Origin: an uncultured Bacteroidales bacterium | GTDB lineage: Bacteria > Bacteroidota > Bacteroidia > Bacteroidales > Bacteroidaceae | Length of the DNA stretch: 64,000 nucleotides | Assembly (NCBI GenBank): GCA_902776455.1 | Contig: CACYQI010000006.1 | Location: 1-64,000 of the forward strand | Direction of reading: 5' to 3' | In this document: in pieces, positions 1 through 64,000 of the stretch | Numbering within the stretch: the first letter of the stretch is position 1 | Layout: every line of letters starts with the position of its first letter | Notes under the pieces: generated by a model | Seen by the model: only the letters and a program-made list of their open reading frames with translations | What the model was told of the DNA's origin: nothing | The model's database searches: none | Translations under genes and position numbers: made by a program

Positions 1-677
1 TCGTCCTTGCCCGTGCGCTCGCTTAGCTCCGACTGCTTGTTGTATGCCTTGATGTCTTGCACGGCTTCTGCGGGCAGTTGCTTCACCAAGTCATCGCCGC
101 CAAAGAGACTCTCGCCATCCATCGTGATGCGGATGGGCTTGCCATTCCATGAGAGTTTGCCCTCGTCATCGACCTCAACGCCAGGCAACTTCTTAATCAG
201 TTCGTCCAGTCTTGCGCCCTCCTGCAAATGGAACGCCTCGGGATGGAATACTATCGTATCGCCCTTGACGGTGAAGCGGCGTGCGCGACCTGTCACCTCC
301 ACCATCTTCATCATTTGCGGCGACATCTTCAGTTCTATCGTACCTATGTCGAGCGTGTCCTTGTTGCTGTCGCTGAAGGCCAACACGGGCTTCGACTTTG
401 TATAGTAACCAAGCATGGATACCTCGATGCTGCCTCGTCCGTTGGCTGAGAAGGCGAACATCCCCAACGAGTCAGTCTTTGTGCTCTTCATCGAATAACC
501 ACTGTCTCCAAAACGCTGAGTGTGTTTCACCATAGCATCTGGCAATGCTTCTTTTGTCTCGGCATCCACCACACGTCCCTTGACGATGTCCGCCATAGCC
601 TCTGTTTGCGTGCTTACAATAAGGCACAGCAGTAGCAGGATGCGGAGGCTTCCGCATCGAAAACTTTTCTTTTTCAT
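1..677 (-). CDS. TonB-dependent receptor-like outer-membrane protein, N-terminal part
   Basis: The gene runs off the left edge of the window; 225 codons are visible with no stop. It starts with a basic and hydrophobic signal peptide (about residues 1-26). A carboxypeptidase-regulatory-like beta-sandwich follows (VKGRVVDAETKEALPDA), and then a plug-like stretch containing LIKKLPGVEVDDEG and ITMDGESLFGG. This order is known from Bacteroidetes TonB-dependent receptors and related outer-membrane beta-barrel proteins, so the missing part should be the barrel. It lies 11 bp downstream of the regulator gene on the same strand and is probably co-transcribed with it. No substrate can be inferred from the visible part. 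Confidence 0.85.
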   Translation of the reverse strand, partial: MKKKSFRCGSLRILLLLCLIVSTQTEAMADIVKGRVVDAETKEALPDAMVKHTQRFGDSGYSMKSTKTDSLGMFAFSANGRGSIEVSMLGYYTKSKPVLAFSDSNKDTLDIGTIELKMSPQMMKMVEVTGRARRFTVKGDTIVFHPEAFHLQEGARLDELIKKLPGVEVDDEGKLSWNGKPIRITMDGESLFGGDDLVKQLPAEAVQDIKAYNKQSELSERTGKD

Positions 678-688
678 AAGATTATTGT

Positions 689-2302
689 TTAGTAGTTAGC
701 TATCAACTGGTCGAGATTCATGCTCGGGTCAGTCACCCCGAAACCTTCCTTCTTCAGTTTCTGTTTGCGGTGCTGCACGGCAGAGACGGAGATGACGTAG
801 ATGGCAGAAAGAGCTGTGTTTGATAACCGCAGCCGCGTGAGCATGCACAGGCGGATGTCCTCCTCGGTGAACAGCGGGTGCTCTGCTCGCAGACGGCTAA
901 CGAAATTGCCGTCCATCGTGTCCAACGTCATCTCTATCTCGCGCCAGTTGCGGGCGTTTATGATGGTGCGCTTGCCTGCCGTAGGCTCCAGCATGTCGAG
1001 TATCTTGCTCTTGTCCATGATGTGACCGCGCAGCATGGCAATCACGGCATCCTTCTGGCGCAGACGTTCCGCCAGCTGCTCCGCCTCGCGCCGGTGGCTC
1101 TCGCGCTCTTGTTCGTGACGTTGCCCAACCCTATTGCGCCAGTTCCAAAAGAGGAGGATGAGGACGAGCACAGCCAGCACCAGCATGACGATGACAGCCG
1201 TCATAAGCCTTCGCTGCAGCATGGCCGACTTCTTCACGTAGCCTGGCGCAAGGTATGTGTCGCGGTTGACGGCGAAGTTCTGCTCCTCCTTCTTCGTCTC
1301 GCTTTCATAAGATGGCCGCCAATGGTTCGTGCTGTCTTCGTGGTGCTCCTGCTGGGCTTCCTCGTACATGCCGACAGGCACGGTGACCTCTCCGAAGGTG
1401 AACGTGGATTTTGATATGCGCAAGGTACATGTGTAGCCAAAGTCGTCGTGGGGCAAAGCCCAGAGCGAGTCGAGGCAGAGAAAGACGCTGTCGCAGACCG
1501 CAGGCGAGGGAGGCGCTTCGAGGTGCCGCGCCGCGAGGGCTGCGATGCGTTCCAGCGAGCCGAAATGGTGCAGGTCGAAGGGAGCGCGGAGGAGCACGGT
1601 GAAGCCGTAGTCGTTGAGCATCGTCAGCAGCCAGCGCGGCTGGTCGGGCGACAGGCGATAGTGCTCCAAGGCACGGTGCAGGTAGAACTCGGGGTAAGCC
1701 GTATTGTGGAAGGGCTGGCGATTGAAGTACTTGTCGTAGGCGCGGTAGGCCAAGGCGTGGTCCTCGGTCGTTTCGGCACAATGGATGGCCAGGAGGAAGA
1801 GCTGGTTGATCTGCACGGGCACGATGCTGTCGTTCTGCCGACGGCTGAGCGCAAAGCAGACACGCCCGAAGCGGCGCAAATCGTCTGCGTCGCCGGCTGT
1901 TCCTCCGAGGCTCTTCTCTTCATAATAACGGTATATGCGCAGGCGACAGCTGTCATCCGGCACGGCCTGGCCGTCCTTGTTCTGGTCGTCCGACTGGCGT
2001 GCGAAGGTCCATGCTTCGGCATCCGACGAGAGGCAGGAGGCTGTGTCGGCGCGGAGCAAGTACCATCGTTCCTCGTACACCAGGGCCCGCAGCAGGTCGT
2101 AGAGCATCCGCGAGCTTTCCGTCAGCCGCGTCGTATCGACCTGCGCCAGCAGCCGTTCCGTGCTGTCCGCATCCGCGAACACAATGTTCTCTGCCGCACG
2201 GAGCAAGCGCTTCTGCGGCAGGTCGCGCAAGTTCCAACTGATGCCGCCCGCCAAGGCCAGCAACAGCACTGCAACGATGATTCCAATTGTCTTCCTTTTC
2301 AT
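689..2302 (-). CDS. Membrane-anchored regulator with C-terminal HTH-like domain
   Basis: This is a 537-residue protein. An N-terminal membrane segment (about 6-22) is followed by a helical, TPR-like region, a second membrane helix (about 364-387), a charged coiled coil (about 395-425) and a C-terminal region resembling a LuxR-type helix-turn-helix (EEDIRLCMLTRLRLSNTAL). This layout is typical of Bacteroidetes TPR-TM-HTH regulators without a receiver domain. The ATG at 2302 is chosen over an in-frame start at 2356 because a TAnnTTTG -7 box lies between them at 2326-2333. The receptor-like gene follows after 11 bp, which suggests local control of a surface protein. The HTH assignment is by pattern only. 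Confidence 0.75.
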   Translation of the reverse strand: MKRKTIGIIVAVLLLALAGGISWNLRDLPQKRLLRAAENIVFADADSTERLLAQVDTTRLTESSRMLYDLLRALVYEERWYLLRADTASCLSSDAEAWTFARQSDDQNKDGQAVPDDSCRLRIYRYYEEKSLGGTAGDADDLRRFGRVCFALSRRQNDSIVPVQINQLFLLAIHCAETTEDHALAYRAYDKYFNRQPFHNTAYPEFYLHRALEHYRLSPDQPRWLLTMLNDYGFTVLLRAPFDLHHFGSLERIAALAARHLEAPPSPAVCDSVFLCLDSLWALPHDDFGYTCTLRISKSTFTFGEVTVPVGMYEEAQQEHHEDSTNHWRPSYESETKKEEQNFAVNRDTYLAPGYVKKSAMLQRRLMTAVIVMLVLAVLVLILLFWNWRNRVGQRHEQERESHRREAEQLAERLRQKDAVIAMLRGHIMDKSKILDMLEPTAGKRTIINARNWREIEMTLDTMDGNFVSRLRAEHPLFTEEDIRLCMLTRLRLSNTALSAIYVISVSAVQHRKQKLKKEGFGVTDPSMNLDQLIANY

Positions 2303-2325
2303 GTCGTTTTTTGTTTTGTCGGCTG

Positions 2326-2356
2326 CAAAGGTACGGCAATTCTTTGGTCTCCACAA
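2326..2356 (-). promoter_or_regulatory. Bacteroidetes-type promoter of the membrane regulator
   Basis: On the minus strand TACCTTTG (2326-2333) is preceded after 20 bp by TTG (2354-2356). The spacing fits the Bacteroidetes -33/-7 consensus and supports a start at 2302. Confidence 0.6.
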
Positions 2357-2531
2357 GAGAAAGGGATGGAAATCGCTATTCCGCCTATTACGCTGTGATA
2401 ATCAAAGCGTTTCACAGCTATTTTCCATCCTCTTTCCATCCTGTGAGGTGGAATACTCAACGCTGAATGACACATACAACAAAAAGTGAAGCCACTTTGT
2501 CTGTAAAAATCAAAGCGGCTTTGTTTCCTTC

Positions 2532-2701
2532 TTATGCGGGCGTGGCAACTACGGCTTCATGCTCATGATTTACTTTTCCGACATGAAGGCTTATCAGGAA
2601 TTCGTGCTTAGGATACTCGGCGACCTTGACTGCATCGGTTCGCTCAACTCGTTCTTCGTCCTCGGAGAGGTGAAGAACTCGCATCAGTTGCCGTTGACAT
2701 A
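2532..2701 (+). pseudogene. 3' remnant of an Lrp/AsnC-family regulator
   Basis: The plus strand encodes about 55 residues ending at a TAA at 2699-2701. The sequence (YFSDMKAYQEFVLRILGDLD, then IGSLNSFFVLGEVKNSHQLP) matches the C-terminal ligand-binding half of Bacteroidetes Lrp/AsnC regulators. An in-frame TGA at 2487-2489 and the lack of an ATG or helix-turn-helix upstream show that only the 3' end remains. Confidence 0.75.
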
Positions 2702-2717
2702 AAAGAGAAACAACGCA

Positions 2718-2786
2718 TTGCACGGATTTCAAGGATTCATGCCTCGCTGACAGTCAGCATGAAGAGAATCCTTGAAATCCGTGCAA
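2718..2786. repeat. Perfect 20-bp inverted repeat
   Basis: Arms 2718-2737 and 2767-2786 are exact reverse complements around a 29-bp loop. The arms contain the words CACGGATTT and CAAGGATT. The hairpin sits between the convergent AsnC remnant and the CsgG operon and could terminate transcription both ways. It resembles the other hairpin repeats of this window. Confidence 0.7.
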
Positions 2787-2835
2787 TCCGTTGTCGTAAA
2801 TATGTTACAGCCCTTAGTCCTTTCAGGCGTATAGG

Positions 2836-3519
2836 CTATCTCACCGTGGCTGTGACGTGGTCCTTCCCTGCGGCTCTCTTCTGGTCCTTGCCGAAGAGAG
2901 AGGAGTACTTGCCTGCGGGGAAGTCGGAGAGAACGTAGTTGTTGCAACGCCTTCCTGCCACGATTTTGTCGGTGGCGGCAGTAGCGATGGCCGTAGCAGC
3001 CAGGTCTGCCAAAGCCCCTACCCATCCGCCCGCACCGGAATGGATGCTTGTATCGACCGTGATGGTGCCTTCCCGCGAGTAGAGCGTCTGCCCTGTCTTG
3101 GTGGAGCGGAGCAGGTATTGGATGTCAACTGTCAGCGAACCTCCCACGTTGTTGCGCCTCCAGTCCCTGATGACGGTAAACATGGCGGCATCGGCACCCA
3201 GCACTTCGCGGAACTTCGAGAGGTCGCCTTCGATGAAAAGCTCTGAGTCGTAGGCACTTTCCTGCTGGAAGAGTTCCATGGTGAGGTAAGGGGAATAGAC
3301 GTAGTAGCCCTTTTCGCAGAGCGGCGTATAGAGCGTGGTGTAGAAGTAGTCCTTGGCTTCGGCGTGATTGGTCTGATTGATGGGAGGCATGATGACGATG
3401 GAGACGGGCTGCTCCTCGTACATGCCGGGGTATTTGTCTGCCAGCGTGGTGAACGAGGCCGACGAGCCGCAGGATGCCAGGCAGGCTGCGACGGCAAGGA
3501 TTGCTATGGCGTTCTTCAT
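2836..3519 (-). CDS. DUF799 (GNA1162-like) outer-membrane lipoprotein
   Basis: This is a 227-residue lipoprotein with lipobox LASC and the modified Cys at 17. The body (VSIVIMPPINQTNHAEAKDY, later LSKFREVLGADAAMFTVI) fits the DUF799/GNA1162 family. That family is known next to CsgG-like and DUF4810 lipoprotein genes in other Gram-negative bacteria. It is the last gene of a four-gene operon and overlaps the preceding gene by an ATGA. It probably acts with the CsgG-like protein at the outer membrane; the function of the set is unknown. Confidence 0.85.
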   Translation of the reverse strand: MKNAIAILAVAACLASCGSSASFTTLADKYPGMYEEQPVSIVIMPPINQTNHAEAKDYFYTTLYTPLCEKGYYVYSPYLTMELFQQESAYDSELFIEGDLSKFREVLGADAAMFTVIRDWRRNNVGGSLTVDIQYLLRSTKTGQTLYSREGTITVDTSIHSGAGGWVGALADLAATAIATAATDKIVAGRRCNNYVLSDFPAGKYSSLFGKDQKRAAGKDHVTATVR

Positions 3520-3875
3520 TTTTCGAGCTGTTTGATGATTCTTGATATATAAGCGTCCGACTCGGGATAAAGGGCTTTCTCCTGCTTCATGTAGTTCAGT
3601 CCTTCTTCCTTCTTCCCTGTCTTGTAGAGCAGGAAGCCGTACTCGGCATACAGTCCGGGAGGCACGGTGGCACGCGTGCCCTTCTGCTTCTCGATGACGG
3701 CACGGTACTGCTGCAGGACGTGCTCCTGCGACTTGTCTGTCGGCTTCTTGTAGTTGTTATAGACGGCGTCCTCGTAGCCGTACCACGAATAGAGCTGGGG
3801 GGTGGAGACGCAGGAGGTGGCGACCAGGGCGGCAAAGGCCAGGGTTGCCAGGGATAACAATGTGTTTTTCATCAC
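3516..3875 (-). CDS. DUF4810 lipoprotein
   Basis: This is a 119-residue protein with lipobox ATSC and Cys at 22. The start could be either of two adjacent Met codons; the first makes an ATGA overlap with the upstream gene. The conserved beginning (PQLYSWYGYEDAVYNNYK) and the TPR-like helical rest (YAEYGFLLYKTGKKEEGLNY) fit the DUF4810 family. It lies between a small lipoprotein and the DUF799 gene, the family's usual neighbourhood. The role is inferred to be a periplasmic partner of the CsgG-like pore. Confidence 0.85.
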   Translation of the reverse strand: MMKNTLLSLATLAFAALVATSCVSTPQLYSWYGYEDAVYNNYKKPTDKSQEHVLQQYRAVIEKQKGTRATVPPGLYAEYGFLLYKTGKKEEGLNYMKQEKALYPESDAYISRIIKQLEK

Positions 3876-4204
3876 GGTAAGAGTATTTGTTTGACTTCCT
3901 GAGCCGAGAGGAAGAGCTTCTTCTGATAGAGCACCTTTCCTTGGCTGCTTACCTTGATACTGCGAGTACCCGTGGCGACGCCGTACTGACGCCCTTTCCT
4001 CTTGGCCTTCTTCTCCTTGATGACTTCGGCGCTGAAGGTGGTGGCATCGTCAACAGACACCTGTACCGTCTGCCCCGAATACTGCGAGGGACTGACGAAG
4101 AGCAAGTAGGCTATGTCCTCCTTTCCGCCCTGCTGGGCTACGGGAGCCTTGCAGCCGGACATCACCAATGCCAGTGCTGCGAATGCAAATGCTGTCTTCT
4201 TCAT
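3872..4204 (-). CDS. Small lipoprotein of the CsgG operon
   Basis: This is a 110-residue protein with lipobox MSGC and Cys at 18. The mature part is short, beta-rich and basic in the middle (KEKKAKRKGRQYG). I do not recognise a named family. It overlaps both neighbours by ATGA, so translational coupling with the CsgG-like gene and the DUF4810 gene is likely. This makes it a fourth component of the locus, additional to the three-gene set I know from other phyla. Confidence 0.75.
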   Translation of the reverse strand: MKKTAFAFAALALVMSGCKAPVAQQGGKEDIAYLLFVSPSQYSGQTVQVSVDDATTFSAEVIKEKKAKRKGRQYGVATGTRSIKVSSQGKVLYQKKLFLSAQEVKQILLP

Positions 4205-5130
4205 TTCTTCTGCTCAATGATGTAGTTCGACATGTTGTCGGCATTGATTTTCTCCGACGTGGAAACTTCGACGAAGGAGTACTCCGTCTCGGGCGTATCT
4301 CCGCCGCACGATACGATGGTGGCCGTGCCGACGGTCTTGCCGGGCAAGGTAATCATGATGCCCGTCTGCGGGTTCTTCACCTTCTTGCCCTGTGTCTTGA
4401 CGTCGAAGACCATGCCCTCCTTCAGCCCCTGGCTCTTGCCTCCGGCCACGAGCACGGCATCGTCGTCGCACGAAAGGAAGTAGGTCTTCCACGGACTGTC
4501 CGTACACTTGTTGATGATGTTCTCCACCAGTTGGCCTATCGCCTCTGAGATGGCCTTGTCGCTCAGCGTGGCGTCGTAGCTGGCCTGGCCGCCCAGTCCC
4601 ATCGTCGTCTTGGTGGTCAGTTCGGCATAGCCCTTGCCTTCGTCGGAATAGATGATGACGCCCGTGGAGACATCCACCAGCCGGATCGACACGGCAGCCT
4701 CTACCGTCTGCGACTTCTCGGAAGAGAACACCTTGTTCTTCCCCGTGTTCTTACGGCCGAACTCGGTGATGGAACCGATAATCATATAGTCCGCTCCGAT
4801 GGCAGCCGAGCCGCCGCCGTTCCTCTGGCACTCCTCTAAGAGCGAAGCCAAGTCGCTCCTTTCTAAGAGCAAGAACTTGCCGGAGGCCGCAAGCTTGGCG
4901 GAGAGAATGTCCAGTGCCTGCTTCCCCATCGGGTCGTTCTCCTTGTCGTAGAAGATGCCCTTGGCGTATTGCGTCTCGTTGGAGAAACGCCCTATCGCTA
5001 CCTTCCGCTTCAATACCAGACCGTCGTCGGCCGACGGCACATTCACCGGCTCAACGATTTCCGTCTTGCGTTGAGCGTTTGCACTTGCACAGAATGCTAA
5101 AGCAAGTGCTGCTAAAATAAAGTTCCTCAT
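4201..5130 (-). CDS. CsgG/HfaB-family protein
   Basis: This is a 309-residue exported protein. Its signal peptide ends ASANAQ and shows no proper lipobox, unlike Escherichia coli CsgG. The CsgG domain covers most of the protein (KRKVAIGRFSNETQ near 41-54, LLLERSDLASLLEE, GADYMIIGSITEFG, VSIRLVDVSTGVII). CsgG forms an outer-membrane pore for curli subunits, but no curli subunit, CsgE or CsgF gene is nearby. The ATG at 5130 is preferred over an in-frame GTG at 5142. It is the first gene of the operon. Confidence 0.9.
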   Translation of the reverse strand: MRNFILAALALAFCASANAQRKTEIVEPVNVPSADDGLVLKRKVAIGRFSNETQYAKGIFYDKENDPMGKQALDILSAKLAASGKFLLLERSDLASLLEECQRNGGGSAAIGADYMIIGSITEFGRKNTGKNKVFSSEKSQTVEAAVSIRLVDVSTGVIIYSDEGKGYAELTTKTTMGLGGQASYDATLSDKAISEAIGQLVENIINKCTDSPWKTYFLSCDDDAVLVAGGKSQGLKEGMVFDVKTQGKKVKNPQTGIMITLPGKTVGTATIVSCGGDTPETEYSFVEVSTSEKINADNMSNYIIEQKK

Positions 5131-5188
5131 CTTGATTGACACTTTGTTTGTTCTTGTTCGAAATGGAAAACTTGCCGTTATCCGCAGG

Positions 5189-5220
5189 CAAAATTAAGAA
5201 GATATTCCGAGATGGACAAA
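5189..5220 (-). promoter_or_regulatory. Promoter of the CsgG operon
   Basis: The minus strand carries TTTG (5217-5220), 20 bp, TAATTTTG (5189-5196), about 60 bp before the CsgG start. Confidence 0.6.
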
Positions 5221-5423
5221 TTTTCGCCTCATTTCTTGCCCTAATTTGCAACAGGATTTCGCCGTTTGCTCCCCTATACATTATATATTATATATAGGGC
5301 CGGGAAATAACATCCTCAACACCATGCCTACATGCCCCGTAGGTTTCCTCCTCGCAAAGCACAGATGTCCGGCTTGATATCCACAGGTTTCAGGCTCGTC
5401 AGCCATAGGTTCCCGAATTTAAC

Positions 5424-5956
5424 CCTCGGCCACTATCGCTGACGGTATGAGCAGGAACAAGTTTGACCTTCGGCCACTATCGCTGACGGGACGTGCAGGT
5501 TCAGGTTTGTCCTTCGGCAAAGTTGCTCAGCGGCCTTTCCCCTCCCCTTCGAGGGGAGGGGGTAGGGGTGGGGTCTATCATACACAGCAAGCACTCAACT
5601 TAGCACCCCCACCCCCAACCCCTCCCCTTCGAAGGGAGGGGCGAGGAAGCATGCTTTCCTTCCTGCCATAGAGTGTCGGACGAATTTCCTAAGTATGTAG
5701 GCGTCCCACCTTCGGCCACTATTGCTGACGGTATGAGCAGGTACAAGTTTGACCTTCGGTCACTATCGCTGACGGGACGTGCAGGTTCAGGTTTGTCCTT
5801 CGGCAAAGTTGCTCAGCGGCCCTTCCCCTCCCCTCCGAGGGGAGGGGGTAGGGGTGGGGTCTATCATCCACAGCAAGCACTCAACTTAGCAACCCCACCC
5901 CCAACCCCTCCCCTTCGATGGGAGGGGCGAGGAAGCGTGTGTTCCTTCCTGCCATA
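5424..5956. repeat. 247-bp direct duplication of noncoding repeat
   Basis: Two copies (about 5424-5670 and 5710-5956) are nearly identical. Each contains the phrase CACTATCGCTGACGG, a G-rich hairpin (CCCCTCCCC...GGGGAGGGG), a middle segment and the inverted G-rich arm. I see no gene in 5221-6280 apart from these and the following 22-bp repeats. Confidence 0.85.
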
Positions 5957-5966
5957 TAGGGGGTGG

Positions 5967-6040
5967 TTTCACGCTCCGTGGAGCGTAGCCCGATTCTCCG
6001 TGGAGTGTAAGCCGATTCTCCGTGGAGTGTGAACCGACCC
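5967..6040. repeat. 22-bp tandem repeat array (CTCCGTGGAGYGT family)
   Basis: Three units of a 22-bp repeat share the core CTCCGTGGAGYGT. The same family recurs at 23889, 31157, 39829, 45118 (inside a gene), 48719 and 53142. Confidence 0.9.
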
Positions 6041-6280
6041 TCCTCAGACCTCCCGAAAACGTCCCTTGAAGAGGCTGGAAAAGCAAAAAGTCTGTCGATT
6101 TTCCTTAAAATAAGGCGCGAAAATGCCGTGCCGGCGGCTCTGCTTGATGAAAAATAAGTTGCGAACCTCCAAAAACAGCCAATTGGGCGCATAATCGTCG
6201 AATAATTAGTTGATAAAAGCTGTTTTTTTGATTTATTTAAAGAATTTTGATGCATAAAAGCATTTTTTTTTAATTTTTTC

Positions 6281-6311
6281 TTGGCAGGAATGCAAATTCT
6301 TCATAATTTTG
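6281..6311 (+). promoter_or_regulatory. Promoter of the secreted protein gene at 6401
   Basis: TTG (6281-6283) and TAATTTTG (6304-6311) are separated by 20 bp, giving a leader of about 80 nt to the ATG. Confidence 0.55.
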
Positions 6312-6400
6312 CGGCGGAAACGTGTCGAAATGCGATTTTGCATGAGTCATAAAGTAAAGAAAGATAACAAAAAACGAATTATTAAATAAATAATTAAGTC

Positions 6401-8848
6401 ATGAAAAGTAATTTCAAATGGATGCTCGTCGCCATCCTGACAGTATGCGGCGCAATGAGTGTTTATGCTGAAAGCGATTACACTATCACAAGACTTTCCA
6501 ACCCCACTCTGGGTTCTGCCCAACTTGACGGCTACATCGCCGGTGGCATGCACGGTAACGACTACACACAGAGTATGGCTGCTGTTGGTGATAAGGTTTT
6601 TATCGCTACATGCGCTAATCTCGGCTATGCATTTACCAGGAGGTACAACCCCAACTGGAACTTCTGGTTCATCGCAGAAGAACTCTACAACGGCCGCTTC
6701 CCCTTCTATGATCCCGAAGATGCCGACCGTTACGATGGTGCCAGGATTATTTCCTACGACACAAAGACGAAGGAGTTTAAGGTTGTCTATGAAGGCGAGA
6801 ACGGCGTAGGCTACCGCACGGCTGCTACTGCTCCCGACGGAAGTTGCGCTTATTTCACAGCCTACACAGCCGACTCCAGAGTGTTGCCTTACGTCCTGAA
6901 GGTTGACAAGCATGGCAACTGCACAAAGGTGTTCGAGACAAAGGACTGCGTGGCTCTGCGTGGCTTCTGCGAGTACAATGGCAGATTGTACTTCGCCGGT
7001 GCCGACGAGCGCGAGGATGCAACTTCTCTGATTGGTGGCAACAAGCCCGCTAAGCTGGCCGTGCTGGAAATGCACAGCGGCTCTTGCCTGAATGTTGCCG
7101 ACTATAAGGACTTTGGTACACTTGCCTTCGACGAGATCTTCAAGAACTGGAATGATTCTCCCATTTGGAGCATTGTTTCGTACAACGGCTACATCTATGT
7201 TACTCTGCCCAGCAGCGCAGGTTTCGTTATCTTCCGTGGTCATCCCGCTGTAGGTACTGAAAGCAAGAACAAGGCAGGCTGGCACTGGGAAGAGGTTGCC
7301 GGCTTGAACAACGGCGTGAACAACCCCGCTCTGAGCGAAGTAGCAGGCGGCGTGCCTGGCCTCAACATGCTCAGCGGCTCTCTGTTCGTGTTCGATAACA
7401 AGCTCTATGCTTGCAACTTCGACCACTCCATCATGGGTGAGCTTTCTGTATTCGTTGGCGGTATTAAGGCCCTCACCGAGCAGCCCTTCAACGCTGTCAA
7501 CTATCTCAACTTCATGTACAGCCTGCTCCAGAACCCCCAGAAGGTATGGTGCCTGAACGACTTGACTGGCAAGTTCGAACTGATGCCTCACTTCACACAG
7601 CACATGCTGAGCACGCTCAACGGCCGTGTTGGCGTTTATGACAACCAGCTCTACGTTGCTACTCTCGACGCAGGTTATGCTTACAGCTGGCTCTCTCAGA
7701 TTGCCATCGACGACTTCATCCACATGACTCCCGCTGAGATCGTTGGCAAGCTCACCGGTTTGGAAGATATTCTCAAGGCTATCACCAAGAGAAGAGCACA
7801 AGACCCGCAGGCTCAAGTTTACGTTGAAAAGCTCGAACAGCTGGAAGCCTTCCTGCTGCAGCTCCTCAAGGACAACGTTGACAAGACAGCCGAAGTTGCC
7901 TGCGTAACTGACATCATCAGCGTGGAAGACATCATCAACCTGATTAAGATGCTTGGCGTAAGCGAAACAAGCACTTCGTCCAGCGCTGTTACTTCCGAGC
8001 TTATTTCCAACATCCTCAAGCTCTTCTGTGGCAACAGCAGCGCAACAACTCCTGCTGGCTCAAGCTACTTTGGTAACATAATCAACTGGGTTGAGCTTCT
8101 CAAGGCCCTCGGTCTCTCTGACCTCTTCCCCGGCATTACCAAGATTGAAGACATCGCTAACATGCCTCTCTCTGAGTGGAAGGAGTTCATCGACACCATC
8201 ATCTTCAAGATTCTTCAGGAAAGATTCGGTTTCGAAGGTGACATCTCCAGTCTTCCCGACATCGATATGTCTGCCCTTGGCGACTATCAGGAACTGCTCA
8301 ACCAAATCCTCGACCTCATTAAGGAGAAGCTCGGTCCCGACTTCGTTATCGGCGACGACGCATCTGCTGACAAGATTCTCGCAGCTCTCCTGGAGACTTT
8401 GAGAGAGAATGTCCTCGGTCTCCTCGGTAGCCTTGAGACAAATGCTATCAGCAACTATGTATTCATCTTCAACCGCATGGCCACCAACAAGATGGGCTTC
8501 GACCTCATGCGTACAGGCAATGGATACGAGTTTGAGTACATCACTCGTGACGGCTTCGGCGACAAGTTCAACTTCGGATGCCCCAGCTTCGTAACTACAA
8601 AGGACGGCCTCTACATCGGCACCAGCAACTCCTTCTTCGGCGGACAGCTCTGGCTGCTCACCAACGCCAGCAGTAGCTCTCCCATCAGATACAATGGCAC
8701 TACTGAGGACGACGCCGACGCTATCGAGACTATCGCTGTTGACGGCGCACAGTCTGACTACTTCACGCTCGACGGCCGTCGCGTAAGCGCTAAGAACGCT
8801 AAGGGTGGCATCTACATCGTCAACGGTAAGAAGGTTCTGGTAAAGTAA
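6401..8848 (+). CDS. Large secreted protein with T9SS-type C-terminal tail
   Basis: This is an 815-residue protein with a signal peptide (about 1-23, ending VYA). The N-terminal half is rich in beta-strand and aromatic residues and looks propeller-like (YNGRLYFAGADERED, SYNGYIYVTLPSSAG). The middle is long, helical and acidic (roughly 440-670, with many Leu and Asp). The last 30 residues (TLDGRRV...GIYIVNGKKVLVK) match type IX secretion tails of Bacteroidetes. I do not recognise an enzyme domain. It stands alone between its own promoter and a strong terminator. Its codon use is regular, suggesting good expression. Confidence 0.85.
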   Translation: MKSNFKWMLVAILTVCGAMSVYAESDYTITRLSNPTLGSAQLDGYIAGGMHGNDYTQSMAAVGDKVFIATCANLGYAFTRRYNPNWNFWFIAEELYNGRFPFYDPEDADRYDGARIISYDTKTKEFKVVYEGENGVGYRTAATAPDGSCAYFTAYTADSRVLPYVLKVDKHGNCTKVFETKDCVALRGFCEYNGRLYFAGADEREDATSLIGGNKPAKLAVLEMHSGSCLNVADYKDFGTLAFDEIFKNWNDSPIWSIVSYNGYIYVTLPSSAGFVIFRGHPAVGTESKNKAGWHWEEVAGLNNGVNNPALSEVAGGVPGLNMLSGSLFVFDNKLYACNFDHSIMGELSVFVGGIKALTEQPFNAVNYLNFMYSLLQNPQKVWCLNDLTGKFELMPHFTQHMLSTLNGRVGVYDNQLYVATLDAGYAYSWLSQIAIDDFIHMTPAEIVGKLTGLEDILKAITKRRAQDPQAQVYVEKLEQLEAFLLQLLKDNVDKTAEVACVTDIISVEDIINLIKMLGVSETSTSSSAVTSELISNILKLFCGNSSATTPAGSSYFGNIINWVELLKALGLSDLFPGITKIEDIANMPLSEWKEFIDTIIFKILQERFGFEGDISSLPDIDMSALGDYQELLNQILDLIKEKLGPDFVIGDDASADKILAALLETLRENVLGLLGSLETNAISNYVFIFNRMATNKMGFDLMRTGNGYEFEYITRDGFGDKFNFGCPSFVTTKDGLYIGTSNSFFGGQLWLLTNASSSSPIRYNGTTEDDADAIETIAVDGAQSDYFTLDGRRVSAKNAKGGIYIVNGKKVLVK

Positions 8849-8906
8849 TCTCAGAAAAGAACAACACAGCTCTACTGAAAATAACAGCAGTAGAGTGAAA
8901 TAAGCC

Positions 8907-8942
8907 AAGGGCGGCCATCGGTAACGGTGGCCGCCCTTTTTC
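8907..8942 (+). terminator. Rho-independent terminator
   Basis: A 12-bp stem (GGGCGGCCATCG with CGGTGGCCGCCC, one wobble pair) and a GTAA loop are followed by TTTTT, 60 bp after the secreted protein gene. Confidence 0.9.
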
Positions 8943-9048
8943 TGCAACATGAAAAGTGGCAAACGCTTTTCTCGCCAGTGAGAGCCTCTTCCCATCCATG
9001 TTCTGAAGGAAGAAGCCGCTCCCTATTCCTCTATCAGGAGAGTGTGTA

Positions 9049-9118
9049 CTTCCCCCTAAAGGGCTGGATGGGGAGCCTGAAGTATATCCCTTCAGAGGGA
9101 GATTTAGAGGAAGTTGAA
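9049..9118. repeat. CCCTAAAGGG-type hairpin repeat
   Basis: A variant of the CCCCCTAAAGGGGG / GGGGAG family that recurs at 29570, 38899, 52800 and elsewhere. No gene is seen in 8943-9351. Confidence 0.55.
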
Positions 9119-9167
9119 AGCGACAAGGCTTAAAGAGAAATCCCTTGTCCCATACTTATTCATTTCC

Positions 9168-9268
9168 GCCCTACTGCCGTGTCGCCAGTCCTACCATGGG
9201 GGGACTGCAGTACCACCGTGGTAGGACTGGAGTTTCCCCATGGTAGGACTGGCCACACTCCACTGGGG
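9168..9268. repeat. CCAGTCCTACCATGG repeat, copy 1
   Basis: About 100 bp of alternating palindromic words (CCTACCATGG, TACCACCGTGGTA, CCCCATGGTAGGA). Nearly the same block occurs at 15657-15760. A related block is inside the coding sequence at 57338-57416. Confidence 0.85.
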
Positions 9269-9351
9269 CGTTTGTAGATGCCCGTAGCGGACGAAACGAT
9301 GCTACTCACACTCAAAATTAAACAACTTCATTCATTTTTCTTCTTCATTTC

Positions 9352-9382
9352 TTTGTTGATATTGAAGAAATCGCTATCTTTG
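9352..9382 (+). promoter_or_regulatory. Strong orphan Bacteroidetes promoter
   Basis: TTTG (9352-9355), exactly 19 bp, then TATCTTTG (9375-9382), a consensus match. No gene starts just downstream; the next CDS begins at 9842. Confidence 0.65.
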
Positions 9383-9387
9383 CACAT

Positions 9388-9535
9388 GATTTCCCGTTGT
9401 GGCCGTAGTGACGGCCATGCATCCACGCCGAGCAGAACCAACGGCCAAGTGACCGATGGTAAAGTCAGGGTGACAAGCCTTGATGCGGATGGGCGGGACG
9501 ACGGGACATAAAAAAGGCGTTTACCTTACGCTTTG
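9388..9535 (+). ncRNA. Candidate small RNA or distal leader
   Basis: This region would be transcribed from the orphan promoter. It contains an early hairpin (GGCCGTAGTGACGGCC) and ends near a weak stem (AAGGCGT/ACGCTTT) followed by GTTCTT. A 41-codon frame from 9386 exists, but its ATG lies at or before the expected transcription start, so translation is doubtful. No known RNA family was recognised. Confidence 0.3.
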
Positions 9536-9628
9536 TTCTTGACGGAGTGAAACCTGAGAAATTTCAATTTGCAGTCATAAAACACAGCAACGGTAGATGC
9601 TCATGGGTATGTATATATGCATGCTCCT

Positions 9629-9841
9629 TACTTTCGTAGGGTGTGCTGTACATATCGGCGTGGGGTCTATGGTTGCTCGTTCTTGACTGCAGGGCAATCT
9701 CAGGGCCTCACTTCGTAGAACGGGCAACAGCCAGTCTCCACGTTTTTTCGTATTCGTGTGTCTCTTTCTGGTTTGTGTTAAGGGTACTCGCCCTGCGCGC
9801 GTACATTATCTTATATGTTCAACCTAAATACACAAACCGAG
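9629..9841 (+). promoter_or_regulatory. Structured 5' leader of the BspA-like gene
   Basis: A weak -7 box (TACTTTCG, 9629-9636) is followed by about 200 nt of leader. Within it GTTGCTCGTTCT (9672-9683) pairs with AGAACGGGCAAC (9717-9728), a 12-bp stem with one wobble pair and a 33-nt loop. A pyrimidine-rich tract (9740-9780) follows. A short frame in this leader overlaps the real gene and is probably not translated. Confidence 0.5.
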
Positions 9842-12800
9842 ATGAAAAAACTTACTTCTTTAGTCCTTGCCCTTGTGGCAAGTATGTGTTCAATGCAGAG
9901 TGCCTGGGCACGAACAGCTCCGACTTTCCCAAAAGCACAAACAATGAAAAGCGGAAAGACATATTACCTTTATAATCCAGGCAGCGATCAGTTTGTATTT
10001 CTTAATGGCAGCAGCGTTTATGCTGATCCCTCTTCCTGTTCTGCTCTCACTGTTACTAACGTCGAAGGCAATGTCTATAACCTGAAGTTTGACGGCACCA
10101 GCTATTACCTTTATTCCAGCGGAAGCAATGTAGAAGTGAGTTCCTCTACCAGCAGTAGCTGCATAAAGTTTCGAATTGATGCAACGGATGGTGGTTATAC
10201 CATTCAGCGCGACTATAATTACAATGAGACCTACTATGTAGGTAACGCTACCGGAAACAAGAATTTGTACTCCAATGTCACGGAGGGTAACATTGTTTGG
10301 CAGTTTTATGATACAAATGGCGTTGCAGCCATTCTTCGTTACCGCGCAAAGAAGGCGCTCTACGATGCGCTTGTCTCTGCTGACGATTATTCCCTCTCAT
10401 TCGCAGTGGAAGCATACGATGCTCTCTATGCCAATGAGAGTGCTACCAACGAAGAATTAATTGCTGCGGCAGAAACTGTCAATAAAGCCTTGTTATGGAA
10501 GGACATGCTAACCAGTGGAGAATCGGAATACCTTATCTATACAGAACTGACAGGCAAAGCCAATTGGGAGTATAGTTCTGGCAAATATAGTAACACAAGA
10601 ATTATAAATGGAGAAGGTGGCCTGAAAGCAGTTGTTGAGGTCGATCAGAATGCCACGCTTGTGTATAACTACCACCTGAATAATCAATGGTATGATTATA
10701 GTTTGAATGTCTATCTTGATGGTAAACTATACCAGAACATCAACAACTATGAAGGATACAACGAGAATCGCAAAGACTACTATTTAAGTGATTATTCACA
10801 GCGTTTTTTTGTGGAATTAACACCAGGCAGACATACTATAGAATGGGTGGCCAAGAGTGACAATGTAAGCAATTCCACAACTTTCTATCTCAATGGTATT
10901 GCTGCCTATAAGACACCTACTATAACTGTGGATATAAAAGAGGCTGGTAGTTTAGGATATGAAGTACTTTCATATGTGGATCATATAAAGGAAGTGCGCA
11001 AATTAGTGGTGAAAGGTGACCTGAACAACGATGACTGGGAACGCATCAACATGATGACAGGACTCTTCGAGCTTGACCTTACCGAGACCACTGCCGAGAC
11101 ACTTCCCCGTTTGTTGCCCGGTGGCTTCTTCCACAAGCTGAAGTTGCCAAAAGGATTGAAGTTGATTGAGGATGAGGCACTTTCCAGCAACTATATAGAA
11201 GAGATTGTATTCCCCTCGACACTAACCTCCATTGGTTCTTATGCCTTTCGATACACGCGTATAAAAGAAGCTGTCCTGCCTGAAACGGTAACCAACATTG
11301 GTGTGGGTGCCTTTGTTTACAACCAATCACTCACAAAGGTTGTTTGGCCGGCAGCATGTGCCAATGTCAGCAGCGATTGTTTCAACGGTGACAATATGAT
11401 TTCATCTTTCGAACTGCCAGAGGGTGTTACCACCATTGGAGAAAACGCATTCCGTAACAATTATTCCTGCAATTATCAACTTCCTTCCTCTGTTACCAGC
11501 ATTGGGAGATATGCTTTTGAGAAAGCAAACTCATTAGAGTCCTTGTATATTCCTGCCAACTGTACCGTAAGAGCCTTTGCTTTTCGTTATTGCTCGAAAC
11601 TAAAGTCTGTGAACATTGGAGAAGGAGCGACTTTTAACGATATGTATCATTCAAGTTCCAGATATTATTATAATGAAACATTCTATGGATGTGAGATGCT
11701 GGAAGAAGTAGTTTTTCCGACCACATTCTACAGAATACCGAATATAGACGATAATTGGGCTAATCCAGGAATGCTTTCCCAATGCAAATCATTGAAAAAA
11801 GTAACGTTTAAGTCGCCTACCTTGATAGGAGGAATAGATTACAATCAGTTCTTCGCTGGCCTTGGTACAGACATCTATGTTTATGTGCCATCCTATCTCG
11901 TTAATGCCTACAAACTGGATCCTTACTGGTATAACTATAACATAATGGGCTTTAGCACAGCTGATGTGGCCGATTGGACTATCATCGATACTTTGACTTT
12001 CTCTTCACGAGACCGTTTTGAGGGAACGCCAAATGTCAATCTTAAACCCAGCGGTGCTTGGACTATCAACGGCGATGCTGCACAAAATATAGGAAACTTA
12101 ACTACCTATTACTACACGGTAAGTAATGGTGGTGGTGTGGGGTCTTCATCCGGACTTATAAGTAACGGTAACAATGTCAAGATAAATGGCACTTACAGCC
12201 ACAGTTATTATGCTTATAATGCAAATAATGATTACTATTCAGATTATAAAGGCCGTTGGCATTTCATCTGCCTGCCCTTTGACATTAAGGTAAATGAAAT
12301 AACTACCAGCAACGATGCTCGCTTCGCAATTCGCTATTATGACGGCGCAAGTCGCGCACAAAATGGTGCTGGTGGTAACTGGAAAGACTACGCTTCCGAT
12401 GCCACCATCACAGCTGGCACGGGCTTTATTATTCAGGCCAATAAAGAGACTGAATTCTATTTCCGTGCCCTCAACAACGCATCGAAGCAGAATGTGGTGT
12501 CGAACAAGACATTCACAACGGCATTGAAGGCTAACTCTTCAACTCAAACCAGCGATAAGGGGTGGAACTTAGTAGGTAATCCCTGGCTGTGCTACTACAA
12601 CATCCATAAGATGAACTTCACCGGCCCAATCACCGTATATGACGGATACAAACGTAGTTATACGGCATATTCGATGATTGACGACGACTATGCTATCCTG
12701 CCCAACCAGGCATTTTTCGTGCAATGCCCCTCAGAGGTGAACTCTATTTCGTTCCCCGTGAGCGGACGACAGATAACTAAAGAAATTACGAGTCAAAACG

Positions 12801-13366
12801 GTGTTCATCCAATGAATCCCACTACGAAGGAACGCAGACTTGTCAACGTTATGCTGATTTCAGACGATGAGATCTACGACCAGACTCGCGTCGTCCTAAA
12901 CGAAAAATCAAGCACATCTTATGAAATCAGTTGCGATGCCAGCAAGTTCATGAGCATGGACAACAGTGTCCCACAGCTCTTCACGCTGGACGCAGAGGGT
13001 ATACAATATGCTATCAACGAACGTCCGTTTGCCGATGGTATCGTGAAGATAGGTCTGTATGTTGCACAAAGTGGCACATACACTATCAGTATTGGTCGCT
13101 GCGATATGGAGAAGATTATGCTCGTTGACAATCTGACGGGTGAGGCCATAGACCTTTCCTATGGTAAATACACCTTCAGTACTGATGCTGGCCTTTTTAA
13201 GGACCGTTTTGAACTTGTCTTTGATGCCGAGGATGGCCCAGATGTTATCGTCTCTCCTCGTGAGAAGAATGAGGGAACTACCACCTACAACACTGCCGGT
13301 CAGCGTGTAAATTCCAACTACACACATGGTATTTACATTGTGAACGGAAAGAAAGTGTTGAAATAA
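9842..13366 (+). CDS. BspA-like leucine-rich repeat secreted protein with T9SS-type tail
   Basis: This is a 1174-residue protein with a signal peptide (MKKLTSLVLALVASMCSMQS). The N-terminal beta-rich region includes a jelly-roll-like part (about 210-350). From about 385 to 640 there are LRR_5-type repeats (LPKGLKLIEDEAL, FPSTLTSIGSYAF, LPETVTNIGVGAF, LPSSVTSIGRYAF). The tail (YNTAGQR...GIYIVNGKKVLK) is a type IX sorting signal. BspA-like proteins are known surface adhesins and scaffolds in oral and gut Bacteroidales. Start M at 9842 is chosen over 9815 because it begins the signal peptide. It is the first gene of a three-gene unit. Confidence 0.9.
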   Translation: MKKLTSLVLALVASMCSMQSAWARTAPTFPKAQTMKSGKTYYLYNPGSDQFVFLNGSSVYADPSSCSALTVTNVEGNVYNLKFDGTSYYLYSSGSNVEVSSSTSSSCIKFRIDATDGGYTIQRDYNYNETYYVGNATGNKNLYSNVTEGNIVWQFYDTNGVAAILRYRAKKALYDALVSADDYSLSFAVEAYDALYANESATNEELIAAAETVNKALLWKDMLTSGESEYLIYTELTGKANWEYSSGKYSNTRIINGEGGLKAVVEVDQNATLVYNYHLNNQWYDYSLNVYLDGKLYQNINNYEGYNENRKDYYLSDYSQRFFVELTPGRHTIEWVAKSDNVSNSTTFYLNGIAAYKTPTITVDIKEAGSLGYEVLSYVDHIKEVRKLVVKGDLNNDDWERINMMTGLFELDLTETTAETLPRLLPGGFFHKLKLPKGLKLIEDEALSSNYIEEIVFPSTLTSIGSYAFRYTRIKEAVLPETVTNIGVGAFVYNQSLTKVVWPAACANVSSDCFNGDNMISSFELPEGVTTIGENAFRNNYSCNYQLPSSVTSIGRYAFEKANSLESLYIPANCTVRAFAFRYCSKLKSVNIGEGATFNDMYHSSSRYYYNETFYGCEMLEEVVFPTTFYRIPNIDDNWANPGMLSQCKSLKKVTFKSPTLIGGIDYNQFFAGLGTDIYVYVPSYLVNAYKLDPYWYNYNIMGFSTADVADWTIIDTLTFSSRDRFEGTPNVNLKPSGAWTINGDAAQNIGNLTTYYYTVSNGGGVGSSSGLISNGNNVKINGTYSHSYYAYNANNDYYSDYKGRWHFICLPFDIKVNEITTSNDARFAIRYYDGASRAQNGAGGNWKDYASDATITAGTGFIIQANKETEFYFRALNNASKQNVVSNKTFTTALKANSSTQTSDKGWNLVGNPWLCYYNIHKMNFTGPITVYDGYKRSYTAYSMIDDDYAILPNQAFFVQCPSEVNSISFPVSGRQITKEITSQNGVHPMNPTTKERRLVNVMLISDDEIYDQTRVVLNEKSSTSYEISCDASKFMSMDNSVPQLFTLDAEGIQYAINERPFADGIVKIGLYVAQSGTYTISIGRCDMEKIMLVDNLTGEAIDLSYGKYTFSTDAGLFKDRFELVFDAEDGPDVIVSPREKNEGTTTYNTAGQRVNSNYTHGIYIVNGKKVLK

Positions 13367-13380
13367 TTGGTTGCTGAATT

Positions 13381-14895
13381 ATGATACGAGTAAGAGATCT
13401 AACCCTGCTGATGCTACTCTTAGTGGGTAGCACCAGCCTCTGGGCGCAGGATGATATATTCAATCCCAATAGCCCAGATGAGCCAGGCCCGCCGGGTGAT
13501 AAAGAAGTTGTTTCTATGTTGACACTCAAAGCCGAGCCTGAGGAGGGGGGTACTGTGACAGGTGCAGGCTGGTATAGCACAGGTGCGAAGATGACACTGA
13601 GAGCTGCCAACAAACAAAACTATGTGTTTGAACGATGGGCTAATGCCGATGGAGAAACGATTTCAACCGATGCAAAGTTCGAATATACAAAGCAGGAAGG
13701 CGATGAGACTTTGACGGCCTTCTTTTGCTTCTCGCCTGGCAATCCCGAAGAACCTATGGAGATAGCGCAGATGATTCATTATCTGTTGACGGTAAAAGCA
13801 GAGGAGGGTGGTACTGCAAGTGGGGGCGGCAGGTATTTGCCAAACACGCGTGTCTACCTGTCGTCATCGGCCGATAATCATTATTTGTTTAGCGGTTGGT
13901 ATAATGACATTGACGAGTTGGTGTCGTCGGAACCCTCTTTCTATTATGTTACCACAGCCGAGTCTGAGACGCTGACAGCTCGCTTTACTTTCAACCCTGA
14001 TAGTCCTGATGAACCGTCGGAACCAGTCATTAAGCCCAAGCATACCTTGACGGTTACAGCAGAGGAGGGAGGTACGGTGAATATGGGCAATGTTACGATG
14101 AGGGAGGGTGACAAAACCACCCTGACGGCAACTGTCAATGTTGGCTATGTGTTCGATGGATGGTATGTAAATGGTGTGCTTTACGAATCTTCGCGCAGTT
14201 TTTCTTTTACCATGGGTACGGCAGATATTGCAATTGTGGCTCGCTTTATGTTTAACCCCAATTCACCCAACGATCCGTCGAAGCCTGATTCGAAGAAATA
14301 TGCCTTCTATCTCCTGAATATGGCAACGAAGCCTGGGACAACCGCTCAATTCCCCATCTATCTGTCATCTCTTGATAAGTTGACCGATATGGCCTTTCAG
14401 CTCTTTTTCCCAAAAGAGCTACCGCCTGATCTGAATAGTGTTAAGCTCTCACCCAAGGCTGTTGGTTACGAAATCTCTGCCACAGCAGTTAATGACACAA
14501 TCTATTCGTTTACATTAACAGGTGGGACGGTGCCTGATGGCAACACCCCCATCCTTGTGCTTACTGTCCCCATTCCCACCAACATTGCTACAGATCAAAA
14601 CTATCCTGTGAAGATTAATCAGGTGAGTGTGACAGAAACAGATGGCACGACAGTTGCCGCTGCTACTCGCAATGGACGCATCTCTGTATATAGATTGTGT
14701 GATATCAATTGTGACAACGACATTGATGTGCTTGATATACTTTCAGAGGCAACCCTCATTATGGAGTCGGATAACGAGACTTTCGACAGGGAGTTGTCGG
14801 ATGTAAACAAGGACGGTACAATTGATGAGAATGACATAGAATTTATAATTGAGGCTATAATAGAATCCGTTAAAGTAAATAGCCATGGAAAATAA
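13381..14895 (+). CDS. Secreted protein: three InlB-B-like repeats, cohesin-like and dockerin-like modules
   Basis: This is a 504-residue protein with a signal peptide ending SLWAQ. Three repeats of about 85 residues (LTVKAEEGGTASGGG, LTVTAEEGGTVNMGN, each followed by an Ala-Arg-Phe-type end) resemble Listeria-Bacteroides/InlB B-repeats and are joined by PDSPDEPSEP-type linkers. A cohesin-like beta-sandwich (about 300-435) follows. A dockerin-like pair of calcium loops closes the protein (DINCDNDIDVLD and DVNKDGTIDENDIE). It has no type IX tail; that tail is on the next protein, whose start overlaps this gene by 11 bp. It is co-transcribed with the BspA-like gene. Confidence 0.8.
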   Translation: MIRVRDLTLLMLLLVGSTSLWAQDDIFNPNSPDEPGPPGDKEVVSMLTLKAEPEEGGTVTGAGWYSTGAKMTLRAANKQNYVFERWANADGETISTDAKFEYTKQEGDETLTAFFCFSPGNPEEPMEIAQMIHYLLTVKAEEGGTASGGGRYLPNTRVYLSSSADNHYLFSGWYNDIDELVSSEPSFYYVTTAESETLTARFTFNPDSPDEPSEPVIKPKHTLTVTAEEGGTVNMGNVTMREGDKTTLTATVNVGYVFDGWYVNGVLYESSRSFSFTMGTADIAIVARFMFNPNSPNDPSKPDSKKYAFYLLNMATKPGTTAQFPIYLSSLDKLTDMAFQLFFPKELPPDLNSVKLSPKAVGYEISATAVNDTIYSFTLTGGTVPDGNTPILVLTVPIPTNIATDQNYPVKINQVSVTETDGTTVAAATRNGRISVYRLCDINCDNDIDVLDILSEATLIMESDNETFDRELSDVNKDGTIDENDIEFIIEAIIESVKVNSHGK

Positions 14896-15481
14896 TAAAA
14901 ATATCTTCTGTTTGGTACTCTCCTTTGTCCTTTCACTTGGCAGCATCAAGGCATACGAGCTGAAGGTGGCTTCCGAAGAAGCGCACACAATCAGCATCAG
15001 CTTGGCGGAAGGGCAGCAGGTAATGGGCTTACAGATGGAGCTGTTTCTGCCTGATGGCATGACGCTTGCGGCGGGCAATCCTGTAGAACTATGCAATAAC
15101 CTTGCTGACCATACGCTTCGTTTCTTCGATTTGGGCAGCGGCCATTACCTTATCCTTGCCTACGACTTGAGCCTGAAAGGTTCAATGGTTAACGATGAGG
15201 AACTGGTGAAGTTACACTTCCAACTGTCGCCCGACATGCTGCCTGGTGAATATCCATTGACGATATCCGGCATCAAACTGGCTAAAGATGCACTCAATGC
15301 TGTATGCCCGGATGCTTACGAAGGTAGTCTCTACCTTGATGAGTCGGGTGCTACAGCCGTCCGCCTCTCTGCAGCAAAGAGCCATCCTGCCTCTGCCATC
15401 TACGACCCAGCAGGCCGACGCCTTGGTCAGATCCAACGCGGTGTGAACATCGTAGGCGGCAAGAAGGTTGTAGTCAAGTAG
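14885..15481 (+). CDS. Small cohesin-like secreted protein with T9SS-type tail
   Basis: This is a 198-residue protein with a signal peptide (about 1-23). A single cohesin-like domain (TISISLAEGQQVMGLQMELF, then LPGEYPLTISGIKLA) precedes a tail ending GVNIVGGKKVVVK. The start overlaps the dockerin-bearing gene by 11 bp in another frame, so the two are probably translationally coupled and may form a surface pair. The cohesin assignment rests on strand pattern and should be checked by structure prediction. Confidence 0.75.
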   Translation: MENNKNIFCLVLSFVLSLGSIKAYELKVASEEAHTISISLAEGQQVMGLQMELFLPDGMTLAAGNPVELCNNLADHTLRFFDLGSGHYLILAYDLSLKGSMVNDEELVKLHFQLSPDMLPGEYPLTISGIKLAKDALNAVCPDAYEGSLYLDESGATAVRLSAAKSHPASAIYDPAGRRLGQIQRGVNIVGGKKVVVK

Positions 15482-15499
15482 AATGTACTATAATAGGTA

Positions 15500-15528
15500 A
15501 CGTTGCCAATTATACGGCAATGTCTTTT
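15500..15528 (+). terminator. Probable terminator
   Basis: Stem ACGTTGCC/GGCAATGT (one wobble pair), 7-nt loop, then CTTTT, 19 bp after the last gene of the BspA operon. Confidence 0.5.
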
Positions 15529-15530
15529 CA

Positions 15531-15604
15531 AACCACGAATTGCACGAATCGCACGAATATCCTTCAGACATCAAAGGCGTAGCCAGTTCGGGTAATTCGT
15601 GGTT
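15531..15604. repeat. CACGAAT nonamer hairpin repeat
   Basis: Three CACGAATNN units are closed by an inverted arm (AACCACGAATT with AATTCGTGGTT). Confidence 0.7.
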
Positions 15605-15656
15605 GAAAATAGTCAATGGTTGAGTCCACTTGGATTTCCCTTTAGGGGGAGTAGAG

Positions 15657-15760
15657 ACGCCCTACTGCCGTGTCGCCAGTCCTACCATGGGGAGACTGCA
15701 GTACCACCGTGGTAGTACTGGAGTTTCCCCATGGTAGTACTGGCAATACTCCATAGAGGG
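15657..15760. repeat. CCAGTCCTACCATGG repeat, copy 2
   Basis: Nearly identical to 9168-9268, so the two copies bracket the 9842-15481 operon in the same orientation. The remainder to 15935 shows no gene or clear signal. Confidence 0.85.
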
Positions 15761-15935
15761 GTGTTTGTTGCTGTACGTGGCTTGCGGAATTTGAATAATG
15801 AGCCTACGTTATATAGTCTGTATGATGCTTTTGCTCTTACCGTGCGAAACGTTGCCACTTGATTGCCGCCTGTGCGCTCTTACGCTCCTGCGGATGCTCA
15901 GGCTGCTGCCGTCTGTGGTTTTGTGGAAGTTGGGA

Positions 15936-17069
15936 TTATTTCACATACCCCTGCTTTCGCAGCCATAACAGGAAGAAGTGGTCATAGACAAAAAACTCTT
16001 CGTTCTCCTTCGTGATGAAGTCTTTCTCCAATAGCCCCTTGGCGGCCGAAACGACGCTGCTCACAGAAGGCAGACGATACTTATGCACGAACTTGCCAGC
16101 TGCTATGCTTTTAACCCTGCGCTCCGTTGCGATGGCGAGAAAGACGCTACGCTGTTTCTCTGACATCTGGCTGTAGAGCATCTCGTAATGTTCGGAACCC
16201 AGGTCGAGGATATAATTGATGGCATCCTCTATCATGTTGGTGCTGCACAGCCCTCCTCTCTCTGTCGTCATATACAGGACGTTCATAACTCTTTGCAGGC
16301 AGAAGGTGACGCCGTCGAAATGCGAATAGACTTCATGCACAACTTCAGGGGCAAGTGCCTTCCCGCCTTCGGAGAACAAACGCTCGGCAAATGCGGCATA
16401 CTTCTCCTCTGCAATCGGGCTCAGCCCCATCGTTATGACAGATTGATAGAAGGGACGTGATGGCGACATGAATATCTCGTTCATCAGGTGGCGCTTGGAG
16501 CCGGAGAACAGGAATGTGGCATTGGGGCAACGCTGGATGTGGGTACGCAAGGCTGCCTCCACGTTCTGTCCATTGGGATAATCCATCACTTTCTGAAATT
16601 CGTCAATCGCAACGAGGCAGGGCTTGTCGGCTGTGGCAAGATAGCCGAAGATTTCTTCAAGTGTCGTCGAAGGGTTAACGTAAGCCCCTAAACCGATGCC
16701 CCAGACGGGGTTGCCGTTTATGTCGAACGAAATCTGCTGCTGTACCGAGTGCAGGCAATTGTAAAAGTGTTCCCACACCTTGCGCCCCAGAGGTTTCAGT
16801 TCCTCAAATATGGCCTGGCCAAGCACATCCACGAAGTCGGCAAGTGAACATGTGGCATAAATGTCTATGATAAAGGTGTAGTACTTCCCTACGATAGCAG
16901 GTTGGGAGAAGCAGTGGTGTATCAAGTCTGTCTTTCCCAAACGTCGAGGGGAAATGAGCGCCATGTTGTTCTCGTTTGTGAGAAGCCTGACCAAGTCCTT
17001 TGTCTCTCTTTCGCGGTCGCAGAAATATGCTGCTCCAGCATAGCCTTTTGTTACGAACGGATTAATCAT
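15936..17069 (-). CDS. AAA-type ATPase of the archaeal ATPase-like family
   Basis: This is a 377-residue protein. Walker A is SPRRLGKT (40-47) and Walker B is CLVAIDEF (about 165). The opening (MINPFVTKGYAG) and the FSGSKRHLM stretch are typical of Bacteroidetes ATP-binding proteins with an archaeal ATPase-like domain. The C-terminal 70 residues look like a winged helix. ATG 17069 follows a purine-rich site and lies downstream of the promoter, while a longer in-frame start at 17120 lies within it. The cellular role of this family is unclear. It is monocistronic. Confidence 0.85.
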   Translation of the reverse strand: MINPFVTKGYAGAAYFCDRERETKDLVRLLTNENNMALISPRRLGKTDLIHHCFSQPAIVGKYYTFIIDIYATCSLADFVDVLGQAIFEELKPLGRKVWEHFYNCLHSVQQQISFDINGNPVWGIGLGAYVNPSTTLEEIFGYLATADKPCLVAIDEFQKVMDYPNGQNVEAALRTHIQRCPNATFLFSGSKRHLMNEIFMSPSRPFYQSVITMGLSPIAEEKYAAFAERLFSEGGKALAPEVVHEVYSHFDGVTFCLQRVMNVLYMTTERGGLCSTNMIEDAINYILDLGSEHYEMLYSQMSEKQRSVFLAIATERRVKSIAAGKFVHKYRLPSVSSVVSAAKGLLEKDFITKENEEFFVYDHFFLLWLRKQGYVK

Positions 17070-17097
17070 ATTTATTCCTTTTTTCACAATCACACCG

Positions 17098-17128
17098 CAA
17101 AGGTACGACATTTTCTTCATTTGGCAAA
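17098..17128 (-). promoter_or_regulatory. Promoter of the ATPase gene
   Basis: TTTG (17125-17128), 19 bp, TACCTTTG (17098-17105) on the minus strand. Confidence 0.75.
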
Positions 17129-17131
17129 GGG

Positions 17132-17173
17132 AAAATTATCATAAGTTTGATAATCATAAATATGATAATTTTT
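17132..17173. promoter_or_regulatory. Palindromic ATTATCATA operator-like site
   Basis: AAAATTATCATA (17132-17143) and TATGATAATTTTT (17161-17173) form an inverted repeat, with a further half-site (TTTGATAATCATA) between. It lies just upstream of the ATPase promoter and may bind a dimeric regulator. 17174-17329 holds no recognisable feature. Confidence 0.45.
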
Positions 17174-17329
17174 GGTGGCTCGCTGTTTTGCTTCGACGTT
17201 TGTGGCTCGGTACGTCGCTCAGCCCTCCGTTCGGGACGAGGCTGCGGGCTGTGTGATGGGTGGTATTTCTGGCTGTATTTCAAGCCTTGGCCTATGGCAA
17301 GATGACCTTTTCCGCGATGTTTTTCATGG

Positions 17330-19300
17330 TCATTCTTCTGCCGCTGTTTCTTCGAACTTATAGCCAAAGCCTTGACGGCTGACTATGTTGTTGGCATAGG
17401 GACCGAGCTTCTTGCGGAGACGTGTGATGTGGACATTGACGGTTCGTTCTGCCACGATGACCCCTGCCCACACCGTGTCCATGATTTGCTGGCGGCTAAG
17501 GACGTGCCCTCGGTTCTTCATCAGAAGTGCGAGCAAGTCAAATTCGGTGCGAGTTAGGCTGACGGGTTGGCCGTCGATGCTGACGGTCTTGTGGTCGAGG
17601 TTGACCTGAAGGGTGCGGAAGTTGAGGTAGTGTTTGCCCAAACGGCATTCGACGACGTTCATTATGTAGTCGCCAAGATGTTCACATTCCCGGATGAGGT
17701 CGTTGTAGATGGAGCCAAGTGCGTAGGAATAAGCGTGATTGTTCACCTCTTTCGCGTTCTCTGTCTTGAGGTTGTCGCGCAGGGCGTTGATGTCGCGCTC
17801 TATGTCTTGCGAGGTGTCGATGCTGTAGTTTTCGCGTCGTCCGCTCACGACCACCATCATTTGTGTCAGAGCTTCGTTGACCAGTTGCAGCATGTCGTGG
17901 AGGTTGTCGTACTGCTTGGTGGTGAAATCTTCGCCGTTGTTGCGTCGATTCTGTATGGTGCGGGCTATTTTGAAGCAGGTGTCGCCGATGGATTCCAGCT
18001 CGCCAATCTGCCGCAGCATGTCGCGTATCTTTCGTTTTGTGTCATCCGAAAGGTGCTCGTTGCTCACTTGTTCCAGGTAGTTGGCTATCTCGCTTTCCAT
18101 GTTGTCGGCAATGGCTTCGTACTTGGCTATGCGGTCGTACTGGCGGTCGAACTCTTTGCGGTCCTTCTCGTCGAGCATGACGCGAGCCATTCCGAACATG
18201 CGTTGCATGCGTTCGGCAAAGAGTACAATCTCCTTTTGTGCCTGCAGTACAGAGATTTCCGGCGTGGTCATGAGTCCTCCGGTGATGAAGCGGAGCGACG
18301 ATTTCGCTTTCGTCTGCTTTCCTTCGGGCAGCAGGCGACAGACGATTTTTGCCATCTGAGGGATGAATCCTATGAGGAGGGCGGTGTTGAGAACATTGAA
18401 GCCTGTGTGGAAAAGGGCAAGCACGATGGGCAGTCGCTCTGCCTGTCCGCTCATGGTCGGGTCGTAGCCAGCCACTTCGCATACTGTGTTGACGAAGGGA
18501 TAGAACACGCTGAGCACCCATACGACGCCGAAGACGTTGAAGAGCAGATGAGCCAGTGCTGCCCTCCGTGCCGTGATGCCAGCGCCGAGGGCGGCAAGGT
18601 TGGCCGTCGCCGTTGTGCCGATGTTCTCTCCCATCACCAGCGCGATACCCATGTAGATGGGCAGTACGCCAGTGGAACAGAGCAGAATGGTGATGGCCAT
18701 CACGGCAGCCGACGACTGCACGATGCAGGTGATGAGCGTGCCGACAGCAAGGAAGGCAAGGATGGTGAGGTAGCTGCTTGTGTCGAACGAGGCAAAGAAC
18801 GCCACCACATCGGCATTGTGTTCGAGGTCCATGTCCCTGCCCACGCTGCTCAACATGACGAGCGACCAGAACATGAACGCCATTCCGAACAGGAAGTCGC
18901 CCACGTAGCGGTGGTGCTTCTTGTAAATGAGCACCATGCCAATAAGGAAGGCGGGAAACACCACGCTCGTCAGGTCAACATTGTATCCCAGCGACATAAT
19001 CCACGCAGTCAGCGTGGTGCCGATGTTCGCTCCCATGATGACCGAAATGGCCTGAGCCAACGTCAGAAGCCCAGCCGACACGAAGGAGACGGTCATGACG
19101 GTCGTGGCCGAGGACGATTGCACAGCACACGTCACAAAAGTTCCCGTAAGCATCCCGCTGAAGCGGTTCGATGTCATCCTCTTGAGAATATGTCGCAGTC
19201 CGGACCCCGCCATTTTCTGTAAGGCGTCGCTCATCGTCTTCATGCCGTAGATGAGCAATGCCAGCGAGCCGAGAAGCCTAACAACAATTTCGATAGCCAT
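17330..19300 (-). CDS. Na+/phosphate cotransporter fused to PhoU and an OmpR-type winged-helix domain
   Basis: This is a 656-residue protein with three parts. Residues 1-345 form an NptA/PF02690-type sodium-phosphate symporter with both hallmark repeats (QSSSATT 61-67 with GANIGTT; QSSAA 195-199 with GENIGTT). Residues about 355-550 are PhoU-like helices. Residues 559-650 are an OmpR/PhoB-type winged helix (LTRTEFDLLALLMKNRGHVL, RTVNVHITRLRKKLG, SRQGFGYKFEE). The transporter-PhoU fusion is common; the added DNA-binding domain is unusual. By analogy with ToxR/CadC it would act as a membrane-bound regulator reporting phosphate transport. Start 19300 is chosen because the -7 box covers the longer in-frame start. 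No frame break is seen. Confidence 0.9.
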   Translation of the reverse strand: MAIEIVVRLLGSLALLIYGMKTMSDALQKMAGSGLRHILKRMTSNRFSGMLTGTFVTCAVQSSSATTVMTVSFVSAGLLTLAQAISVIMGANIGTTLTAWIMSLGYNVDLTSVVFPAFLIGMVLIYKKHHRYVGDFLFGMAFMFWSLVMLSSVGRDMDLEHNADVVAFFASFDTSSYLTILAFLAVGTLITCIVQSSAAVMAITILLCSTGVLPIYMGIALVMGENIGTTATANLAALGAGITARRAALAHLLFNVFGVVWVLSVFYPFVNTVCEVAGYDPTMSGQAERLPIVLALFHTGFNVLNTALLIGFIPQMAKIVCRLLPEGKQTKAKSSLRFITGGLMTTPEISVLQAQKEIVLFAERMQRMFGMARVMLDEKDRKEFDRQYDRIAKYEAIADNMESEIANYLEQVSNEHLSDDTKRKIRDMLRQIGELESIGDTCFKIARTIQNRRNNGEDFTTKQYDNLHDMLQLVNEALTQMMVVVSGRRENYSIDTSQDIERDINALRDNLKTENAKEVNNHAYSYALGSIYNDLIRECEHLGDYIMNVVECRLGKHYLNFRTLQVNLDHKTVSIDGQPVSLTRTEFDLLALLMKNRGHVLSRQQIMDTVWAGVIVAERTVNVHITRLRKKLGPYANNIVSRQGFGYKFEETAAEE

Positions 19301-19327
19301 AAAGTAGAATGTTTGAGATTTCAGCTG

Positions 19328-19335
19328 CAAAGGTA
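19328..19335 (-). promoter_or_regulatory. -7 box of the Na/Pi-PhoU-wHTH gene
   Basis: TACCTTTG on the minus strand, 28 bp before the ATG; no clear -33 element. Confidence 0.5.
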
Positions 19336-19444
19336 CGCATAAAAAGCCGTGCGAGTATGAAATACGTGGTTACATTTCGGTTACTTTTTGTTTTGGCCAT
19401 CAGTAGCCATGCGGGCGCAGCTCATTCGGCATGGGGGAAAGCAA

Positions 19445-19532
19445 ATTCTCACACGTGATAAATGATTTTCTCACACGTGATAAAACGATTTCTCACTGGT
19501 GATAAATTGATTTCTCACCAGTGAGAAAAAGG
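19445..19532. repeat. TCTCAC-GTGATAAA repeat
   Basis: Four units of about 27 bp built on TTCTCACACGTGATAAA or TTTCTCACTGGTGATAAA end in a near-palindrome (TTTCTCACCAGTGAGAAA). It lies between the sialidase stop and the transporter gene. The rest of 19336-19599 shows nothing. Confidence 0.75.
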
Positions 19533-19599
19533 AATGCTACGTGGGGCGTCAACCGTTGGCCCATGTTGACGAGGTCGATGCTATGTGCAGCGGGGCTGT

Positions 19600-21048
19600 T
19601 TATCGGATGTTGCCGTTGGTTATCTGGCTGAGAGTGAGGGGCACATAGACCATGTTGTAGATGTAAGGCTCCTCTTCGTAGAAGAAGGCGATGCGGCCGT
19701 CTTTCTGCTGGCACATAGTGGAGTAGGCGGAACGCTTGCTGGTGACTTGCAGGCCTTGCTTCCAGTCTTCGGCAAAGGCAGCAGAGGTGTAGTGCTTGCC
19801 CCGTCTTCCCTTTTTTCCCTCGGCCTGTTCCTCAAGCACCTTATAATAAATAGTCACGTCGGCACGCGTATCGGCTTTCGGGAGGCTTTGGAGAACTACG
19901 TAAACGCGCTTGCCGTCGGACGTGCGACGACCCCGGACGATGAGTATCTCGCCGTTGCAGCTGTTAGCACCCACCTTGATGCCCGTCGGCACGTCGTGAC
20001 TGTTGATGGGCGTGTCCCAAGAGCCTTCCGTGGTGCTGCCTTCGGCGAAGGTCCAGATGTTGAACGTGCGGCCGTACCACTTTCTGCCGCTCAGCACGAT
20101 TTGTCCCGAGGGCAGTTCCTCCACCTTTGGCTCGTCGCTGTCGGGAGCGGGCTGGAACGTCGGGTCGCCGCCCAAAAGCTGCCACGTCATGCCCATGTCG
20201 TCGCTATAGACCACGTAGGCGCCCTTCAGCCCCGTGCCCTTCACCAGCAGGGCGGCATAGAGACGATAGTATTTGCCGACCTTCGTCAAGCGGCTCTGCA
20301 GTATCTTACCGCTGCCGAAGAAGCCTGCCCACGCAAAAACGCCCATTCCATCGTCAGTTTCGCTTGTCTGGAAGAGCGAGCCCTGCTTTCCCCAGAACTG
20401 TTGTGTGATGTCCTCCGGCGTGCTCCATGTGTGTCCGCCATCCGTAGTGACCTGACGTGCGATGAAGGGACGATAGTCCGCTTTGGCGTAGCCATAGATG
20501 CATTTTCCGCTGACGGAGATGAGCACGCCACGGTTGCTTTCGCGGTCGAAGCACAGGGCCGGGTCGCCGAAGCCCACGCCGAAGACGTTGTCATTTCCGC
20601 CCATTCCATCGGCAATTTTGGTCTCTTCCGACCACTTACGGCCGTTGTTCTTCGAGATGCGCATCACCTGATCGACCTCGCCGAAACCGATGTCGAAGCC
20701 ACAGACGCGGTAGTCGTAGATGGCCACCAGTTCGCCTTTCCGGTTCTTCGCTATGGCCGGGATGCGATAGACATCGCGTGTGCTGTCGTTGCTATGTGCC
20801 AGGATTTGTTTTTCGCTGTACTGCATCGGCTGAACCTCCGAGGCACCTGTGGTGGCATCGACGTTCTGTGCGTAAGAAAACGCCCATTTCATCGAGAAAA
20901 ACAGGAACAGGAGGATGTGAAGAGTACAGTTGTTCTTGTTGCAACCGTCGCAGCAGCTGCACTTGTTGTCGCTGCGGAGATAGCGGTACATGACGTAAGC
21001 CGCGATGACAATCACAGCGGCAAGGAGAAGGATGCTTTGTGTGTTCAT
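19600..21048 (-). CDS. FeoB-associated Cys-rich segment fused to a GH33-type sialidase
   Basis: This is a 482-residue protein. Residues 1-41 (one membrane helix, then Cys 30, 32, 33, 36 and 41) match the small FeoB-associated Cys-rich membrane protein that usually follows feoB as its own gene. Without a stop the frame continues into a second hydrophobic stretch ending AFSYAQ, like a sialidase signal peptide, and then an exo-alpha-sialidase. Its RIP motif is at 95-97 and Asp boxes are at 132-139 (SKNNGRKW), 201-208 (TTDGGHTW) and 282-289 (SDDMGMTW). The only later in-frame ATG (residue 53) would remove most of the signal peptide. It is downstream of feoAB on the same strand. Confidence 0.85.
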   Translation of the reverse strand: MNTQSILLLAAVIVIAAYVMYRYLRSDNKCSCCDGCNKNNCTLHILLFLFFSMKWAFSYAQNVDATTGASEVQPMQYSEKQILAHSNDSTRDVYRIPAIAKNRKGELVAIYDYRVCGFDIGFGEVDQVMRISKNNGRKWSEETKIADGMGGNDNVFGVGFGDPALCFDRESNRGVLISVSGKCIYGYAKADYRPFIARQVTTDGGHTWSTPEDITQQFWGKQGSLFQTSETDDGMGVFAWAGFFGSGKILQSRLTKVGKYYRLYAALLVKGTGLKGAYVVYSDDMGMTWQLLGGDPTFQPAPDSDEPKVEELPSGQIVLSGRKWYGRTFNIWTFAEGSTTEGSWDTPINSHDVPTGIKVGANSCNGEILIVRGRRTSDGKRVYVVLQSLPKADTRADVTIYYKVLEEQAEGKKGRRGKHYTSAAFAEDWKQGLQVTSKRSAYSTMCQQKDGRIAFFYEEEPYIYNMVYVPLTLSQITNGNIR

Positions 21049-21056
21049 AGTAGGAG

Positions 21057-21160
21057 AAATCTGAGTTTTCGGAGGATTATGAGTGTTCTGAGTATTCTGA
21101 GTATTGGGAGTTTCGGAGGATTCTGAGTGTTCTGAGTATTCGGATTATTAGGAGAGTGGG
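21057..21160. repeat. TCTGAGTAT nonamer array
   Basis: Tandem 9-bp words (TCTGAGTAT, TCTGAGTGT, GGGAGTTTC) fill most of the 118-bp gap between feoB and the fused Cys-rich/sialidase gene. Confidence 0.75.
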
Positions 21161-21166
21161 CTGAGA

Positions 21167-23614
21167 TTAGGTGATTATCAGGTGTACGACGAATGCGGCG
21201 AGCCATGCTATGGCGCATTGTCCGACCATGATGAACAGCATCCATCGGCTTCCAAGCTCGCGTCGGATGGTTGCCATCGTTGCCATGCAGGGCGTGTAGA
21301 GCAGGCAGAAGACGAGCAATGTGTAGGCCACGGCGGGCGAGAAGATGCTGGTGATGGCCACTCCCGCAAAGAGGGTGCTGAGCGTGCTCACTACCACTTC
21401 CTTCGCCAGCAAACCGCATACGAGGGCCGTCACAATGCGCCAGTCGCCGCAGCCAAGCGGTTCGAAGAGCGGCGCAACAAGGCCCGACATCTGTGCCAGC
21501 ATGCTTTGCGAGACGTTGGCCTCAGTCACCATCTTCAAGTGAAAGTCGAAAGTCTGCAGCAGCCACACGATGATGCTGGCCAGGAAGATGACCGTGAAGG
21601 CTCGCGTAAGGAAGTCTCTGGCCTTGTCCCACAGCAGATGCCAGACGTTCATCAAGGCCGGCAGCCGGTAGTTGGGCAGCTCCATGACGAAGGGCACCGC
21701 TTCGCCTCGGAAGAGAGTGCGCTTCATGACGAGCGCCACGACGATGCCCACAAGGATGCCAATCACGTAGAGTGACATCATCACCCACGCCGCGTGCTTC
21801 GGGAAGAAAGCTGCCGCGAAGAAGGCATAAATGGGAATCTTGGCCGTGCAGGACATGAAGGGCGTGAGCATGATGGTGAGACGGCGGTCGCGCTCGCTGG
21901 GGAGGGTGCGGCTGGCCATGATGCCGGGCACCGAACATCCGAATCCGATGAGCAGCGGCACAATGCTGCGTCCGGAGAGTCCCAAGCCTCTGAGCATCCG
22001 GTCCATGACGAAAGCGATGCGAGCCATATAGCCGGTGTCCTCGAGCATGCTGAGGAAGAAGAAGAGGCAGACGATGAGCGGCAGGAAGACCAGCACGGTG
22101 CCTACGCCGGAATAGATGCCGTCGATGATGAGCGAATGGACGGGCGGAGCGATGTTCCACTGCGTCAGAAGAGCGTCGGAGAAGGCCGTGAAGCGGTCGA
22201 TGCCCTCCTGGAAGAGGTCTTGCAGCCAAGCGCCTATCGTGTTGAACGTGAGGTAGAAGACCGTCGCCATGATGAGGAGGAAGGCTGGAATGGCAGTATA
22301 GCGGCCTGTCAGGACCTTGTCGATGCTGACGCTCCGCCTGTGTTCCTGGCTTTCCTCGGGGTGTACGACGGTCTGCTGGCTGACCTGCAGGATGAAGTGG
22401 AAGCGCATGTCGGCGAGTGCGGCACAGCGGTCGAGGCCTCGTTCCTCCTCCATCTGGCAGATGATGTGCTCGATGGTTTCCTGCTCATTCTGAGTGAGAT
22501 GCAACGCTTCTGCCACGAGTTTGTCGCCTTCTATCAGCTTGCTTGCAGCGAATCGGACAGGGATGCCGGCATCTTGTGCGTGGTCTTCGATGAAGTGCAT
22601 GATGGCGTGCAGGCACCGATGCACAGCGCCTCCGTGCTCCGTAGGACTGCAGAAGTCCTGACGCGCCGGGCCTTCGTTGTAGCGAGCCACATGGATGGCG
22701 TGGCTTACCACCTCATCTACGCCCTCGTTCTTCATGGCGCTGATGGGGATGACGGGAATGCCGAGCAGCCGTTCCATCTGGTTGATGCGTATGGTTCCGC
22801 CGTTGCCTCTCACCTCGTCCATCATGTTGAGGGCGAGCACCATAGGGATGCCCAGTTCCATGAGCTGCATGGTGAGGTAGAGGTTTCGTTCGATGTTGCT
22901 GGCATCCACGATGTTGATGATGCCGTCGGGGTGGCTTTCCAGGATGAACCGTCGGCTGATGATTTCCTCGCTCGTGTATGGGCTGAGGCTGTAGATGCCG
23001 GGGAGGTCGGTGACGGTGGCATCGGGGTGTCCCTTGATGATGCCGTCCTTGCGGTCGATGGTCACGCCGGGGAAGTTGCCGACGTGCTGCTTGCTGCCTG
23101 TCAGTTGGTTGAAGAGAGTCGTCTTTCCGCAGTTCTGATTGCCGACGAGGGCAAAGGAGAGCGGACCCTTTTTTGCCGATGAAATGGGGTGAAATGCGTC
23201 TTCTTCGTGGTAACGGCCTTCCTCGCCGAAGCCAGGATGAGGGTAGCCCTCATCCCTATACCCACCAGACCCTCTCCCAACCTCTCCCTTGTAGGGAAAG
23301 GAGCTGATAGTACTTTTGTCGAAATTGCTTTGAGTATGGTAATCACTCCCCTCCCTACAAGGGAGGGGTTGGGGGTGGGTCTGGAGGGTAGTCGTGGGGC
23401 TTACCTCTATCTTCTCAGCGTCGGCGAGTCGCAGGGTCAGTTCGTAGCCGTGGATGCGCAGTTCCATCGGGTCGCCGAGGGGTGCGAACTTCTGCAGCGT
23501 CACCTGTGTGCCGGGAATCACGCCCATGTCGAGGAAATGCTGACGGAGTGCGCCTTCGCCGCCAACCTTGAGGATGATGGCCGACTGTCCTTTATTGAGT
23601 TCTCTTAGAGTCAT
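21167..23614 (-). CDS. feoB: FeoA-FeoB fusion, ferrous iron transporter
   Basis: This is an 815-residue protein. Residues 1-72 are a FeoA/SH3-like domain (MTLRELNKGQSAIILKV). The FeoB G domain starts near 155 (GNQNCGKT 158-165, then DLPGIYSLSPYTSEE and NMMDE), followed by the Gate/membrane regions to the end. FeoAB fusions are normal in Bacteroidales. The 74-148 linker is abnormally long and encoded by an inverted G-rich repeat (23225-23390, with peptides HPQPLPCREG and FPYKGEVGRGSGGY). Start 23614 is chosen because the longer frame reads through promoter and repeats. It imports Fe2+ across the inner membrane. Confidence 0.95.
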   Translation of the reverse strand: MTLRELNKGQSAIILKVGGEGALRQHFLDMGVIPGTQVTLQKFAPLGDPMELRIHGYELTLRLADAEKIEVSPTTTLQTHPQPLPCREGSDYHTQSNFDKSTISSFPYKGEVGRGSGGYRDEGYPHPGFGEEGRYHEEDAFHPISSAKKGPLSFALVGNQNCGKTTLFNQLTGSKQHVGNFPGVTIDRKDGIIKGHPDATVTDLPGIYSLSPYTSEEIISRRFILESHPDGIINIVDASNIERNLYLTMQLMELGIPMVLALNMMDEVRGNGGTIRINQMERLLGIPVIPISAMKNEGVDEVVSHAIHVARYNEGPARQDFCSPTEHGGAVHRCLHAIMHFIEDHAQDAGIPVRFAASKLIEGDKLVAEALHLTQNEQETIEHIICQMEEERGLDRCAALADMRFHFILQVSQQTVVHPEESQEHRRSVSIDKVLTGRYTAIPAFLLIMATVFYLTFNTIGAWLQDLFQEGIDRFTAFSDALLTQWNIAPPVHSLIIDGIYSGVGTVLVFLPLIVCLFFFLSMLEDTGYMARIAFVMDRMLRGLGLSGRSIVPLLIGFGCSVPGIMASRTLPSERDRRLTIMLTPFMSCTAKIPIYAFFAAAFFPKHAAWVMMSLYVIGILVGIVVALVMKRTLFRGEAVPFVMELPNYRLPALMNVWHLLWDKARDFLTRAFTVIFLASIIVWLLQTFDFHLKMVTEANVSQSMLAQMSGLVAPLFEPLGCGDWRIVTALVCGLLAKEVVVSTLSTLFAGVAITSIFSPAVAYTLLVFCLLYTPCMATMATIRRELGSRWMLFIMVGQCAIAWLAAFVVHLIIT
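23225..23392. repeat. G-rich inverted repeat inside feoB
   Basis: CCCAACCTCTCCCTTGTAGG and its inverted counterpart (CCTACAAGGGAGGGGTTGGG) lie about 60 bp apart within the coding sequence. The insertion preserves the frame and lies between the FeoA and G domains. Confidence 0.8.
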
Positions 23615-23643
23615 TGCTATGTCGTTTAAGGCTATTCGCTCTG

Positions 23644-23674
23644 CAAAGATACAAAAAAAGAGGCACATGACCAA
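23644..23674 (-). promoter_or_regulatory. Promoter of feoAB
   Basis: TTG (23672-23674), 20 bp, TATCTTTG (23644-23651), 30 bp before the FeoA start. Confidence 0.6.
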
Positions 23675-23737
23675 CAACCATGTGCCTCTGAGAGGGGAAA
23701 AATACTTAAAAATGGTGATTGCCCTGGCGGGCAAAGG

Positions 23738-23872
23738 CTTGGAGCCAATGGGCCGAATGGGGCCAATGAGGCGAATGGGGCTAATGGGCCTCATGGGGCT
23801 AATGGGGCTAATGAGGCGAATGGGGCTAATGGGCCTCATGGGGCTAATGGGGCCAATGAGGCTAATGGCGAT
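23738..23872. repeat. AATGGGGCT nonamer array
   Basis: About 15 tandem 9-bp units (AATGGGGCT, AATGAGGCG, CATGGGGCT and similar) in the feoB upstream region. It behaves like a variable-number tandem repeat. Confidence 0.9.
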
Positions 23873-23888
23873 GCCGCAAGGGGGAGGG

Positions 23889-23985
23889 TTTCACACTCCA
23901 CGGAGCATCGGCTTACACTCCACGGAGCATCAGCTTACGCTCCACGGAGCATCGGGCTACGCTCCACGGAGCGTGAAACCGACCC
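23889..23985. repeat. 22-bp CTCCACGGAGC array
   Basis: Four units of the 22-bp family (CTCCACGGAGCATCGGCTTA) end 9 bp before the flotillin stop codon. Confidence 0.9.
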
Positions 23986-23993
23986 CTTAGCCG

Positions 23994-25379
23994 TTATTCT
24001 TCCGCCTCCTCGGGAGCCTCGCTTTTCTCCTCTTTTTTCTTGGCCAGATACTCGGGGAGCGACATGCCCGCCTGGTCGAAGAGTTCGGCGAGGGGAGGCA
24101 CGCTCTTCATCAGTCCGGCAAGGAAGTTGGCCGTGCTCGTCTTGCTGTCGCCTCCGCCGCCATTGTCCCAGACAGTCACCTTGTCGATGTTGATGCCCTT
24201 GATGGCCTCTACTTGTGTCTTGACAAGTTCGGGGAGCTTCTCCAGCAGGAGCAGCGTGTAGGCCTTCGTGGCATCGCCTCCGGCAGCCTGTATCATCTTG
24301 TCGTAGCCCTCTGCCTGCTTGGTCAGAATCTGGAACAAGCCTTTTGCCTCGGCCTCCATCTTGGCATAGATGGCGTCGGCCTCGCCCTTGGCATTCACGC
24401 GCTTCTGCTCGGCCTCGGCTTCAGCCTCGATGACGATGCGCTTCTTCTCTATCTCCTGTGCCACGATGACGTTGGCCTGCTGGCTGGCACGCTCGCGCTC
24501 GGCACGTGCGTTCTCTGCCTTCTGCTCAGCTGCATAGGCTTCTTCCAGGGCCTGAGCGTTGGCCACCTTCTCGGCTGCCGTAGCCTTGCGTTGTGCTTCC
24601 GCCTCGCGTTCGCGGCGGACGGCATCGGAGTTGGCAATCTCAATCTTCGCTTCGTTCTCGCCCTTGACGGCTTCGGCATTGGCGGCAGCCGTACGGATGC
24701 GGGTCTCGCGGACTGCTTCGGCCTTGCCTATCTCGCCCATCTTCTCCTGCTCAGCCACGCGCACCTTGGCCTCGTTGATGGCTTTGGCAGCAGCCTCCTG
24801 TCCGAGGGCCTCGATGTAGCCACTCTCGTCGTTGATGTCCGTCACGTTGACGTTGATGAGCTTCAGACCTATCTTCTTCAGCTCCACCTCCACGTTGGAA
24901 GTGATGGCTTCGAGGAACTTGTCGCGGTCGGAGTTCAGCTCTTCGATGCTCATCGTAGCGATGACGAGACGCAGCTGGCCGAAGAGGATGTCGCGCGCCA
25001 TCTCTTGTATCTGGTTGGCATTCTGCCCGAGCAGACGCTCAGCAGCAGCAGTCATGTACTCGGGGTCCGTGCTGATGCCGACGGTGAAGCGGCAAGGCAC
25101 ATCCACTCGAATGTTCTGTCGCGAGAGGGCATTCGTCAAGTTGGCGTCGATGCCTATGGGCGTCAGGCTCATGTAGGCATAGTCCTGAAAGACAGGCCAC
25201 ACGAAAGTGCCGCCGCCATGAATGCATTTGGCCGACTTCTTGTCGCCGTTGCCGCTGCCGTACACCACGAGAATCTTGTCGGCAGGACACTTGCGATAAC
25301 GATTGGCAAAGAAGGCAAAGATAGCCACAAACAGGATGGCAAGCACCACAATTAGAATTAAAGAATCTCCAAAGACCAT
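23994..25379 (-). CDS. Flotillin-like SPFH protein
   Basis: This is a 461-residue protein. One N-terminal membrane segment (about 5-25) is followed by the SPFH/band-7 domain (KILVVYGSGNG through LKKIGLKLINVNVTDI). A long Ala/Glu-rich coiled coil (about 190-340) and a flotillin-type tail end the protein. Flotillins organise membrane microdomains. An NfeD-like gene lies 42 bp upstream on the same strand, the conserved YuaF/YqiK-type pairing, so the two products should act together in the inner membrane. Confidence 0.9.
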   Translation of the reverse strand: MVFGDSLILIVVLAILFVAIFAFFANRYRKCPADKILVVYGSGNGDKKSAKCIHGGGTFVWPVFQDYAYMSLTPIGIDANLTNALSRQNIRVDVPCRFTVGISTDPEYMTAAAERLLGQNANQIQEMARDILFGQLRLVIATMSIEELNSDRDKFLEAITSNVEVELKKIGLKLINVNVTDINDESGYIEALGQEAAAKAINEAKVRVAEQEKMGEIGKAEAVRETRIRTAAANAEAVKGENEAKIEIANSDAVRREREAEAQRKATAAEKVANAQALEEAYAAEQKAENARAERERASQQANVIVAQEIEKKRIVIEAEAEAEQKRVNAKGEADAIYAKMEAEAKGLFQILTKQAEGYDKMIQAAGGDATKAYTLLLLEKLPELVKTQVEAIKGINIDKVTVWDNGGGGDSKTSTANFLAGLMKSVPPLAELFDQAGMSLPEYLAKKKEEKSEAPEEAEE

Positions 25380-25421
25380 AGTGATTTCGAATTTATATGT
25401 TGTTAATTAATGTATGACCAC

Positions 25422-26024
25422 TTATGCAGGCTCCACTTCGAGCACCTTCTTGTCTATCACCCGCACGACGCGGACCTTCGCCCCCGAGGGAATCATCTCC
25501 CCGGCAGTACGCGCGTCCAGCTCCTGCACCGAGCCGCCGAAGCTGATCTGCACCTTTCCCAAGCCCTGATTGCCAGCCGGAATGCGCAGATAGACGTCGC
25601 AGACTCGGCCCACGGCATCGTTGATGTCGAAGGCTCCGTTGCTCTGCAACTTCATCATCTGCCGGAAGATAACCAGGAAGATGCCGACAAAGAGGCATCC
25701 CACCAGCACGGCAGCCAGGCAGAGAAGGCCGTGGTCGGGAATCGTGTCCCACAGGCTGACCCCTGTCCAACCGAAGCCAAGCAGGAAATAGAACACGTTG
25801 CGGATGGAGAACAAATGCATGGTTCCGGCATGATCCAGGCTGTCGGCATCGGCATCGGTGTCGGCATCGAAATCGACATCCACGTCGCCTGTCACCACAT
25901 CCCCCGTGCCGAGGAAGGACATGAAGGTTTGCATGAGCACAACAACAGAAGCAAAGACGGCAATGCCCCAATAGAGCTTGAGCATCGGGTCTAACTGGTT
26001 AAACCACTCCGAAAGGTCGTTCAT
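25422..26024 (-). CDS. NfeD-like membrane protein with OB-fold tail
   Basis: This is a 200-residue protein. An N-terminal membrane helix (about 17-38) is followed by an acidic loop rich in Asp (VDVDFDADTDADAD), two further helices (about 72-115) and a C-terminal OB-fold-like NfeD domain (VGRVCDVYLRIPAGNQGLGK, then ASGAKVRVVRVIDKKVLEVE-like strands). NfeD proteins accompany flotillins and are thought to assist their assembly. It is the first gene of the flotillin operon, with a promoter just upstream. Confidence 0.85.
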   Translation of the reverse strand: MNDLSEWFNQLDPMLKLYWGIAVFASVVVLMQTFMSFLGTGDVVTGDVDVDFDADTDADADSLDHAGTMHLFSIRNVFYFLLGFGWTGVSLWDTIPDHGLLCLAAVLVGCLFVGIFLVIFRQMMKLQSNGAFDINDAVGRVCDVYLRIPAGNQGLGKVQISFGGSVQELDARTAGEMIPSGAKVRVVRVIDKKVLEVEPA

Positions 26025-26061
26025 AAGCAGATAATTTACGGTTTGACATGTTTCTTCGCTA

Positions 26062-26069
26062 CAAAGATA
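26062..26069 (-). promoter_or_regulatory. -7 box of the NfeD-flotillin operon
   Basis: TATCTTTG on the minus strand, 38 bp before the NfeD ATG. Confidence 0.6.
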
Positions 26070-26110
26070 AGCTTTTTTGCGCTATCATACGACAAAACGC
26101 CACTCGAATG

Positions 26111-26141
26111 TTTGTTTATTCTTCCTTTTTTTGTAAGTTTG
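26111..26141 (+). promoter_or_regulatory. Promoter of the NUDIX gene
   Basis: TTTG (26111-26114), 19 bp, TAAGTTTG (26134-26141), divergent from the NfeD promoter. Confidence 0.7.
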
Positions 26142-26181
26142 CAAAACGAAAATGACAAATGCACGACAAATAAGAAGCAAT

Positions 26182-26730
26182 ATGGCACAACATCCTTTAT
26201 CTAAATTCCGCTACTGCCCCGTTTGCGGCTCCAGCAGGTTCGTCGAGAACAACTTCAAGAGCAAGCGGTGCGAAGACTGCGGCTTCGTCTATTATTTCAA
26301 CCCAAGTTCCTCGACCGTAGCCGTCATCGTGAACGACGAGAACCAACTCCTTGCCGTGCGACGCGCCAAGGAGCCGGCCCTCGGGACGCTCGACCTTCCC
26401 GGCGGCTTCTGCGACTGCTACGAGACAGGCGAAGAGGGCGTGCGGCGCGAAGTGAAGGAGGAGACGGGGCTGGACGTGGAGAGCGTGGAGTTCCTCTTCT
26501 CTGTTCCCAACGTCTATCCCTATGGAGGACTGGACATTCACACCATCGACCTCTTCTTCCTCTGCCGTGTGAAGAGCACGAAAGGGGCAACGGCGATGGA
26601 CGATGCGGCAGAGGTGCTGTGGCTCCCCTGGCAGGAGGTCAGGCCCGAATACTTCGGCTTGAAGTCCATCAGCCTTGGCGTGCGTCGGCTGCTCGGGATG
26701 CTGGCTCCTGGCTCGGCCAACGCCCGCTGA
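26182..26730 (+). CDS. NUDIX hydrolase with N-terminal zinc ribbon
   Basis: This is a 182-residue protein. A zinc ribbon (Cys 12, 15, 30, 33) precedes a NUDIX domain with the box at 75-97 (GFCDCYETGEEGVRREVKEE is its core). Zinc-ribbon NUDIX enzymes include NADH pyrophosphatase-like and ADP-ribose-type hydrolases; the substrate cannot be set from the sequence. The ATG at 26182 is preferred to 26152, which would leave almost no leader after the promoter. The 3' end overlaps the convergent acyltransferase gene by 62 bp. Confidence 0.85.
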   Translation: MAQHPLSKFRYCPVCGSSRFVENNFKSKRCEDCGFVYYFNPSSSTVAVIVNDENQLLAVRRAKEPALGTLDLPGGFCDCYETGEEGVRREVKEETGLDVESVEFLFSVPNVYPYGGLDIHTIDLFFLCRVKSTKGATAMDDAAEVLWLPWQEVRPEYFGLKSISLGVRRLLGMLAPGSANAR

Positions 26731-27718
26731 GCCACGGAATGCGCTCGATGTAGGGCACAAGCCATGCGCAAAGGCAGAACACGACGGGCAGCAGGATGAG
26801 CACATCGTCGGTGCGGCCGTAGATGCTCCTGCCGAAACAGAGGTGCGTGAACTTGTAGAAGTAGAGCATCGGGTAGTGGGAAATGAAGAAGACCATGCTG
26901 TGCTCGCCGATGAAGCATAGCAACGGGATTCGCGGCACTTGGAGCGTCAGCAGCACACCCGCAAGGCCGCAAAGCACCAAGGTGGCGTTGACGACCGCCA
27001 TCAAAGCATTGCCCGTGAAGAAGTTCTGGCTCATGTTGTACGTCCCGGGTGCCACAAAGCCGAGCACGACGAAGGCCGCTACCATGAGCCACGAGGCGGT
27101 CATCACTTGCCGGCTGCTGAAGTGCTGCATCACCCAGTGCCACAACCGTCCGAGATAAAAGAAGTAGCAGGCGATGAAGACGTTGCCAAGGCTCATCGGC
27201 ACGTTGTTGCCCGTCCGGAATGCCCAGTAGCTGACGGCAGGGAAGAGTAGCGTGAGCCAGCACAGATGCTTCACCTTGTCAATGTACCGCACCATCATAT
27301 AGACCGTGAAGAACGAGAAGAGGAACCAGATAGGCGAGTTTCCGTAGAAACCACTCTTCATCCAAAGGTGTTCCCACTCAAGAGGTTCGACGAACTTATG
27401 GTAGCGTTCCGTCAGAGGGAAATAGAAGCTGAAATAGACAACGGCGCCGATGATGCCGCTCATCAAGTAGGGCACGAGCAGGCGCTTGCTTCTGTCCTTC
27501 AGGTAGTCGAAGTCGGAGCCGGCGGACGTCCCCTTGTTGAAGTAGCCGGCCTTAAAGAAGAAGAAGCTCATAAAGAAGAAGCTCCACTTCATCACCTCGA
27601 GCCACCAATCCTGCTTGTCCAAGCCGCAGAAGGCCATGATGTGTAGCGTCACCATGCGAATGATGCAGATGCCGCAAAGGATGTCGAAGGCGTGGTTTCG
27701 TTGTTTCATAGGCTTCAC
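26669..27718 (-). CDS. Acyltransferase-3 family membrane protein
   Basis: This is a 349-residue protein with about ten membrane helices. The start (RNHAFDILCGICIIRMVTLH) carries the conserved Arg and His of the acyltransferase-3 family that O-acylates cell-surface sugars. It overlaps the upstream LicD gene by ATGA, so the two likely act in one surface-glycan pathway. The tail (RWPSQEPASRAADARQG) overlaps the convergent NUDIX gene. Confidence 0.85.
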   Translation of the reverse strand: MKPMKQRNHAFDILCGICIIRMVTLHIMAFCGLDKQDWWLEVMKWSFFFMSFFFFKAGYFNKGTSAGSDFDYLKDRSKRLLVPYLMSGIIGAVVYFSFYFPLTERYHKFVEPLEWEHLWMKSGFYGNSPIWFLFSFFTVYMMVRYIDKVKHLCWLTLLFPAVSYWAFRTGNNVPMSLGNVFIACYFFYLGRLWHWVMQHFSSRQVMTASWLMVAAFVVLGFVAPGTYNMSQNFFTGNALMAVVNATLVLCGLAGVLLTLQVPRIPLLCFIGEHSMVFFISHYPMLYFYKFTHLCFGRSIYGRTDDVLILLPVVFCLCAWLVPYIERIPWLSGRWPSQEPASRAADARQG

Positions 27719-28563
27719 TTTTCACTTTTCACTTCGGGAAAGGCAAGTTCCGCAGGCCGATGGCTGACTTTCATCTCGTCGGGGATGTCTTTGCGGACAG
27801 AGCCGTAGTGGTTGTTCAGGTAGAGCAGGAGGTCGCGTGGCGCTTTGACTTGGAGCGGCCCTAAGGTGACGGTCTGCGCTTCCTCGATGTCCTTGATGGG
27901 CAGATGCTCGCTTCGGGTGATGATGTTCTTCACCTCGTCGAGCCGCGACCCGTTGAACATCGTCTGCACCCTATACATTATATTATATATATGGCGTTTG
28001 CCGAGGAGCGTGACGAGCAGCCGCGTGAACAGACAGGGCAGCCAGCCTCGCTTCCTTGGCTCAGGGATGTCGCACTTGCCGCAATGCTTCCACTGCCAGA
28101 TCTCCGTGGCGATGAAGAGTCCGTTGAGGAAGAAGACGGCTTTCTGTTGCAGTCGTCCGAGCCATTGCTGCCGAGGTATCTTGTCGAAGGGGAATATATC
28201 GACGTAGATGCCTTGGTGCATACGGATGTGTCGGAACGTGGACTCCGAGAAGCGGGAGCCGTTCATGCGGACTTTCATGAAGTAGAATGGCGTGTGCGGC
28301 TCCGTGTCGGGTGTCTGGAGGAAGAAGCGGTCGCCGAATTCCTCTTGCGCCATCTGGGCGAAACGCTCATAGTCGTGCCGCATCATGCCCACATCGACGT
28401 CGTCGTCCCACGGCAGTATCTTCTGCCAGAAGTACGCGCCGATGGCCGTTCCGCCTGTCACGAAGTAGCGGATGCCATGCTTCCGGCAGATGCGGTCCAC
28501 CTCGGCGAGCGTCTCGTAGAGCGCTGCCTGAAGCTGCTGAAGTTCCTGCCCGCGGTAGTTCAT
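27715..28563 (-). CDS. LicD-family phosphotransferase
   Basis: This is a 282-residue protein. The LicD signature is clear (IRYFVTGGTAIGAYFW then ILPWDDDVDVGM), the metal-binding acidic cluster of nucleotidyltransferase-fold enzymes. LicD proteins transfer phosphocholine or similar groups onto surface polysaccharides. The last codons (EVKSEK, stop) are made from the heptamer GTGAAAA repeated in the 27718-27740 area, so a repeat defines the C-terminus. It is in an operon with the acyltransferase. Confidence 0.9.
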   Translation of the reverse strand: MNYRGQELQQLQAALYETLAEVDRICRKHGIRYFVTGGTAIGAYFWQKILPWDDDVDVGMMRHDYERFAQMAQEEFGDRFFLQTPDTEPHTPFYFMKVRMNGSRFSESTFRHIRMHQGIYVDIFPFDKIPRQQWLGRLQQKAVFFLNGLFIATEIWQWKHCGKCDIPEPRKRGWLPCLFTRLLVTLLGKRHIYNIMYRVQTMFNGSRLDEVKNIITRSEHLPIKDIEEAQTVTLGPLQVKAPRDLLLYLNNHYGSVRKDIPDEMKVSHRPAELAFPEVKSEK

Positions 28564-28566
28564 TTT

Positions 28567-28643
28567 CTGTTATAGTTGCGATAGTTGCTATAGATGCTAT
28601 AGTCTCTATAGTAGCTATAGATTCTATAGATTCTATAGTTGCT
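28567..28643. repeat. CTATAGTTG nonamer array, copy 1
   Basis: About eight 9-bp units of CTATAGNNN. The YhaM-like gene ends inside the last unit, whose CTATAG supplies its Leu codon and TAG stop. A second array is at 35784-35872. Confidence 0.9.
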
Positions 28644-29505
28644 ATAGCTTTTTCACCTTCTTTGTTCCCAGGGCATTCATGTACTCCATGTCGCCGGCGC
28701 CTTCCCAGGTGTCGGTCTTGGCACTGAGGTTGTCAATATGGCTCACGACGATGGCCTCCTGGGTGCAGGGCACGACGGGGCTGCCGAACTCGCGCTGGCC
28801 GTGATGCGCCAGTACGCAGTGGACGATGCGCTTCGTCTCCTCCTTGTCTATGCCCTTGCTGTCGAGGATGTTCTGCAGCCAGTGCGCCCCGATGTAGATG
28901 TGGCCGAGCAGGTACATGTCGGGCTGGCTTTCGCCTTGCTTGCTGTACTCGTTCATCTTGCCGCAGTCGTGGAAGAGAATCGCAAGGATGCAATGTTCCA
29001 CCTTCACCTCGTAGGGCAGGCAGGGATAGAGTCCTTCGAGCATCCGCAGCATCTGGTGCGTGTGGTTCAAGAGGCCGCCGGGATAGGCGTGATGCATGGC
29101 TGTGGCGGCCGGATACTGACTGAACGGCTCGTAGAAACGGCTGGCAAATTCCTCGATGATGCTCGTCAAGGTCTTGTCCGAGCAGTAGCTGAGGAGCTTC
29201 GTTATCGTAGCGTCCCAGACGTCGCGGCGCACAGGTCGTGGCAACAGATTGTAGAGCGGATGGTCGAGTAGCGGTTCGCCCAGGGGCTTGAGGTCGCGCA
29301 GGTCGCACGACTTCTTGCCGTCGTTGTCCTTCAGATTATAGAAGACAACGAGTTGTCCCACCTGCGGTTCGGCCGTGGGCGGCATGTCCCAAACGGCCAC
29401 ATTGATGGCTTCGAGGAGGTTCGCCACCTTCAGCGAAGCGTAAGGCGACCCGGTCTTCGTCGTGCCGTTACTGCGGCTGATGACGAGGTATTCTGTGTTG
29501 TTCAT
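28642..29505 (-). CDS. YhaM-like 3'-5' exoribonuclease (OB fold plus HD domain)
   Basis: This is a 287-residue protein. An N-terminal OB-fold nucleic-acid-binding half (YLVISRSNGTTKTGSPYASL) is followed by an HD-type metal phosphohydrolase (HHAYPGGLLNHTHQML, ILFHDCGKMNEY, LAHHG). This is the YhaM layout, whose known members trim RNA or DNA from the 3' end. The stop is provided by the CTATAG repeat. It is upstream of licD on the same strand and the first gene after the divergent promoter region. Confidence 0.85.
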   Translation of the reverse strand: MNNTEYLVISRSNGTTKTGSPYASLKVANLLEAINVAVWDMPPTAEPQVGQLVVFYNLKDNDGKKSCDLRDLKPLGEPLLDHPLYNLLPRPVRRDVWDATITKLLSYCSDKTLTSIIEEFASRFYEPFSQYPAATAMHHAYPGGLLNHTHQMLRMLEGLYPCLPYEVKVEHCILAILFHDCGKMNEYSKQGESQPDMYLLGHIYIGAHWLQNILDSKGIDKEETKRIVHCVLAHHGQREFGSPVVPCTQEAIVVSHIDNLSAKTDTWEGAGDMEYMNALGTKKVKKL

Positions 29506-29507
29506 CT

Positions 29508-29660
29508 TACATTTACCATTTAATCATCTTACATTTACCATTTAATCATTTACCATTTACCATTTGTTCCCCCTAAAGGGGGTAAGGGGGTCCTTACCAT
29601 TTACCATTTGTTCCCCCTAAAGGGGGTTAGGGGGTCCTTGCCATTTACTATTTTATAGGC
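29508..29660. repeat. CCATTTA heptamer array with CCCCCTAAAGGGGG hairpins
   Basis: CCATTTA/TTACATT heptamers alternate with two copies of a TTCCCCCTAAAGGGGGT element, each followed by GGGGGTCCTT. No gene is present. Confidence 0.85.
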
Positions 29661-29687
29661 AAATGACATTTATTGCTTTTTCCTTCG

Positions 29688-29714
29688 CAAAGTTACGAAA
29701 TTTCCTTAACTTTG
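29688..29714. promoter_or_regulatory. Back-to-back promoters of yhaM-like and tadA genes
   Basis: TAACTTTG on the minus strand (29688-29695) and TAACTTTG on the plus strand (29707-29714) are 11 bp apart, so the two polymerases would compete. Confidence 0.6.
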
Positions 29715-29759
29715 CAGCAGAAAAGCAGAAAAAAGATGCGGCAAAGTATTAAATGGTAA

Positions 29760-30215
29760 ATGGTAAATGATAAAATGGTAAATGAAGTTGATGTTTTCTT
29801 CATGAAGCAGGCTTTGGTGGAGGCGAAGGAGGCGTACCGGCAGGGCGAGGTTCCGGTGGGTGCCGTCGTGGTGTGCAGGGACCGAATCATCGCCAAGAGT
29901 CACAATCTGACTGAGTTGCTGCACGATGTCACCGCGCATGCCGAGATGCAGGCCATCACGTCGTCGGCGGAGCACCTTGGCGGCAAGTACCTGAACGACT
30001 GCACGCTCTACGTCACGGTGGAGCCTTGTGTGATGTGTGCCGGTGCCCTCGGATGGTCGCAAATCAGCCGTATCGTCTATGGAGCACCCGACGAGAAGCG
30101 CGGCTACTCCCGCTTTGCGCCCGCTGCCTTGCACCCTCGGACGCAAGTGACTGCTGGCGTAATGGCCGACGAATGCACCGCACTCATGCAACGCTTCTTC
30201 AGGGAAAAACGATAA
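29760..30215 (+). CDS. tadA: tRNA adenosine deaminase-type nucleoside deaminase
   Basis: This is a 151-residue protein with the cytidine-deaminase fold. Zinc ligands and catalytic Glu are His60 and Glu62 (HAEM) and Cys90, Cys93 (PCVMCAGAL). Known TadA makes inosine at the wobble base of tRNA-Arg; guanine deaminase-like relatives are less likely given the sequence. The start region is built from AAATGGT heptamers, giving two in-frame ATG choices (29760 and 29775). The core begins near MKQALVEAKEAY. Confidence 0.85.
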   Translation: MVNDKMVNEVDVFFMKQALVEAKEAYRQGEVPVGAVVVCRDRIIAKSHNLTELLHDVTAHAEMQAITSSAEHLGGKYLNDCTLYVTVEPCVMCAGALGWSQISRIVYGAPDEKRGYSRFAPAALHPRTQVTAGVMADECTALMQRFFREKR

Positions 30216-30236
30216 CCCGACGTAGATGAGAACTTT

Positions 30237-31048
30237 AAACCACAGATTGAGCAGATTAAACAGATTAAGAGTAGAAATTAGAACAACGGATTTAACGGAT
30301 TGGACGGATTACGACTAGAATTTTAAACCACAGATTGAGCAGATTAAACAGATTAAGAGTAGAAATTATAACAACGGATTTAACGGATTGGACGGATTAC
30401 GACTAGAATTTTAAACCACAGATTAAGCAGATTAAACAGATTAAGAGTAGAAATTATAACAACGGATTTAACGGATTAGACGGATTTCGAGTGAATACTT
30501 TCACCGCGGATTGCCCAAATCATACTAACGGAGATTGACTTATAAAACCACGGAGATTGACTTATAAAACCACGGATTTAACGGATTTAACGGATTATTC
30601 TTGCCAACTGATGATAGAGCCAATCCGTCTAATCCGTTAAATCCGTTGTTTTTAATTCTACTTAAAATCTGTTTAATCAGCTTAATCTGTGGTTTTTTAG
30701 TCCAGCCTTAATCCGTCCAATCCGTTCAATCCGTTGTTTTAAATTCTAGTCAAAATCTGTTTAATCAGCTCAATCTGTGGTTTTTTAGTCCAGCCTTAAT
30801 CCGTCTAATCCGTTCAATCCGTGGTTATAATTTCTAGTCAAAATCTGTTTAATCTGCTTAATCTGTGGTTTTTTAGTCCAGTCTTAATCCGTCCAATCCG
30901 TTCAATCCGTTGTTATAATTTATAGTCAAAATCTGTTTAATCAGCTTAATCTGTGGTTTAATTCTCCAGTCTTAATCCGTCTAATCCGTTCAATCCGTTG
31001 TTTTAAATTCTAGTCTTAGTCCGTTTGTTCCGTTCAATCCGTGGTGTG
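30237..31048. repeat. 88-bp repeat array in two opposing blocks
   Basis: Three direct units with an 88-bp period begin at 30241, 30329 and 30417 (cores CACAGATT and CGGATTTAACGGATTGGACG). After about 120 bp, four to five inverted units begin at 30622, 30710, 30798, 30887 and 30974. Each unit contains 9-bp sub-repeats (CAGATTAAN, AACGGATTN). A transcript could fold into very long hairpins. No gene is present from 30216 to 31410 apart from a short 22-bp-family relic. Confidence 0.95.
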
Positions 31049-31156
31049 GGAAGGGTCAATCCGCGGTGGCGAATCGCCGTTTGTGTCGCCGAAAATTGTT
31101 TACAGGAAAATCCGTTGTTTGCAGGTGTTCGGAGGTGCGTAGCGTGGGGTGTCGGT

Positions 31157-31206
31157 CAACACTCCACGTAGTGTCGGCCGATTCTCCACGTAGTGTTGGC
31201 CGATGC
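31157..31206. repeat. Divergent CTCCACGTAGTGT relic of the 22-bp family
   Basis: Two to three units of the CTCCACGGAGC family carry a GTAG variant. The remaining 31049-31410 shows no coding signal. Confidence 0.65.
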
Positions 31207-31410
31207 CCCTCGCTTTGTTCACTATCCCTTCACGCCCTTTTTGACGGAAAACTATGCCGATTTTACCGAGCCAACGTACTGCGATGGTATTTTCTTTACA
31301 TCGCGTCGAAAAAAGCTACCTTGTAAATAGTTGAAAATCAACGCCCATTCGATTTAAGGCCATTTCTTGCGTCGGGGGCTACAAAGTGCCACCGCGACGG
31401 AGAAATGCCG

Positions 31411-32481
31411 TCAGAGCGCGTCCGAATGCGAACTTTCTTGACAAGCGAGCAGTTTGAGGTAGGTCCCGATGGCCTGCTTTATTTCGTAGTCCTCCACGAA
31501 CTCGTCGGCGGAGTGGCTGCGACTGCTCTGTCCCGGTCCCATCTTCAGGCTGGGGAAGGGCATGAGGGCCTGGTCGCTGAGCGTAGGCGAACCGAAGGGC
31601 TTGCCGCCAAGCGCGACGATGCGCTGCACGAGCGGATGCTTCGCGTCGATGCCCGACGAGCTGAGTCGCGTGCTGCGGGCCTTGACTTCCGACTTGACGT
31701 TCAGGCTGATGAGCTTGAGGAGTTCGCGGTTGGTGTAGCACTCGTTGGACCGCACATCAACGGTGAACGTGCAGACGTCGGGCACCACGTTGTGCTGTGT
31801 GCCGGCATTGACAATCGTCACCGACATCTTGACCGGTCCGAGCAGGGGCGATACCCTTTCGAACTTGTAGTGGCGGAACCATTCGATGTCGTCGATGGCG
31901 TGGTAGATGGCGTTGTCGCCTTCGTCGCGGGCTGCGTGTCCCGCCTTGCCGTGAGCCGTGACGTCGATCACCATCAGCCCCTTCTCGGCGATGGCCGGCT
32001 GCATGCCGGTCGGCTCTCCGACGAGTGCGACGTCAATCTTCGGCAACAGGGGCAGAACGCTCTCTATGCCGCCTTTTCCGCTCACTTCCTCTTCGGCGCT
32101 GGCCAGGAAGACGAGGTTGTAGAGGCTTCCGCCTTCTTTGAGAAGGGCGAAGACATGCAGGAGAGAGACTAGGCTGGCACCGTCGTCGTTGGCTCCGAGG
32201 CCGTAGATGCGGCTTCCTTCGCGAGTGGCGCGGAACGGGTCGCGCTGCCATCCGTCTACGGGCTTCACCGTGTCGATGTGTGCGTTCAGCAGCAACGTCT
32301 GCTTTGCGGCGTCGAACCCCGGCTGTACCGACCAGATGTTGTTGCCCATTCGCTGTACCTCAAGGCCGAGTTCGCCCTGCATATAGTTCTGCAGGAGGTC
32401 GGCAGCCGCCTTCTCCTCCCTGCTTACGCGCGGCACCTCGATGAGCCGACACAGCAGCCCCACCGCTTTCTCATTGACCAT
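31411..32481 (-). CDS. M20-family deacetylase, ArgE-like
   Basis: This is a 356-residue protein. Zinc-peptidase M20 motifs are present (LLNAHIDTVKP, YGLGANDDGAS, FLASAEEEVSGKGG, VGEPTG). In Bacteroidetes such proteins act as N-acetyl- or N-succinylornithine deacetylase in arginine synthesis, which I infer here. The N-terminus (MVNEKAVG) and two further in-frame ATGs are made from CAATGGT heptamers (32470-32505), so the true start is uncertain. A -7 box (TAACTTTG) lies at 32525-32532. Confidence 0.85.
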   Translation of the reverse strand: MVNEKAVGLLCRLIEVPRVSREEKAAADLLQNYMQGELGLEVQRMGNNIWSVQPGFDAAKQTLLLNAHIDTVKPVDGWQRDPFRATREGSRIYGLGANDDGASLVSLLHVFALLKEGGSLYNLVFLASAEEEVSGKGGIESVLPLLPKIDVALVGEPTGMQPAIAEKGLMVIDVTAHGKAGHAARDEGDNAIYHAIDDIEWFRHYKFERVSPLLGPVKMSVTIVNAGTQHNVVPDVCTFTVDVRSNECYTNRELLKLISLNVKSEVKARSTRLSSSGIDAKHPLVQRIVALGGKPFGSPTLSDQALMPFPSLKMGPGQSSRSHSADEFVEDYEIKQAIGTYLKLLACQESSHSDAL

Positions 32482-32524
32482 TGACCATTGAAGATTGACC
32501 ATCATTCCATACCATTTGATAGCG

Positions 32525-32532
32525 CAAAGTTA
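32525..32532 (-). promoter_or_regulatory. -7 box of the ArgE-like gene
   Basis: TAACTTTG on the minus strand, about 45 bp before the start. Confidence 0.5.
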
Positions 32533-32606
32533 AGGAAAAATGAAAAATGAACAGCGAAGAATGAAGATTTTTTCACGTTTCTCTTTCCACTTTTCACTTT
32601 TTTTCG

Positions 32607-32614
32607 TACCTTTG
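32607..32614 (+). promoter_or_regulatory. -7 box of the acyl-CoA ligase gene
   Basis: TACCTTTG on the plus strand, 68 bp before the chosen ATG. It is followed by an AATTTTG-type repeat up to the start. Confidence 0.55.
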
Positions 32615-32681
32615 TCGTACTAAAAAGAGAATTACGGCCTAAATCGTTTTGAATTTTGAATTTAATAATTTTGAATTTCTA

Positions 32682-34490
32682 ATGCAGAACCCCAGTCCAC
32701 TCCCGTCGCTCATCCAGAGCCAAGCCGCCGTTTATGGCAACCGTGCCGCCATGCTTTATCGTGATGATGAACTGCAAAAGTGGAAGGAAATATCGTGGGA
32801 GAACTTTGCCCGGACCGTGAGCCGCGTGTCGGCCTCGCTGCTCGAACTGGGCGTCGGGGTGCAGGAGAACATCGCCACCTTCTCGCAGAACATGCCCGAA
32901 TGCATGTATGTCGATTTCGGCGCCTACGGCATCCGAGCCGTCACCATCCCGTTCTATGCCACAGCAAGCGAGATGCAAGTGAAGTACATGGTGAGCGACG
33001 CCAAGATACACTACATCTTCGTCGGCGAACAGTACCAGTACGACACGGCCTACCGCATACTCAAGATAGAGCACTCCATGCAGCGGCTCATCATCTTCGA
33101 CCCTTCCGTCGAGAAGGATTCGCAGGACAATGTGAGCCTCTATTTCGATGAGTTCCTTGCCCTTTCCGACGGTAAGGACCACGCCGAAGAGATAGCCAGG
33201 CTCACGGCCGAAGTGCAGGAGGACGACCTGGCCAACATCCTCTACACCAGCGGCACGACGGGCATCAGCAAGGGCGTCATGCTCACCCACCGCATGTACA
33301 ACGCCGCCTTCCGCGGACACGTTGGGGCTTTGCCGCTCACCCACAGCGACCTCGTCATGAACTTCCTGCCCTTCACCCACGTCTTCGAGCGCGGATGGTC
33401 CTATCTCTGCCTGAAGACTGGCTGCACGCTGGCTGTCAACCGACGTCCCGCCGACATCCTGCAGAGCCTGCGCGAAGTGCATCCCACCTGCATGTGTGCT
33501 GTGCCTCGCTTCTGGGAAAAAGTGTATGCCGGCGTCCAGGAGAAGATAAACTCGTCCTCGCCTATACAGAGAAGGATGCTCGAGGACGCGTTGCGCATCG
33601 GCAAGGCCTACAACGTCGATTACAAGATGCGCGGCCTCGTGCCGCCCCTCGCCCTGAAGATGCGCTACGTCTTCTACGAGAAGACCGTCATCGCCCTGCT
33701 CTTGAAGACCTTGGGCCTTGAGCGGCACAACTTCTTCCCCACAGCCGGAGCAGCCATTCCGCCTGTCATCGAGGGGTTCGTCCGCTCGGCAGGCATCATG
33801 ATGATTACTGGCTACGGACTCACCGAAAGCACCGCCACCGTCTCCTGCGACCGCTGGAACAAGCCCATCTCGCTCGGTTCCATCGGTCGTCCGCTTGACG
33901 GCGTGCAGGTGAAGTTCAGCGAGAGCGGCGAGATACTCCTCAAGGGCGACACCATCACAAAAGGCTATTACCGCAAAGCCGAAATAACGGCCATGGCGAT
34001 AGACGACGAAGGATGGTTCCACACAGGCGATGCCGGCTACATGAAGAACGGCGAGCTTTACATGACGGAACGCATCAAGGACCTCTTCAAGACGAGCAAC
34101 GGCAAGTACATCGCCCCGCAGATGCTCGAGTCGAAGTTCTGTGTCGATCGCTACATCGACCAGATTGTCATCATCGCCGACCAGCACAAATTCGTTTCGG
34201 CGCTCGTCATTCCCGAGTACAAACTGCTCGAGGAAGTGGCGCAGAAAAGGGGCATCGCCTACAGCAACCGTGCCGAACTCTGTGCCAACCCCGCCATCGT
34301 GGACTTCGTCATGGAGCGTATCGAGACCATCCAGCAGGACCTTGCCTCCTACGAGCAAGTGAAGCGCATCACCCTCCTGCCGGAGCCTTTCAGCCTCGAG
34401 CGTGGAGAACTGACCAACACGCTTAAGGTGAAGCGGCCCGTCCTCAACCAGCATTACAAAGAACAGATAGATAAGATGTACGAAGAATAG
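32682..34490 (+). CDS. Long-chain fatty acid-CoA ligase
   Basis: This is a 602-residue AMP-forming enzyme. Motifs include ILYTSGTTGISKGVMLTH (ATP loop), TGYGLTESTATVSC, WFHTGDAGY and RIKDLFKTSNGKYIAPQ, as in bacterial FadD and long-chain acyl-CoA synthetases. It activates fatty acids for lipid synthesis or turnover on the inner membrane. The ATG at 32682 is chosen; a longer TTG frame at 32649 reads only an AATTTTG repeat. It is monocistronic. The following 34491-34665 holds TAACTTCC-type repeats and the RF2 leader, no gene. Confidence 0.95.
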   Translation: MQNPSPLPSLIQSQAAVYGNRAAMLYRDDELQKWKEISWENFARTVSRVSASLLELGVGVQENIATFSQNMPECMYVDFGAYGIRAVTIPFYATASEMQVKYMVSDAKIHYIFVGEQYQYDTAYRILKIEHSMQRLIIFDPSVEKDSQDNVSLYFDEFLALSDGKDHAEEIARLTAEVQEDDLANILYTSGTTGISKGVMLTHRMYNAAFRGHVGALPLTHSDLVMNFLPFTHVFERGWSYLCLKTGCTLAVNRRPADILQSLREVHPTCMCAVPRFWEKVYAGVQEKINSSSPIQRRMLEDALRIGKAYNVDYKMRGLVPPLALKMRYVFYEKTVIALLLKTLGLERHNFFPTAGAAIPPVIEGFVRSAGIMMITGYGLTESTATVSCDRWNKPISLGSIGRPLDGVQVKFSESGEILLKGDTITKGYYRKAEITAMAIDDEGWFHTGDAGYMKNGELYMTERIKDLFKTSNGKYIAPQMLESKFCVDRYIDQIVIIADQHKFVSALVIPEYKLLEEVAQKRGIAYSNRAELCANPAIVDFVMERIETIQQDLASYEQVKRITLLPEPFSLERGELTNTLKVKRPVLNQHYKEQIDKMYEE

Positions 34491-34665
34491 TAAAGGAATT
34501 TAAATGGAAGTAGAAATGGGAGTTAAATAGGAAGTTAAGTACTTCGTACAGGACAATACCACAGCCTTCCAAAGCTATTGTCCATGAGCACAAGCGAATT
34601 AACTTCCACGAGCGAAGCGATGTAACTTCCCCCTTTTACTTCCTCTTATAACTTCAAATCGTAAA

Positions 34666-35778
34666 ATGATAACCCAAGAACAACTCAAGGAAGTCAAGGA
34701 GCGCACCGAACAGCTCAACCGCTACCTCGACATCGAAGGCAAGAAGATACAATACGAAGAAGAACAGCTGCGCACACAAGCTCCGGGCTTCTGGGACGAC
34801 CAGAAACGCGCCGAGCAGCAGATGAAACTCGTCAAAGGACTGGAGAAGTGGCTCAAGGGCTACGCTGAGGTCAAGACGCTTTGCGACGAGCTGGACACGG
34901 CTTTCGACTTCTACAAGGAGGAACTCGTCACGGAGGAAGAGGTCGATGCCCTCTATGCCAAAGCCATCGAAGCCATCGAAGCGCTCGAACTCAAGAATAT
35001 GCTTCGCCGCGAAGAGGACTCGATGGACGCCGTGCTGAAGATAAACTCGGGCGCCGGCGGCACGGAGGCTCAGGACTGGGCACAGATGCTGATGCGAATG
35101 TACATGCGCTATGCCGAGACCCACGGCTACAAGTGCGTGGTCAGCAACCTGCTCGAAGGCGACGACGCAGGCATCAAGTCGTGCACACTCGAAATACAGG
35201 GCGAGTTCGCCTACGGTTATCTCAAGAGCGAGAACGGCGTCCATCGCCTCGTCCGTGTCTCGCCGTATAATGCCCAGGGAAAGCGTATGACGAGCTTCGC
35301 TTCAGTCTTCGTCACCCCGCTCGTCGATGATACCATCGAGGTGAACATCGAACAGGCACGCATCTCTTGGGACACTTTCCGCAGCTCCGGCGCAGGTGGG
35401 CAGAACGTGAACAAGGTGGAGTCGGGCGTCCGTCTGCGCTATCAGTACAAAGACCCCTATACGGGCGAGGAGGAAGAAATCCTTATCGAGAACACCGAGA
35501 CACGCGACCAGCCCAAGAACAAAGAGAACGCTATGCGCCTGCTCCGTTCCATCCTCTACGACAAAGAGTTGCAGCATCGCATGGCCGAGCAGGCGAAGGT
35601 GGAGGCAGGCAAGAAGAAGATAGAGTGGGGAAGCCAGATAAGGAGCTACGTCTTCGACGACCGTCGCGTCAAGGACCATCGTACAAACTACCAGACAAGC
35701 GACGTTGGCGGCGTCATGGACGGCAAGATCGACGCCTTCATCAAAGCTTATCTCATGGAGTTCTCTGAAGTTGAATGA
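34666..35778 (+). CDS. prfB: Peptide chain release factor 2
   Basis: This is a 370-residue protein. The GGQ peptidyl-hydrolysis motif is at about 244-246 (GAGGQNVNKVESG). The stop-codon recognition loop reads SPYNAQG in place of SPF, which I believe is usual in Bacteroidetes. The gene is one uninterrupted frame; around the usual frameshift position the sequence reads TACCTCGAC, so the autoregulatory TGA shift found in many bacteria is absent. It is followed by the CTATAGNNN array. Confidence 0.95.
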   Translation: MITQEQLKEVKERTEQLNRYLDIEGKKIQYEEEQLRTQAPGFWDDQKRAEQQMKLVKGLEKWLKGYAEVKTLCDELDTAFDFYKEELVTEEEVDALYAKAIEAIEALELKNMLRREEDSMDAVLKINSGAGGTEAQDWAQMLMRMYMRYAETHGYKCVVSNLLEGDDAGIKSCTLEIQGEFAYGYLKSENGVHRLVRVSPYNAQGKRMTSFASVFVTPLVDDTIEVNIEQARISWDTFRSSGAGGQNVNKVESGVRLRYQYKDPYTGEEEEILIENTETRDQPKNKENAMRLLRSILYDKELQHRMAEQAKVEAGKKKIEWGSQIRSYVFDDRRVKDHRTNYQTSDVGGVMDGKIDAFIKAYLMEFSEVE

Positions 35779-35783
35779 CCGAT

Positions 35784-35872
35784 TATAGTTGCTATAGTCT
35801 CTATAGTTGCTATAGTTTCTATAGATTCTATAGGTTCTATAGTTGCTATAGGCTCTATAGCTTTTAAGTTCC
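35784..35872. repeat. CTATAGTTG nonamer array, copy 2
   Basis: About ten CTATAGNNN units lie between prfB and the CYTH gene, the same family as 28567-28643. Confidence 0.9.
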
Positions 35873-35904
35873 AATAGCTTTTATAGCCCCCAAAACAATA
35901 GCCT

Positions 35905-36393
35905 ATGCCCCTTCTCGAAATAGAGCGCAAGTTCCTCGTCACAGGCGAGTTCCGTGACAAAGCCACAAGTTCCACCCACATCGCCCAGGGCTACATCGCC
36001 TCGGGCAACGGCCGGACCGTCCGCGTCCGCATACGTGGCGACAAAGGCTACCTTACCATCAAGGGTCCCAGCAATCAGGCCGGGCTGGCCCGCTTCGAGT
36101 GGGAAAAGGAAATCCCCCTGGCAGAAGCCGAGGCGCTGATGGGCATCTGCGAGCCGGGCATCATACGGAAGACACGCTGGCTCGTGCCTTCGGACGACGG
36201 CAGGCACACCTGGGAGGTCGATGTCTTCGAGGGAGACAACGAAGGCCTCGTCATGGCGGAGATAGAACTGAGCAGCGAGGACGACTCCTTCAGCAAGCCG
36301 GACTTCATCGGAAAGGAGGTAACAGGCGACCGCCGCTACTACAACAGCCACATGCGCCACTACCCGTACAAGCTTTGGCGGGACGACATCTGA
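35905..36393 (+). CDS. CYTH-domain triphosphate-binding protein
   Basis: This is a 162-residue protein starting with the CYTH signature EIERKF at 5-10. The alternating charged strands that form the triphosphate tunnel follow (RVRIRGDKGYLTIKG, EWEKEIPLAEAEALM, WEVDVFEGDNEGLVMAEIEL). The length fits single-domain TTM proteins, whose characterised members hydrolyse inorganic triphosphate. It lies 126 bp after prfB and could be co-transcribed through the repeat array. Confidence 0.9.
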   Translation: MPLLEIERKFLVTGEFRDKATSSTHIAQGYIASGNGRTVRVRIRGDKGYLTIKGPSNQAGLARFEWEKEIPLAEAEALMGICEPGIIRKTRWLVPSDDGRHTWEVDVFEGDNEGLVMAEIELSSEDDSFSKPDFIGKEVTGDRRYYNSHMRHYPYKLWRDDI

Positions 36394-36479
36394 GTCGCGT
36401 CCTCACTAAGAGACCCTTCCTGCAAGGCAATTCGACGTCGGTTTCCGTTATGTTAACGTGAGTTCGATGAAAACAAAAG

Positions 36480-36625
36480 TACAATCAAACACAAAGACAC
36501 GAAGACACGGAGAGCTACGCCGCTGAACTGAAGACACAAAGATTCCCCCGCCCAGAACCTTTGTGTCTTTACAACATGGGCTGTTACTTAGTGCCTTAGT
36601 GTCTTTGTGTTTGCTTAACACATCA
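36480..36625. repeat. ACACAAAG octamer hairpin repeat
   Basis: Words ACAAAGACACGAAGACACGG and the inverted TTTGTGTCTTT/TTAGTGTCTTTGTGTTT form a large hairpin. No gene is present in 36394-37132. Confidence 0.75.
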
Positions 36626-36759
36626 TTGGCCGTAAGTTCCCATTAATCATTTTTTCGTCGAATTCACGTTATGTTATAGTTATTGGCAACCGTTGAAAAC
36701 TTTTTTATCTTCTATTAAGGCTCTTATCCGTCGGCGTTTCTGACGAAAAGCTGTTCATA

Positions 36760-36990
36760 GAGGCTTGGCTAAAGTCTCGAAGGGACGAAAGGCCATAGAC
36801 TGTGGCACAAGCCCCCGGTAGAAGTGCGAAACAAACGAAGCCTCGACAGGGCGACAGGGTTCGGAGCATAGGAAATCGTATCGCTTTGGCAGGAGCGAAG
36901 TCTGATACTGCAGGCAGAGTTGTTTGCTTCTACATGTAGGAGCAACGAACCCAGCAGGCCGTGTTGTGCCGCCTGACTGCCAAGACGCGG
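36760..36990. repeat. Composite repeat shared with 62180-62510
   Basis: Blocks TGGCTAAAGTCTCGAAG, CCCCCGGTAGAAGTGCGAAAC and CTACATGTAGGAGCAA recur at 62275-62430 in the same order. The block lies directly 3' of the tRNA gene. Confidence 0.7.
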
Positions 36991-37132
36991 CGACTCAATG
37001 CTCCGAGCGATGTGCTGCCGCGTGGGCTGTCCGATTGCAGACTGAAGGAGGTGTGGGGTCGCAGCAGGGTTCATCGGCAGATACAAAAAAACAACCCGGG
37101 GCACGAATGCCACCGGATTGCAACCACCCTTG

Positions 37133-37205
37133 TTGCGGGAGCCCGACTCGAACGGGCGACCTCCAGGTTATGAGCCTGACGAGCTACCAACTGCTCTACC
37201 CCGCG
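37133..37205 (-). tRNA. tRNA-fMet (CAT), initiator
   Basis: The 73-nt cloverleaf has acceptor CGCGGGG/TCCCGCA with the C1xA72 mismatch, D-stem GAGC/GCTC with A11:T24, anticodon loop CTCATAA, T-stem GCCCG/CGGGC and discriminator A. The C1xA72 mismatch and A11:T24 pair are initiator marks. The anticodon stem has A29:T41 instead of the third G:C pair. CCA is not encoded. Confidence 0.95.
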
Positions 37206-37238
37206 ATGTTCTATGAATGCGTTCTCTCAAACGCGGTG

Positions 37239-37270
37239 CAAAGGTAAGACGATTTTCGCAAACTGCCAAA
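37239..37270 (-). promoter_or_regulatory. Promoter of the initiator tRNA
   Basis: TTTG (37267-37270), 20 bp, TACCTTTG (37239-37246), 33 bp upstream of the tRNA. Confidence 0.7.
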
Positions 37271-37300
37271 TCTTTCCTTAAAAATATGTGTTTAAGAACA

Positions 37301-37341
37301 CCCATTTGTGTCGTTTTCGGCACAAAATACCCCCATTTGTG
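37301..37341. promoter_or_regulatory. Candidate operator with CCCATTTGTG direct repeats
   Basis: CCCATTTGTG occurs at 37301-37310 and 37332-37341, centres 31 bp apart. CACAAA...TTTGTG (37321-37341) forms an imperfect palindrome. The site lies between the tRNA promoter and the TetR promoter and may bind the TetR protein. Confidence 0.4.
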
Positions 37342-37360
37342 CATTTTTAACACTTCAGAA

Positions 37361-37391
37361 TTGCATAAATAAAGTTTTTGTTCTAACTTTG
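37361..37391 (+). promoter_or_regulatory. Promoter of the TetR gene with near-leaderless start
   Basis: TTG (37361-37363), 20 bp, TAACTTTG (37384-37391). The ATG at 37399 lies about where transcription should begin, so the mRNA may have almost no leader. Confidence 0.5.
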
Positions 37392-37398
37392 CGCTGCA

Positions 37399-38007
37399 AT
37401 GACAGTAGTAAATACACGAGTTAAGTTTGTTGACGTGGCACGTCGTCTGTTCGCCAAGAACGGGCTGGAGAACACCACGATGAACGACATTGCCCAGGCT
37501 TCGGGCAAGGGTCGGCGGACGCTTTATACTTATTTCAAGAATAAGGAGGAGATTTACTGGGCGGTCATCGAAGGCGAGCTGGAGCGCATCAACGAGAAGA
37601 TGAGCGAGGTGGCGCGGCAGCAGATGGAGCCGGAGGACAAGCTGGTGGAGGTCATCTACACGCATCTGAACATGATAAAGGAAGCCGTTCAGCGCAATGG
37701 CAACCTGCGGGCCGAGTTCTTCCGCAACATCATCATGGTGGAAAAGGTGCGCAAGAACTTCGACCGCAGCGAGCGGTGCCTCTTCGCGTCCATCCTTTCG
37801 GAAGGCGTACAGCAAGGGTGTTTCGACATCGACAGCATTCCCCTCAGCTCCGACATCCTGCACTATTGCATCAAGGGACTGGAGATACCCTACATCTACG
37901 GCCGCCTGGCCGAAGGAATGCCGCACGGCATGCGACGTGGCATCGTGCAGAAACTCATCCACAAAGCCTTTGGGCGGCAGGACAAGCACCTGAGCCAATA
38001 CCTTTAG
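37399..38007 (+). CDS. TetR-family transcriptional regulator
   Basis: This is a 202-residue protein. The N-terminal helix-turn-helix is typical (ARRLFAKNGLENTTMNDIAQ then GRRTLYTYFKNKEEIYWAVI). The C-terminal ligand domain is helical and of unknown ligand. The fabG gene lies 126 bp downstream, and I believe this TetR-FabG order is conserved in Bacteroidales, so a fatty-acid-linked ligand is plausible (inference). No later Met could start the domain, which supports the near-leaderless start. Confidence 0.85.
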   Translation: MTVVNTRVKFVDVARRLFAKNGLENTTMNDIAQASGKGRRTLYTYFKNKEEIYWAVIEGELERINEKMSEVARQQMEPEDKLVEVIYTHLNMIKEAVQRNGNLRAEFFRNIIMVEKVRKNFDRSERCLFASILSEGVQQGCFDIDSIPLSSDILHYCIKGLEIPYIYGRLAEGMPHGMRRGIVQKLIHKAFGRQDKHLSQYL

Positions 38008-38133
38008 AAAGAGGCGAGAGGTTGGGGGTTGGAGCTTAGGGAACACCTTTCGTCCCTAATCGGCAACCCAAACATTCCTCTCACCATTCACCTCTAACCA
38101 CTGACTCCTAATATATAAAAATAGATAACAGAC

Positions 38134-38892
38134 ATGAAATTACTTGAAGGAAAGACTGCACTCATCACGGGTGCAGCAAGGGGCATCGGTAAAGCGATTG
38201 CCCTTAAGTTTGCCTCGGAAGGCGCTAACATAGCATTCACCGACCTCGTGCTCAACGACGAGATGGCTGCCGGCATGGAGGCTACGCGCCAAGAGATAGA
38301 GGCTGTGGGCGTCACCTGCCGTGCCTATGCAGGCAATGCAGCCGACTTTGCAGCCACAGAAGAAGTGGTGAAGAAGATCAAAGAGGACTTCGGAACCATC
38401 GACATCCTTGTCAACAACGCCGGCATCACCAAGGACGGACTGATGCTCCGCATGACCGAACAGCAGTGGGATGCAGTCATCAACGTCAACCTCAAAAGCA
38501 CTTTCAACTTCACCCATGCTTGTGTGCCCATCATGATGCGGCAGCGTGGTGGCAGCATCATCAATATGGCCAGCGTCGTAGGCGTGCATGGAAACGCCGG
38601 ACAAGCCAACTATGCCGCCTCGAAGGCCGGCATGATAGCCCTCGCCAAGAGCATCGCACAGGAGATGGGACCGAAGGGCATACGTGCCAACGCCATTGCT
38701 CCCGGCTTCATCGAGACAGCCATGACGGCTCAGCTCAGCGAGGAGATACGCGAGGAGTGGAAGAAGCGCATCCCCTTGCGCCGTGGTGGTCAGGTGGAGG
38801 ACATAGCCAACGTGGCTACCTTCCTCGCAAGCGACATGAGCAGCTACGTCAGTGGTCAGGTCATCCAGGTTGATGGCGGGATGAATATGTAA
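38134..38892 (+). CDS. fabG: 3-oxoacyl-ACP reductase
   Basis: This is a 252-residue short-chain dehydrogenase. The cofactor motif is TGAARGIG (residues 12-19), with NNAG (about 90) and the catalytic YxxxK in NYAASKAG (Tyr about 160). The C-terminus (GGMNM after QVIQVD) is typical of FabG. It reduces 3-oxoacyl-ACP with NADPH in fatty-acid elongation in the cytoplasm. It follows the TetR gene; hairpin repeats begin a few bases after its stop. Confidence 0.9.
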   Translation: MKLLEGKTALITGAARGIGKAIALKFASEGANIAFTDLVLNDEMAAGMEATRQEIEAVGVTCRAYAGNAADFAATEEVVKKIKEDFGTIDILVNNAGITKDGLMLRMTEQQWDAVINVNLKSTFNFTHACVPIMMRQRGGSIINMASVVGVHGNAGQANYAASKAGMIALAKSIAQEMGPKGIRANAIAPGFIETAMTAQLSEEIREEWKKRIPLRRGGQVEDIANVATFLASDMSSYVSGQVIQVDGGMNM

Positions 38893-38898
38893 AAAGCC

Positions 38899-38972
38899 TC
38901 TCCCCCAGCCCCTCTCCGAGGAGAGGGGAGTTAGCGGCAGAAAACCTCTCTCCTCAGGGAGAGGTTGGAAGG
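38899..38972. repeat. CCTCTCC/GGAGAGG hairpin repeats
   Basis: Two G/C-rich palindromes (CCCCTCTCCGAGGAGAGGGG and CCTCTCTCCTCAGGGAGAGG) lie in tandem after fabG. A third copy is inside the next coding region at 39050-39080. Confidence 0.8.
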
Positions 38973-39003
38973 GACTTGAGGCTTGAATGTTTTTGAGAAC
39001 TTT

Positions 39004-39750
39004 ATGATAGAACATCAGTTCCCCTCTTCTCCTGGAGGTGAGACCTACAGTTCCCCTCTCCTCGGAGAGGGGTTAGGGGAGAGGCTTCTTTTTGAGGACA
39101 ACCACCTGATAGCAGTAGCAAAGGAAGCAGGGGACATCGTGCAGGGCGACAAGACCGGCGATGTCCCCTTGTCCGATATGGTGAAGGCTTACCTGAAGGA
39201 CAAGTACCAGAAGCCCGGAAACGTCTATCTGGGCGTCGTCCACCGACTGGATCGTCCCGTGAGCGGCGTGGTGCTTTTTGCCAAGACGAGCAAGGCGTTG
39301 CCCCGGCTCAACAAGATGTTTGCCGAGCACAAAGGTGTGCGCAAGACTTACCTTGCCATCGTCGCGACGCGTCCGCCGCAGCCCGAAGGCACGCTCACCC
39401 ATTGGCTGACGCGCAACGAGAAGCAGAACACGGCCCGTGCCTACGACCGCGAGGTGCCGGGCAGCAAGAAGGCCGTGCTCACTTACCGTCTCGTAGGGGA
39501 GTCGGACCGCTACTTCCTGCTCGAAGTGGAACTGCATACCGGCCGCCATCACCAGATACGATGCCAGCTTGCCAAGATAGGCTGCCCCATTCGCGGCGAC
39601 CTGAAGTATGGTGCTCCGCGCAGTAATCCCGATGGCAGCATCAGCCTCCACGCCTGGCGTCTCGAGCTGGAGCATCCCGTCTCGCACCAGACCATCACCA
39701 TCGAAGCGCCCTTGCCCAAGGAACGTCTCTGGCAGGAGATAGCCGGATAG
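39004..39750 (+). CDS. RluA-type pseudouridine synthase with repeat-encoded N-terminus
   Basis: This is a 249-residue protein. The catalytic loop HRLDRPVSG starts at 80 with Asp83 as nucleophile, and the C-terminal RluA motifs are present (LELHTGRHHQIRCQLA-like and GDLKYGAP). It should modify a uridine in rRNA or tRNA. Residues about 8-28 (SSPGGETYSSPLLGEGLGER) are encoded by hairpin repeats. ATG 39004 is used; the longer frame starts only at TTG. Confidence 0.85.
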   Translation: MIEHQFPSSPGGETYSSPLLGEGLGERLLFEDNHLIAVAKEAGDIVQGDKTGDVPLSDMVKAYLKDKYQKPGNVYLGVVHRLDRPVSGVVLFAKTSKALPRLNKMFAEHKGVRKTYLAIVATRPPQPEGTLTHWLTRNEKQNTARAYDREVPGSKKAVLTYRLVGESDRYFLLEVELHTGRHHQIRCQLAKIGCPIRGDLKYGAPRSNPDGSISLHAWRLELEHPVSHQTITIEAPLPKERLWQEIAG

Positions 39751-39828
39751 GCAGACGGAAGAACCCGCAGAAACCTTTGTCGGAAGGGCATCGGAGTGCT
39801 CTTCTTTTCGCAGCCTCCGAGAGGGGAG

Positions 39829-39923
39829 TTCTACGCTCCGTGGAGCGTGGGCCGATGCTCCGTGGAGCGTAAGCCGATGCTCCGTGGAGCGTAAGCCGAT
39901 GCTTCGTGGAGTGTAAAACGACC
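39829..39923. repeat. 22-bp CTCCGTGGAGCGT array
   Basis: Four units of the CTCCGTGGAGCGTAAGCCGA family follow the pseudouridine synthase gene. Confidence 0.9.
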
Positions 39924-39939
39924 CCCTGTGGTCCGTCCT

Positions 39940-40203
39940 CTGCTGCTCCAAGCTCCTCCCCCAAAGAGGGAGGCTGGGAGGGGGCTTTCCTCCTCCGAGG
40001 GGAGGGGTCAGGGGTGGGGTCCTCAACTCCGTTCGGGCGGATTTATAATCCGCCCGCATTGAGAAAGGGGATTTGTAATCCCGAAAGGGCTTAATAGCAT
40101 TACAAATGCTCATACTCAATCCTGCCGGATTTCAAATCCGGCAGAACAGGCAGTTGAACTCCGTCCGGGCTGCTTCCCAATCCGGCAGAACAGGCTGAAT
40201 CGC
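39940..40203. repeat. G-rich and CGGATTTNNAATCCG hairpin repeats
   Basis: A CTCCTCCGAGGGGAGGGG element is followed by several short hairpins (GGCGGATTTATAATCCGCCC, GGGATTTGTAATCCC, GCCGGATTTCAAATCCGGC). Related words occur at 61795-61915. No gene is present in 39751-40477. Confidence 0.85.
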
Positions 40204-40308
40204 CCTGCATTTAGCGTTTTATTGATGTTCCTGGCTGTCGGCTAAATGACCTAATCAGCCTTTTTTGTCGGACTGCACCATAAAAATAAAAGAAATGGCT
40301 TCTTTTAT

Positions 40309-40339
40309 TTTGTTTTGTTCGCGCTTCTTCGTAACTTTG
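40309..40339 (+). promoter_or_regulatory. Promoter of the tamB-tamA-like operon
   Basis: TTTG (40309-40312), 19 bp, TAACTTTG (40332-40339), about 138 bp before the TamB start. Confidence 0.65.
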
Positions 40340-40349
40340 CAGCGTCCTA

Positions 40350-40420
40350 ATAGGAGCCGACGCTTCCAAGCGTCGGAATCAGGCAGTCCACCGTTCCGAC
40401 GCTCGAAGCCTTGGCTCCTA
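40350..40420 (+). repeat. Nested REP-like hairpin in the tamB leader
   Basis: CCGACGCTTCCAAGCGTCGG is followed by TTCCGACGCTCGAAGCC and the outer pair AGGAGCC/GGCTCCT. The leader RNA would be highly folded. Confidence 0.7.
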
Positions 40421-40477
40421 CGGCAAAACGGACAAGTAACGTTTAGTTACATAGAAGTGAGAACGACGTAAATAAGG

Positions 40478-43400
40478 ATGAAACGTGCGCTGAAAATCTT
40501 CTTCAAGTCGCTTGCCGCATTGCTTTTGCTCATCGTGCTGCTTGCTGCGAGTCTCTACCTGCCGCCTGTGCAAAGGTGGGCGGTGGACAGGCTTACTGCG
40601 TGGCTCGAAGAGGAGACGGGCCTCGAAGTGACCGTCGGCAGCGTACATCTCGCTCCCTTGCTCGACCTCAGCCTCGGGCAGGTGCGCATCGCCAAGCCGC
40701 CTACCGACGTCATCGACGTAGAGCATGCCCTCCTCGATCTCGACCTTTCGCGGCTCCTTTCCCTGCACGTCGGCGTGGAAGCCATCGAGTTGAAGGGCGG
40801 CAGCGTCCGTTTGACCGAACTCATCGAGTCGTTGCGGATGGAGGGAAGCCTCGGCAGTCTTCGCCTCGAAGCCGACGATGTTGACCTGCGCGGAAAGAAG
40901 GCCATCGTGTCGGAAGCCATGCTCGACGGCTGTCAGCTCGACATCTGCCTCCGCGAAACGCCTGAGGACACGACCGAGAGCCAACCGCTTGATTGGCAGA
41001 TAGACATCAGACAAATCAAGATTCTAAAATCAAGTATCAGCCTGCAAGGCAAGCCTTTGGACTTCGCGGTCCGTGCCGCCATCCGCGAAGCAAGCCTCAA
41101 TGCAGGCGACATCAACCTGGCGGGCGGCACCTATCGTGCAGGCAAAGTCAGTCTCCTGGCCGACAGCATCAGCCTCGCCCCCTCGCCACTCGCCCCAACC
41201 CCCTCTCCGGAGGAAGGGACTTCTGGCAGCTCTCTTGCCTTCTACGACGCGGAGCTGAGGCTCGACAAGCTTGCCCTTAACGGCCTTTCTTCAACGTTCA
41301 ACGTTCAACTCAGCAAGCTTGCCTTCCGCGAGCGGAGTGGCTTCCAGCTCGACAACCTTGCCGTCAACGTCTCGTTCGACCCGCATCATCTGTCGGCACG
41401 GGGACTCGACCTCAAGACGCCTCACAGCTTTGCCAACGGCCACATCGACCTTGATTGGAAAGAAAGCCCTGCGAAGGGAGACTTCAACAGCTCCCTGCAA
41501 GCGTCGCTCGGCAGCGAGGATGTGCTTCTGCTCTCGGCTGCCTACATGCCGAAAGACTTGGCCGCCTGCTATCCCTCGCAGCCGCTCGACATCGACCTCC
41601 TTGCCGAAGGAAGCCTCGACAGCCTTGCCTTGCAGAAATGCAACGTGGTGATGCCCAGCGTACTCGACGTCCGCGTCAATGGCTCCCTACAGCACCTGAC
41701 CGACAGCTTGCAGCGGGGGGCCGACCTCAAGTGGGACGTCACGACGATGGACCTACGTTGCCTCAATCGCTACCTCGGCCTCGACAAGGTCCGATTCCCT
41801 AAGATGACGCTCCATGCCGACACCCGTCTGCGCCAAGCCTCGCGGCTCTCGGCCGACGCGCTCCTCGCCGAAGGCAGCGGCAAAGCTCACCTCAAAGGCG
41901 ACATCGACCTGCAGGCAATGACCTATCAGCTCAATGCACGCATCGCCGGCCTACAGCTCCACGACTTCCTCCCCCACGATTCGCTCTATCTCCTCACGGC
42001 CAGCGCCCGCCTCGCAGGACGCGGCACCGACTTCCTCAGCCAGCAGACAAAGCTCCAGGCACTCGTCGATATCGACCACCTCGGCTACGGCTCGTGGGAC
42101 CTCGACAGCATCCATGCCGACTGCCAACTGGCTGCCGGCAAGGCAATGGCTGAGGTGAGCAGCCGGAACGACCTGCTTCAACTGCAAGGATGCATAGATG
42201 CTTCCATCAGCGAACGCAAGCTGCAAAGCACGACATTCAACATGGACTTGCGCCACATCGACCTTTATGCGCTTCGTCTCGCAAGGAAGCCCTTGACCGT
42301 GAGCATGGTGACGCACCTCGACGGCGCGTCCGACTTCCGCCAGACACACAGCCTTTCGGCCCGCATAGAGGCAGTGGAGCTGACCACGGCCGACAGCGTC
42401 TTGCACCCCCTCGACCTTTATTTGGATGCCAACCTTACGCCCGAAATCATCCACATGAAAGCCCTTGCCGGCGACCTCTCCCTGTCGCTTTCGTCCGACC
42501 AGGGGCTTGACTCCCTGCTCTCTTGCTTCGACAACTTCAATCGCGAGCTGTGGCGACAGACCGACAGCCTGCGTCTTGACCAAGACACCCTTCGCACCTT
42601 GCTTCCTCACCTCCGCATGGAACTCGAATGCGGGCAGCGGAATCCCATCACCGGCATACTCCGCCACGCCACGGGCTACAGCTTCCGCGACCTCTCCTTC
42701 CACCTTGTTGCCTCGCCCCAAGAAGGCTTGAGCGGCAACGGCCACATGCATGCCCTCAACACGGGGGCTATTCTGCTCGACAGCATCCAGTGGCGCATCC
42801 GCCAGGAAGCAAGCGGAATCTCGCTCGATGCCCGTGTGGCAAACGGTCCGAAGAACCGCATCGTGACCTTCCAGAGCGAGGCGCATGCCTCCCTGACGGC
42901 AACGGGAGCGCAGATGGGCATGTACTTCATCGACGCCAACGGGCAGAAGAGCGTCGATTTCGGACTGGTGCTCAACCTCCTTGCCGACGGCGTACGCGTC
43001 CACTTCTCGCCGCTCAATCCCATCATAGCCTACCGTCGGTTCGCCCTCAACGAAGACAACTTCGTCTCCCTCACCCGCAGCGGAAAGCTCGATGCACTCG
43101 TTGACCTCCTTGCCGACGACGGCACCGGCCTGAAACTTTACACGACGCCCAACGACGAGGCACAGCAGGACATCTCGCTCAGCGTGAACCAGTTCAACGT
43201 GGGCGAGCTGACGCAAGTCATCCCCTTCATGCCTGACATCAGCGGCCTTCTACACGGCGACTTCCACTACATGCAGGCGGACAGCACGGCGACCGTCTCG
43301 GCCGAGATGCTCGTAAGGCAGATGAAGTACAACGGCGTCCTGCTGGGCGACATGGGGCTGAACGGTGTCTATTTCCCCAACGCCGACGGCTCGCACTACG

Positions 43401-45082
43401 TTGACGGCATCGTCACGAAGGACGGGGCAGAGATTCTCCTGCTCAACGGCAAGTACCACGAGGTGCGCGGGCAGGGCCGGATGGACGGCGAGGCTTCGCT
43501 TCAGCGCGTCCCCTTCTCCCTCCTCGACGCCTTCATGCCGGAGGCTCCCATAGCGATGAACGGCTATGCGTGGGGCGACTTCATAGTGAGTGGCAGCACC
43601 GACAATCCGGTCCTGAACGGAGAGCTGCGGACGGACTCCCTCTTCATCAAGGCCGACAGCTACAACGTGCAGCTGCAGATACCCGACCACACCATTACGG
43701 TCAAGGACAGCCGCCTCGACCTGGGCCGCATCGAAGCGTATGCTGCGGGCAAGACGCCGCTTGTGCTCGACGGAAACATAGACTTCAGCAACCTCGAGCG
43801 TGTGCGGCTCGACCTGAATGTCAAGGCCGACAACTATCAGCTCATCAACGCTCCGAAGCGACAAGGCTCGCTGGCCTACGGCAAGGTGTTCGTCAATCTC
43901 GGCGGAAGGCTGTGGGGCATGCTCTCCGACCTCAAGATGCGCGGCCGTCTCGACGTGCTGGGCAACACCGACGTCAGCTGCGTCATCACCGACACACCGC
44001 TGTCCAACAAGGACCATCTCTCCGACATCGTCACCTTCACCGACTTCAGCGACACCATCACCGTCGAGCCTGTAGAAATCGTGCGGCAGAGCATCGACCT
44101 CCAGATGAACGTCGGCATTGCCGAGACCGCACAGATTCACTGCTTCCTGAGCGACAACGGAAGCGACTACATCGACCTCCAGGGCGGGGGCGACATGACG
44201 CTGACCTACGACCTGCAGAACGACATGAAGCTCTGGGGACGCTACACCATCGGCAAGGGCATCATGCGCTATTCGCTGATGGCCATCCCGCTGAACGACT
44301 TCGTGATAGCGCAGGGAAGCTACGTCGAGTTTCAGGGGAACGTGATGAACCCGCGGCTGAGCATCAATGCCAGCGAGCGCGTCCGTTCCACCGTCACGGA
44401 GAACAGCGTGCCGCGCAACGTGGCCTTCGACGTCGGACTTGCCCTGAGCCGCACGCTCGACGACATGGGGCTGGAGTTCACCCTGCAGGCTCCCGAGGAC
44501 ATGTCCGTGCAGAACCAGCTCTCGGCCATGACAGCCGAGGAGCGCGGCCGAGTGGCCGTCACGATGCTCGTCACGGGAATGTACGTCACCGACGATGCCG
44601 AGACGAATGGCGGCTACAACTATGCCAACACCCTCAACGCCTACCTGCAGGGCGCCATCAACGAGATAGCGGGCAAAGCCATCAGCACCGTCGATGTCAA
44701 CTTCGGCATAGCCGAGGGTACATCCGATGCAGGAACGAAGACCACCGACTACAGTTTCAGCTTTGCCAAACGCTTCTGGGGCAACCGCATCAGCGTCATC
44801 GTAGGCGGCAAGGTCAGCACGGGGCGCGACGCCGTCAACACCGGACAGACCATCATCGACAACATCTCCATCGAGTACCGCCTCGACAAGAGTGCCTCGC
44901 GCTACGTCAACATCTTCTACGACCGCAACTACGAGTCGCTCCTCGAAGGGCAGGTGACGAAGATGGGTGGCGGCATTGTGCTCCGAAAGAAGGCCGACCG
45001 ACTGGGCGAACTCTTCATTTTCAAGAAGAAAGACGAGGAGAATCAGCCCCCGAAACATGAAGAAGAAAGAGAGAAGAAATAG
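40478..45082 (+). CDS. tamB: TamB-like translocation and assembly module protein
   Basis: This is a 1534-residue protein anchored by one N-terminal helix (about 7-27). It is then almost wholly beta-strand, a long periplasmic groove protein, with the conserved C-terminal DUF490/TamB domain (IDLQGGGDMTLTYDLQNDMK, IEYRLDKSASRYVNIFYDRN). TamB-like proteins bridge the envelope and help lipid transport or outer-membrane protein assembly. The next gene, 5 bp downstream, is its TamA/BamA-like partner. Residues about 236-250 (APSPLAPTPSPEEGT) come from a G-rich repeat inserted in frame (41185-41226). Confidence 0.9.
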   Translation: MKRALKIFFKSLAALLLLIVLLAASLYLPPVQRWAVDRLTAWLEEETGLEVTVGSVHLAPLLDLSLGQVRIAKPPTDVIDVEHALLDLDLSRLLSLHVGVEAIELKGGSVRLTELIESLRMEGSLGSLRLEADDVDLRGKKAIVSEAMLDGCQLDICLRETPEDTTESQPLDWQIDIRQIKILKSSISLQGKPLDFAVRAAIREASLNAGDINLAGGTYRAGKVSLLADSISLAPSPLAPTPSPEEGTSGSSLAFYDAELRLDKLALNGLSSTFNVQLSKLAFRERSGFQLDNLAVNVSFDPHHLSARGLDLKTPHSFANGHIDLDWKESPAKGDFNSSLQASLGSEDVLLLSAAYMPKDLAACYPSQPLDIDLLAEGSLDSLALQKCNVVMPSVLDVRVNGSLQHLTDSLQRGADLKWDVTTMDLRCLNRYLGLDKVRFPKMTLHADTRLRQASRLSADALLAEGSGKAHLKGDIDLQAMTYQLNARIAGLQLHDFLPHDSLYLLTASARLAGRGTDFLSQQTKLQALVDIDHLGYGSWDLDSIHADCQLAAGKAMAEVSSRNDLLQLQGCIDASISERKLQSTTFNMDLRHIDLYALRLARKPLTVSMVTHLDGASDFRQTHSLSARIEAVELTTADSVLHPLDLYLDANLTPEIIHMKALAGDLSLSLSSDQGLDSLLSCFDNFNRELWRQTDSLRLDQDTLRTLLPHLRMELECGQRNPITGILRHATGYSFRDLSFHLVASPQEGLSGNGHMHALNTGAILLDSIQWRIRQEASGISLDARVANGPKNRIVTFQSEAHASLTATGAQMGMYFIDANGQKSVDFGLVLNLLADGVRVHFSPLNPIIAYRRFALNEDNFVSLTRSGKLDALVDLLADDGTGLKLYTTPNDEAQQDISLSVNQFNVGELTQVIPFMPDISGLLHGDFHYMQADSTATVSAEMLVRQMKYNGVLLGDMGLNGVYFPNADGSHYVDGIVTKDGAEILLLNGKYHEVRGQGRMDGEASLQRVPFSLLDAFMPEAPIAMNGYAWGDFIVSGSTDNPVLNGELRTDSLFIKADSYNVQLQIPDHTITVKDSRLDLGRIEAYAAGKTPLVLDGNIDFSNLERVRLDLNVKADNYQLINAPKRQGSLAYGKVFVNLGGRLWGMLSDLKMRGRLDVLGNTDVSCVITDTPLSNKDHLSDIVTFTDFSDTITVEPVEIVRQSIDLQMNVGIAETAQIHCFLSDNGSDYIDLQGGGDMTLTYDLQNDMKLWGRYTIGKGIMRYSLMAIPLNDFVIAQGSYVEFQGNVMNPRLSINASERVRSTVTENSVPRNVAFDVGLALSRTLDDMGLEFTLQAPEDMSVQNQLSAMTAEERGRVAVTMLVTGMYVTDDAETNGGYNYANTLNAYLQGAINEIAGKAISTVDVNFGIAEGTSDAGTKTTDYSFSFAKRFWGNRISVIVGGKVSTGRDAVNTGQTIIDNISIEYRLDKSASRYVNIFYDRNYESLLEGQVTKMGGGIVLRKKADRLGELFIFKKKDEENQPPKHEEEREKK

Positions 45083-45087
45083 GGATT

Positions 45088-47796
45088 ATGAGAAAAGGAA
45101 AAGGAAGTCAGACAGGCACGTCGTGGAGCCTGAGCCGATGCTCCGTGGAGCGTGAGCCGATGCTCCGTGGAGCGTGGGCCGATGCTCCGTGGAGCGTAAG
45201 CCGATGCTCCGTGGAGCGTAAGCCGATACTCCGTGGAGCGTGGACCGATGCCCTGTGGAGCGTCCTGACGACCCTCCTGCTGTGTCTGCTCACCTCTGCC
45301 TGTTCGCTCACGAAACATCTGCCCGAAGGCGAGACGCTCTACCGTGGCATCAAGAGCATAGACTATGACAAACAGATAGTTACGGAGAGCAAGCAGGAGG
45401 AAGGCGTCATTACGGCCCTGGCTGATGCCTATACTACGGTGGAAGGACTGCTCAAGGGCGATGGCTCCCTCCAGCCGTCGAAGGAAGAACTGACAGCCGC
45501 CGTGCGCGACAGCCTCCGCCATGCTTCCGAGAAAGACAAGGCGGCCTACGAATCCGCCAAGGCCGAAGTGGAGGCCGTGCTCTCCTATGCGCCCAACGGA
45601 GCCTTGATGGGGAGCAGCTTCGTGACGCATCCCTTCCCCCTCAAACTCCTCATCTACAACCGCTATGCCGGCAGCAAGCATCGCTTCGGCCGCTGGATGT
45701 TCAACCACTTCGCCGCCTCGCCCGTGCTGATGACCAGCGTCAATCCGCGCCTCAGGGCCAACGTGGCGAAGAACACCCTCCGCAGCCGCGGATACTTCCG
45801 CGCACAGACGTCCTTCGAGATACTGCCCAATGCACGCGACTCGCTCAAAGAGCGTGTGCGCTACAGCATACACCCGGGGCCCGTCTATCACCTGGACAGC
45901 ATAAGCTACAGCCTCCCCTTTTTCCACCAAAGGAAGGGTGAAGGACGAGGTGACGGAAAGATTACCTCCTCCCTTGGCGGGGAAGGGGGAGGCTTGGAGG
46001 AAGGCAGTCTTCTGCACCGAGGCGACCCGTTCAGCGTGGTCACGCTCGAGGAGGAACGGACGCGCATCGTCGGCGCCTTGCGCGAACAAGGCTACTACTA
46101 TCAGCGGAATGACTACATCCATTTCCAGGCCGACACACTCCAGAAGCCCATGATGGTGAAGCTGCGCGTGCTGCCGTCGCCAACGGTACCGCCCGAAGCT
46201 ACGCGGCCTTATTATATAGGTAACACGCGCGTAAACATTTATAAATATGGCGAGCGGAAGATAGTCGATAGTCTCTCCATGCGTGGCGGCTTCTCCTTCG
46301 GCTACAGTAGGCCCGTCGAGTTCAAGCCCGCCAAGGACGGCCGTCCGCCCAAAGCCGTCAGGGGACAGGCTCCGCTGCTGAAGCCGCGAGCCGTCTGGCG
46401 CTCCATGCTCTTCCGCAAAGGCGACCTCTACAAGCAAAGCCTCAGCGACCTCATGCAGGAAGGCCTTGCAGCCACAAACGTCTTCTCCTCGCTCCGCATC
46501 AACTATGTGCCTCGTGAAGACGCCGACACCCTCGACATCGTGGTCAACGCCACCCTTGACAAACCCTATGATGCTGAGTTCCAGGGAAACATCACCGGCA
46601 AGACGGGCGGGCAGATAGGCCCTGGAGCAAGCTTCTCCTTCTCCAAGCGCAACGCCTTCAAGGCCGCAGAGACGCTGACACTCAAGGTGTGGGGAAGCTA
46701 CGAATGGCAGACGGGCGCAAACGTCAAAGGCAGCAGTTCGCTGCTCAACTCCTACGAGTACGGGCTGAGCGGCTCGTTGTCCTATCCGCGTTTCCGCTTC
46801 TTCGGACTGGGCAGGAAGCTGGGCAGGAAGTTCATCTCCACCACCGCCATCGACCTTCAGGCACGTTGGATGAACCGTGCAGGCTTCTTCGGTCGCGTCT
46901 CCTGGAGCGGAGGCGTCAACTACACCCTGCAGCGGAGGCAGAACATCAAGCACGAGTTCTCGCCCCTCACCATCACCTACGACCATCTGCTCCACAGCAC
47001 GACTCGCTTCGACTCCATCGTCTCGGCCAATCCCGCCCTCTACGTCTCCATGCGCAACCAGTTCGTGCCCAGCATGTCGTACACCTTCTCGTGGGCCGGC
47101 AGCCCCAAGCATCCCTCCTCGCTCACCGTGTCCGTGAAGGAGGCGTCGGCCATCCTTTCGAGCATCTACGCCATCGCCGGCAGACCCTTCAGCGAGGAGG
47201 GAAAACAGCTCCTCGACGTGCCTTTCGCCCAGTTCGTGAAGGGAACCGTGCAATACACGCGGCAGTTCCCCCTGACGAAGCGTAGTGTGCTGGCTATGAG
47301 AGCCTTCGGCGGCATCGTCTATAGCTATGGGAACGCCAAGGCAGCCCCCTACGGCGAACTCTTCTCCGTAGGCGGTGCCAACAGCATCCGCGCTTTCGGC
47401 ATGCGCACCATTGGCCCCGGTTCGTACCATCCCGTCAAGTCTCAGTACTCGTACGTTGACCAGATGGGCGACTTCAAGCTCGAAGCCAACGTGGAGTATC
47501 GCTTCCCCATCGTCGGCCAACTGCAAGGCGCAGCCTTCCTCGATGCAGGCAATGTCTGGCTGCTGCGCGAAAGCGAAAGCCAGCAAGGGGGCAAGTTCAG
47601 CTTCAAGAACCTTGGCAAGCAGATAGCCCTCGGCACAGGGGTCGGCCTGCGCTACGACCTCGGCTTCCTCGTCATCCGCTTCGACCTCGGCATCGGCATA
47701 CATGCCCCCTACGACACCGGCAAGCGGGGCTACTACAATATGCCCACCTTCGGCAAGTCCCTTGGCTATCATTTCGCCATCGGCTATCCGTTCTGA
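45088..47796 (+). CDS. BamA/TamA-family outer-membrane protein with repeat-encoded N-terminal extension
   Basis: This is a 902-residue protein. Residues about 11-58 are encoded by the 22-bp CTCCGTGGAGC array. The hydrophobic core of a lipoprotein signal then appears at 59-71, with lipobox TSAC and Cys72. The mature part (SLTKHLPEGETLYRGIKSI) carries POTRA-like modules and a C-terminal 16-strand barrel (GGANSIRAFGMRTIGPGSYH, GVGLRYDLGFLVIRFDLGIG). A second repeat-derived insert is near 280-305 (KGEGRGDGKITSSLGGEGGG). It is coupled to tamB. Whether the extended signal still works is unclear; no internal ATG before the hydrophobic core restores a normal signal peptide, since Met25 lies within the repeat. 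Confidence 0.9.
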   Translation: MRKGKGSQTGTSWSLSRCSVEREPMLRGAWADAPWSVSRCSVERKPILRGAWTDALWSVLTTLLLCLLTSACSLTKHLPEGETLYRGIKSIDYDKQIVTESKQEEGVITALADAYTTVEGLLKGDGSLQPSKEELTAAVRDSLRHASEKDKAAYESAKAEVEAVLSYAPNGALMGSSFVTHPFPLKLLIYNRYAGSKHRFGRWMFNHFAASPVLMTSVNPRLRANVAKNTLRSRGYFRAQTSFEILPNARDSLKERVRYSIHPGPVYHLDSISYSLPFFHQRKGEGRGDGKITSSLGGEGGGLEEGSLLHRGDPFSVVTLEEERTRIVGALREQGYYYQRNDYIHFQADTLQKPMMVKLRVLPSPTVPPEATRPYYIGNTRVNIYKYGERKIVDSLSMRGGFSFGYSRPVEFKPAKDGRPPKAVRGQAPLLKPRAVWRSMLFRKGDLYKQSLSDLMQEGLAATNVFSSLRINYVPREDADTLDIVVNATLDKPYDAEFQGNITGKTGGQIGPGASFSFSKRNAFKAAETLTLKVWGSYEWQTGANVKGSSSLLNSYEYGLSGSLSYPRFRFFGLGRKLGRKFISTTAIDLQARWMNRAGFFGRVSWSGGVNYTLQRRQNIKHEFSPLTITYDHLLHSTTRFDSIVSANPALYVSMRNQFVPSMSYTFSWAGSPKHPSSLTVSVKEASAILSSIYAIAGRPFSEEGKQLLDVPFAQFVKGTVQYTRQFPLTKRSVLAMRAFGGIVYSYGNAKAAPYGELFSVGGANSIRAFGMRTIGPGSYHPVKSQYSYVDQMGDFKLEANVEYRFPIVGQLQGAAFLDAGNVWLLRESESQQGGKFSFKNLGKQIALGTGVGLRYDLGFLVIRFDLGIGIHAPYDTGKRGYYNMPTFGKSLGYHFAIGYPF
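45118..45264 (+). repeat. 22-bp repeat array inside a coding sequence
   Basis: Six to seven 22-bp units (CTCCGTGGAGCGTRAGCCGA). Six units equal 132 bp, a multiple of three, so the frame is kept. The array lies between the start codon and the signal-peptide core of the TamA-like gene. Confidence 0.95.
45915..46010 (+). repeat. G-rich repeat inside the TamA-like gene
   Basis: CACCAAAGGAAGGGTGAAGG and CCCTTGGCGGGGAAGGGGGA style words match the intergenic G-rich family and are read in frame. Confidence 0.7.
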
Positions 47797-47825
47797 CGCA
47801 TTTTCCTACATTTTTTTCGTTGAAA

Positions 47826-48305
47826 TGCACGTTGTTACAAAAAGTTACTGCATATATTGCTTCCGACAATGGCGACAACCTGCTTCTGACGGCAATCGAG
47901 AGTGGTGTCATTCCTGCTAATACGGGTGTCATCCTGGCAGGCGATGCTGGCAACTACAGCTTCGCTCTTACTACAGGCGGTAGTGTGGAAGGAAACGTCC
48001 TGACAGGTACAATTACTGCTATAAGCCGTCCCGAAAACAGTTACATTCTGGCTACTGGTACCTCTGGTGTGGGCTTCTACAAGGATGGTGCAACGACGAT
48101 ACCCGGCTTCAAGGCATATCTGCCTGCATCGGCAGGTGGTGATGTAAAGACATTCCGCTTCGACGATGATGCAACAGGAATAAATGAAGAATTAAGAATT
48201 AAAAATGAAGAATCTTCCATCTACAACCTTGCCGGTCAAATGGTAAACGGTAAATTGCAGAAGGGTATCTATATCGTGAATGGAAAGAAGATAATGGGAA
48301 AATAA
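47826..48305 (+). pseudogene. 3' remnant of a secreted protein with T9SS-type tail
   Basis: About 155 codons in one frame without a usable ATG. The beta-rich module (VIPANTGVILAGDAGNYSFA) and tail (NLAGQMVN...GIYIVNGKKIMGK) are the C-terminal end of a larger secreted protein. No upstream coding sequence remains. Confidence 0.7.
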
Positions 48306-48413
48306 AAATGTAGAAAATAAGATAATAAGAAAGGGCTGCGCAGGCAGCTTGTGAAATAGCGATACGCATCCTTTTCTTATTTTCTAATTCTCTTAATATC
48401 TAAATTTAAGATT

Positions 48414-48551
48414 ATGAAAAAGACATATAAGACGCCGGTTGTTAGCTTAGAAACAGCTCAGGCTACGCAGATGCTTGCAGTATCATTAGGAAAGAGCGAT
48501 ACAGGTGCAGACCCGGATATCGTTCTAACAAAAGAGTCCCAAGATGATTGA
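48414..48551 (+). CDS. 45-residue small protein, KKTYKTP type
   Basis: The peptide begins MKKTYKTPVVSLETAQATQM and continues LAVSLGKSDTGADPD; it is acidic at the end. An A-rich stretch precedes the ATG. Similar short Bacteroidetes proteins (K-K-x-Y-x-x-P, then a Met-Leu-Ala motif) are, as I recall, common and of unknown function. It has no signal peptide or membrane helix. A related start (AAGACATATAAG) recurs at 48859. Confidence 0.55.
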   Translation: MKKTYKTPVVSLETAQATQMLAVSLGKSDTGADPDIVLTKESQDD

Positions 48552-48718
48552 AATGACATTTGGGAAGAATAAAGTACATTTGTTACACTCGCTATCTCTG
48601 AATGGCAAATAGAGCGGCGACCCGGTAAGGACAATGCTATTCCGGCGGCATCCCGAGCTATCAAGAAAGGGAAGATATTCATGTGAGCCTTCTGCGGAAA
48701 CAGGAAAAGGGGGACGGT

Positions 48719-48808
48719 CTCACGCTCCACGGAGCATCGGCTTACGCTCCACGGAGTATCGGCTTACGCTCCACGGAGCATCGGCTTACGCTCCACGGAG
48801 CATAAAAC
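48719..48808. repeat. 22-bp CTCCACGGAGC array
   Basis: Four units lie upstream of the fucosidase gene. The 48552-48939 interval also holds a second KTYKSP fragment and no intact gene. Confidence 0.9.
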
Positions 48809-48939
48809 ACTCCCACTTCAGGCTGTGTTTCGCAACCCTTACCGCAGAGCCTCGCAAGACATATAAGTCTCCTGTGCATGAGATGCTGCAGAAATGGCGA
48901 TTATTCCCTATACAAATAATTCAACAACAATTATTGACC

Positions 48940-50421
48940 ATGAGAAGAAATGTTTTCTTTATGATGGCGATGCTGGCAGTCAGCGTTGCTGCCAATGGGC
49001 AGATTAGCAACGAAACGTTGCCGAATCCCGACAACGAGCCAGCGCCTGTCCATCCTGTGCCGAGCCAGCGACAGCTGCTGTGGCAGGAAACGGAGTTTTA
49101 TGCCTTCTTCCACTTCGGCATGAATACGTTCACGAATGCCGAGTGGGGTGACGGCAGTGAGGCTGAAAGTAGGTTTGCTCCGACCAAAGTTCCCAATCCG
49201 CGTCAGTGGCTCGAAGCCGTGAAGGCGGCAGGCATGAAGGGCGGCATCGCTGTGGTGAAGCATCACGACGGCTTCTGCCTTTGGCCAACAGCTACGACTA
49301 CGCACAGCATCGTGAACGCAGGCAATCAGAACGGACGCGATACCAACATTCCGAGGGATTTCTCCGAAGCAGCCCGCGAGCTGGGCATGAAGTACGGCTT
49401 CTATGTTTCGCCCTGGGACCTGAACAGCGGCTACTGGGGCGACGGCACCAGCAACTATGTCAACAAGGTCTTCCTGCCGCAGTGCCTCGAATTGGCTAAG
49501 TACGGCAGCGACCAGTTTGAGATGTGGTTCGACGGAGCAACAGGCGGCGACCATGCCGGGTACTATGGTGGAAACAAAGGCACTCGCACCATCTCCGATG
49601 CCTCTACCTACTACGACATCCCCAACCTTCGCGACACCGTTCATGCCATCGCCCCCAACTGTGTCATCTGGGGTGTGGGCGACGAAGCCCGATGGATAGG
49701 CAATGAAGCAGGCTGGGCCGGTGAGACCAACTGGTCGATGGGCTATGGCGAGAGCGGCAACGAACACAACTGGAAATGGCGTGCCGGCGAGAGTGATGCC
49801 AAGGCAACAAACAAAGGTTGGTTCTGGCACAGCGGCGAAAGCCCCAAGAGCGCATCGGAACTCTTCAAAATCTACTTGGAGACGGTGGGCCGCAACGCTA
49901 CACTCATCCTCAACTTCCCTCCCGACCAAAGCGGCGAGCTGCCACAGGCCGACGTCACTGTGCTACAGCAGCTTGGAACGATGCTTCAGCAGAGGCTCGG
50001 TACAGACCTCATACCGGGAGCTACAGTTACAGCATCTGCCACCCGTACCGCCAGTGCTGCTCGTAACTACGATGCCGGCAACCTGACCGACGGCGACAAG
50101 GATACCTATTGGGCCACCAACGACGGCGAGCACTCTGCCACCATCAATGTGGAATGGGCAGAGCCGCAGACACTCCACTATGTGATGCTCATGGAGTACA
50201 TCAAGCTGGGGCAGCGCATCCGCAAGTTCTCTGTTGAGACCAGTCTCGACGGCAGTTCATGGACCAAATGCGCCACCACAACCACTACTGTGGGCTACAA
50301 GCGCATCATTCCTCTGAATAACAGCACCAGCACCTACAGCGGCCTGCAGGCACGCTATCTGCGTATCACCATCGAGGACAGCCGTTCCTGCCCCACGCTG
50401 CATACCCTGTCGGTGTATTGA
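48940..50421 (+). CDS. GH29 alpha-L-fucosidase with F5/8 type C (CBM32-like) domain
   Basis: This is a 493-residue protein. A signal peptide (about 1-22, ending ANGQ) is followed by a GH29 barrel (WQETEFYAFFHFGMNTFTN, VVKHHDGFCLWPT, EMWFDGATGG with Asp about 197 as nucleophile). A discoidin-like C-terminal domain follows (NYDAGNLTDGDKDTYWATND). It should release L-fucose from host or dietary glycans at the cell surface. ATG 48940 is chosen; the in-frame extension upstream reads through the 22-bp repeats. It has no type IX tail. The next gene, 44 bp downstream, encodes a secreted partner. Confidence 0.9.
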   Translation: MRRNVFFMMAMLAVSVAANGQISNETLPNPDNEPAPVHPVPSQRQLLWQETEFYAFFHFGMNTFTNAEWGDGSEAESRFAPTKVPNPRQWLEAVKAAGMKGGIAVVKHHDGFCLWPTATTTHSIVNAGNQNGRDTNIPRDFSEAARELGMKYGFYVSPWDLNSGYWGDGTSNYVNKVFLPQCLELAKYGSDQFEMWFDGATGGDHAGYYGGNKGTRTISDASTYYDIPNLRDTVHAIAPNCVIWGVGDEARWIGNEAGWAGETNWSMGYGESGNEHNWKWRAGESDAKATNKGWFWHSGESPKSASELFKIYLETVGRNATLILNFPPDQSGELPQADVTVLQQLGTMLQQRLGTDLIPGATVTASATRTASAARNYDAGNLTDGDKDTYWATNDGEHSATINVEWAEPQTLHYVMLMEYIKLGQRIRKFSVETSLDGSSWTKCATTTTTVGYKRIIPLNNSTSTYSGLQARYLRITIEDSRSCPTLHTLSVY

Positions 50422-50465
50422 AAAGTTGAAAGGTTTAAATGTTAATAAGTTAAAGAGAAAGCATC

Positions 50466-52548
50466 ATGAAAACAAATTATAGATTTTTCACTTTTCATTT
50501 CCTTCTTTTCATAGTGTGTGCCCTGCTGCCTTCTTTGGCATTCGCACAGCGTGTCACATTCGAGAGTACAGAGGAGTACCGCAGCCTTGGTGCCTATGAC
50601 ACTTGGGAGCAGTCGCCTTTCCGTACAGGAGTGCTCAATGGCAGCAATTACGTGGCCTTAGTGGCCAACCCCGATATGGAGGAAAAAGATGCTCCGGGCG
50701 TAGCCACCAACGCCAGCGAGAATGTGCTGGCCGTGCAGCGCTCACGCTATGGCAGCAATACCTTTGGAGCACGCATCGACCTCAACGAACCCTTCTGCCT
50801 CGGCACCAGCAAGCGGTATGTCCACGTGTTGGTCAACAAGCCTGTGGGCGAAGGAGGCGTCGTCATGCTGATTGGCTTGGGCAAGCGTCACGACTGGGAA
50901 GGACAGAAGCCCGAGACCGAGCAGTTCTGGGTGACGGCTTCTCTGTCAACTCAGGGGCAGTGGAACGACCTCGTCTTCCCCGTCACCACCAACGAGTCGG
51001 TTGATATCCACAGCCTTGTTGTCGTACCCGACTTGGCTTCGCCACATCTTCGTACGTCGGACTTCGTGGCCTACATCGACGACATCGAACTTAATGACAG
51101 CCCCAGACCTCGCTATCAGGTCATCAACTATCCGCTGAACTTCGATTCCAATCAGAAACCTACACGTACCGACCGTGCACTTACCAAGCTGACATTCATG
51201 GGCGAAGGTGTGAAGGACGTGACCGTCCCGACCACAACCGTCTATAACAACCTTACGGAAACAGCGATGGTCTTTGCAAAGGCTGGCAGCGATGTGACGG
51301 TGAAGATGACCTACAGAGGCGCTTGGATGAGCGGCTATGTCTATGTCGATTGGAACAACGACGGACAGTTTACGCCTGTCATCGAGGACCACAAGCCTGC
51401 CGAGGGCAGTGAGCTGGTGAGCTATACCTTCCTCAGCGGCTACAACAGCAACGGTGCGAGTCAAGCCAACGGCAACAGCGTGGTGGATGGTGCCATCACC
51501 TGCCCTGCCTTCACCATTCCCGAGGGCACACAGCCCGGTGTTTACCGTATTCGTCTCAAAGTGGATTGGGACAATGCCGATGCAGGTGGTAACGACAATG
51601 CCAACAACCTCCTCACAGCCAATGGCGGTGCAGTGGTGGACGTCCTGCTGAATGTTCACGAGGACAATGTGAGCATCTCTGCCAATCAGCTCAACGGCGA
51701 CGTGCTGACTCCTGAGAGTGCAGCCCTGAGTGATGCACCAATTGCTTTTGGTCAGTCAGTCAAGATAAAGATGGCTCCCGCACCGGACTTCACCTATACG
51801 GGCATCGTCTTAACCCACGGATACAACCTCGACGGTCCGGAGTATGTCCGCGACAACCGTCAATACAAGAGCGTCACCATTCCTGCTTCCTCATTCGACA
51901 AGGCAACGCACGAATACACCATTCCTGCCGCTTACATCGACGGCGAGGTGCGCATAGAGGGACTCTTCACACCTGGCTCGACACCCGATCCGGGAGAAGG
52001 AGGCGATACCTGCACCGTCACTTATAAAAAGAATGTGGACGGAACCTTCTATCAAGGCGGAAGCGCAGTGGCACTTGGCCAGGGTTGGGCAGCAGCCGAA
52101 TGGTTTTCCTCCGATAGTTACCATATCAAACAATGCCAACAACGGCTTCAACACCACAAATTTTAATCTGGCCCGCGACAGGACGTTCACCATCAGCGTA
52201 GCGGATGATTATTTCATTGTCGGCTACAAGATTTACACGCCAGCGGGCTGGGGAACAACGGTGACAACGGAAGCCGGCGAGTCGGCTGTCTTTAGTGGCG
52301 AGCAGACCCTGACAATCTTGAACTTGAACACGAAATCTACTTCCTTCTCCACAGCTGATGCCAACCTGAACGACCCTACCATAGAGGTCTATATTGTGGA
52401 TGATGCGACAGCCCTCGGCATAGGCGAGATTCCAAGCAAGGGCACAGGACAAGTCCTTGGCCTCTATTCCATCGATGGCCGCCGCCTCAGCAAAGTTCCC
52501 GCAAAAGGCGTTTACATAGGTAACGGCAAAAAGATATTGGTGAAGTGA
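50466..52548 (+). pseudogene. Secreted GEVED-domain protein, frameshifted before its T9SS-type tail
   Basis: The first frame (50466-52166) has a signal peptide, a beta-sandwich and a GEVED-like domain (YVYVDWNNDGQFTPVIEDH). It then loses sense near 52104. The next frame (to 52548) continues with VTISNNANNGFNTTNF and ends with a type IX tail (DGRRLSKVPAKGVYIGNGKK). Removing one T from the TTTT at 52104-52107 joins the frames as AAEWFPPIVTISNNA. This is either a real slip mutation, a phase switch or a sequencing error. It is paired with the fucosidase gene. Confidence 0.85.
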
Positions 52549-52552
52549 GACC

Positions 52553-52620
52553 GGATAGTTTCGGACTATTGCTGAATCCTCAAATCCTGCATTAGTGGAC
52601 AGCAATAGTCCGAACTATCC
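52553..52620 (+). terminator. Long hairpin after the GEVED gene
   Basis: GGATAGTTTCGGACTATTGC (52553-) pairs with GCAATAGTCCGAACTATCC (to 52620). There is no U-run after it, so it may be a repeat or processing site rather than a true terminator. Confidence 0.5.
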
Positions 52621-52635
52621 GTGGTTTCAGAAACG

Positions 52636-52690
52636 TCAGCAAGCAACGGCTTGGAGATACAGCATCTCCAGGCCGTTGTTGTTGCCTAAA
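52636..52690 (-). pseudogene. Duplicated 3' end fragment of aroE
   Basis: The minus strand encodes NGLEMLYLQAVAC and a stop, closely matching the intact AroE end ([14 protein letters not shown]) about 600 bp away. Only about 45 bp are recognisable. Confidence 0.55.
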
Positions 52691-52789
52691 GTATCGAGGA
52701 GACGAAAGTATGCCCCCGTCTGTGGTCTGTCGTCCCTTGACTTCGTCGACCTTTGGTTCGGGACTTTAGAGTAAGCCCCCTTCAACTGC

Positions 52790-52940
52790 TCTCCCCAGCA
52801 GAGTACAGACCCCACCCCTAACCCCTCCAAAGCCTCTCCTAAATCCTCCCCTAAAGGGAAGGACTTCTTGCGTCAAGTGCAACGCAGGTAACACAGACCC
52901 CACCCCTAACCCCTCCCCTTGGAGGGGAGGGGAAGGCCGC
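52790..52940. repeat. G-rich hairpin repeats
   Basis: CAGACCCCACCCCTAACCCC occurs twice and the CCCCTTGGAGGGGAGGGG palindrome once. No gene is present in 52691-53260. Confidence 0.85.
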
Positions 52941-52959
52941 TGAGAGACAACAATCTCCC

Positions 52960-53070
52960 ATAGTCTGCTACAATCTGCCTCAATCTGCCTCAATCTGCAA
53001 CAAATCTGCCACAGATATATCCTATTGTGCTTCAATGCAATAAGGTATATCTGTGGCAGATTGGCAGATT
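52960..53070. repeat. CAATCTGCCT array plus 20-bp hairpin
   Basis: Tandem CAATCTGCCT units are followed by arms AATCTGCCACAGATATATCC (53003-53022) and its inverse (53043-53062). Confidence 0.85.
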
Positions 53071-53141
53071 TTTTAGGAAAAATTCATTAGGATGCGTGCG
53101 CGCGCGTGAAGGGGTTTGAACGATGTAAAGCAGGCCAGAAA

Positions 53142-53250
53142 CTCACACTCTACGGAGGGTCGGTTCACACTCCGTGGAGCATCGGCTTACACTCCACGGA
53201 GAATCGGCCTACGCTCCACGGAGTATCGGCCTACGCTCCACGGAGCATCG
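53142..53250. repeat. 22-bp CTCCACGGAGC array
   Basis: Five units end 10 bp from the aroE stop codon. Confidence 0.9.
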
Positions 53251-53260
53251 CCCCGTCCCT

Positions 53261-54253
53261 TTACTCGTTCCAGAACTTCCAACTGGCTTCGGCTTGCAGG
53301 TGGAGCATCTCCAGGCCGTTCTTGCCCGTCGCTCCCTGCTCCCTGCCCCTTTTGAGGAAGAGCGTGTCCTCGGGATTATAGACACAGTCGAAGAGGAGGT
53401 GCTGCGGGGTGAGCAGCTCGTAGGGAATGGCCGGAGCAGCATCCACCTTTGGGAACATCCCGACGGGCGTGCAGTTGACGATGACAGTGTATTCCGCCAT
53501 CACCTCGGGCGTGAGGTCGGAGTAATTCAAGGGGACAAGGGGCAAGGGGCAAGGGGCAAGAGGATTGTTGGGGCAGGAAGTATTCTCTTGCTCCTTGCTC
53601 CTTGCTCCTTGCCCCCCGTTTCGGCTCACATATCTCCACTCTATTCCCAAACGCTTCAGTCCGACGCAGATGGCTTTGCTTGCGCCGCCGGTGCCGAGGA
53701 CGAGGGCTTTCTTGTGCCAGGGCTGCAAGAGCGGCTTGATGCTCTCCATGAAGCCGATGATGTCGCTGTTGAAGCCCTTAAGAGACCCTCCCCAGCCCTC
53801 CCTTAAAGGGAGGGAGCGATGCCCAGCCACGTCGCCTTTCTCCCTCCCTTTAAGGGAGGGCTGGGGTGGGTCTATCTTGATGACATTGACCGCCCCAATC
53901 TCGCGTGCCTCGTCGCTCAACTCATCGAGAAGAGGGATGACAGCCTGCTTGTGTGGAAGTGTCACGTTTAGTCCTTTGAGTTCTGGATTCTCGCGGAGAA
54001 CGTCAAATAGCATCGTCGCATCGGGTATCTCGAAGTTGAGGTATTGTGCGTCGATGCCTTCACGGGCGAACTTTTCCGTGAAGAAGCCTCTGCTGAAACT
54101 GTGTCCCAAGGGGAAACCTATAAGGCCGAACAGACCCCCCTCAAGACCCTCTCTAACTCCCCCTCTAGGGGGAGTGCTAGTAGAACTAGTAGAACTAGAA
54201 GTACTAGTAGAACTAGAAGCACTCAGCGCGGTAGCAAATTCTTCATTCTTCAT
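53261..54253 (-). CDS. aroE: Shikimate dehydrogenase with four repeat-derived inserts
   Basis: This is a 330-residue protein, against about 250 for Bacteroidales AroE. The core is intact: [64 protein letters not shown] and [17 protein letters not shown]. Extra peptides match intergenic repeats: an Ser/Thr stretch from CTAGTAGAA units plus a [11 protein letters not shown]-like piece at the N-terminus, [16 protein letters not shown] with [10 protein letters not shown] in the middle, and [10 protein letters not shown] with [11 protein letters not shown] later. A short REQGATG lies near the end. It reduces 3-dehydroshikimate with NADPH. The start lies in GAAGAAT heptamers and overlaps menG by 11 bp. 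Confidence 0.9.
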
Positions 54254-54962
54254 TCTTCATTTTCCTACATAAGTACATCGTGCTGATGCCGAAGGTGAAG
54301 CGTTTCCACAGCACCTCTGCGAAGCCGGCACGCTTTAGGATGCCTTCCATCTCTTCTGCCTGCGGGAAGGCTTCCATCGAAGCAGGCAGGTAAGTATAGG
54401 CGCTGTCGTCGTGGCTGATGATGCGTCCGAGCAGGGGCATCACGACGTGAGCGTAGAGCCAGAACAGTTGCTTCATTGGGAAGCGAGGCGGGGGCGTGAG
54501 TTCCACGATGAGCAGGTGTCCGCCGGGGCGCAGGACGCGCAGCATCTCGCGCAATCCCTTGTCGAGGTCCAGGAAGTTGCGCACGCCATAGGCCGACGTG
54601 ACGGCATCGAACGTTCCGTCGGGGAAGGAGAGCTTCATGCAGTCCTCTTTCTGGAAAGATATCGTGTCTTGCAGGCTTGCTTCCTTCACCTTCTCGCGCC
54701 CCACGGCCATCATACCTTCGCTAATGTCAGCCCCGATGATGTGTTGCGGCTTGATGCGGTCGGCCATGAGCAAAGCAAAGTCGCCCGTTCCTGTTGCGAT
54801 GTCGAGGATGTGCTGCGGCTTGTGTTTGCCGAGAGCATCCACGGCTGTGCGTCGCCAACGACGGTCGATGCCGAGCGACATCAAGTGGTTCAGCTTGTCG
54901 TAGGTCGGCGCGATGCGGTCGAACATCTGCCGAACACCCTGCTTGTTTAATTCATAATTCAT
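54243..54962 (-). CDS. menG: Demethylmenaquinone methyltransferase (UbiE/MenG)
   Basis: This is a 239-residue SAM-dependent methyltransferase ([52 protein letters not shown]). It performs the last step of menaquinone synthesis. The N-terminal MNYEL and the C-terminal MKNEE and stop are encoded by ATTCATA and GAAGAAT heptamers respectively, so repeats define both ends. It lies between purC and aroE. Confidence 0.9.
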
Positions 54963-55047
54963 AATTCACAATTCATAATTATTTCCTTCGCTAAGACTTA
55001 GGGCGTAGCCCAATTGTGAATTATGAATTATGAATTGTGAATTGAAT
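54953..55047. repeat. AATTCAT heptamer hairpin
   Basis: Arms of AATTCATAATTCATAATTCA type flank a loop with TTCCTTCGCTAAGACTTAGG. One arm contains the menG start, and the other contains the purC C-terminus and stop (LNSIHNS). Confidence 0.9.
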
Positions 55048-56041
55048 TCAGCCATTCCGTAACGTTCCTCTCGATGCGGCGGGCAAGGTCGCCTTCGCTG
55101 TCGGCAGGCACGAACTTCTGGCCCACGATGTGCTCGTAAAGCTCGATGTAGCGGTCGGCCACGCTCTGAGCGTACTCGTCGGTAATCTCCGGCATGACCT
55201 GTCCGGGCTGATTCATAAAGTTGTGCTCGATGAGCCACTGGCGCACGAACTCCTTCGACAGCTGTTTCTGCGGCTCGCCCTTCGCGAACTTCTCCTCGTA
55301 GCCGTCGGCATAGAAGTAGCGGCTGCTGTCGGGTGTGTGGATTTCGTCGATGAGGATGACCTTTCCGTCACGCTTGCCGAACTCGTACTTCGTATCGACG
55401 AGGATGAGACCCTTAGCGGCAGCAATCTCCGTACCGCGCTGGAAGAGGGCACGCGTGTAGCGGACCATCGTCTCCCAGTCTTCCTTGCTGACCAATCCCT
55501 GCTTGATAATCTCCTCGGCCGAAATGTTCTCGTCGTGTCCTTCCTCAGCCTTTGTGGTCGGCGTAATGATGGGTTCGGGGAACTTCTGGTTTTCCTTCAT
55601 GCCTTCCGGAAGCTTCACTCCGCAGAGTTCGCGGCAGCCGGCTTTGTACTCGCGCCAAGCTGAGCCAGTCAGGTAGCCGCGGATAATCATCTCCACGCGG
55701 AAGCCTTCTGCCTTGAGGCCTACCGTCACCATCGGGTCGGGCGTAGCGAGTTTCCAGTTAGGCACGATGTCGGCTGTGGCGTCGAGGAACGAAGCGGCGA
55801 TTTGGTTAAGCACCTGTCCCTTGAAGGGAATGCCTTTGGGCAGGATGACGTCGAAGGCCGAGATGCGGTCCGTAGCGACCATCACCATGAGATCGTCGTT
55901 GATGTTATAGACGTCGCGCACTTTGCCGTGATACACACTCACCTGTCCGGGCAGGTGGAAGTCAGTTCTTGTAAGGGACCCTCCCCCTTTCCCCTCCCTT
56001 GCAGGGCGGGGAGTAGTTACTTGTGAAGATGGATTGCTCAT
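55028..56041 (-). CDS. purC: Phosphoribosylaminoimidazole-succinocarboxamide synthase
   Basis: This is a 337-residue protein. Core motifs include [38 protein letters not shown] and [13 protein letters not shown]. It joins CAIR and aspartate in purine synthesis. Residues about 5-22 ([18 protein letters not shown]) replace the short usual N-terminus and are encoded by a G-rich hairpin (55975-56022). The last residues (SIHNS) and the stop come from the AATTCAT heptamer. It lies between phoH and menG. Confidence 0.95.
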
Positions 56042-56140
56042 TATAAATAAGGTAAAAAGTTAAGTGTGTTATCTTGTTCTGTACTTGATTCCCAAAAGGT
56101 ACTTACTCCCCGCCCTGCAAGGGAGGGGCAGGGGGGAGGG
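55975..56140. repeat. Inverted G-rich repeat pair between purC and phoH
   Basis: CCTCCCTTGCAGGGCGGGGA (55995 area) and its inverse at 56103-56135 flank the purC start and the phoH stop. The first copy is read as purC N-terminus and the second as phoH C-terminus (PAPPLQGGE). Confidence 0.9.
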
Positions 56141-57065
56141 TCTTTTCGTAGGCTTCCACGATGCGGGTCACGAGCTTATGGCGCACGATGTCCTTCTTTG
56201 TCAGCTCGATGAAGCCGATGCCTTTGACGTCGCGAAGGATGCCGAGCGCCTCGATGAGTCCGGAGCGGACGCTGTGGGGGAGGTCGATCTGCGTAGTGTC
56301 TCCCGTCACTATCATCTTGGTGTTCATGCCCATGCGGGTGAGGAACATCTTCAACTGAGCGCTGGTCGTGTTCTGCGCCTCGTCGAGGATGACGACGGCG
56401 TCGCTCAGCGTACGGCCTCGCATGAAGGCCAGCGGCGCAATCTGAATGATGTTCTGTTCCATCATTTCGCGCAGCTTCTGCGTCGGAATCATGTCCTCCA
56501 GGGCATCATACAGCGGCTGAAGGTAGGGGTCTATCTTCTCCTTCATGTCGCCCGGCAGGAAGCCGAGTTTCTCGCCGGCTTCTACTGCGGGGCGCGACAG
56601 CACGATGCGCCTTATCTCCTTGTTCTTGAGGGCGCGCACGGCGAGGGCAATGCTGGTGTACGTCTTGCCTGAGCCTGCGGGGCCGGTGGCAAAGACGAGG
56701 TCGTTCTCCTGGTACGCTTTGACGAGCGCCTGCTGGTTCGTGGTGCGGGCACAAATCGGGCGGCCCGTGACGCTATAGACAATGACGCCTTCCACGCCGT
56801 CGCGCTCCGAGCGTTCGCCCCGCGTGATGTGGAGCAACTCTTCTTCAGTCAGACTGTTGTACTTGAGGATGTGCTTCTGCAGTTTCTCTATGATTTCTTC
56901 GAAGGCACACATCTCCAGCTCGTCGCCAATGACGTGGATGACGTTGCCGCGCGCCACGATGCGGAGCTTCGGATAGAGTGCCTTCAGCATCTGCATGTTG
57001 GCATTCTGAACGCCATACAGCAGCAAGGGGTCGATGTCCTCGATGAGGATGTGCTTTTCTATCAT
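56103..57065 (-). CDS. PhoH-family ATPase
   Basis: This is a 320-residue protein. An N-terminal KH-like region is followed by the PhoH ATPase with Walker A GPAGSGKTY (about 128), Walker B VVILDEAQN and TGDTTQIDLP. PhoH proteins are linked to RNA metabolism. The last residues (TLPPAPPLQGGE) and the TAA stop are encoded by the G-rich repeat. It is the first gene of the phoH-purC-menG-aroE group; a -7 box (TACTTTTG) lies at 57084-57091. Confidence 0.9.
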   Translation of the reverse strand: MIEKHILIEDIDPLLLYGVQNANMQMLKALYPKLRIVARGNVIHVIGDELEMCAFEEIIEKLQKHILKYNSLTEEELLHITRGERSERDGVEGVIVYSVTGRPICARTTNQQALVKAYQENDLVFATGPAGSGKTYTSIALAVRALKNKEIRRIVLSRPAVEAGEKLGFLPGDMKEKIDPYLQPLYDALEDMIPTQKLREMMEQNIIQIAPLAFMRGRTLSDAVVILDEAQNTTSAQLKMFLTRMGMNTKMIVTGDTTQIDLPHSVRSGLIEALGILRDVKGIGFIELTKKDIVRHKLVTRIVEAYEKTLPPAPPLQGGE

Positions 57066-57083
57066 TCGTCAGGATTTTAAGTG

Positions 57084-57091
57084 CAAAAGTA
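57084..57091 (-). promoter_or_regulatory. -7 box of the phoH-purC-menG-aroE group
   Basis: TACTTTTG on the minus strand, 18 bp before the phoH ATG; no clear -33 element. Confidence 0.45.
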
Positions 57092-57180
57092 AGAAAAAGA
57101 TTAGAGATTAAGGATTAGAGATTAAAGATATTTCGTTATTATGATAATTTTTCACTTTTCACTTTTCACTTTTCACTTTT
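57092..57180. repeat. GATTAGA and TTTTCAC heptamer arrays
   Basis: GATTAGAGATTAAGGATTAG-type heptamers are followed by about four TTTTCAC heptamers. Confidence 0.8.
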
Positions 57181-57186
57181 TTGTTG

Positions 57187-57194
57187 TACATTTG
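57187..57194 (+). promoter_or_regulatory. -7 box of the DUF5715 gene
   Basis: TACATTTG, 14 bp before the ATG, implying a very short leader. Confidence 0.45.
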
Positions 57195-57208
57195 TACAGC
57201 AAAAAGCA

Positions 57209-58042
57209 ATGAGAAGACTAAAGAAGAAGATATTCCTTGGCCTGTTCGGTGGGACGGTAGCCCTGCTCGGATTGGTGCGTCTCGCCTTTCCCGAAGTGAC
57301 GGGTGGCGAAGAGGCTGAACCGACGCTCCCTGTAGAGGAGCCAGTACCACCACGGGAAAACTCCAGTACTCCCACGGGAAAACTCCAGTACTCCCACGGT
57401 GGTACTGGCGACACAGCACGTTGTGTGAAATTCCCCTCGCTGGAGCAGGACTCGGCGGGCAACGTCAAGTGGCATCCCGTCCGCAGCGTCCCGTCGTATG
57501 CCGAGTGCTTTCCCGACGTGCAGGACGTGCAGATCGTGGCCGCCCGGAAGTGGGGCGTGCGTCCCGTCCGCGACCGTCAGGAGGCTGAGCACCGCAGAAG
57601 AGAGCTTGTCTATGTGGGAGCCTGCCCCTTCTTCTGCATCGACAGCGGCATGACGCACAGCATTCCCTACCTCGTTCCGCGTGCCTCGGAGCTTCTCACG
57701 GCCATCGGCCGCAGCTATCTCGACAGCCTATATGTAAAAGGTATCCCTTTGCATCGCATCATCGTCTCGAGCGTCCTGCGGACAGAAGACGACGTCAACC
57801 GCCTCAAACAGCGTAACGGCAACGCTTCCGAACAGAGCTGCCATCGCTTCGGCACCACGTTCGACATCTGCTATAACCGCTATTCCACCGTCTCTCCGCC
57901 GGGCGAACCCGAGCGTCGGACTGTGCAGAACGACACCCTGAAGTGGGTGCTTTCCGAAGTGCTTCGCGACATTCGCGAGCAGGGACGCTGCTACATCAAG
58001 TACGAAAGGAAGCAGGGCTGCTTCCACATTACCGTGCGATAG
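57209..58042 (+). CDS. DUF5715-like periplasmic protein with M15-peptidase-like motif
   Basis: This is a 277-residue protein anchored by one helix (about 8-27). The conserved region has S-x-H-x-x-G-x-x-x-D (SCHRFGTTFD, His212 and Asp219) and a late His (CFHITV, His273). These match the zinc ligands of M15/VanY-type D,D-peptidases, so peptidoglycan cleavage is possible (inference). Residues about 43-69 (PPRENSSTPTGKLQYSHGGT) are encoded by the CCAGTACTCCCACGG repeat found between genes at 9168 and 15657. Confidence 0.75.
   Translation: MRRLKKKIFLGLFGGTVALLGLVRLAFPEVTGGEEAEPTLPVEEPVPPRENSSTPTGKLQYSHGGTGDTARCVKFPSLEQDSAGNVKWHPVRSVPSYAECFPDVQDVQIVAARKWGVRPVRDRQEAEHRRRELVYVGACPFFCIDSGMTHSIPYLVPRASELLTAIGRSYLDSLYVKGIPLHRIIVSSVLRTEDDVNRLKQRNGNASEQSCHRFGTTFDICYNRYSTVSPPGEPERRTVQNDTLKWVLSEVLRDIREQGRCYIKYERKQGCFHITVR
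57338..57416 (+). repeat. CCAGTACTCCCACGG repeat inside the DUF5715 gene
   Basis: Two CTCCAGTACTCCCACGG-type units end in a palindromic CCCACGGTGGTACTGG. The relation to the intergenic copies at 9168 and 15657 is clear from shared words and layout. Confidence 0.8.
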
Positions 58043-58146
58043 TTAAAAAAAGTTACTGTTGCTTTGCCCGATTAAACTTCTCGACCGTTCCGATGGTCAA
58101 AGGAGTGTGACAGTTAACAAACAACAATAACTAAAATTAAAGCAAA

Positions 58147-58716
58147 ATGAGAAAATCAATCATCATGGCAGTTCTGGTCCTCATGGGCAGCGCTGCCGTT
58201 AGCGCCCAAGAGCGCATGAGCATGGAAGAACGTCAGAAAGCAATCGCCGAACGCATCGAGCAGACAGCCACCCGCTTGGCGAAGGACTTCAACCTCAAGG
58301 ACGACTCGCAGAAGTCCTTTGTAGAAACCTACACAGCCTACCAGAAGGAGATGTTCGCCACCAACCAGATTCAAGGCCAGCGCCCTGAGCGTGCCGGCCA
58401 AGGCGACGAGAAGAAAGAGCTGACCGAGGAAGAGGCAACAGCCAAGATCAAGGAGAACTTCGACCGTCAGGAACAGCAGATAGCAACGATGCAGAAGCGT
58501 CTGGAAGTGCAGAAGAAGTATGCCGAAGAGTTCTCGAAAGTGCTTACTCCCCAGCAGGTGCTGAAGGTGCTCACTCCCCAACGTGGCGGAAACGGTCGCG
58601 GCCAAGGGCAGCAGCGCGGCCAGGGCAACGGTGAACGTCGCGGCGGCTTCGGCGAAGGCGGTCCGCGTGGCGGCTTCGGAGGAGGCCCCCGAGGTGGCTT
58701 CGGAGGTGGGTTCTAA
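58147..58716 (+). CDS. Spy/CpxP-like periplasmic protein with Gly-Arg-rich tail
   Basis: This is a 189-residue exported protein (signal peptide about 1-20, ending VSAQ). The body is helical and charged (MEERQKAIAERIEQTATRLA, FSKVLTPQQVLKVL), with LTPQQ resembling the LTxxQ of Spy/CpxP chaperones. The last 45 residues are RGG/GGF repeats (RGGFGEGGPRGGFGGG). It may be an envelope-stress chaperone; this is inferred from composition and one motif. Confidence 0.7.
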   Translation: MRKSIIMAVLVLMGSAAVSAQERMSMEERQKAIAERIEQTATRLAKDFNLKDDSQKSFVETYTAYQKEMFATNQIQGQRPERAGQGDEKKELTEEEATAKIKENFDRQEQQIATMQKRLEVQKKYAEEFSKVLTPQQVLKVLTPQRGGNGRGQGQQRGQGNGERRGGFGEGGPRGGFGGGPRGGFGGGF

Positions 58717-58732
58717 CTTTGAGGTTAGGAGC

Positions 58733-58812
58733 AAGGAGCAAGGGGCAAGGGGCAAGAGAATACCAACGCCACAGCTATCCTCTTGCCCCTTGCCCCTTGC
58801 TCCTTGCTCCAA
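58733..58812. repeat. GGGCAAG heptamer hairpin without gene
   Basis: GGAGCAAGGGGCAAGG-type arms (58733-58761) and their inverse (58781-58812) enclose a loop of about 20 bp. Confidence 0.9.
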
Positions 58813-58836
58813 ATATCCCGAACAAACAAAGAAAAA

Positions 58837-58868
58837 GGTCCAAAGTCTTGCCGCTTTGGACTTTTTTT
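58837..58868 (+). terminator. Terminator of the Spy-like gene
   Basis: GTCCAAAG...CTTTGGAC stem followed by TTTTTTT. Confidence 0.8.
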
Positions 58869-58878
58869 CGTAAGTTTG
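58848..58878 (+). promoter_or_regulatory. Promoter of the carboxynorspermidine dehydrogenase gene
   Basis: TTG (58848-58850), 20 bp, TAAGTTTG (58871-58878). It overlaps the terminator stem. Confidence 0.55.
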
Positions 58879-58905
58879 CATTCGCTAACTAAACTAATAA
58901 TCACT

Positions 58906-60181
<1,276 letters not shown>

Positions 60182-60183
<2 letters not shown>

Positions 60184-60681
60184 GAGCAAGGGGCAAGGGG
60201 CAAGGAGCAAGAGGAATGCAATTAGTCTGTGAATTATCATTATGAACGATTTCTTTTATAGAAAACTTAATGTTTATCAACAGTCTTTGCTTCAGGTAAA
60301 GAGCATATATGCGCTTATCCATAAGTTCCCTGCACATGAGCAACATGCCTTGGCCGACCAGTTACGAAGGGCTGTCATCTCCATTCCTTCAAATATAGCA
60401 GAAGGCATGGGAAGGAGTTCTATAAGAGAGAGGATTCACTTCTTAGAGATTGCAAACGGTTCTCTTACAGAAACAATGTGCCAGCTTGAGATTGCCCACC
60501 TCCTTGCCTACATCTCCGACGAGGAGTTAGAAACCAATGAAACCAATATGGTCAGTTTATCACACTTATTAAGTGGATTAAAGAAATCATTAGAAGAAAA
60601 AATTAAATAGTAATAATTATTAGGCAAAGATTAAGGATAGAGAGCAAAACTCTTGCTCCTTGCCCCTTGCTCCTTGCCCCC
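60182..60681. repeat. Inverted GGGCAAG arms flanking the S23 gene
   Basis: The left arm (60182-60214, AGGAGCAAGGGGCAAGG...) and the right arm (60648-60681, CTCTTGCTCCTTGCCCC...) are inverted copies of the same heptamer family. They enclose the S23 gene, like terminal inverted repeats. Confidence 0.85.
60242..60610 (+). CDS. Four-helix-bundle protein of the S23/23S rRNA IVP family
   Basis: This is a 122-residue protein with the conserved pattern [58 protein letters not shown]. This family is known from 23S rRNA intervening sequences and resembles the Avd accessory protein of diversity-generating retroelements. Here no rRNA or reverse transcriptase is nearby. It sits between inverted GGGCAAG heptamer arms, so it may belong to that element. 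It could bind nucleic acid as a pentamer, as family structures suggest. Confidence 0.85.
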
Positions 60682-60696
60682 AAAAGACTCAAAACT

Positions 60697-61725
60697 ATGG
60701 CAAAGAAAGAAAATGAAACTGGTGCTTCTGTGCAGAGCGAGAAGCTGAAGGCGCTGCAGGCGGCTATGGCGAAGATAGAGAAGGACTTCGGCAAGGGGTC
60801 GATCATGAAGCTTGGCGAGGAGAAGATCGATAACATAAAGGTCATCCCGACGGGTTCTATCGGGCTGGACTACGCGTTGGGCGTGGGCGGATACCCGAGG
60901 GGAAGAATCGTCGAGATATACGGCCCCGAGTCGTCCGGCAAGACGACGCTGGCCATTCATGCCATTGCGGAAGCCCAGAAGCAAGGCGGCATCGCTGCCT
61001 TCATCGATGCCGAACATGCCTTCGACCGCTTCTATGCTGCCAACCTCGGCGTGAATGTCGATGAACTTCTTATCTCTCAGCCCGATAACGGCGAACAGGC
61101 TCTCGACATCGCCGACCAGCTGATTCGGAGCGCAGCCGTCGATATCATCGTCATCGACTCTGTGGCTGCCCTCACGCCCAAAGCGGAGATCGAGGGCGAC
61201 ATGGGCGACAACAAGGTCGGCCTGCAAGCCCGCCTGATGAGCCAAGCCCTGCGAAAGCTCACCTCCACCATCAGCAAGACGAACACCACCTGCATCTTCA
61301 TCAACCAGTTGCGCGAGAAGATAGGCGTCATGTTCGGTAATCCGGAGACCACCACGGGCGGCAACGCCTTGAAGTTCTACGCTTCGGTGCGCCTCGACAT
61401 CCGCAAGTCGTCGCCCATCAAGGACGGCGACGAAGTGGTGGGCAACGAGGTGAAAGTGAAGGTGGTGAAGAACAAAGTGGCGCCTCCCTTCCGCCGTGCC
61501 GAGTTCGAAGTCATGTATGGCGAAGGCATCAGCCGTGTGGGCGAGGTCGTTGACCTTGGCGTCAACTTCGGCATCCTCGAGAAGAGCGGTTCGTGGTACA
61601 GCTATGGAGGCTCGAAGCTCGGCCAGGGCAAGGAGGCCACGAAGGCAGTCCTGCGCGACAACCCGGAACTCCAGGAAGAGGTGACAGCCAAGATCTACGA
61701 GGCCATGAAAGCAGGCAAAGCCTGA
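60697..61725 (+). CDS. recA: Recombinase RecA
   Basis: This is a 342-residue protein. The N-terminal helix ([20 protein letters not shown]), Walker [10 protein letters not shown] (about 77-85) and the segment [20 protein letters not shown] are typical, as are loops such as [20 protein letters not shown]. It drives homologous recombination and SOS induction. ATG 60697 is chosen; the in-frame extension upstream ([10 protein letters not shown]) is repeat-derived. It starts 15 bp after the right S23 arm. Confidence 0.98.
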
Positions 61726-61757
61726 CCTGCGGGCAAGGTGAAAGACCAACAAGACAT

Positions 61758-61797
61758 GCGGCGGCACATCGTTCGGAGCGGTGTGTCGCCGCTTGTT
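61758..61797 (+). terminator. Hairpin after recA
   Basis: GCGGCGGCACA/TGTGTCGCCGC stem with TTGTTCT after it, 33 bp past the stop. Part of the stem recurs at 62211. Confidence 0.55.
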
Positions 61798-62510
61798 CTG
61801 GCGGATTTGCAATCCGCTAGAATGGAGATTAGGCATTTGTAATGCCGAGATTTGGCGAAGTCTGGATTGCAAATCCCGATACTCCATACGGTCGGATTGC
61901 AAATCCGCCCGAACATGGCGCCAAATCATCATCGGCCTGGAATAGGATTCCTTTGTTACTGTCTTGGGAAAAGCACCGAAGGTGCGAAAGAACACAGACG
62001 GGGGTGCAAACCCCCGGTACAGGTTCGTCAAACAACAGTAAGCCCTGAAAGGGCGACAGATTATGGTGTTTGTTTAATGTCCAGTTGCATCTGTCTCTGT
62101 CGCCCTTTCGGGGCTTCTTTTGTTGTTGCGTTCCTACCGGGGGTTTGCACCCCCGTCTGTGCTCTGTCGTCTCTTCGAGACTTTGGGCAAGTCCCTATAA
62201 GTTGCTTTTCGTTCGGAGCGGTGTGTCGCCCTTCTTTTGTTGTTGCGTTGTCCGACGCTGCCTGCTGTGTTCGTTGCTCCTACATGTAAGAGCAATTGCT
62301 CCTACATGAAGGAGCGATTGCTTCTACATGAAGGAGCAAGCAACTCTCCCTGCCGTCTTGGCTAAAGTCTCGAAGAGACGACAGACCACAGACGTGGCGC
62401 AAGCCCTCGGTAGTAGTGCGAAACAAATGCATGTTCCTTGCCGGGGGTTGACACCCCCGTCTGTGATCTCTCGCGCCTTCGGCGCTTATTTGGCGGACAA
62501 CATTGGTTAA
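61795..62510. repeat. Composite repeat block after recA
   Basis: It contains GGCGGATTTGCAATCCGC hairpins, GGGGGTGCAAACCCCCGG and its inverse, GCCCTGAAAGGGCGAC / GTCGCCCTTTCGGGGC, and CTACATGTAAGAGCAATTGC repeats. No gene is seen from 61726 to 62674. Confidence 0.85.
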
Positions 62511-62570
62511 ATTTCCTTATCATCCAGCAGAAAAAGGGTAGGGAAGGCGGTAGAATTGACCGAAAAACCG

Positions 62571-62578
62571 TATTTTTG
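62571..62578 (+). promoter_or_regulatory. -7 box of the last gene
   Basis: TATTTTTG, about 97 bp before the ATG at 62675. A 13-bp tandem repeat (ACACGTTAAACAG) lies between. Confidence 0.4.
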
Positions 62579-62674
62579 TGCAAATTTTTGCTTCCGGGGT
62601 TAATTTTTTCTGCCTTTGAGGGGTATTATAAGCAAAAGACACACGTTAAACAGACACGTTAAACAGACAAAGAC

Positions 62675-64000
62675 ATGAAACGAATTATCCTCTTTCTGCT
62701 TGCTCTTGTTGCGATGGCAGGGCAGGCTAAGGACGTCGTCATCGAGCGTCCTGCGTTCCGTTCGCTAATGAAGAATTCCTTTTACAATGCCAACATCTGG
62801 CCCGTCAAGGTTGAGCTGACGAAGCAGGCAACAGTCGTGCATTTCCATGTGGCCTGTGCCTCTCGGGGCGGTTGGAGCACGGATGGAGGCCGCCTTGAAG
62901 TGGATGGGCAGCAGTTTGCCTTTCAGAAGGGACGCATCCTGACGCATGATGGCACCCAAGTCCTTGCAGATGATGCCCTTGAGCTGGGCAAAGCCTATGA
63001 CAGGAACGCGCAGCGAGACTCCCTTATCCTCTATTTCGACCCGCTTCCGAAAGGTACAAAGACGTTCGACTACATTGAGGGCGACGACCCGAACTCATGG
63101 ACAATCTACGGCATTAGGCTGGATGGCAAACTCTACCCAGAACTCCTTCCTGCTCCGAAGCCATGTGAAGACGACGGCAAACCGCTGGAGCCGTTGACCT
63201 TGACATACGGCGATGCGACCTTCATAGCCACAGCCTTTGGCGACAGCATCTGCCAGTTGGGGTGGTTTGATGAACCTTGCTGCGACCCCATTACCGGTAA
63301 CTATCGCGCCGATTCACACACGGAGGGAACGTCGAAACACTTTTCCAATCCCGCCTACACAGCAACCCTGCCCATCTTTACCTTTTACAAGATAGAGAAG
63401 AATACACCCAACAGGCAGTTCCCTTTGCTTTTGATTCCGGGCGAGACGCTGACCATGGATGCCGACCCCGACGCCTGCGAAGCCTGGCTTCACGACTTTG
63501 CGGCGGGCAAGCCAAAGCATAAAGGCTATCGCTTGGGCGGTTCCGCTGCCGACCTCAACGAGGTGCTGTTGGAAAACCTGAACATATACTATCTCGGCAT
63601 GTCACCGTTGCCGGACCACGAAGACGTGAAGGACTTTCCCGAGTGGCGCGACAAGTTGTGGCAGAACCTTGACACCTTGAAGCAAGGCGTGCTGAAGCGC
63701 AGGAACTATACCCGCAGACAGAGGGACTTCCTGACGCTTTTCGCTGAACGGTGCTATGTGCGTGCTTGTGTAGGAGGCATCGATATGATTGCCTTCCAGA
63801 AACGTGTTCAGAACCCCGACAGCACGCTCCGGCACCTGAAGAGCACTTACACGCTTGTCGATCCTCATGCCCGCGACCTCCAATTCCTCCGCGACGGACG
63901 CAGCTTCTGGTTCCCTCTCTCGCCCGAGTTCCTGCCTTATCTCGAGGCAAACGGCATGACGGAAACGGAGCCGTACAAGATGACGAAGGCTCTGGCGGAA
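62675..64000 (+). CDS. Secreted protein, 3'-truncated by the window
   Basis: 442 codons are open to the window end. A signal peptide (MKRIILFLLALVAMAGQA, cut before KD) is followed by a beta-rich N-terminal part with several Cys and a helical middle (NLDTLKQGVLKRRNYTRRQR). In overall style it resembles Bacteroidetes TlpA-like proteins that carry a thioredoxin domain at the C-terminus, but that part is not in the window. No type IX tail can be judged. Confidence 0.7.
   Translation, partial: MKRIILFLLALVAMAGQAKDVVIERPAFRSLMKNSFYNANIWPVKVELTKQATVVHFHVACASRGGWSTDGGRLEVDGQQFAFQKGRILTHDGTQVLADDALELGKAYDRNAQRDSLILYFDPLPKGTKTFDYIEGDDPNSWTIYGIRLDGKLYPELLPAPKPCEDDGKPLEPLTLTYGDATFIATAFGDSICQLGWFDEPCCDPITGNYRADSHTEGTSKHFSNPAYTATLPIFTFYKIEKNTPNRQFPLLLIPGETLTMDADPDACEAWLHDFAAGKPKHKGYRLGGSAADLNEVLLENLNIYYLGMSPLPDHEDVKDFPEWRDKLWQNLDTLKQGVLKRRNYTRRQRDFLTLFAERCYVRACVGGIDMIAFQKRVQNPDSTLRHLKSTYTLVDPHARDLQFLRDGRSFWFPLSPEFLPYLEANGMTETEPYKMTKALAE

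Follow-up and report, generated by a model that had tools for sequence, protein, structure and literature searches.

How PhoU connects a transporter to PhoR and PhoB in signalling the phosphate state is a long-standing question. The Pho box of E. coli is a tandem element with an 11-bp period, and ToxR and CadC combine an N-terminal winged helix with a single membrane helix and a periplasmic sensor. Here, we describe a gene from the window (the whole stretch of 64,000 nucleotides of Bacteroidales DNA that was analysed) that encodes a Na/Pi cotransporter, PhoU and an OmpR/PhoB-type winged helix in one frame. The product resembles ToxR and CadC in that an OmpR-type winged helix is tied to the inner membrane, but differs in domain order: the transporter and PhoU come first, and the winged helix is C-terminal (residues 577-649).

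With the PhoR-PhoB system that operates with PhoU and Pst (in E. coli and, as BF1575/BF1576, in Bacteroides fragilis, as presented in the parts of PMC3547664 used here), the fusion protein shares PhoU, the PhoB-type winged helix and a tandem box of 11-bp period upstream of phosphate transport genes; however, it has no receiver, kinase or phosphorelay, and the transporter that is covalently built into the regulator is a Na/Pi symporter rather than Pst. CbrA and the other SLC5-STAC histidine kinases, as far as the portions of PMC13022988 and PMC7096432 considered here describe them, are transceptors that likewise join a membrane domain of the sodium/solute-symporter type, through a small helical domain, to a signalling output. 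CbrA signals through a histidine kinase to a separate regulator, whereas the output of the fusion is the DNA-binding domain itself, and the transporter of these kinases belongs to the SLC5 family rather than being NaPi/SLC34-like; SLC5, STAC and histidine kinase domains are not among the three Pfam matches of the fusion protein. By its residues 1-556, the fusion is a member of the NptA-type Na/Pi cotransporters with PhoU (TIGR00704, NF037997). The unfused relatives that we examined end after PhoU, whereas the fusion runs on into the DNA-binding domain. In agreement with the first-pass annotation, which knew of no such protein, we found no described example of the transporter-PhoU-winged-helix architecture in the open-licence literature; PMC13170248, in the part considered here, excludes Na_Pi_cotransporter-PhoU proteins from its PhoU sequence analysis.

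Domain architecture of the fusion protein

The fusion gene is a frame of 656 codons on the minus strand, with the ATG at 19300, the stop codon at 17330-17332 and no stop inside (window 17330-19300). Its features are as follows:

17330..19300, minus strand: fusion gene, Na/Pi cotransporter - PhoU - PhoB-type winged helix (656 aa and stop)
18281..19300, minus strand: membrane transporter domain, approximately residues 1-340 (Pfam Na_Pi_cotrans and alignment)
17636..18268, minus strand: PhoU region, approximately residues 345-555 (Pfam PhoU at 362-448 and alignment)
17345..17629, minus strand: OmpR/PhoB-type winged helix, residues 558-652 (Pfam, alignment and structure-database profile)
17447..17470, minus strand: loop WAGVIVAE preceding the recognition helix (alignments)
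17405..17446, minus strand: recognition helix RTVNVHITRLRKKL, residues 619-632 (RTVNVHITRLRKKLG when taken to residue 633; alignment to PhoB)

Pfam searches of the fusion protein identified Na_Pi_cotrans (PF02690, E 2.6e-55) in two stretches, the best at 15-151, PhoU (PF01895, E 4e-8) at 362-448 and Trans_reg_C (E 5.4e-23) at 577-649, with all 77 profile positions covered, and gave no Response_reg match, that is, no receiver domain. Among the NCBIfam models, TIGR00704 matches the N-terminal part with 217.5 bits, above the cut-off of 210.1, and the top regulator model for the winged helix is NF053854 (PhoB of Bacteroides), aligned over profile positions 130-225; with 111 bits against a cut-off of 270, the fusion does not qualify as a full-length PhoB. 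A profile derived from 40 fusion C-termini retrieved, as the top solved structure, the DNA-binding domain of E. coli PhoB (1gxp/1qqi; E 2.8e-21). Another profile, made from 45 aligned proteins (31 fused and 14 unfused), matched solved structures of solute carrier 34 member 2a, which is the best solved relative of the transporter domain, of E. coli PhoB and of PhoU, with PhoU 2i0m aligned to residues 380-552.

Two QSS motifs (Q61 S62 S63 and Q195 S196 S197), the conserved transport motifs of NptA-type Na/Pi cotransporters, are invariant in all 45 aligned proteins, as are the PhoU residues E434/E436/D440 and E540/D544/N548, and the fusion protein is predicted to carry out Na+-coupled Pi transport. 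In the alignment, the last PhoU helix passes into the winged helix with almost no linker. The fused domains are under purifying selection: six of seven chosen pairs give the winged helix a dN/dS of 0.046-0.154, with the seventh, saturated pair left out and dS above 1 in three of the remaining six. The presence of a transporter, PhoU and a complete winged helix in one frame, as claimed in the first-pass annotation, is thus confirmed.

Recurrence of the fusion in other genomes

The search for this architecture in relatives, which the first-pass annotation had called for, yielded numerous cases. The fusion is present in 20 of the 139 genomes of the genus, three of these genes being partial or damaged (in G096 at a contig end, in G132 through an internal deletion, and in G085), and in 26 of the 301 genomes of a family sample that shares genomes with the genus set. 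Across the order, the junction was matched at E 1e-28 or better in two of 393 genomes, the source genome and one from another family. A scan of named genomes gave at least 61 fusions among the 80 loci kept; among the matches listed, the remaining loci are 18 unfused transporter-regulator pairs and one lone regulator, and five of the 61 fusions are partial, split or damaged. The assemblies are mostly drafts, and kinship among them inflates the counts. Because the same frame with a conserved junction recurs in many genomes, the fusion is attributable neither to chance nor to misassembly. Most of these genomes are metagenome-assembled, which might raise the suspicion of an assembly or annotation artefact; this explanation is practically excluded, being refuted by the same frame in dozens of other assemblies and in six records that, among the matches listed, carry no MAG or uncultured mark (Prevotella sp. 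khp7, P. ruminicola KHT3, P. aff. ruminicola Tc2-24, Prevotellaceae HUN156, Prevotellaceae MN60 and Bacteroidales bacterium KHT7).

By record title, 40 of the 61 named fusions, among the matches listed, originate in the ruminant stomach (22 are RUG genomes, RUG denoting the rumen, and 18 have a title that names a stomach compartment); the ruminant stomach is also the source of unfused pairs, and sampling is biased, so that these counts carry no ecological inference. No conserved operon partner of the fusion was seen in the 32 fusion loci considered, the commonest neighbour family occurring in six. The deletion in G132 (L046:1246-1887) is in frame and leaves approximately 88 transporter residues, immediately followed by the last helix of PhoU and then the winged helix.

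Clades and number of fusion events

On the transporter tree, the fusions fall into separate blocks, which requires five changes of state with 79 rows and, again, five with 152 rows. The membrane domain of the window gene belongs to one of these blocks, clade A. Sliding identity shows that clade A transporters are mosaic: approximately over residues 51-310, identity is 0.71-0.93 to the unfused P1 transporters versus 0.47-0.76 to clade B, whereas over residues 351-656 it is 0.60-0.73 to the clade B and C fusions versus 0.32-0.62 to P1. The membrane domain of clade A (~51-310) seems to have been exchanged by recombination with unfused paralogues, and this swap would account for some of the five changes on the transporter tree.

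In the tree of the PhoU-winged-helix part, clades A, B and C form one clade (support 100/99), D another (100/100) and E a third (98/98), and three changes are left. The A-C fusions share the loss of one residue from the loop that precedes the recognition helix, the transactivation loop. In the window protein, this loop reads WAGVIVAE; the aligned response regulators have one residue more here, as do clades D and E, which also have other junctions. A single fusion for all cases was considered and set aside given the three changes on the C-terminal tree and the differing junctions, yet a single origin is not rejected by the AU test (p 0.102). The sequences are compatible with one to three fusion events, with three favoured by the tree and the junctions. 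PhoU and the winged helix were apparently inherited as one block while the membrane part was swapped, which is what functional coupling of the two domains would give.

Likely origin of the fusion and loss of the phosphorelay

In the unfused relatives, the gene order is transporter-PhoU (~560-585 aa), response regulator (receiver and winged helix) and a kinase of ~305 aa; the domains of this putative precursor operon were assigned by Pfam searches with two regulators and four kinases. In the L138 operon, the single pair to which the NCBIfam models were applied, the regulator scores 303 bits and passes the cut-off of 270 for the PhoB equivalog NF053854, and the kinase aligns only to positions 353-583 of the 583 of the PhoR model (332 bits, cut-off 500). 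This kinase thus resembles a PhoR that has lost the sensor half. Elsewhere in the family, genomes of other genera have a PhoB-like regulator near a kinase frame of ~600 aa (for example, in G290).

The fusion joint lies within the inter-domain linker of the regulator, and the final helix of PhoU (VVEARLGK in clades A-C) there leads almost straight into strand 1 of the winged helix. The likely origin of the fusion gene, judging from these comparisons, is the joining of a Na/Pi cotransporter-PhoU gene to that half of the phoB gene directly behind it which encodes the DNA-binding domain, whereby the PhoB receiver and the truncated phoR gene would have been lost. Short kinases, called at E 2.2e-100 or better, and fusions do not occur together: within the genus, they are found in 22 and 20 of the 139 genomes, respectively, with no overlap (P 0.024), and within the family, where the best seven or fewer candidates per genome were scored, in 29 and 26 of the 301 genomes, again with no overlap (P 0.064). 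These P values are marginal and ignore kinship, the genomes being related and often incomplete. In the union of both sets, there are 42 fusion genomes and 47 short-kinase genomes, and the overlap is 0. One of the 47, G011, contains a 485-aa frame (L174:1495-2949, minus strand) that runs from the N-terminal half of the transporter into the PhoR-like kinase, possibly a transporter-kinase fusion from the same operon; this is a single case that might also result from a deletion or an assembly fault.

The source genome shows no kinase match at 1e-55, and its sole other winged-helix match, on contig 4, is weak (39% identity over 568-635, E 1.9e-7). In the fusion, the receiver and the kinase are gone. 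With the receiver and the PhoR-like kinase missing, and the DNA-binding part being of the Bacteroidetes PhoB type, the claim of the first-pass annotation that PhoR/PhoB is bypassed is corroborated.

The isolated DNA-binding domain of PhoB binds DNA without the receiver. Conceivably, the active factor could be a soluble winged helix or a soluble PhoU-winged helix, produced by proteolysis or from an internal start, with the fused form serving only as a store. A methionine just before the junction (GDYVMNVVEARLGK), present in 21 of the 22 aligned clade A-C fusions but in none of the 16 unfused partners, would suit an internal start. However, this residue is missing also from the clade A member L307, from all five clade D proteins and from all but one of the 11 of clade E; the near-absent linker of clades A-C offers no obvious cleavage site, and PhoU and the winged helix evolve as a single block. 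We consider a released form of the regulator to be quite improbable.

Predicted operator and promoter

Upstream of the fusion gene, a motif search identified a putative operator and promoter:

19369..19385, minus strand: predicted operator AGTAACCGAAATGTAAC, two GTAAC repeats with an 11-bp period (Pho box)
19328..19335, minus strand: promoter -7 element TACCTTTG (TAnnTTTG), 50 bp after the operator start

TAnnTTTG is the Bacteroidetes promoter -7 consensus. The tandem 11-bp repeat TGTAAC-N5-TGTAAC is common to the upstream regions of fusion genes and precursor operons. Leaving out upstream stretches shorter than 150 bp, it occurs within two mismatches in the window (1/1), in clades A (9/9), B (6/7), C (2/2), D (4/5) and E (2/8), at 14 of 16 precursor promoters and before two of five unfused stand-alone transporters. 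The spacing of 49-50 bp to TAnnTTTG is found in the window, in clades A (7/9), B (5/6), C (2/2) and D (3/4), and in 11 of the 16 precursors; the predicted cognate operator thus stands at a fixed spacing. The box of clade E is weaker and reversed: all eight sequences contain it within three mismatches, at 54 bp, but for six of the eight, an equally good match appears in 7-21 of 60 shuffles.

The combined box and promoter pattern yielded 60 matches in 52 genomes versus five for the reversed control. In clade A-C genomes, the fusion promoter is among the matches in 18 of 22 and is the sole match in 17 of 22; two others (G113 and G222) have zero matches, and in G154 and G428, the pattern precedes another Na/Pi transporter gene, not the fusion. 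In the source genome, too, the promoter of the fusion gene is the sole strict match, and a looser pattern gave five sites versus six in the reversed control. Among 18 further genomes (genera g27, g30, g33, g37 and g51), there were 12 matches in nine genomes versus one in the control. Five of the 12 precede PiT-type genes (L270, L272, L273, L278 and L279; assigned by a Pfam search with L270 only) in G395, G435, G238, G384 and G170, and each of these genomes also contains a PhoR-like kinase frame of 480-602 aa; two precede Na/Pi transporters (L275 and L276, in G381 and G425); and five precede other genes or none.

Since the box precedes fusions, precursor operons and PiT-type genes, and since B. 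fragilis phoB regulates pst and a phosphate/sulphate permease (according to the parts of PMC3547664 used here), the best interpretation of the tandem repeat is that it is the Bacteroidetes Pho box; the DNA specificity of the ancestral PhoB seems to be retained in the fusion. In unfused or clade D relatives, additional Pho-box promoters precede genes for PepSY_like lipoproteins and DUF2490 proteins (L248, L249, L250, L254, L255, L256, L258 and L262), which would be unexpected members of a phosphate regulon.

The 22-bp palindromic repeats at 19446-19529 were also considered as the operator and rejected: the motif occurs 63 times, in clusters across many contigs, compared to none for the reversed control. 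Many tandem arrays with a 22-bp period (also 44 and 88) and mutually unrelated sequences, often with palindromic units, are scattered over the window, including those at 5974, 9186, 15695, 19446, 23893, 29502, 31149, 39835, 45122, 48722, 53142, 57341 and 62274. Elsewhere in the window, a 482-aa frame (19600-21048, minus strand) leads from a FeoB-associated Cys-rich segment, weakly matched by Pfam below the cut-off, straight into a BNR/sialidase-like protein, which may reflect an overlooked start or a real fusion, and a match to the Rfam family Acido-Lenti-1 RNA at 62441-62486, plus strand, scores just above the gathering threshold (39.4 versus 37).

Association of the recognition helix with the operator

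Among the matches listed, the recognition-helix pattern is intact in 51 of the 61 named fusions and altered in ten (L337-L344, L346 and L347), nine of which belong to clade E; the tenth, L347, was too short for the tree. Thus, of the circumstances that the first-pass annotation had named as speaking against its reading, an isolated fusion, an artefact and loss of recognition-helix residues, none applies to the window protein, although the last is seen in these ten homologues. When the 56 fusions with a full gene start were compared, the box was found within two mismatches before 38 of 47 genes with an intact helix and none of the nine with an altered one (0.7 and 0.03 expected from shuffles; Fisher 6e-6), and within three mismatches before 43 of 47 and, again, none of the nine (7.0 and 0.9 expected; Fisher 9e-8), with kinship ignored in both tests. 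An intact helix without a box is found in L303, L333, L336 and L345. Such co-occurrence is the expected outcome if the fused domain binds that operator.

The ten altered helices, with all nine of the genes that have a full start lacking the box, could be taken to mean that the winged helix is a passenger or structural add-on with no function on DNA. As a general account of the fusion, this is very unlikely, given the retention of the helix pattern in most named fusions, the purifying selection on the winged helix and the tight association of the intact helix with the operator. In the altered-helix fusions themselves, the winged helix may be decaying or have another role; for the window protein and its relatives with an intact helix, we favour DNA binding.

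Probable regulatory target and sign of regulation

PstA (TIGR00974, E 1e-30 or better) was not found in the source genome, which is 87% complete; it is present in nine of 39 fusion genomes, four of 25 precursor-operon genomes and nine of ten genomes of g27 and g37, many of these assemblies being incomplete. The first-pass annotation had suggested an operator shared with pst/pho genes: the part concerning the Pho box holds, in that a matching box lies at the fusion promoter, but no regulon near pst genes was found in the source genome with either the strict or the looser pattern. With PstA not found and the gene's own promoter as the sole match, the likely output is self-regulation, not a wide programme, and we infer that the fusion protein regulates mainly its own gene. 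A lone self-target would suit a membrane-tied factor because insertion of the nascent protein could draw its gene to the membrane.

Altogether, we regard it as probable that the fusion protein is a phosphate transceptor and a one-step transcription factor of its own gene, functioning without PhoR and the PhoB receiver. The transporter domain would move Na+ and Pi, and the cytoplasmic PhoU helices would signal the transport or Pi state to the winged helix, which would bind the tandem Pho box ahead of its own gene. By analogy with PhoB at pst, scarcity of Pi would leave the winged helix free, and two copies, bound to the repeat a short distance ahead of the promoter, would increase expression of the transporter gene; when Pi enters, PhoU would restrain the winged helix. 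On balance, we lean towards a fuller version of this scheme, in which Pi occupancy or flux moves PhoU and thereby frees or holds the PhoB winged helix, such that a single polypeptide replaces a two-component system, and in which the series from separate phoBR through an operon of transporter, phoB and truncated phoR to the fusion was completed probably on about three occasions, in Bacteroidales of the gut and rumen, most of them with no Pst permease found.

Data on B. fragilis bear on the sign of regulation. In the parts of PMC3547664 used here, pst and a phosphate/sulphate permease lose expression in the phoB mutant, and EMSA shows binding of PhoB to the promoter of pstC; Table 2 of the same paper lists BF4351, a putative Na+-dependent phosphate transporter, as 101-fold down at low Pi in the wild type and unchanged in the phoB mutant. 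PhoB, directly or not, would thus lower BF4351, which weighs against a simple activator model and slightly reduces our confidence in the proposed scheme and in its fuller version. The winged helix might, accordingly, act as a homeostat or repressor that controls its own gene, perhaps negatively, by transporter level or in the opposite direction to Pst, without being released for activation by the occupancy of Pi. Besides the PhoB-dependent drop of BF4351, the status of the fusion promoter as the sole match in most clade A-C genomes and the lack of an excess of looser sites over the control in the source genome fit this alternative. However, the position of the operator is upstream of the promoter, with a spacing close to that seen at the PiT-type genes of other genera; the drop of pst and the permease in the phoB mutant (PMC3547664, same parts) points to activation; and the acidic residues of PhoU are invariant. 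We therefore deem the homeostat or repressor rather unlikely and, by analogy with PhoB, activation the more probable sign.

Significance

With the sensor and the DNA-binding output in one chain and a near-zero linker between PhoU and the winged helix, the coupling between phosphate state and transcription could be followed in a single protein and its promoter. The fusion also illustrates how, in nature, a two-component system may be reduced to a transporter-regulator of one component, and it suggests where phosphate control resides in those Prevotella-type bacteria for which we found neither Pst nor PhoR.
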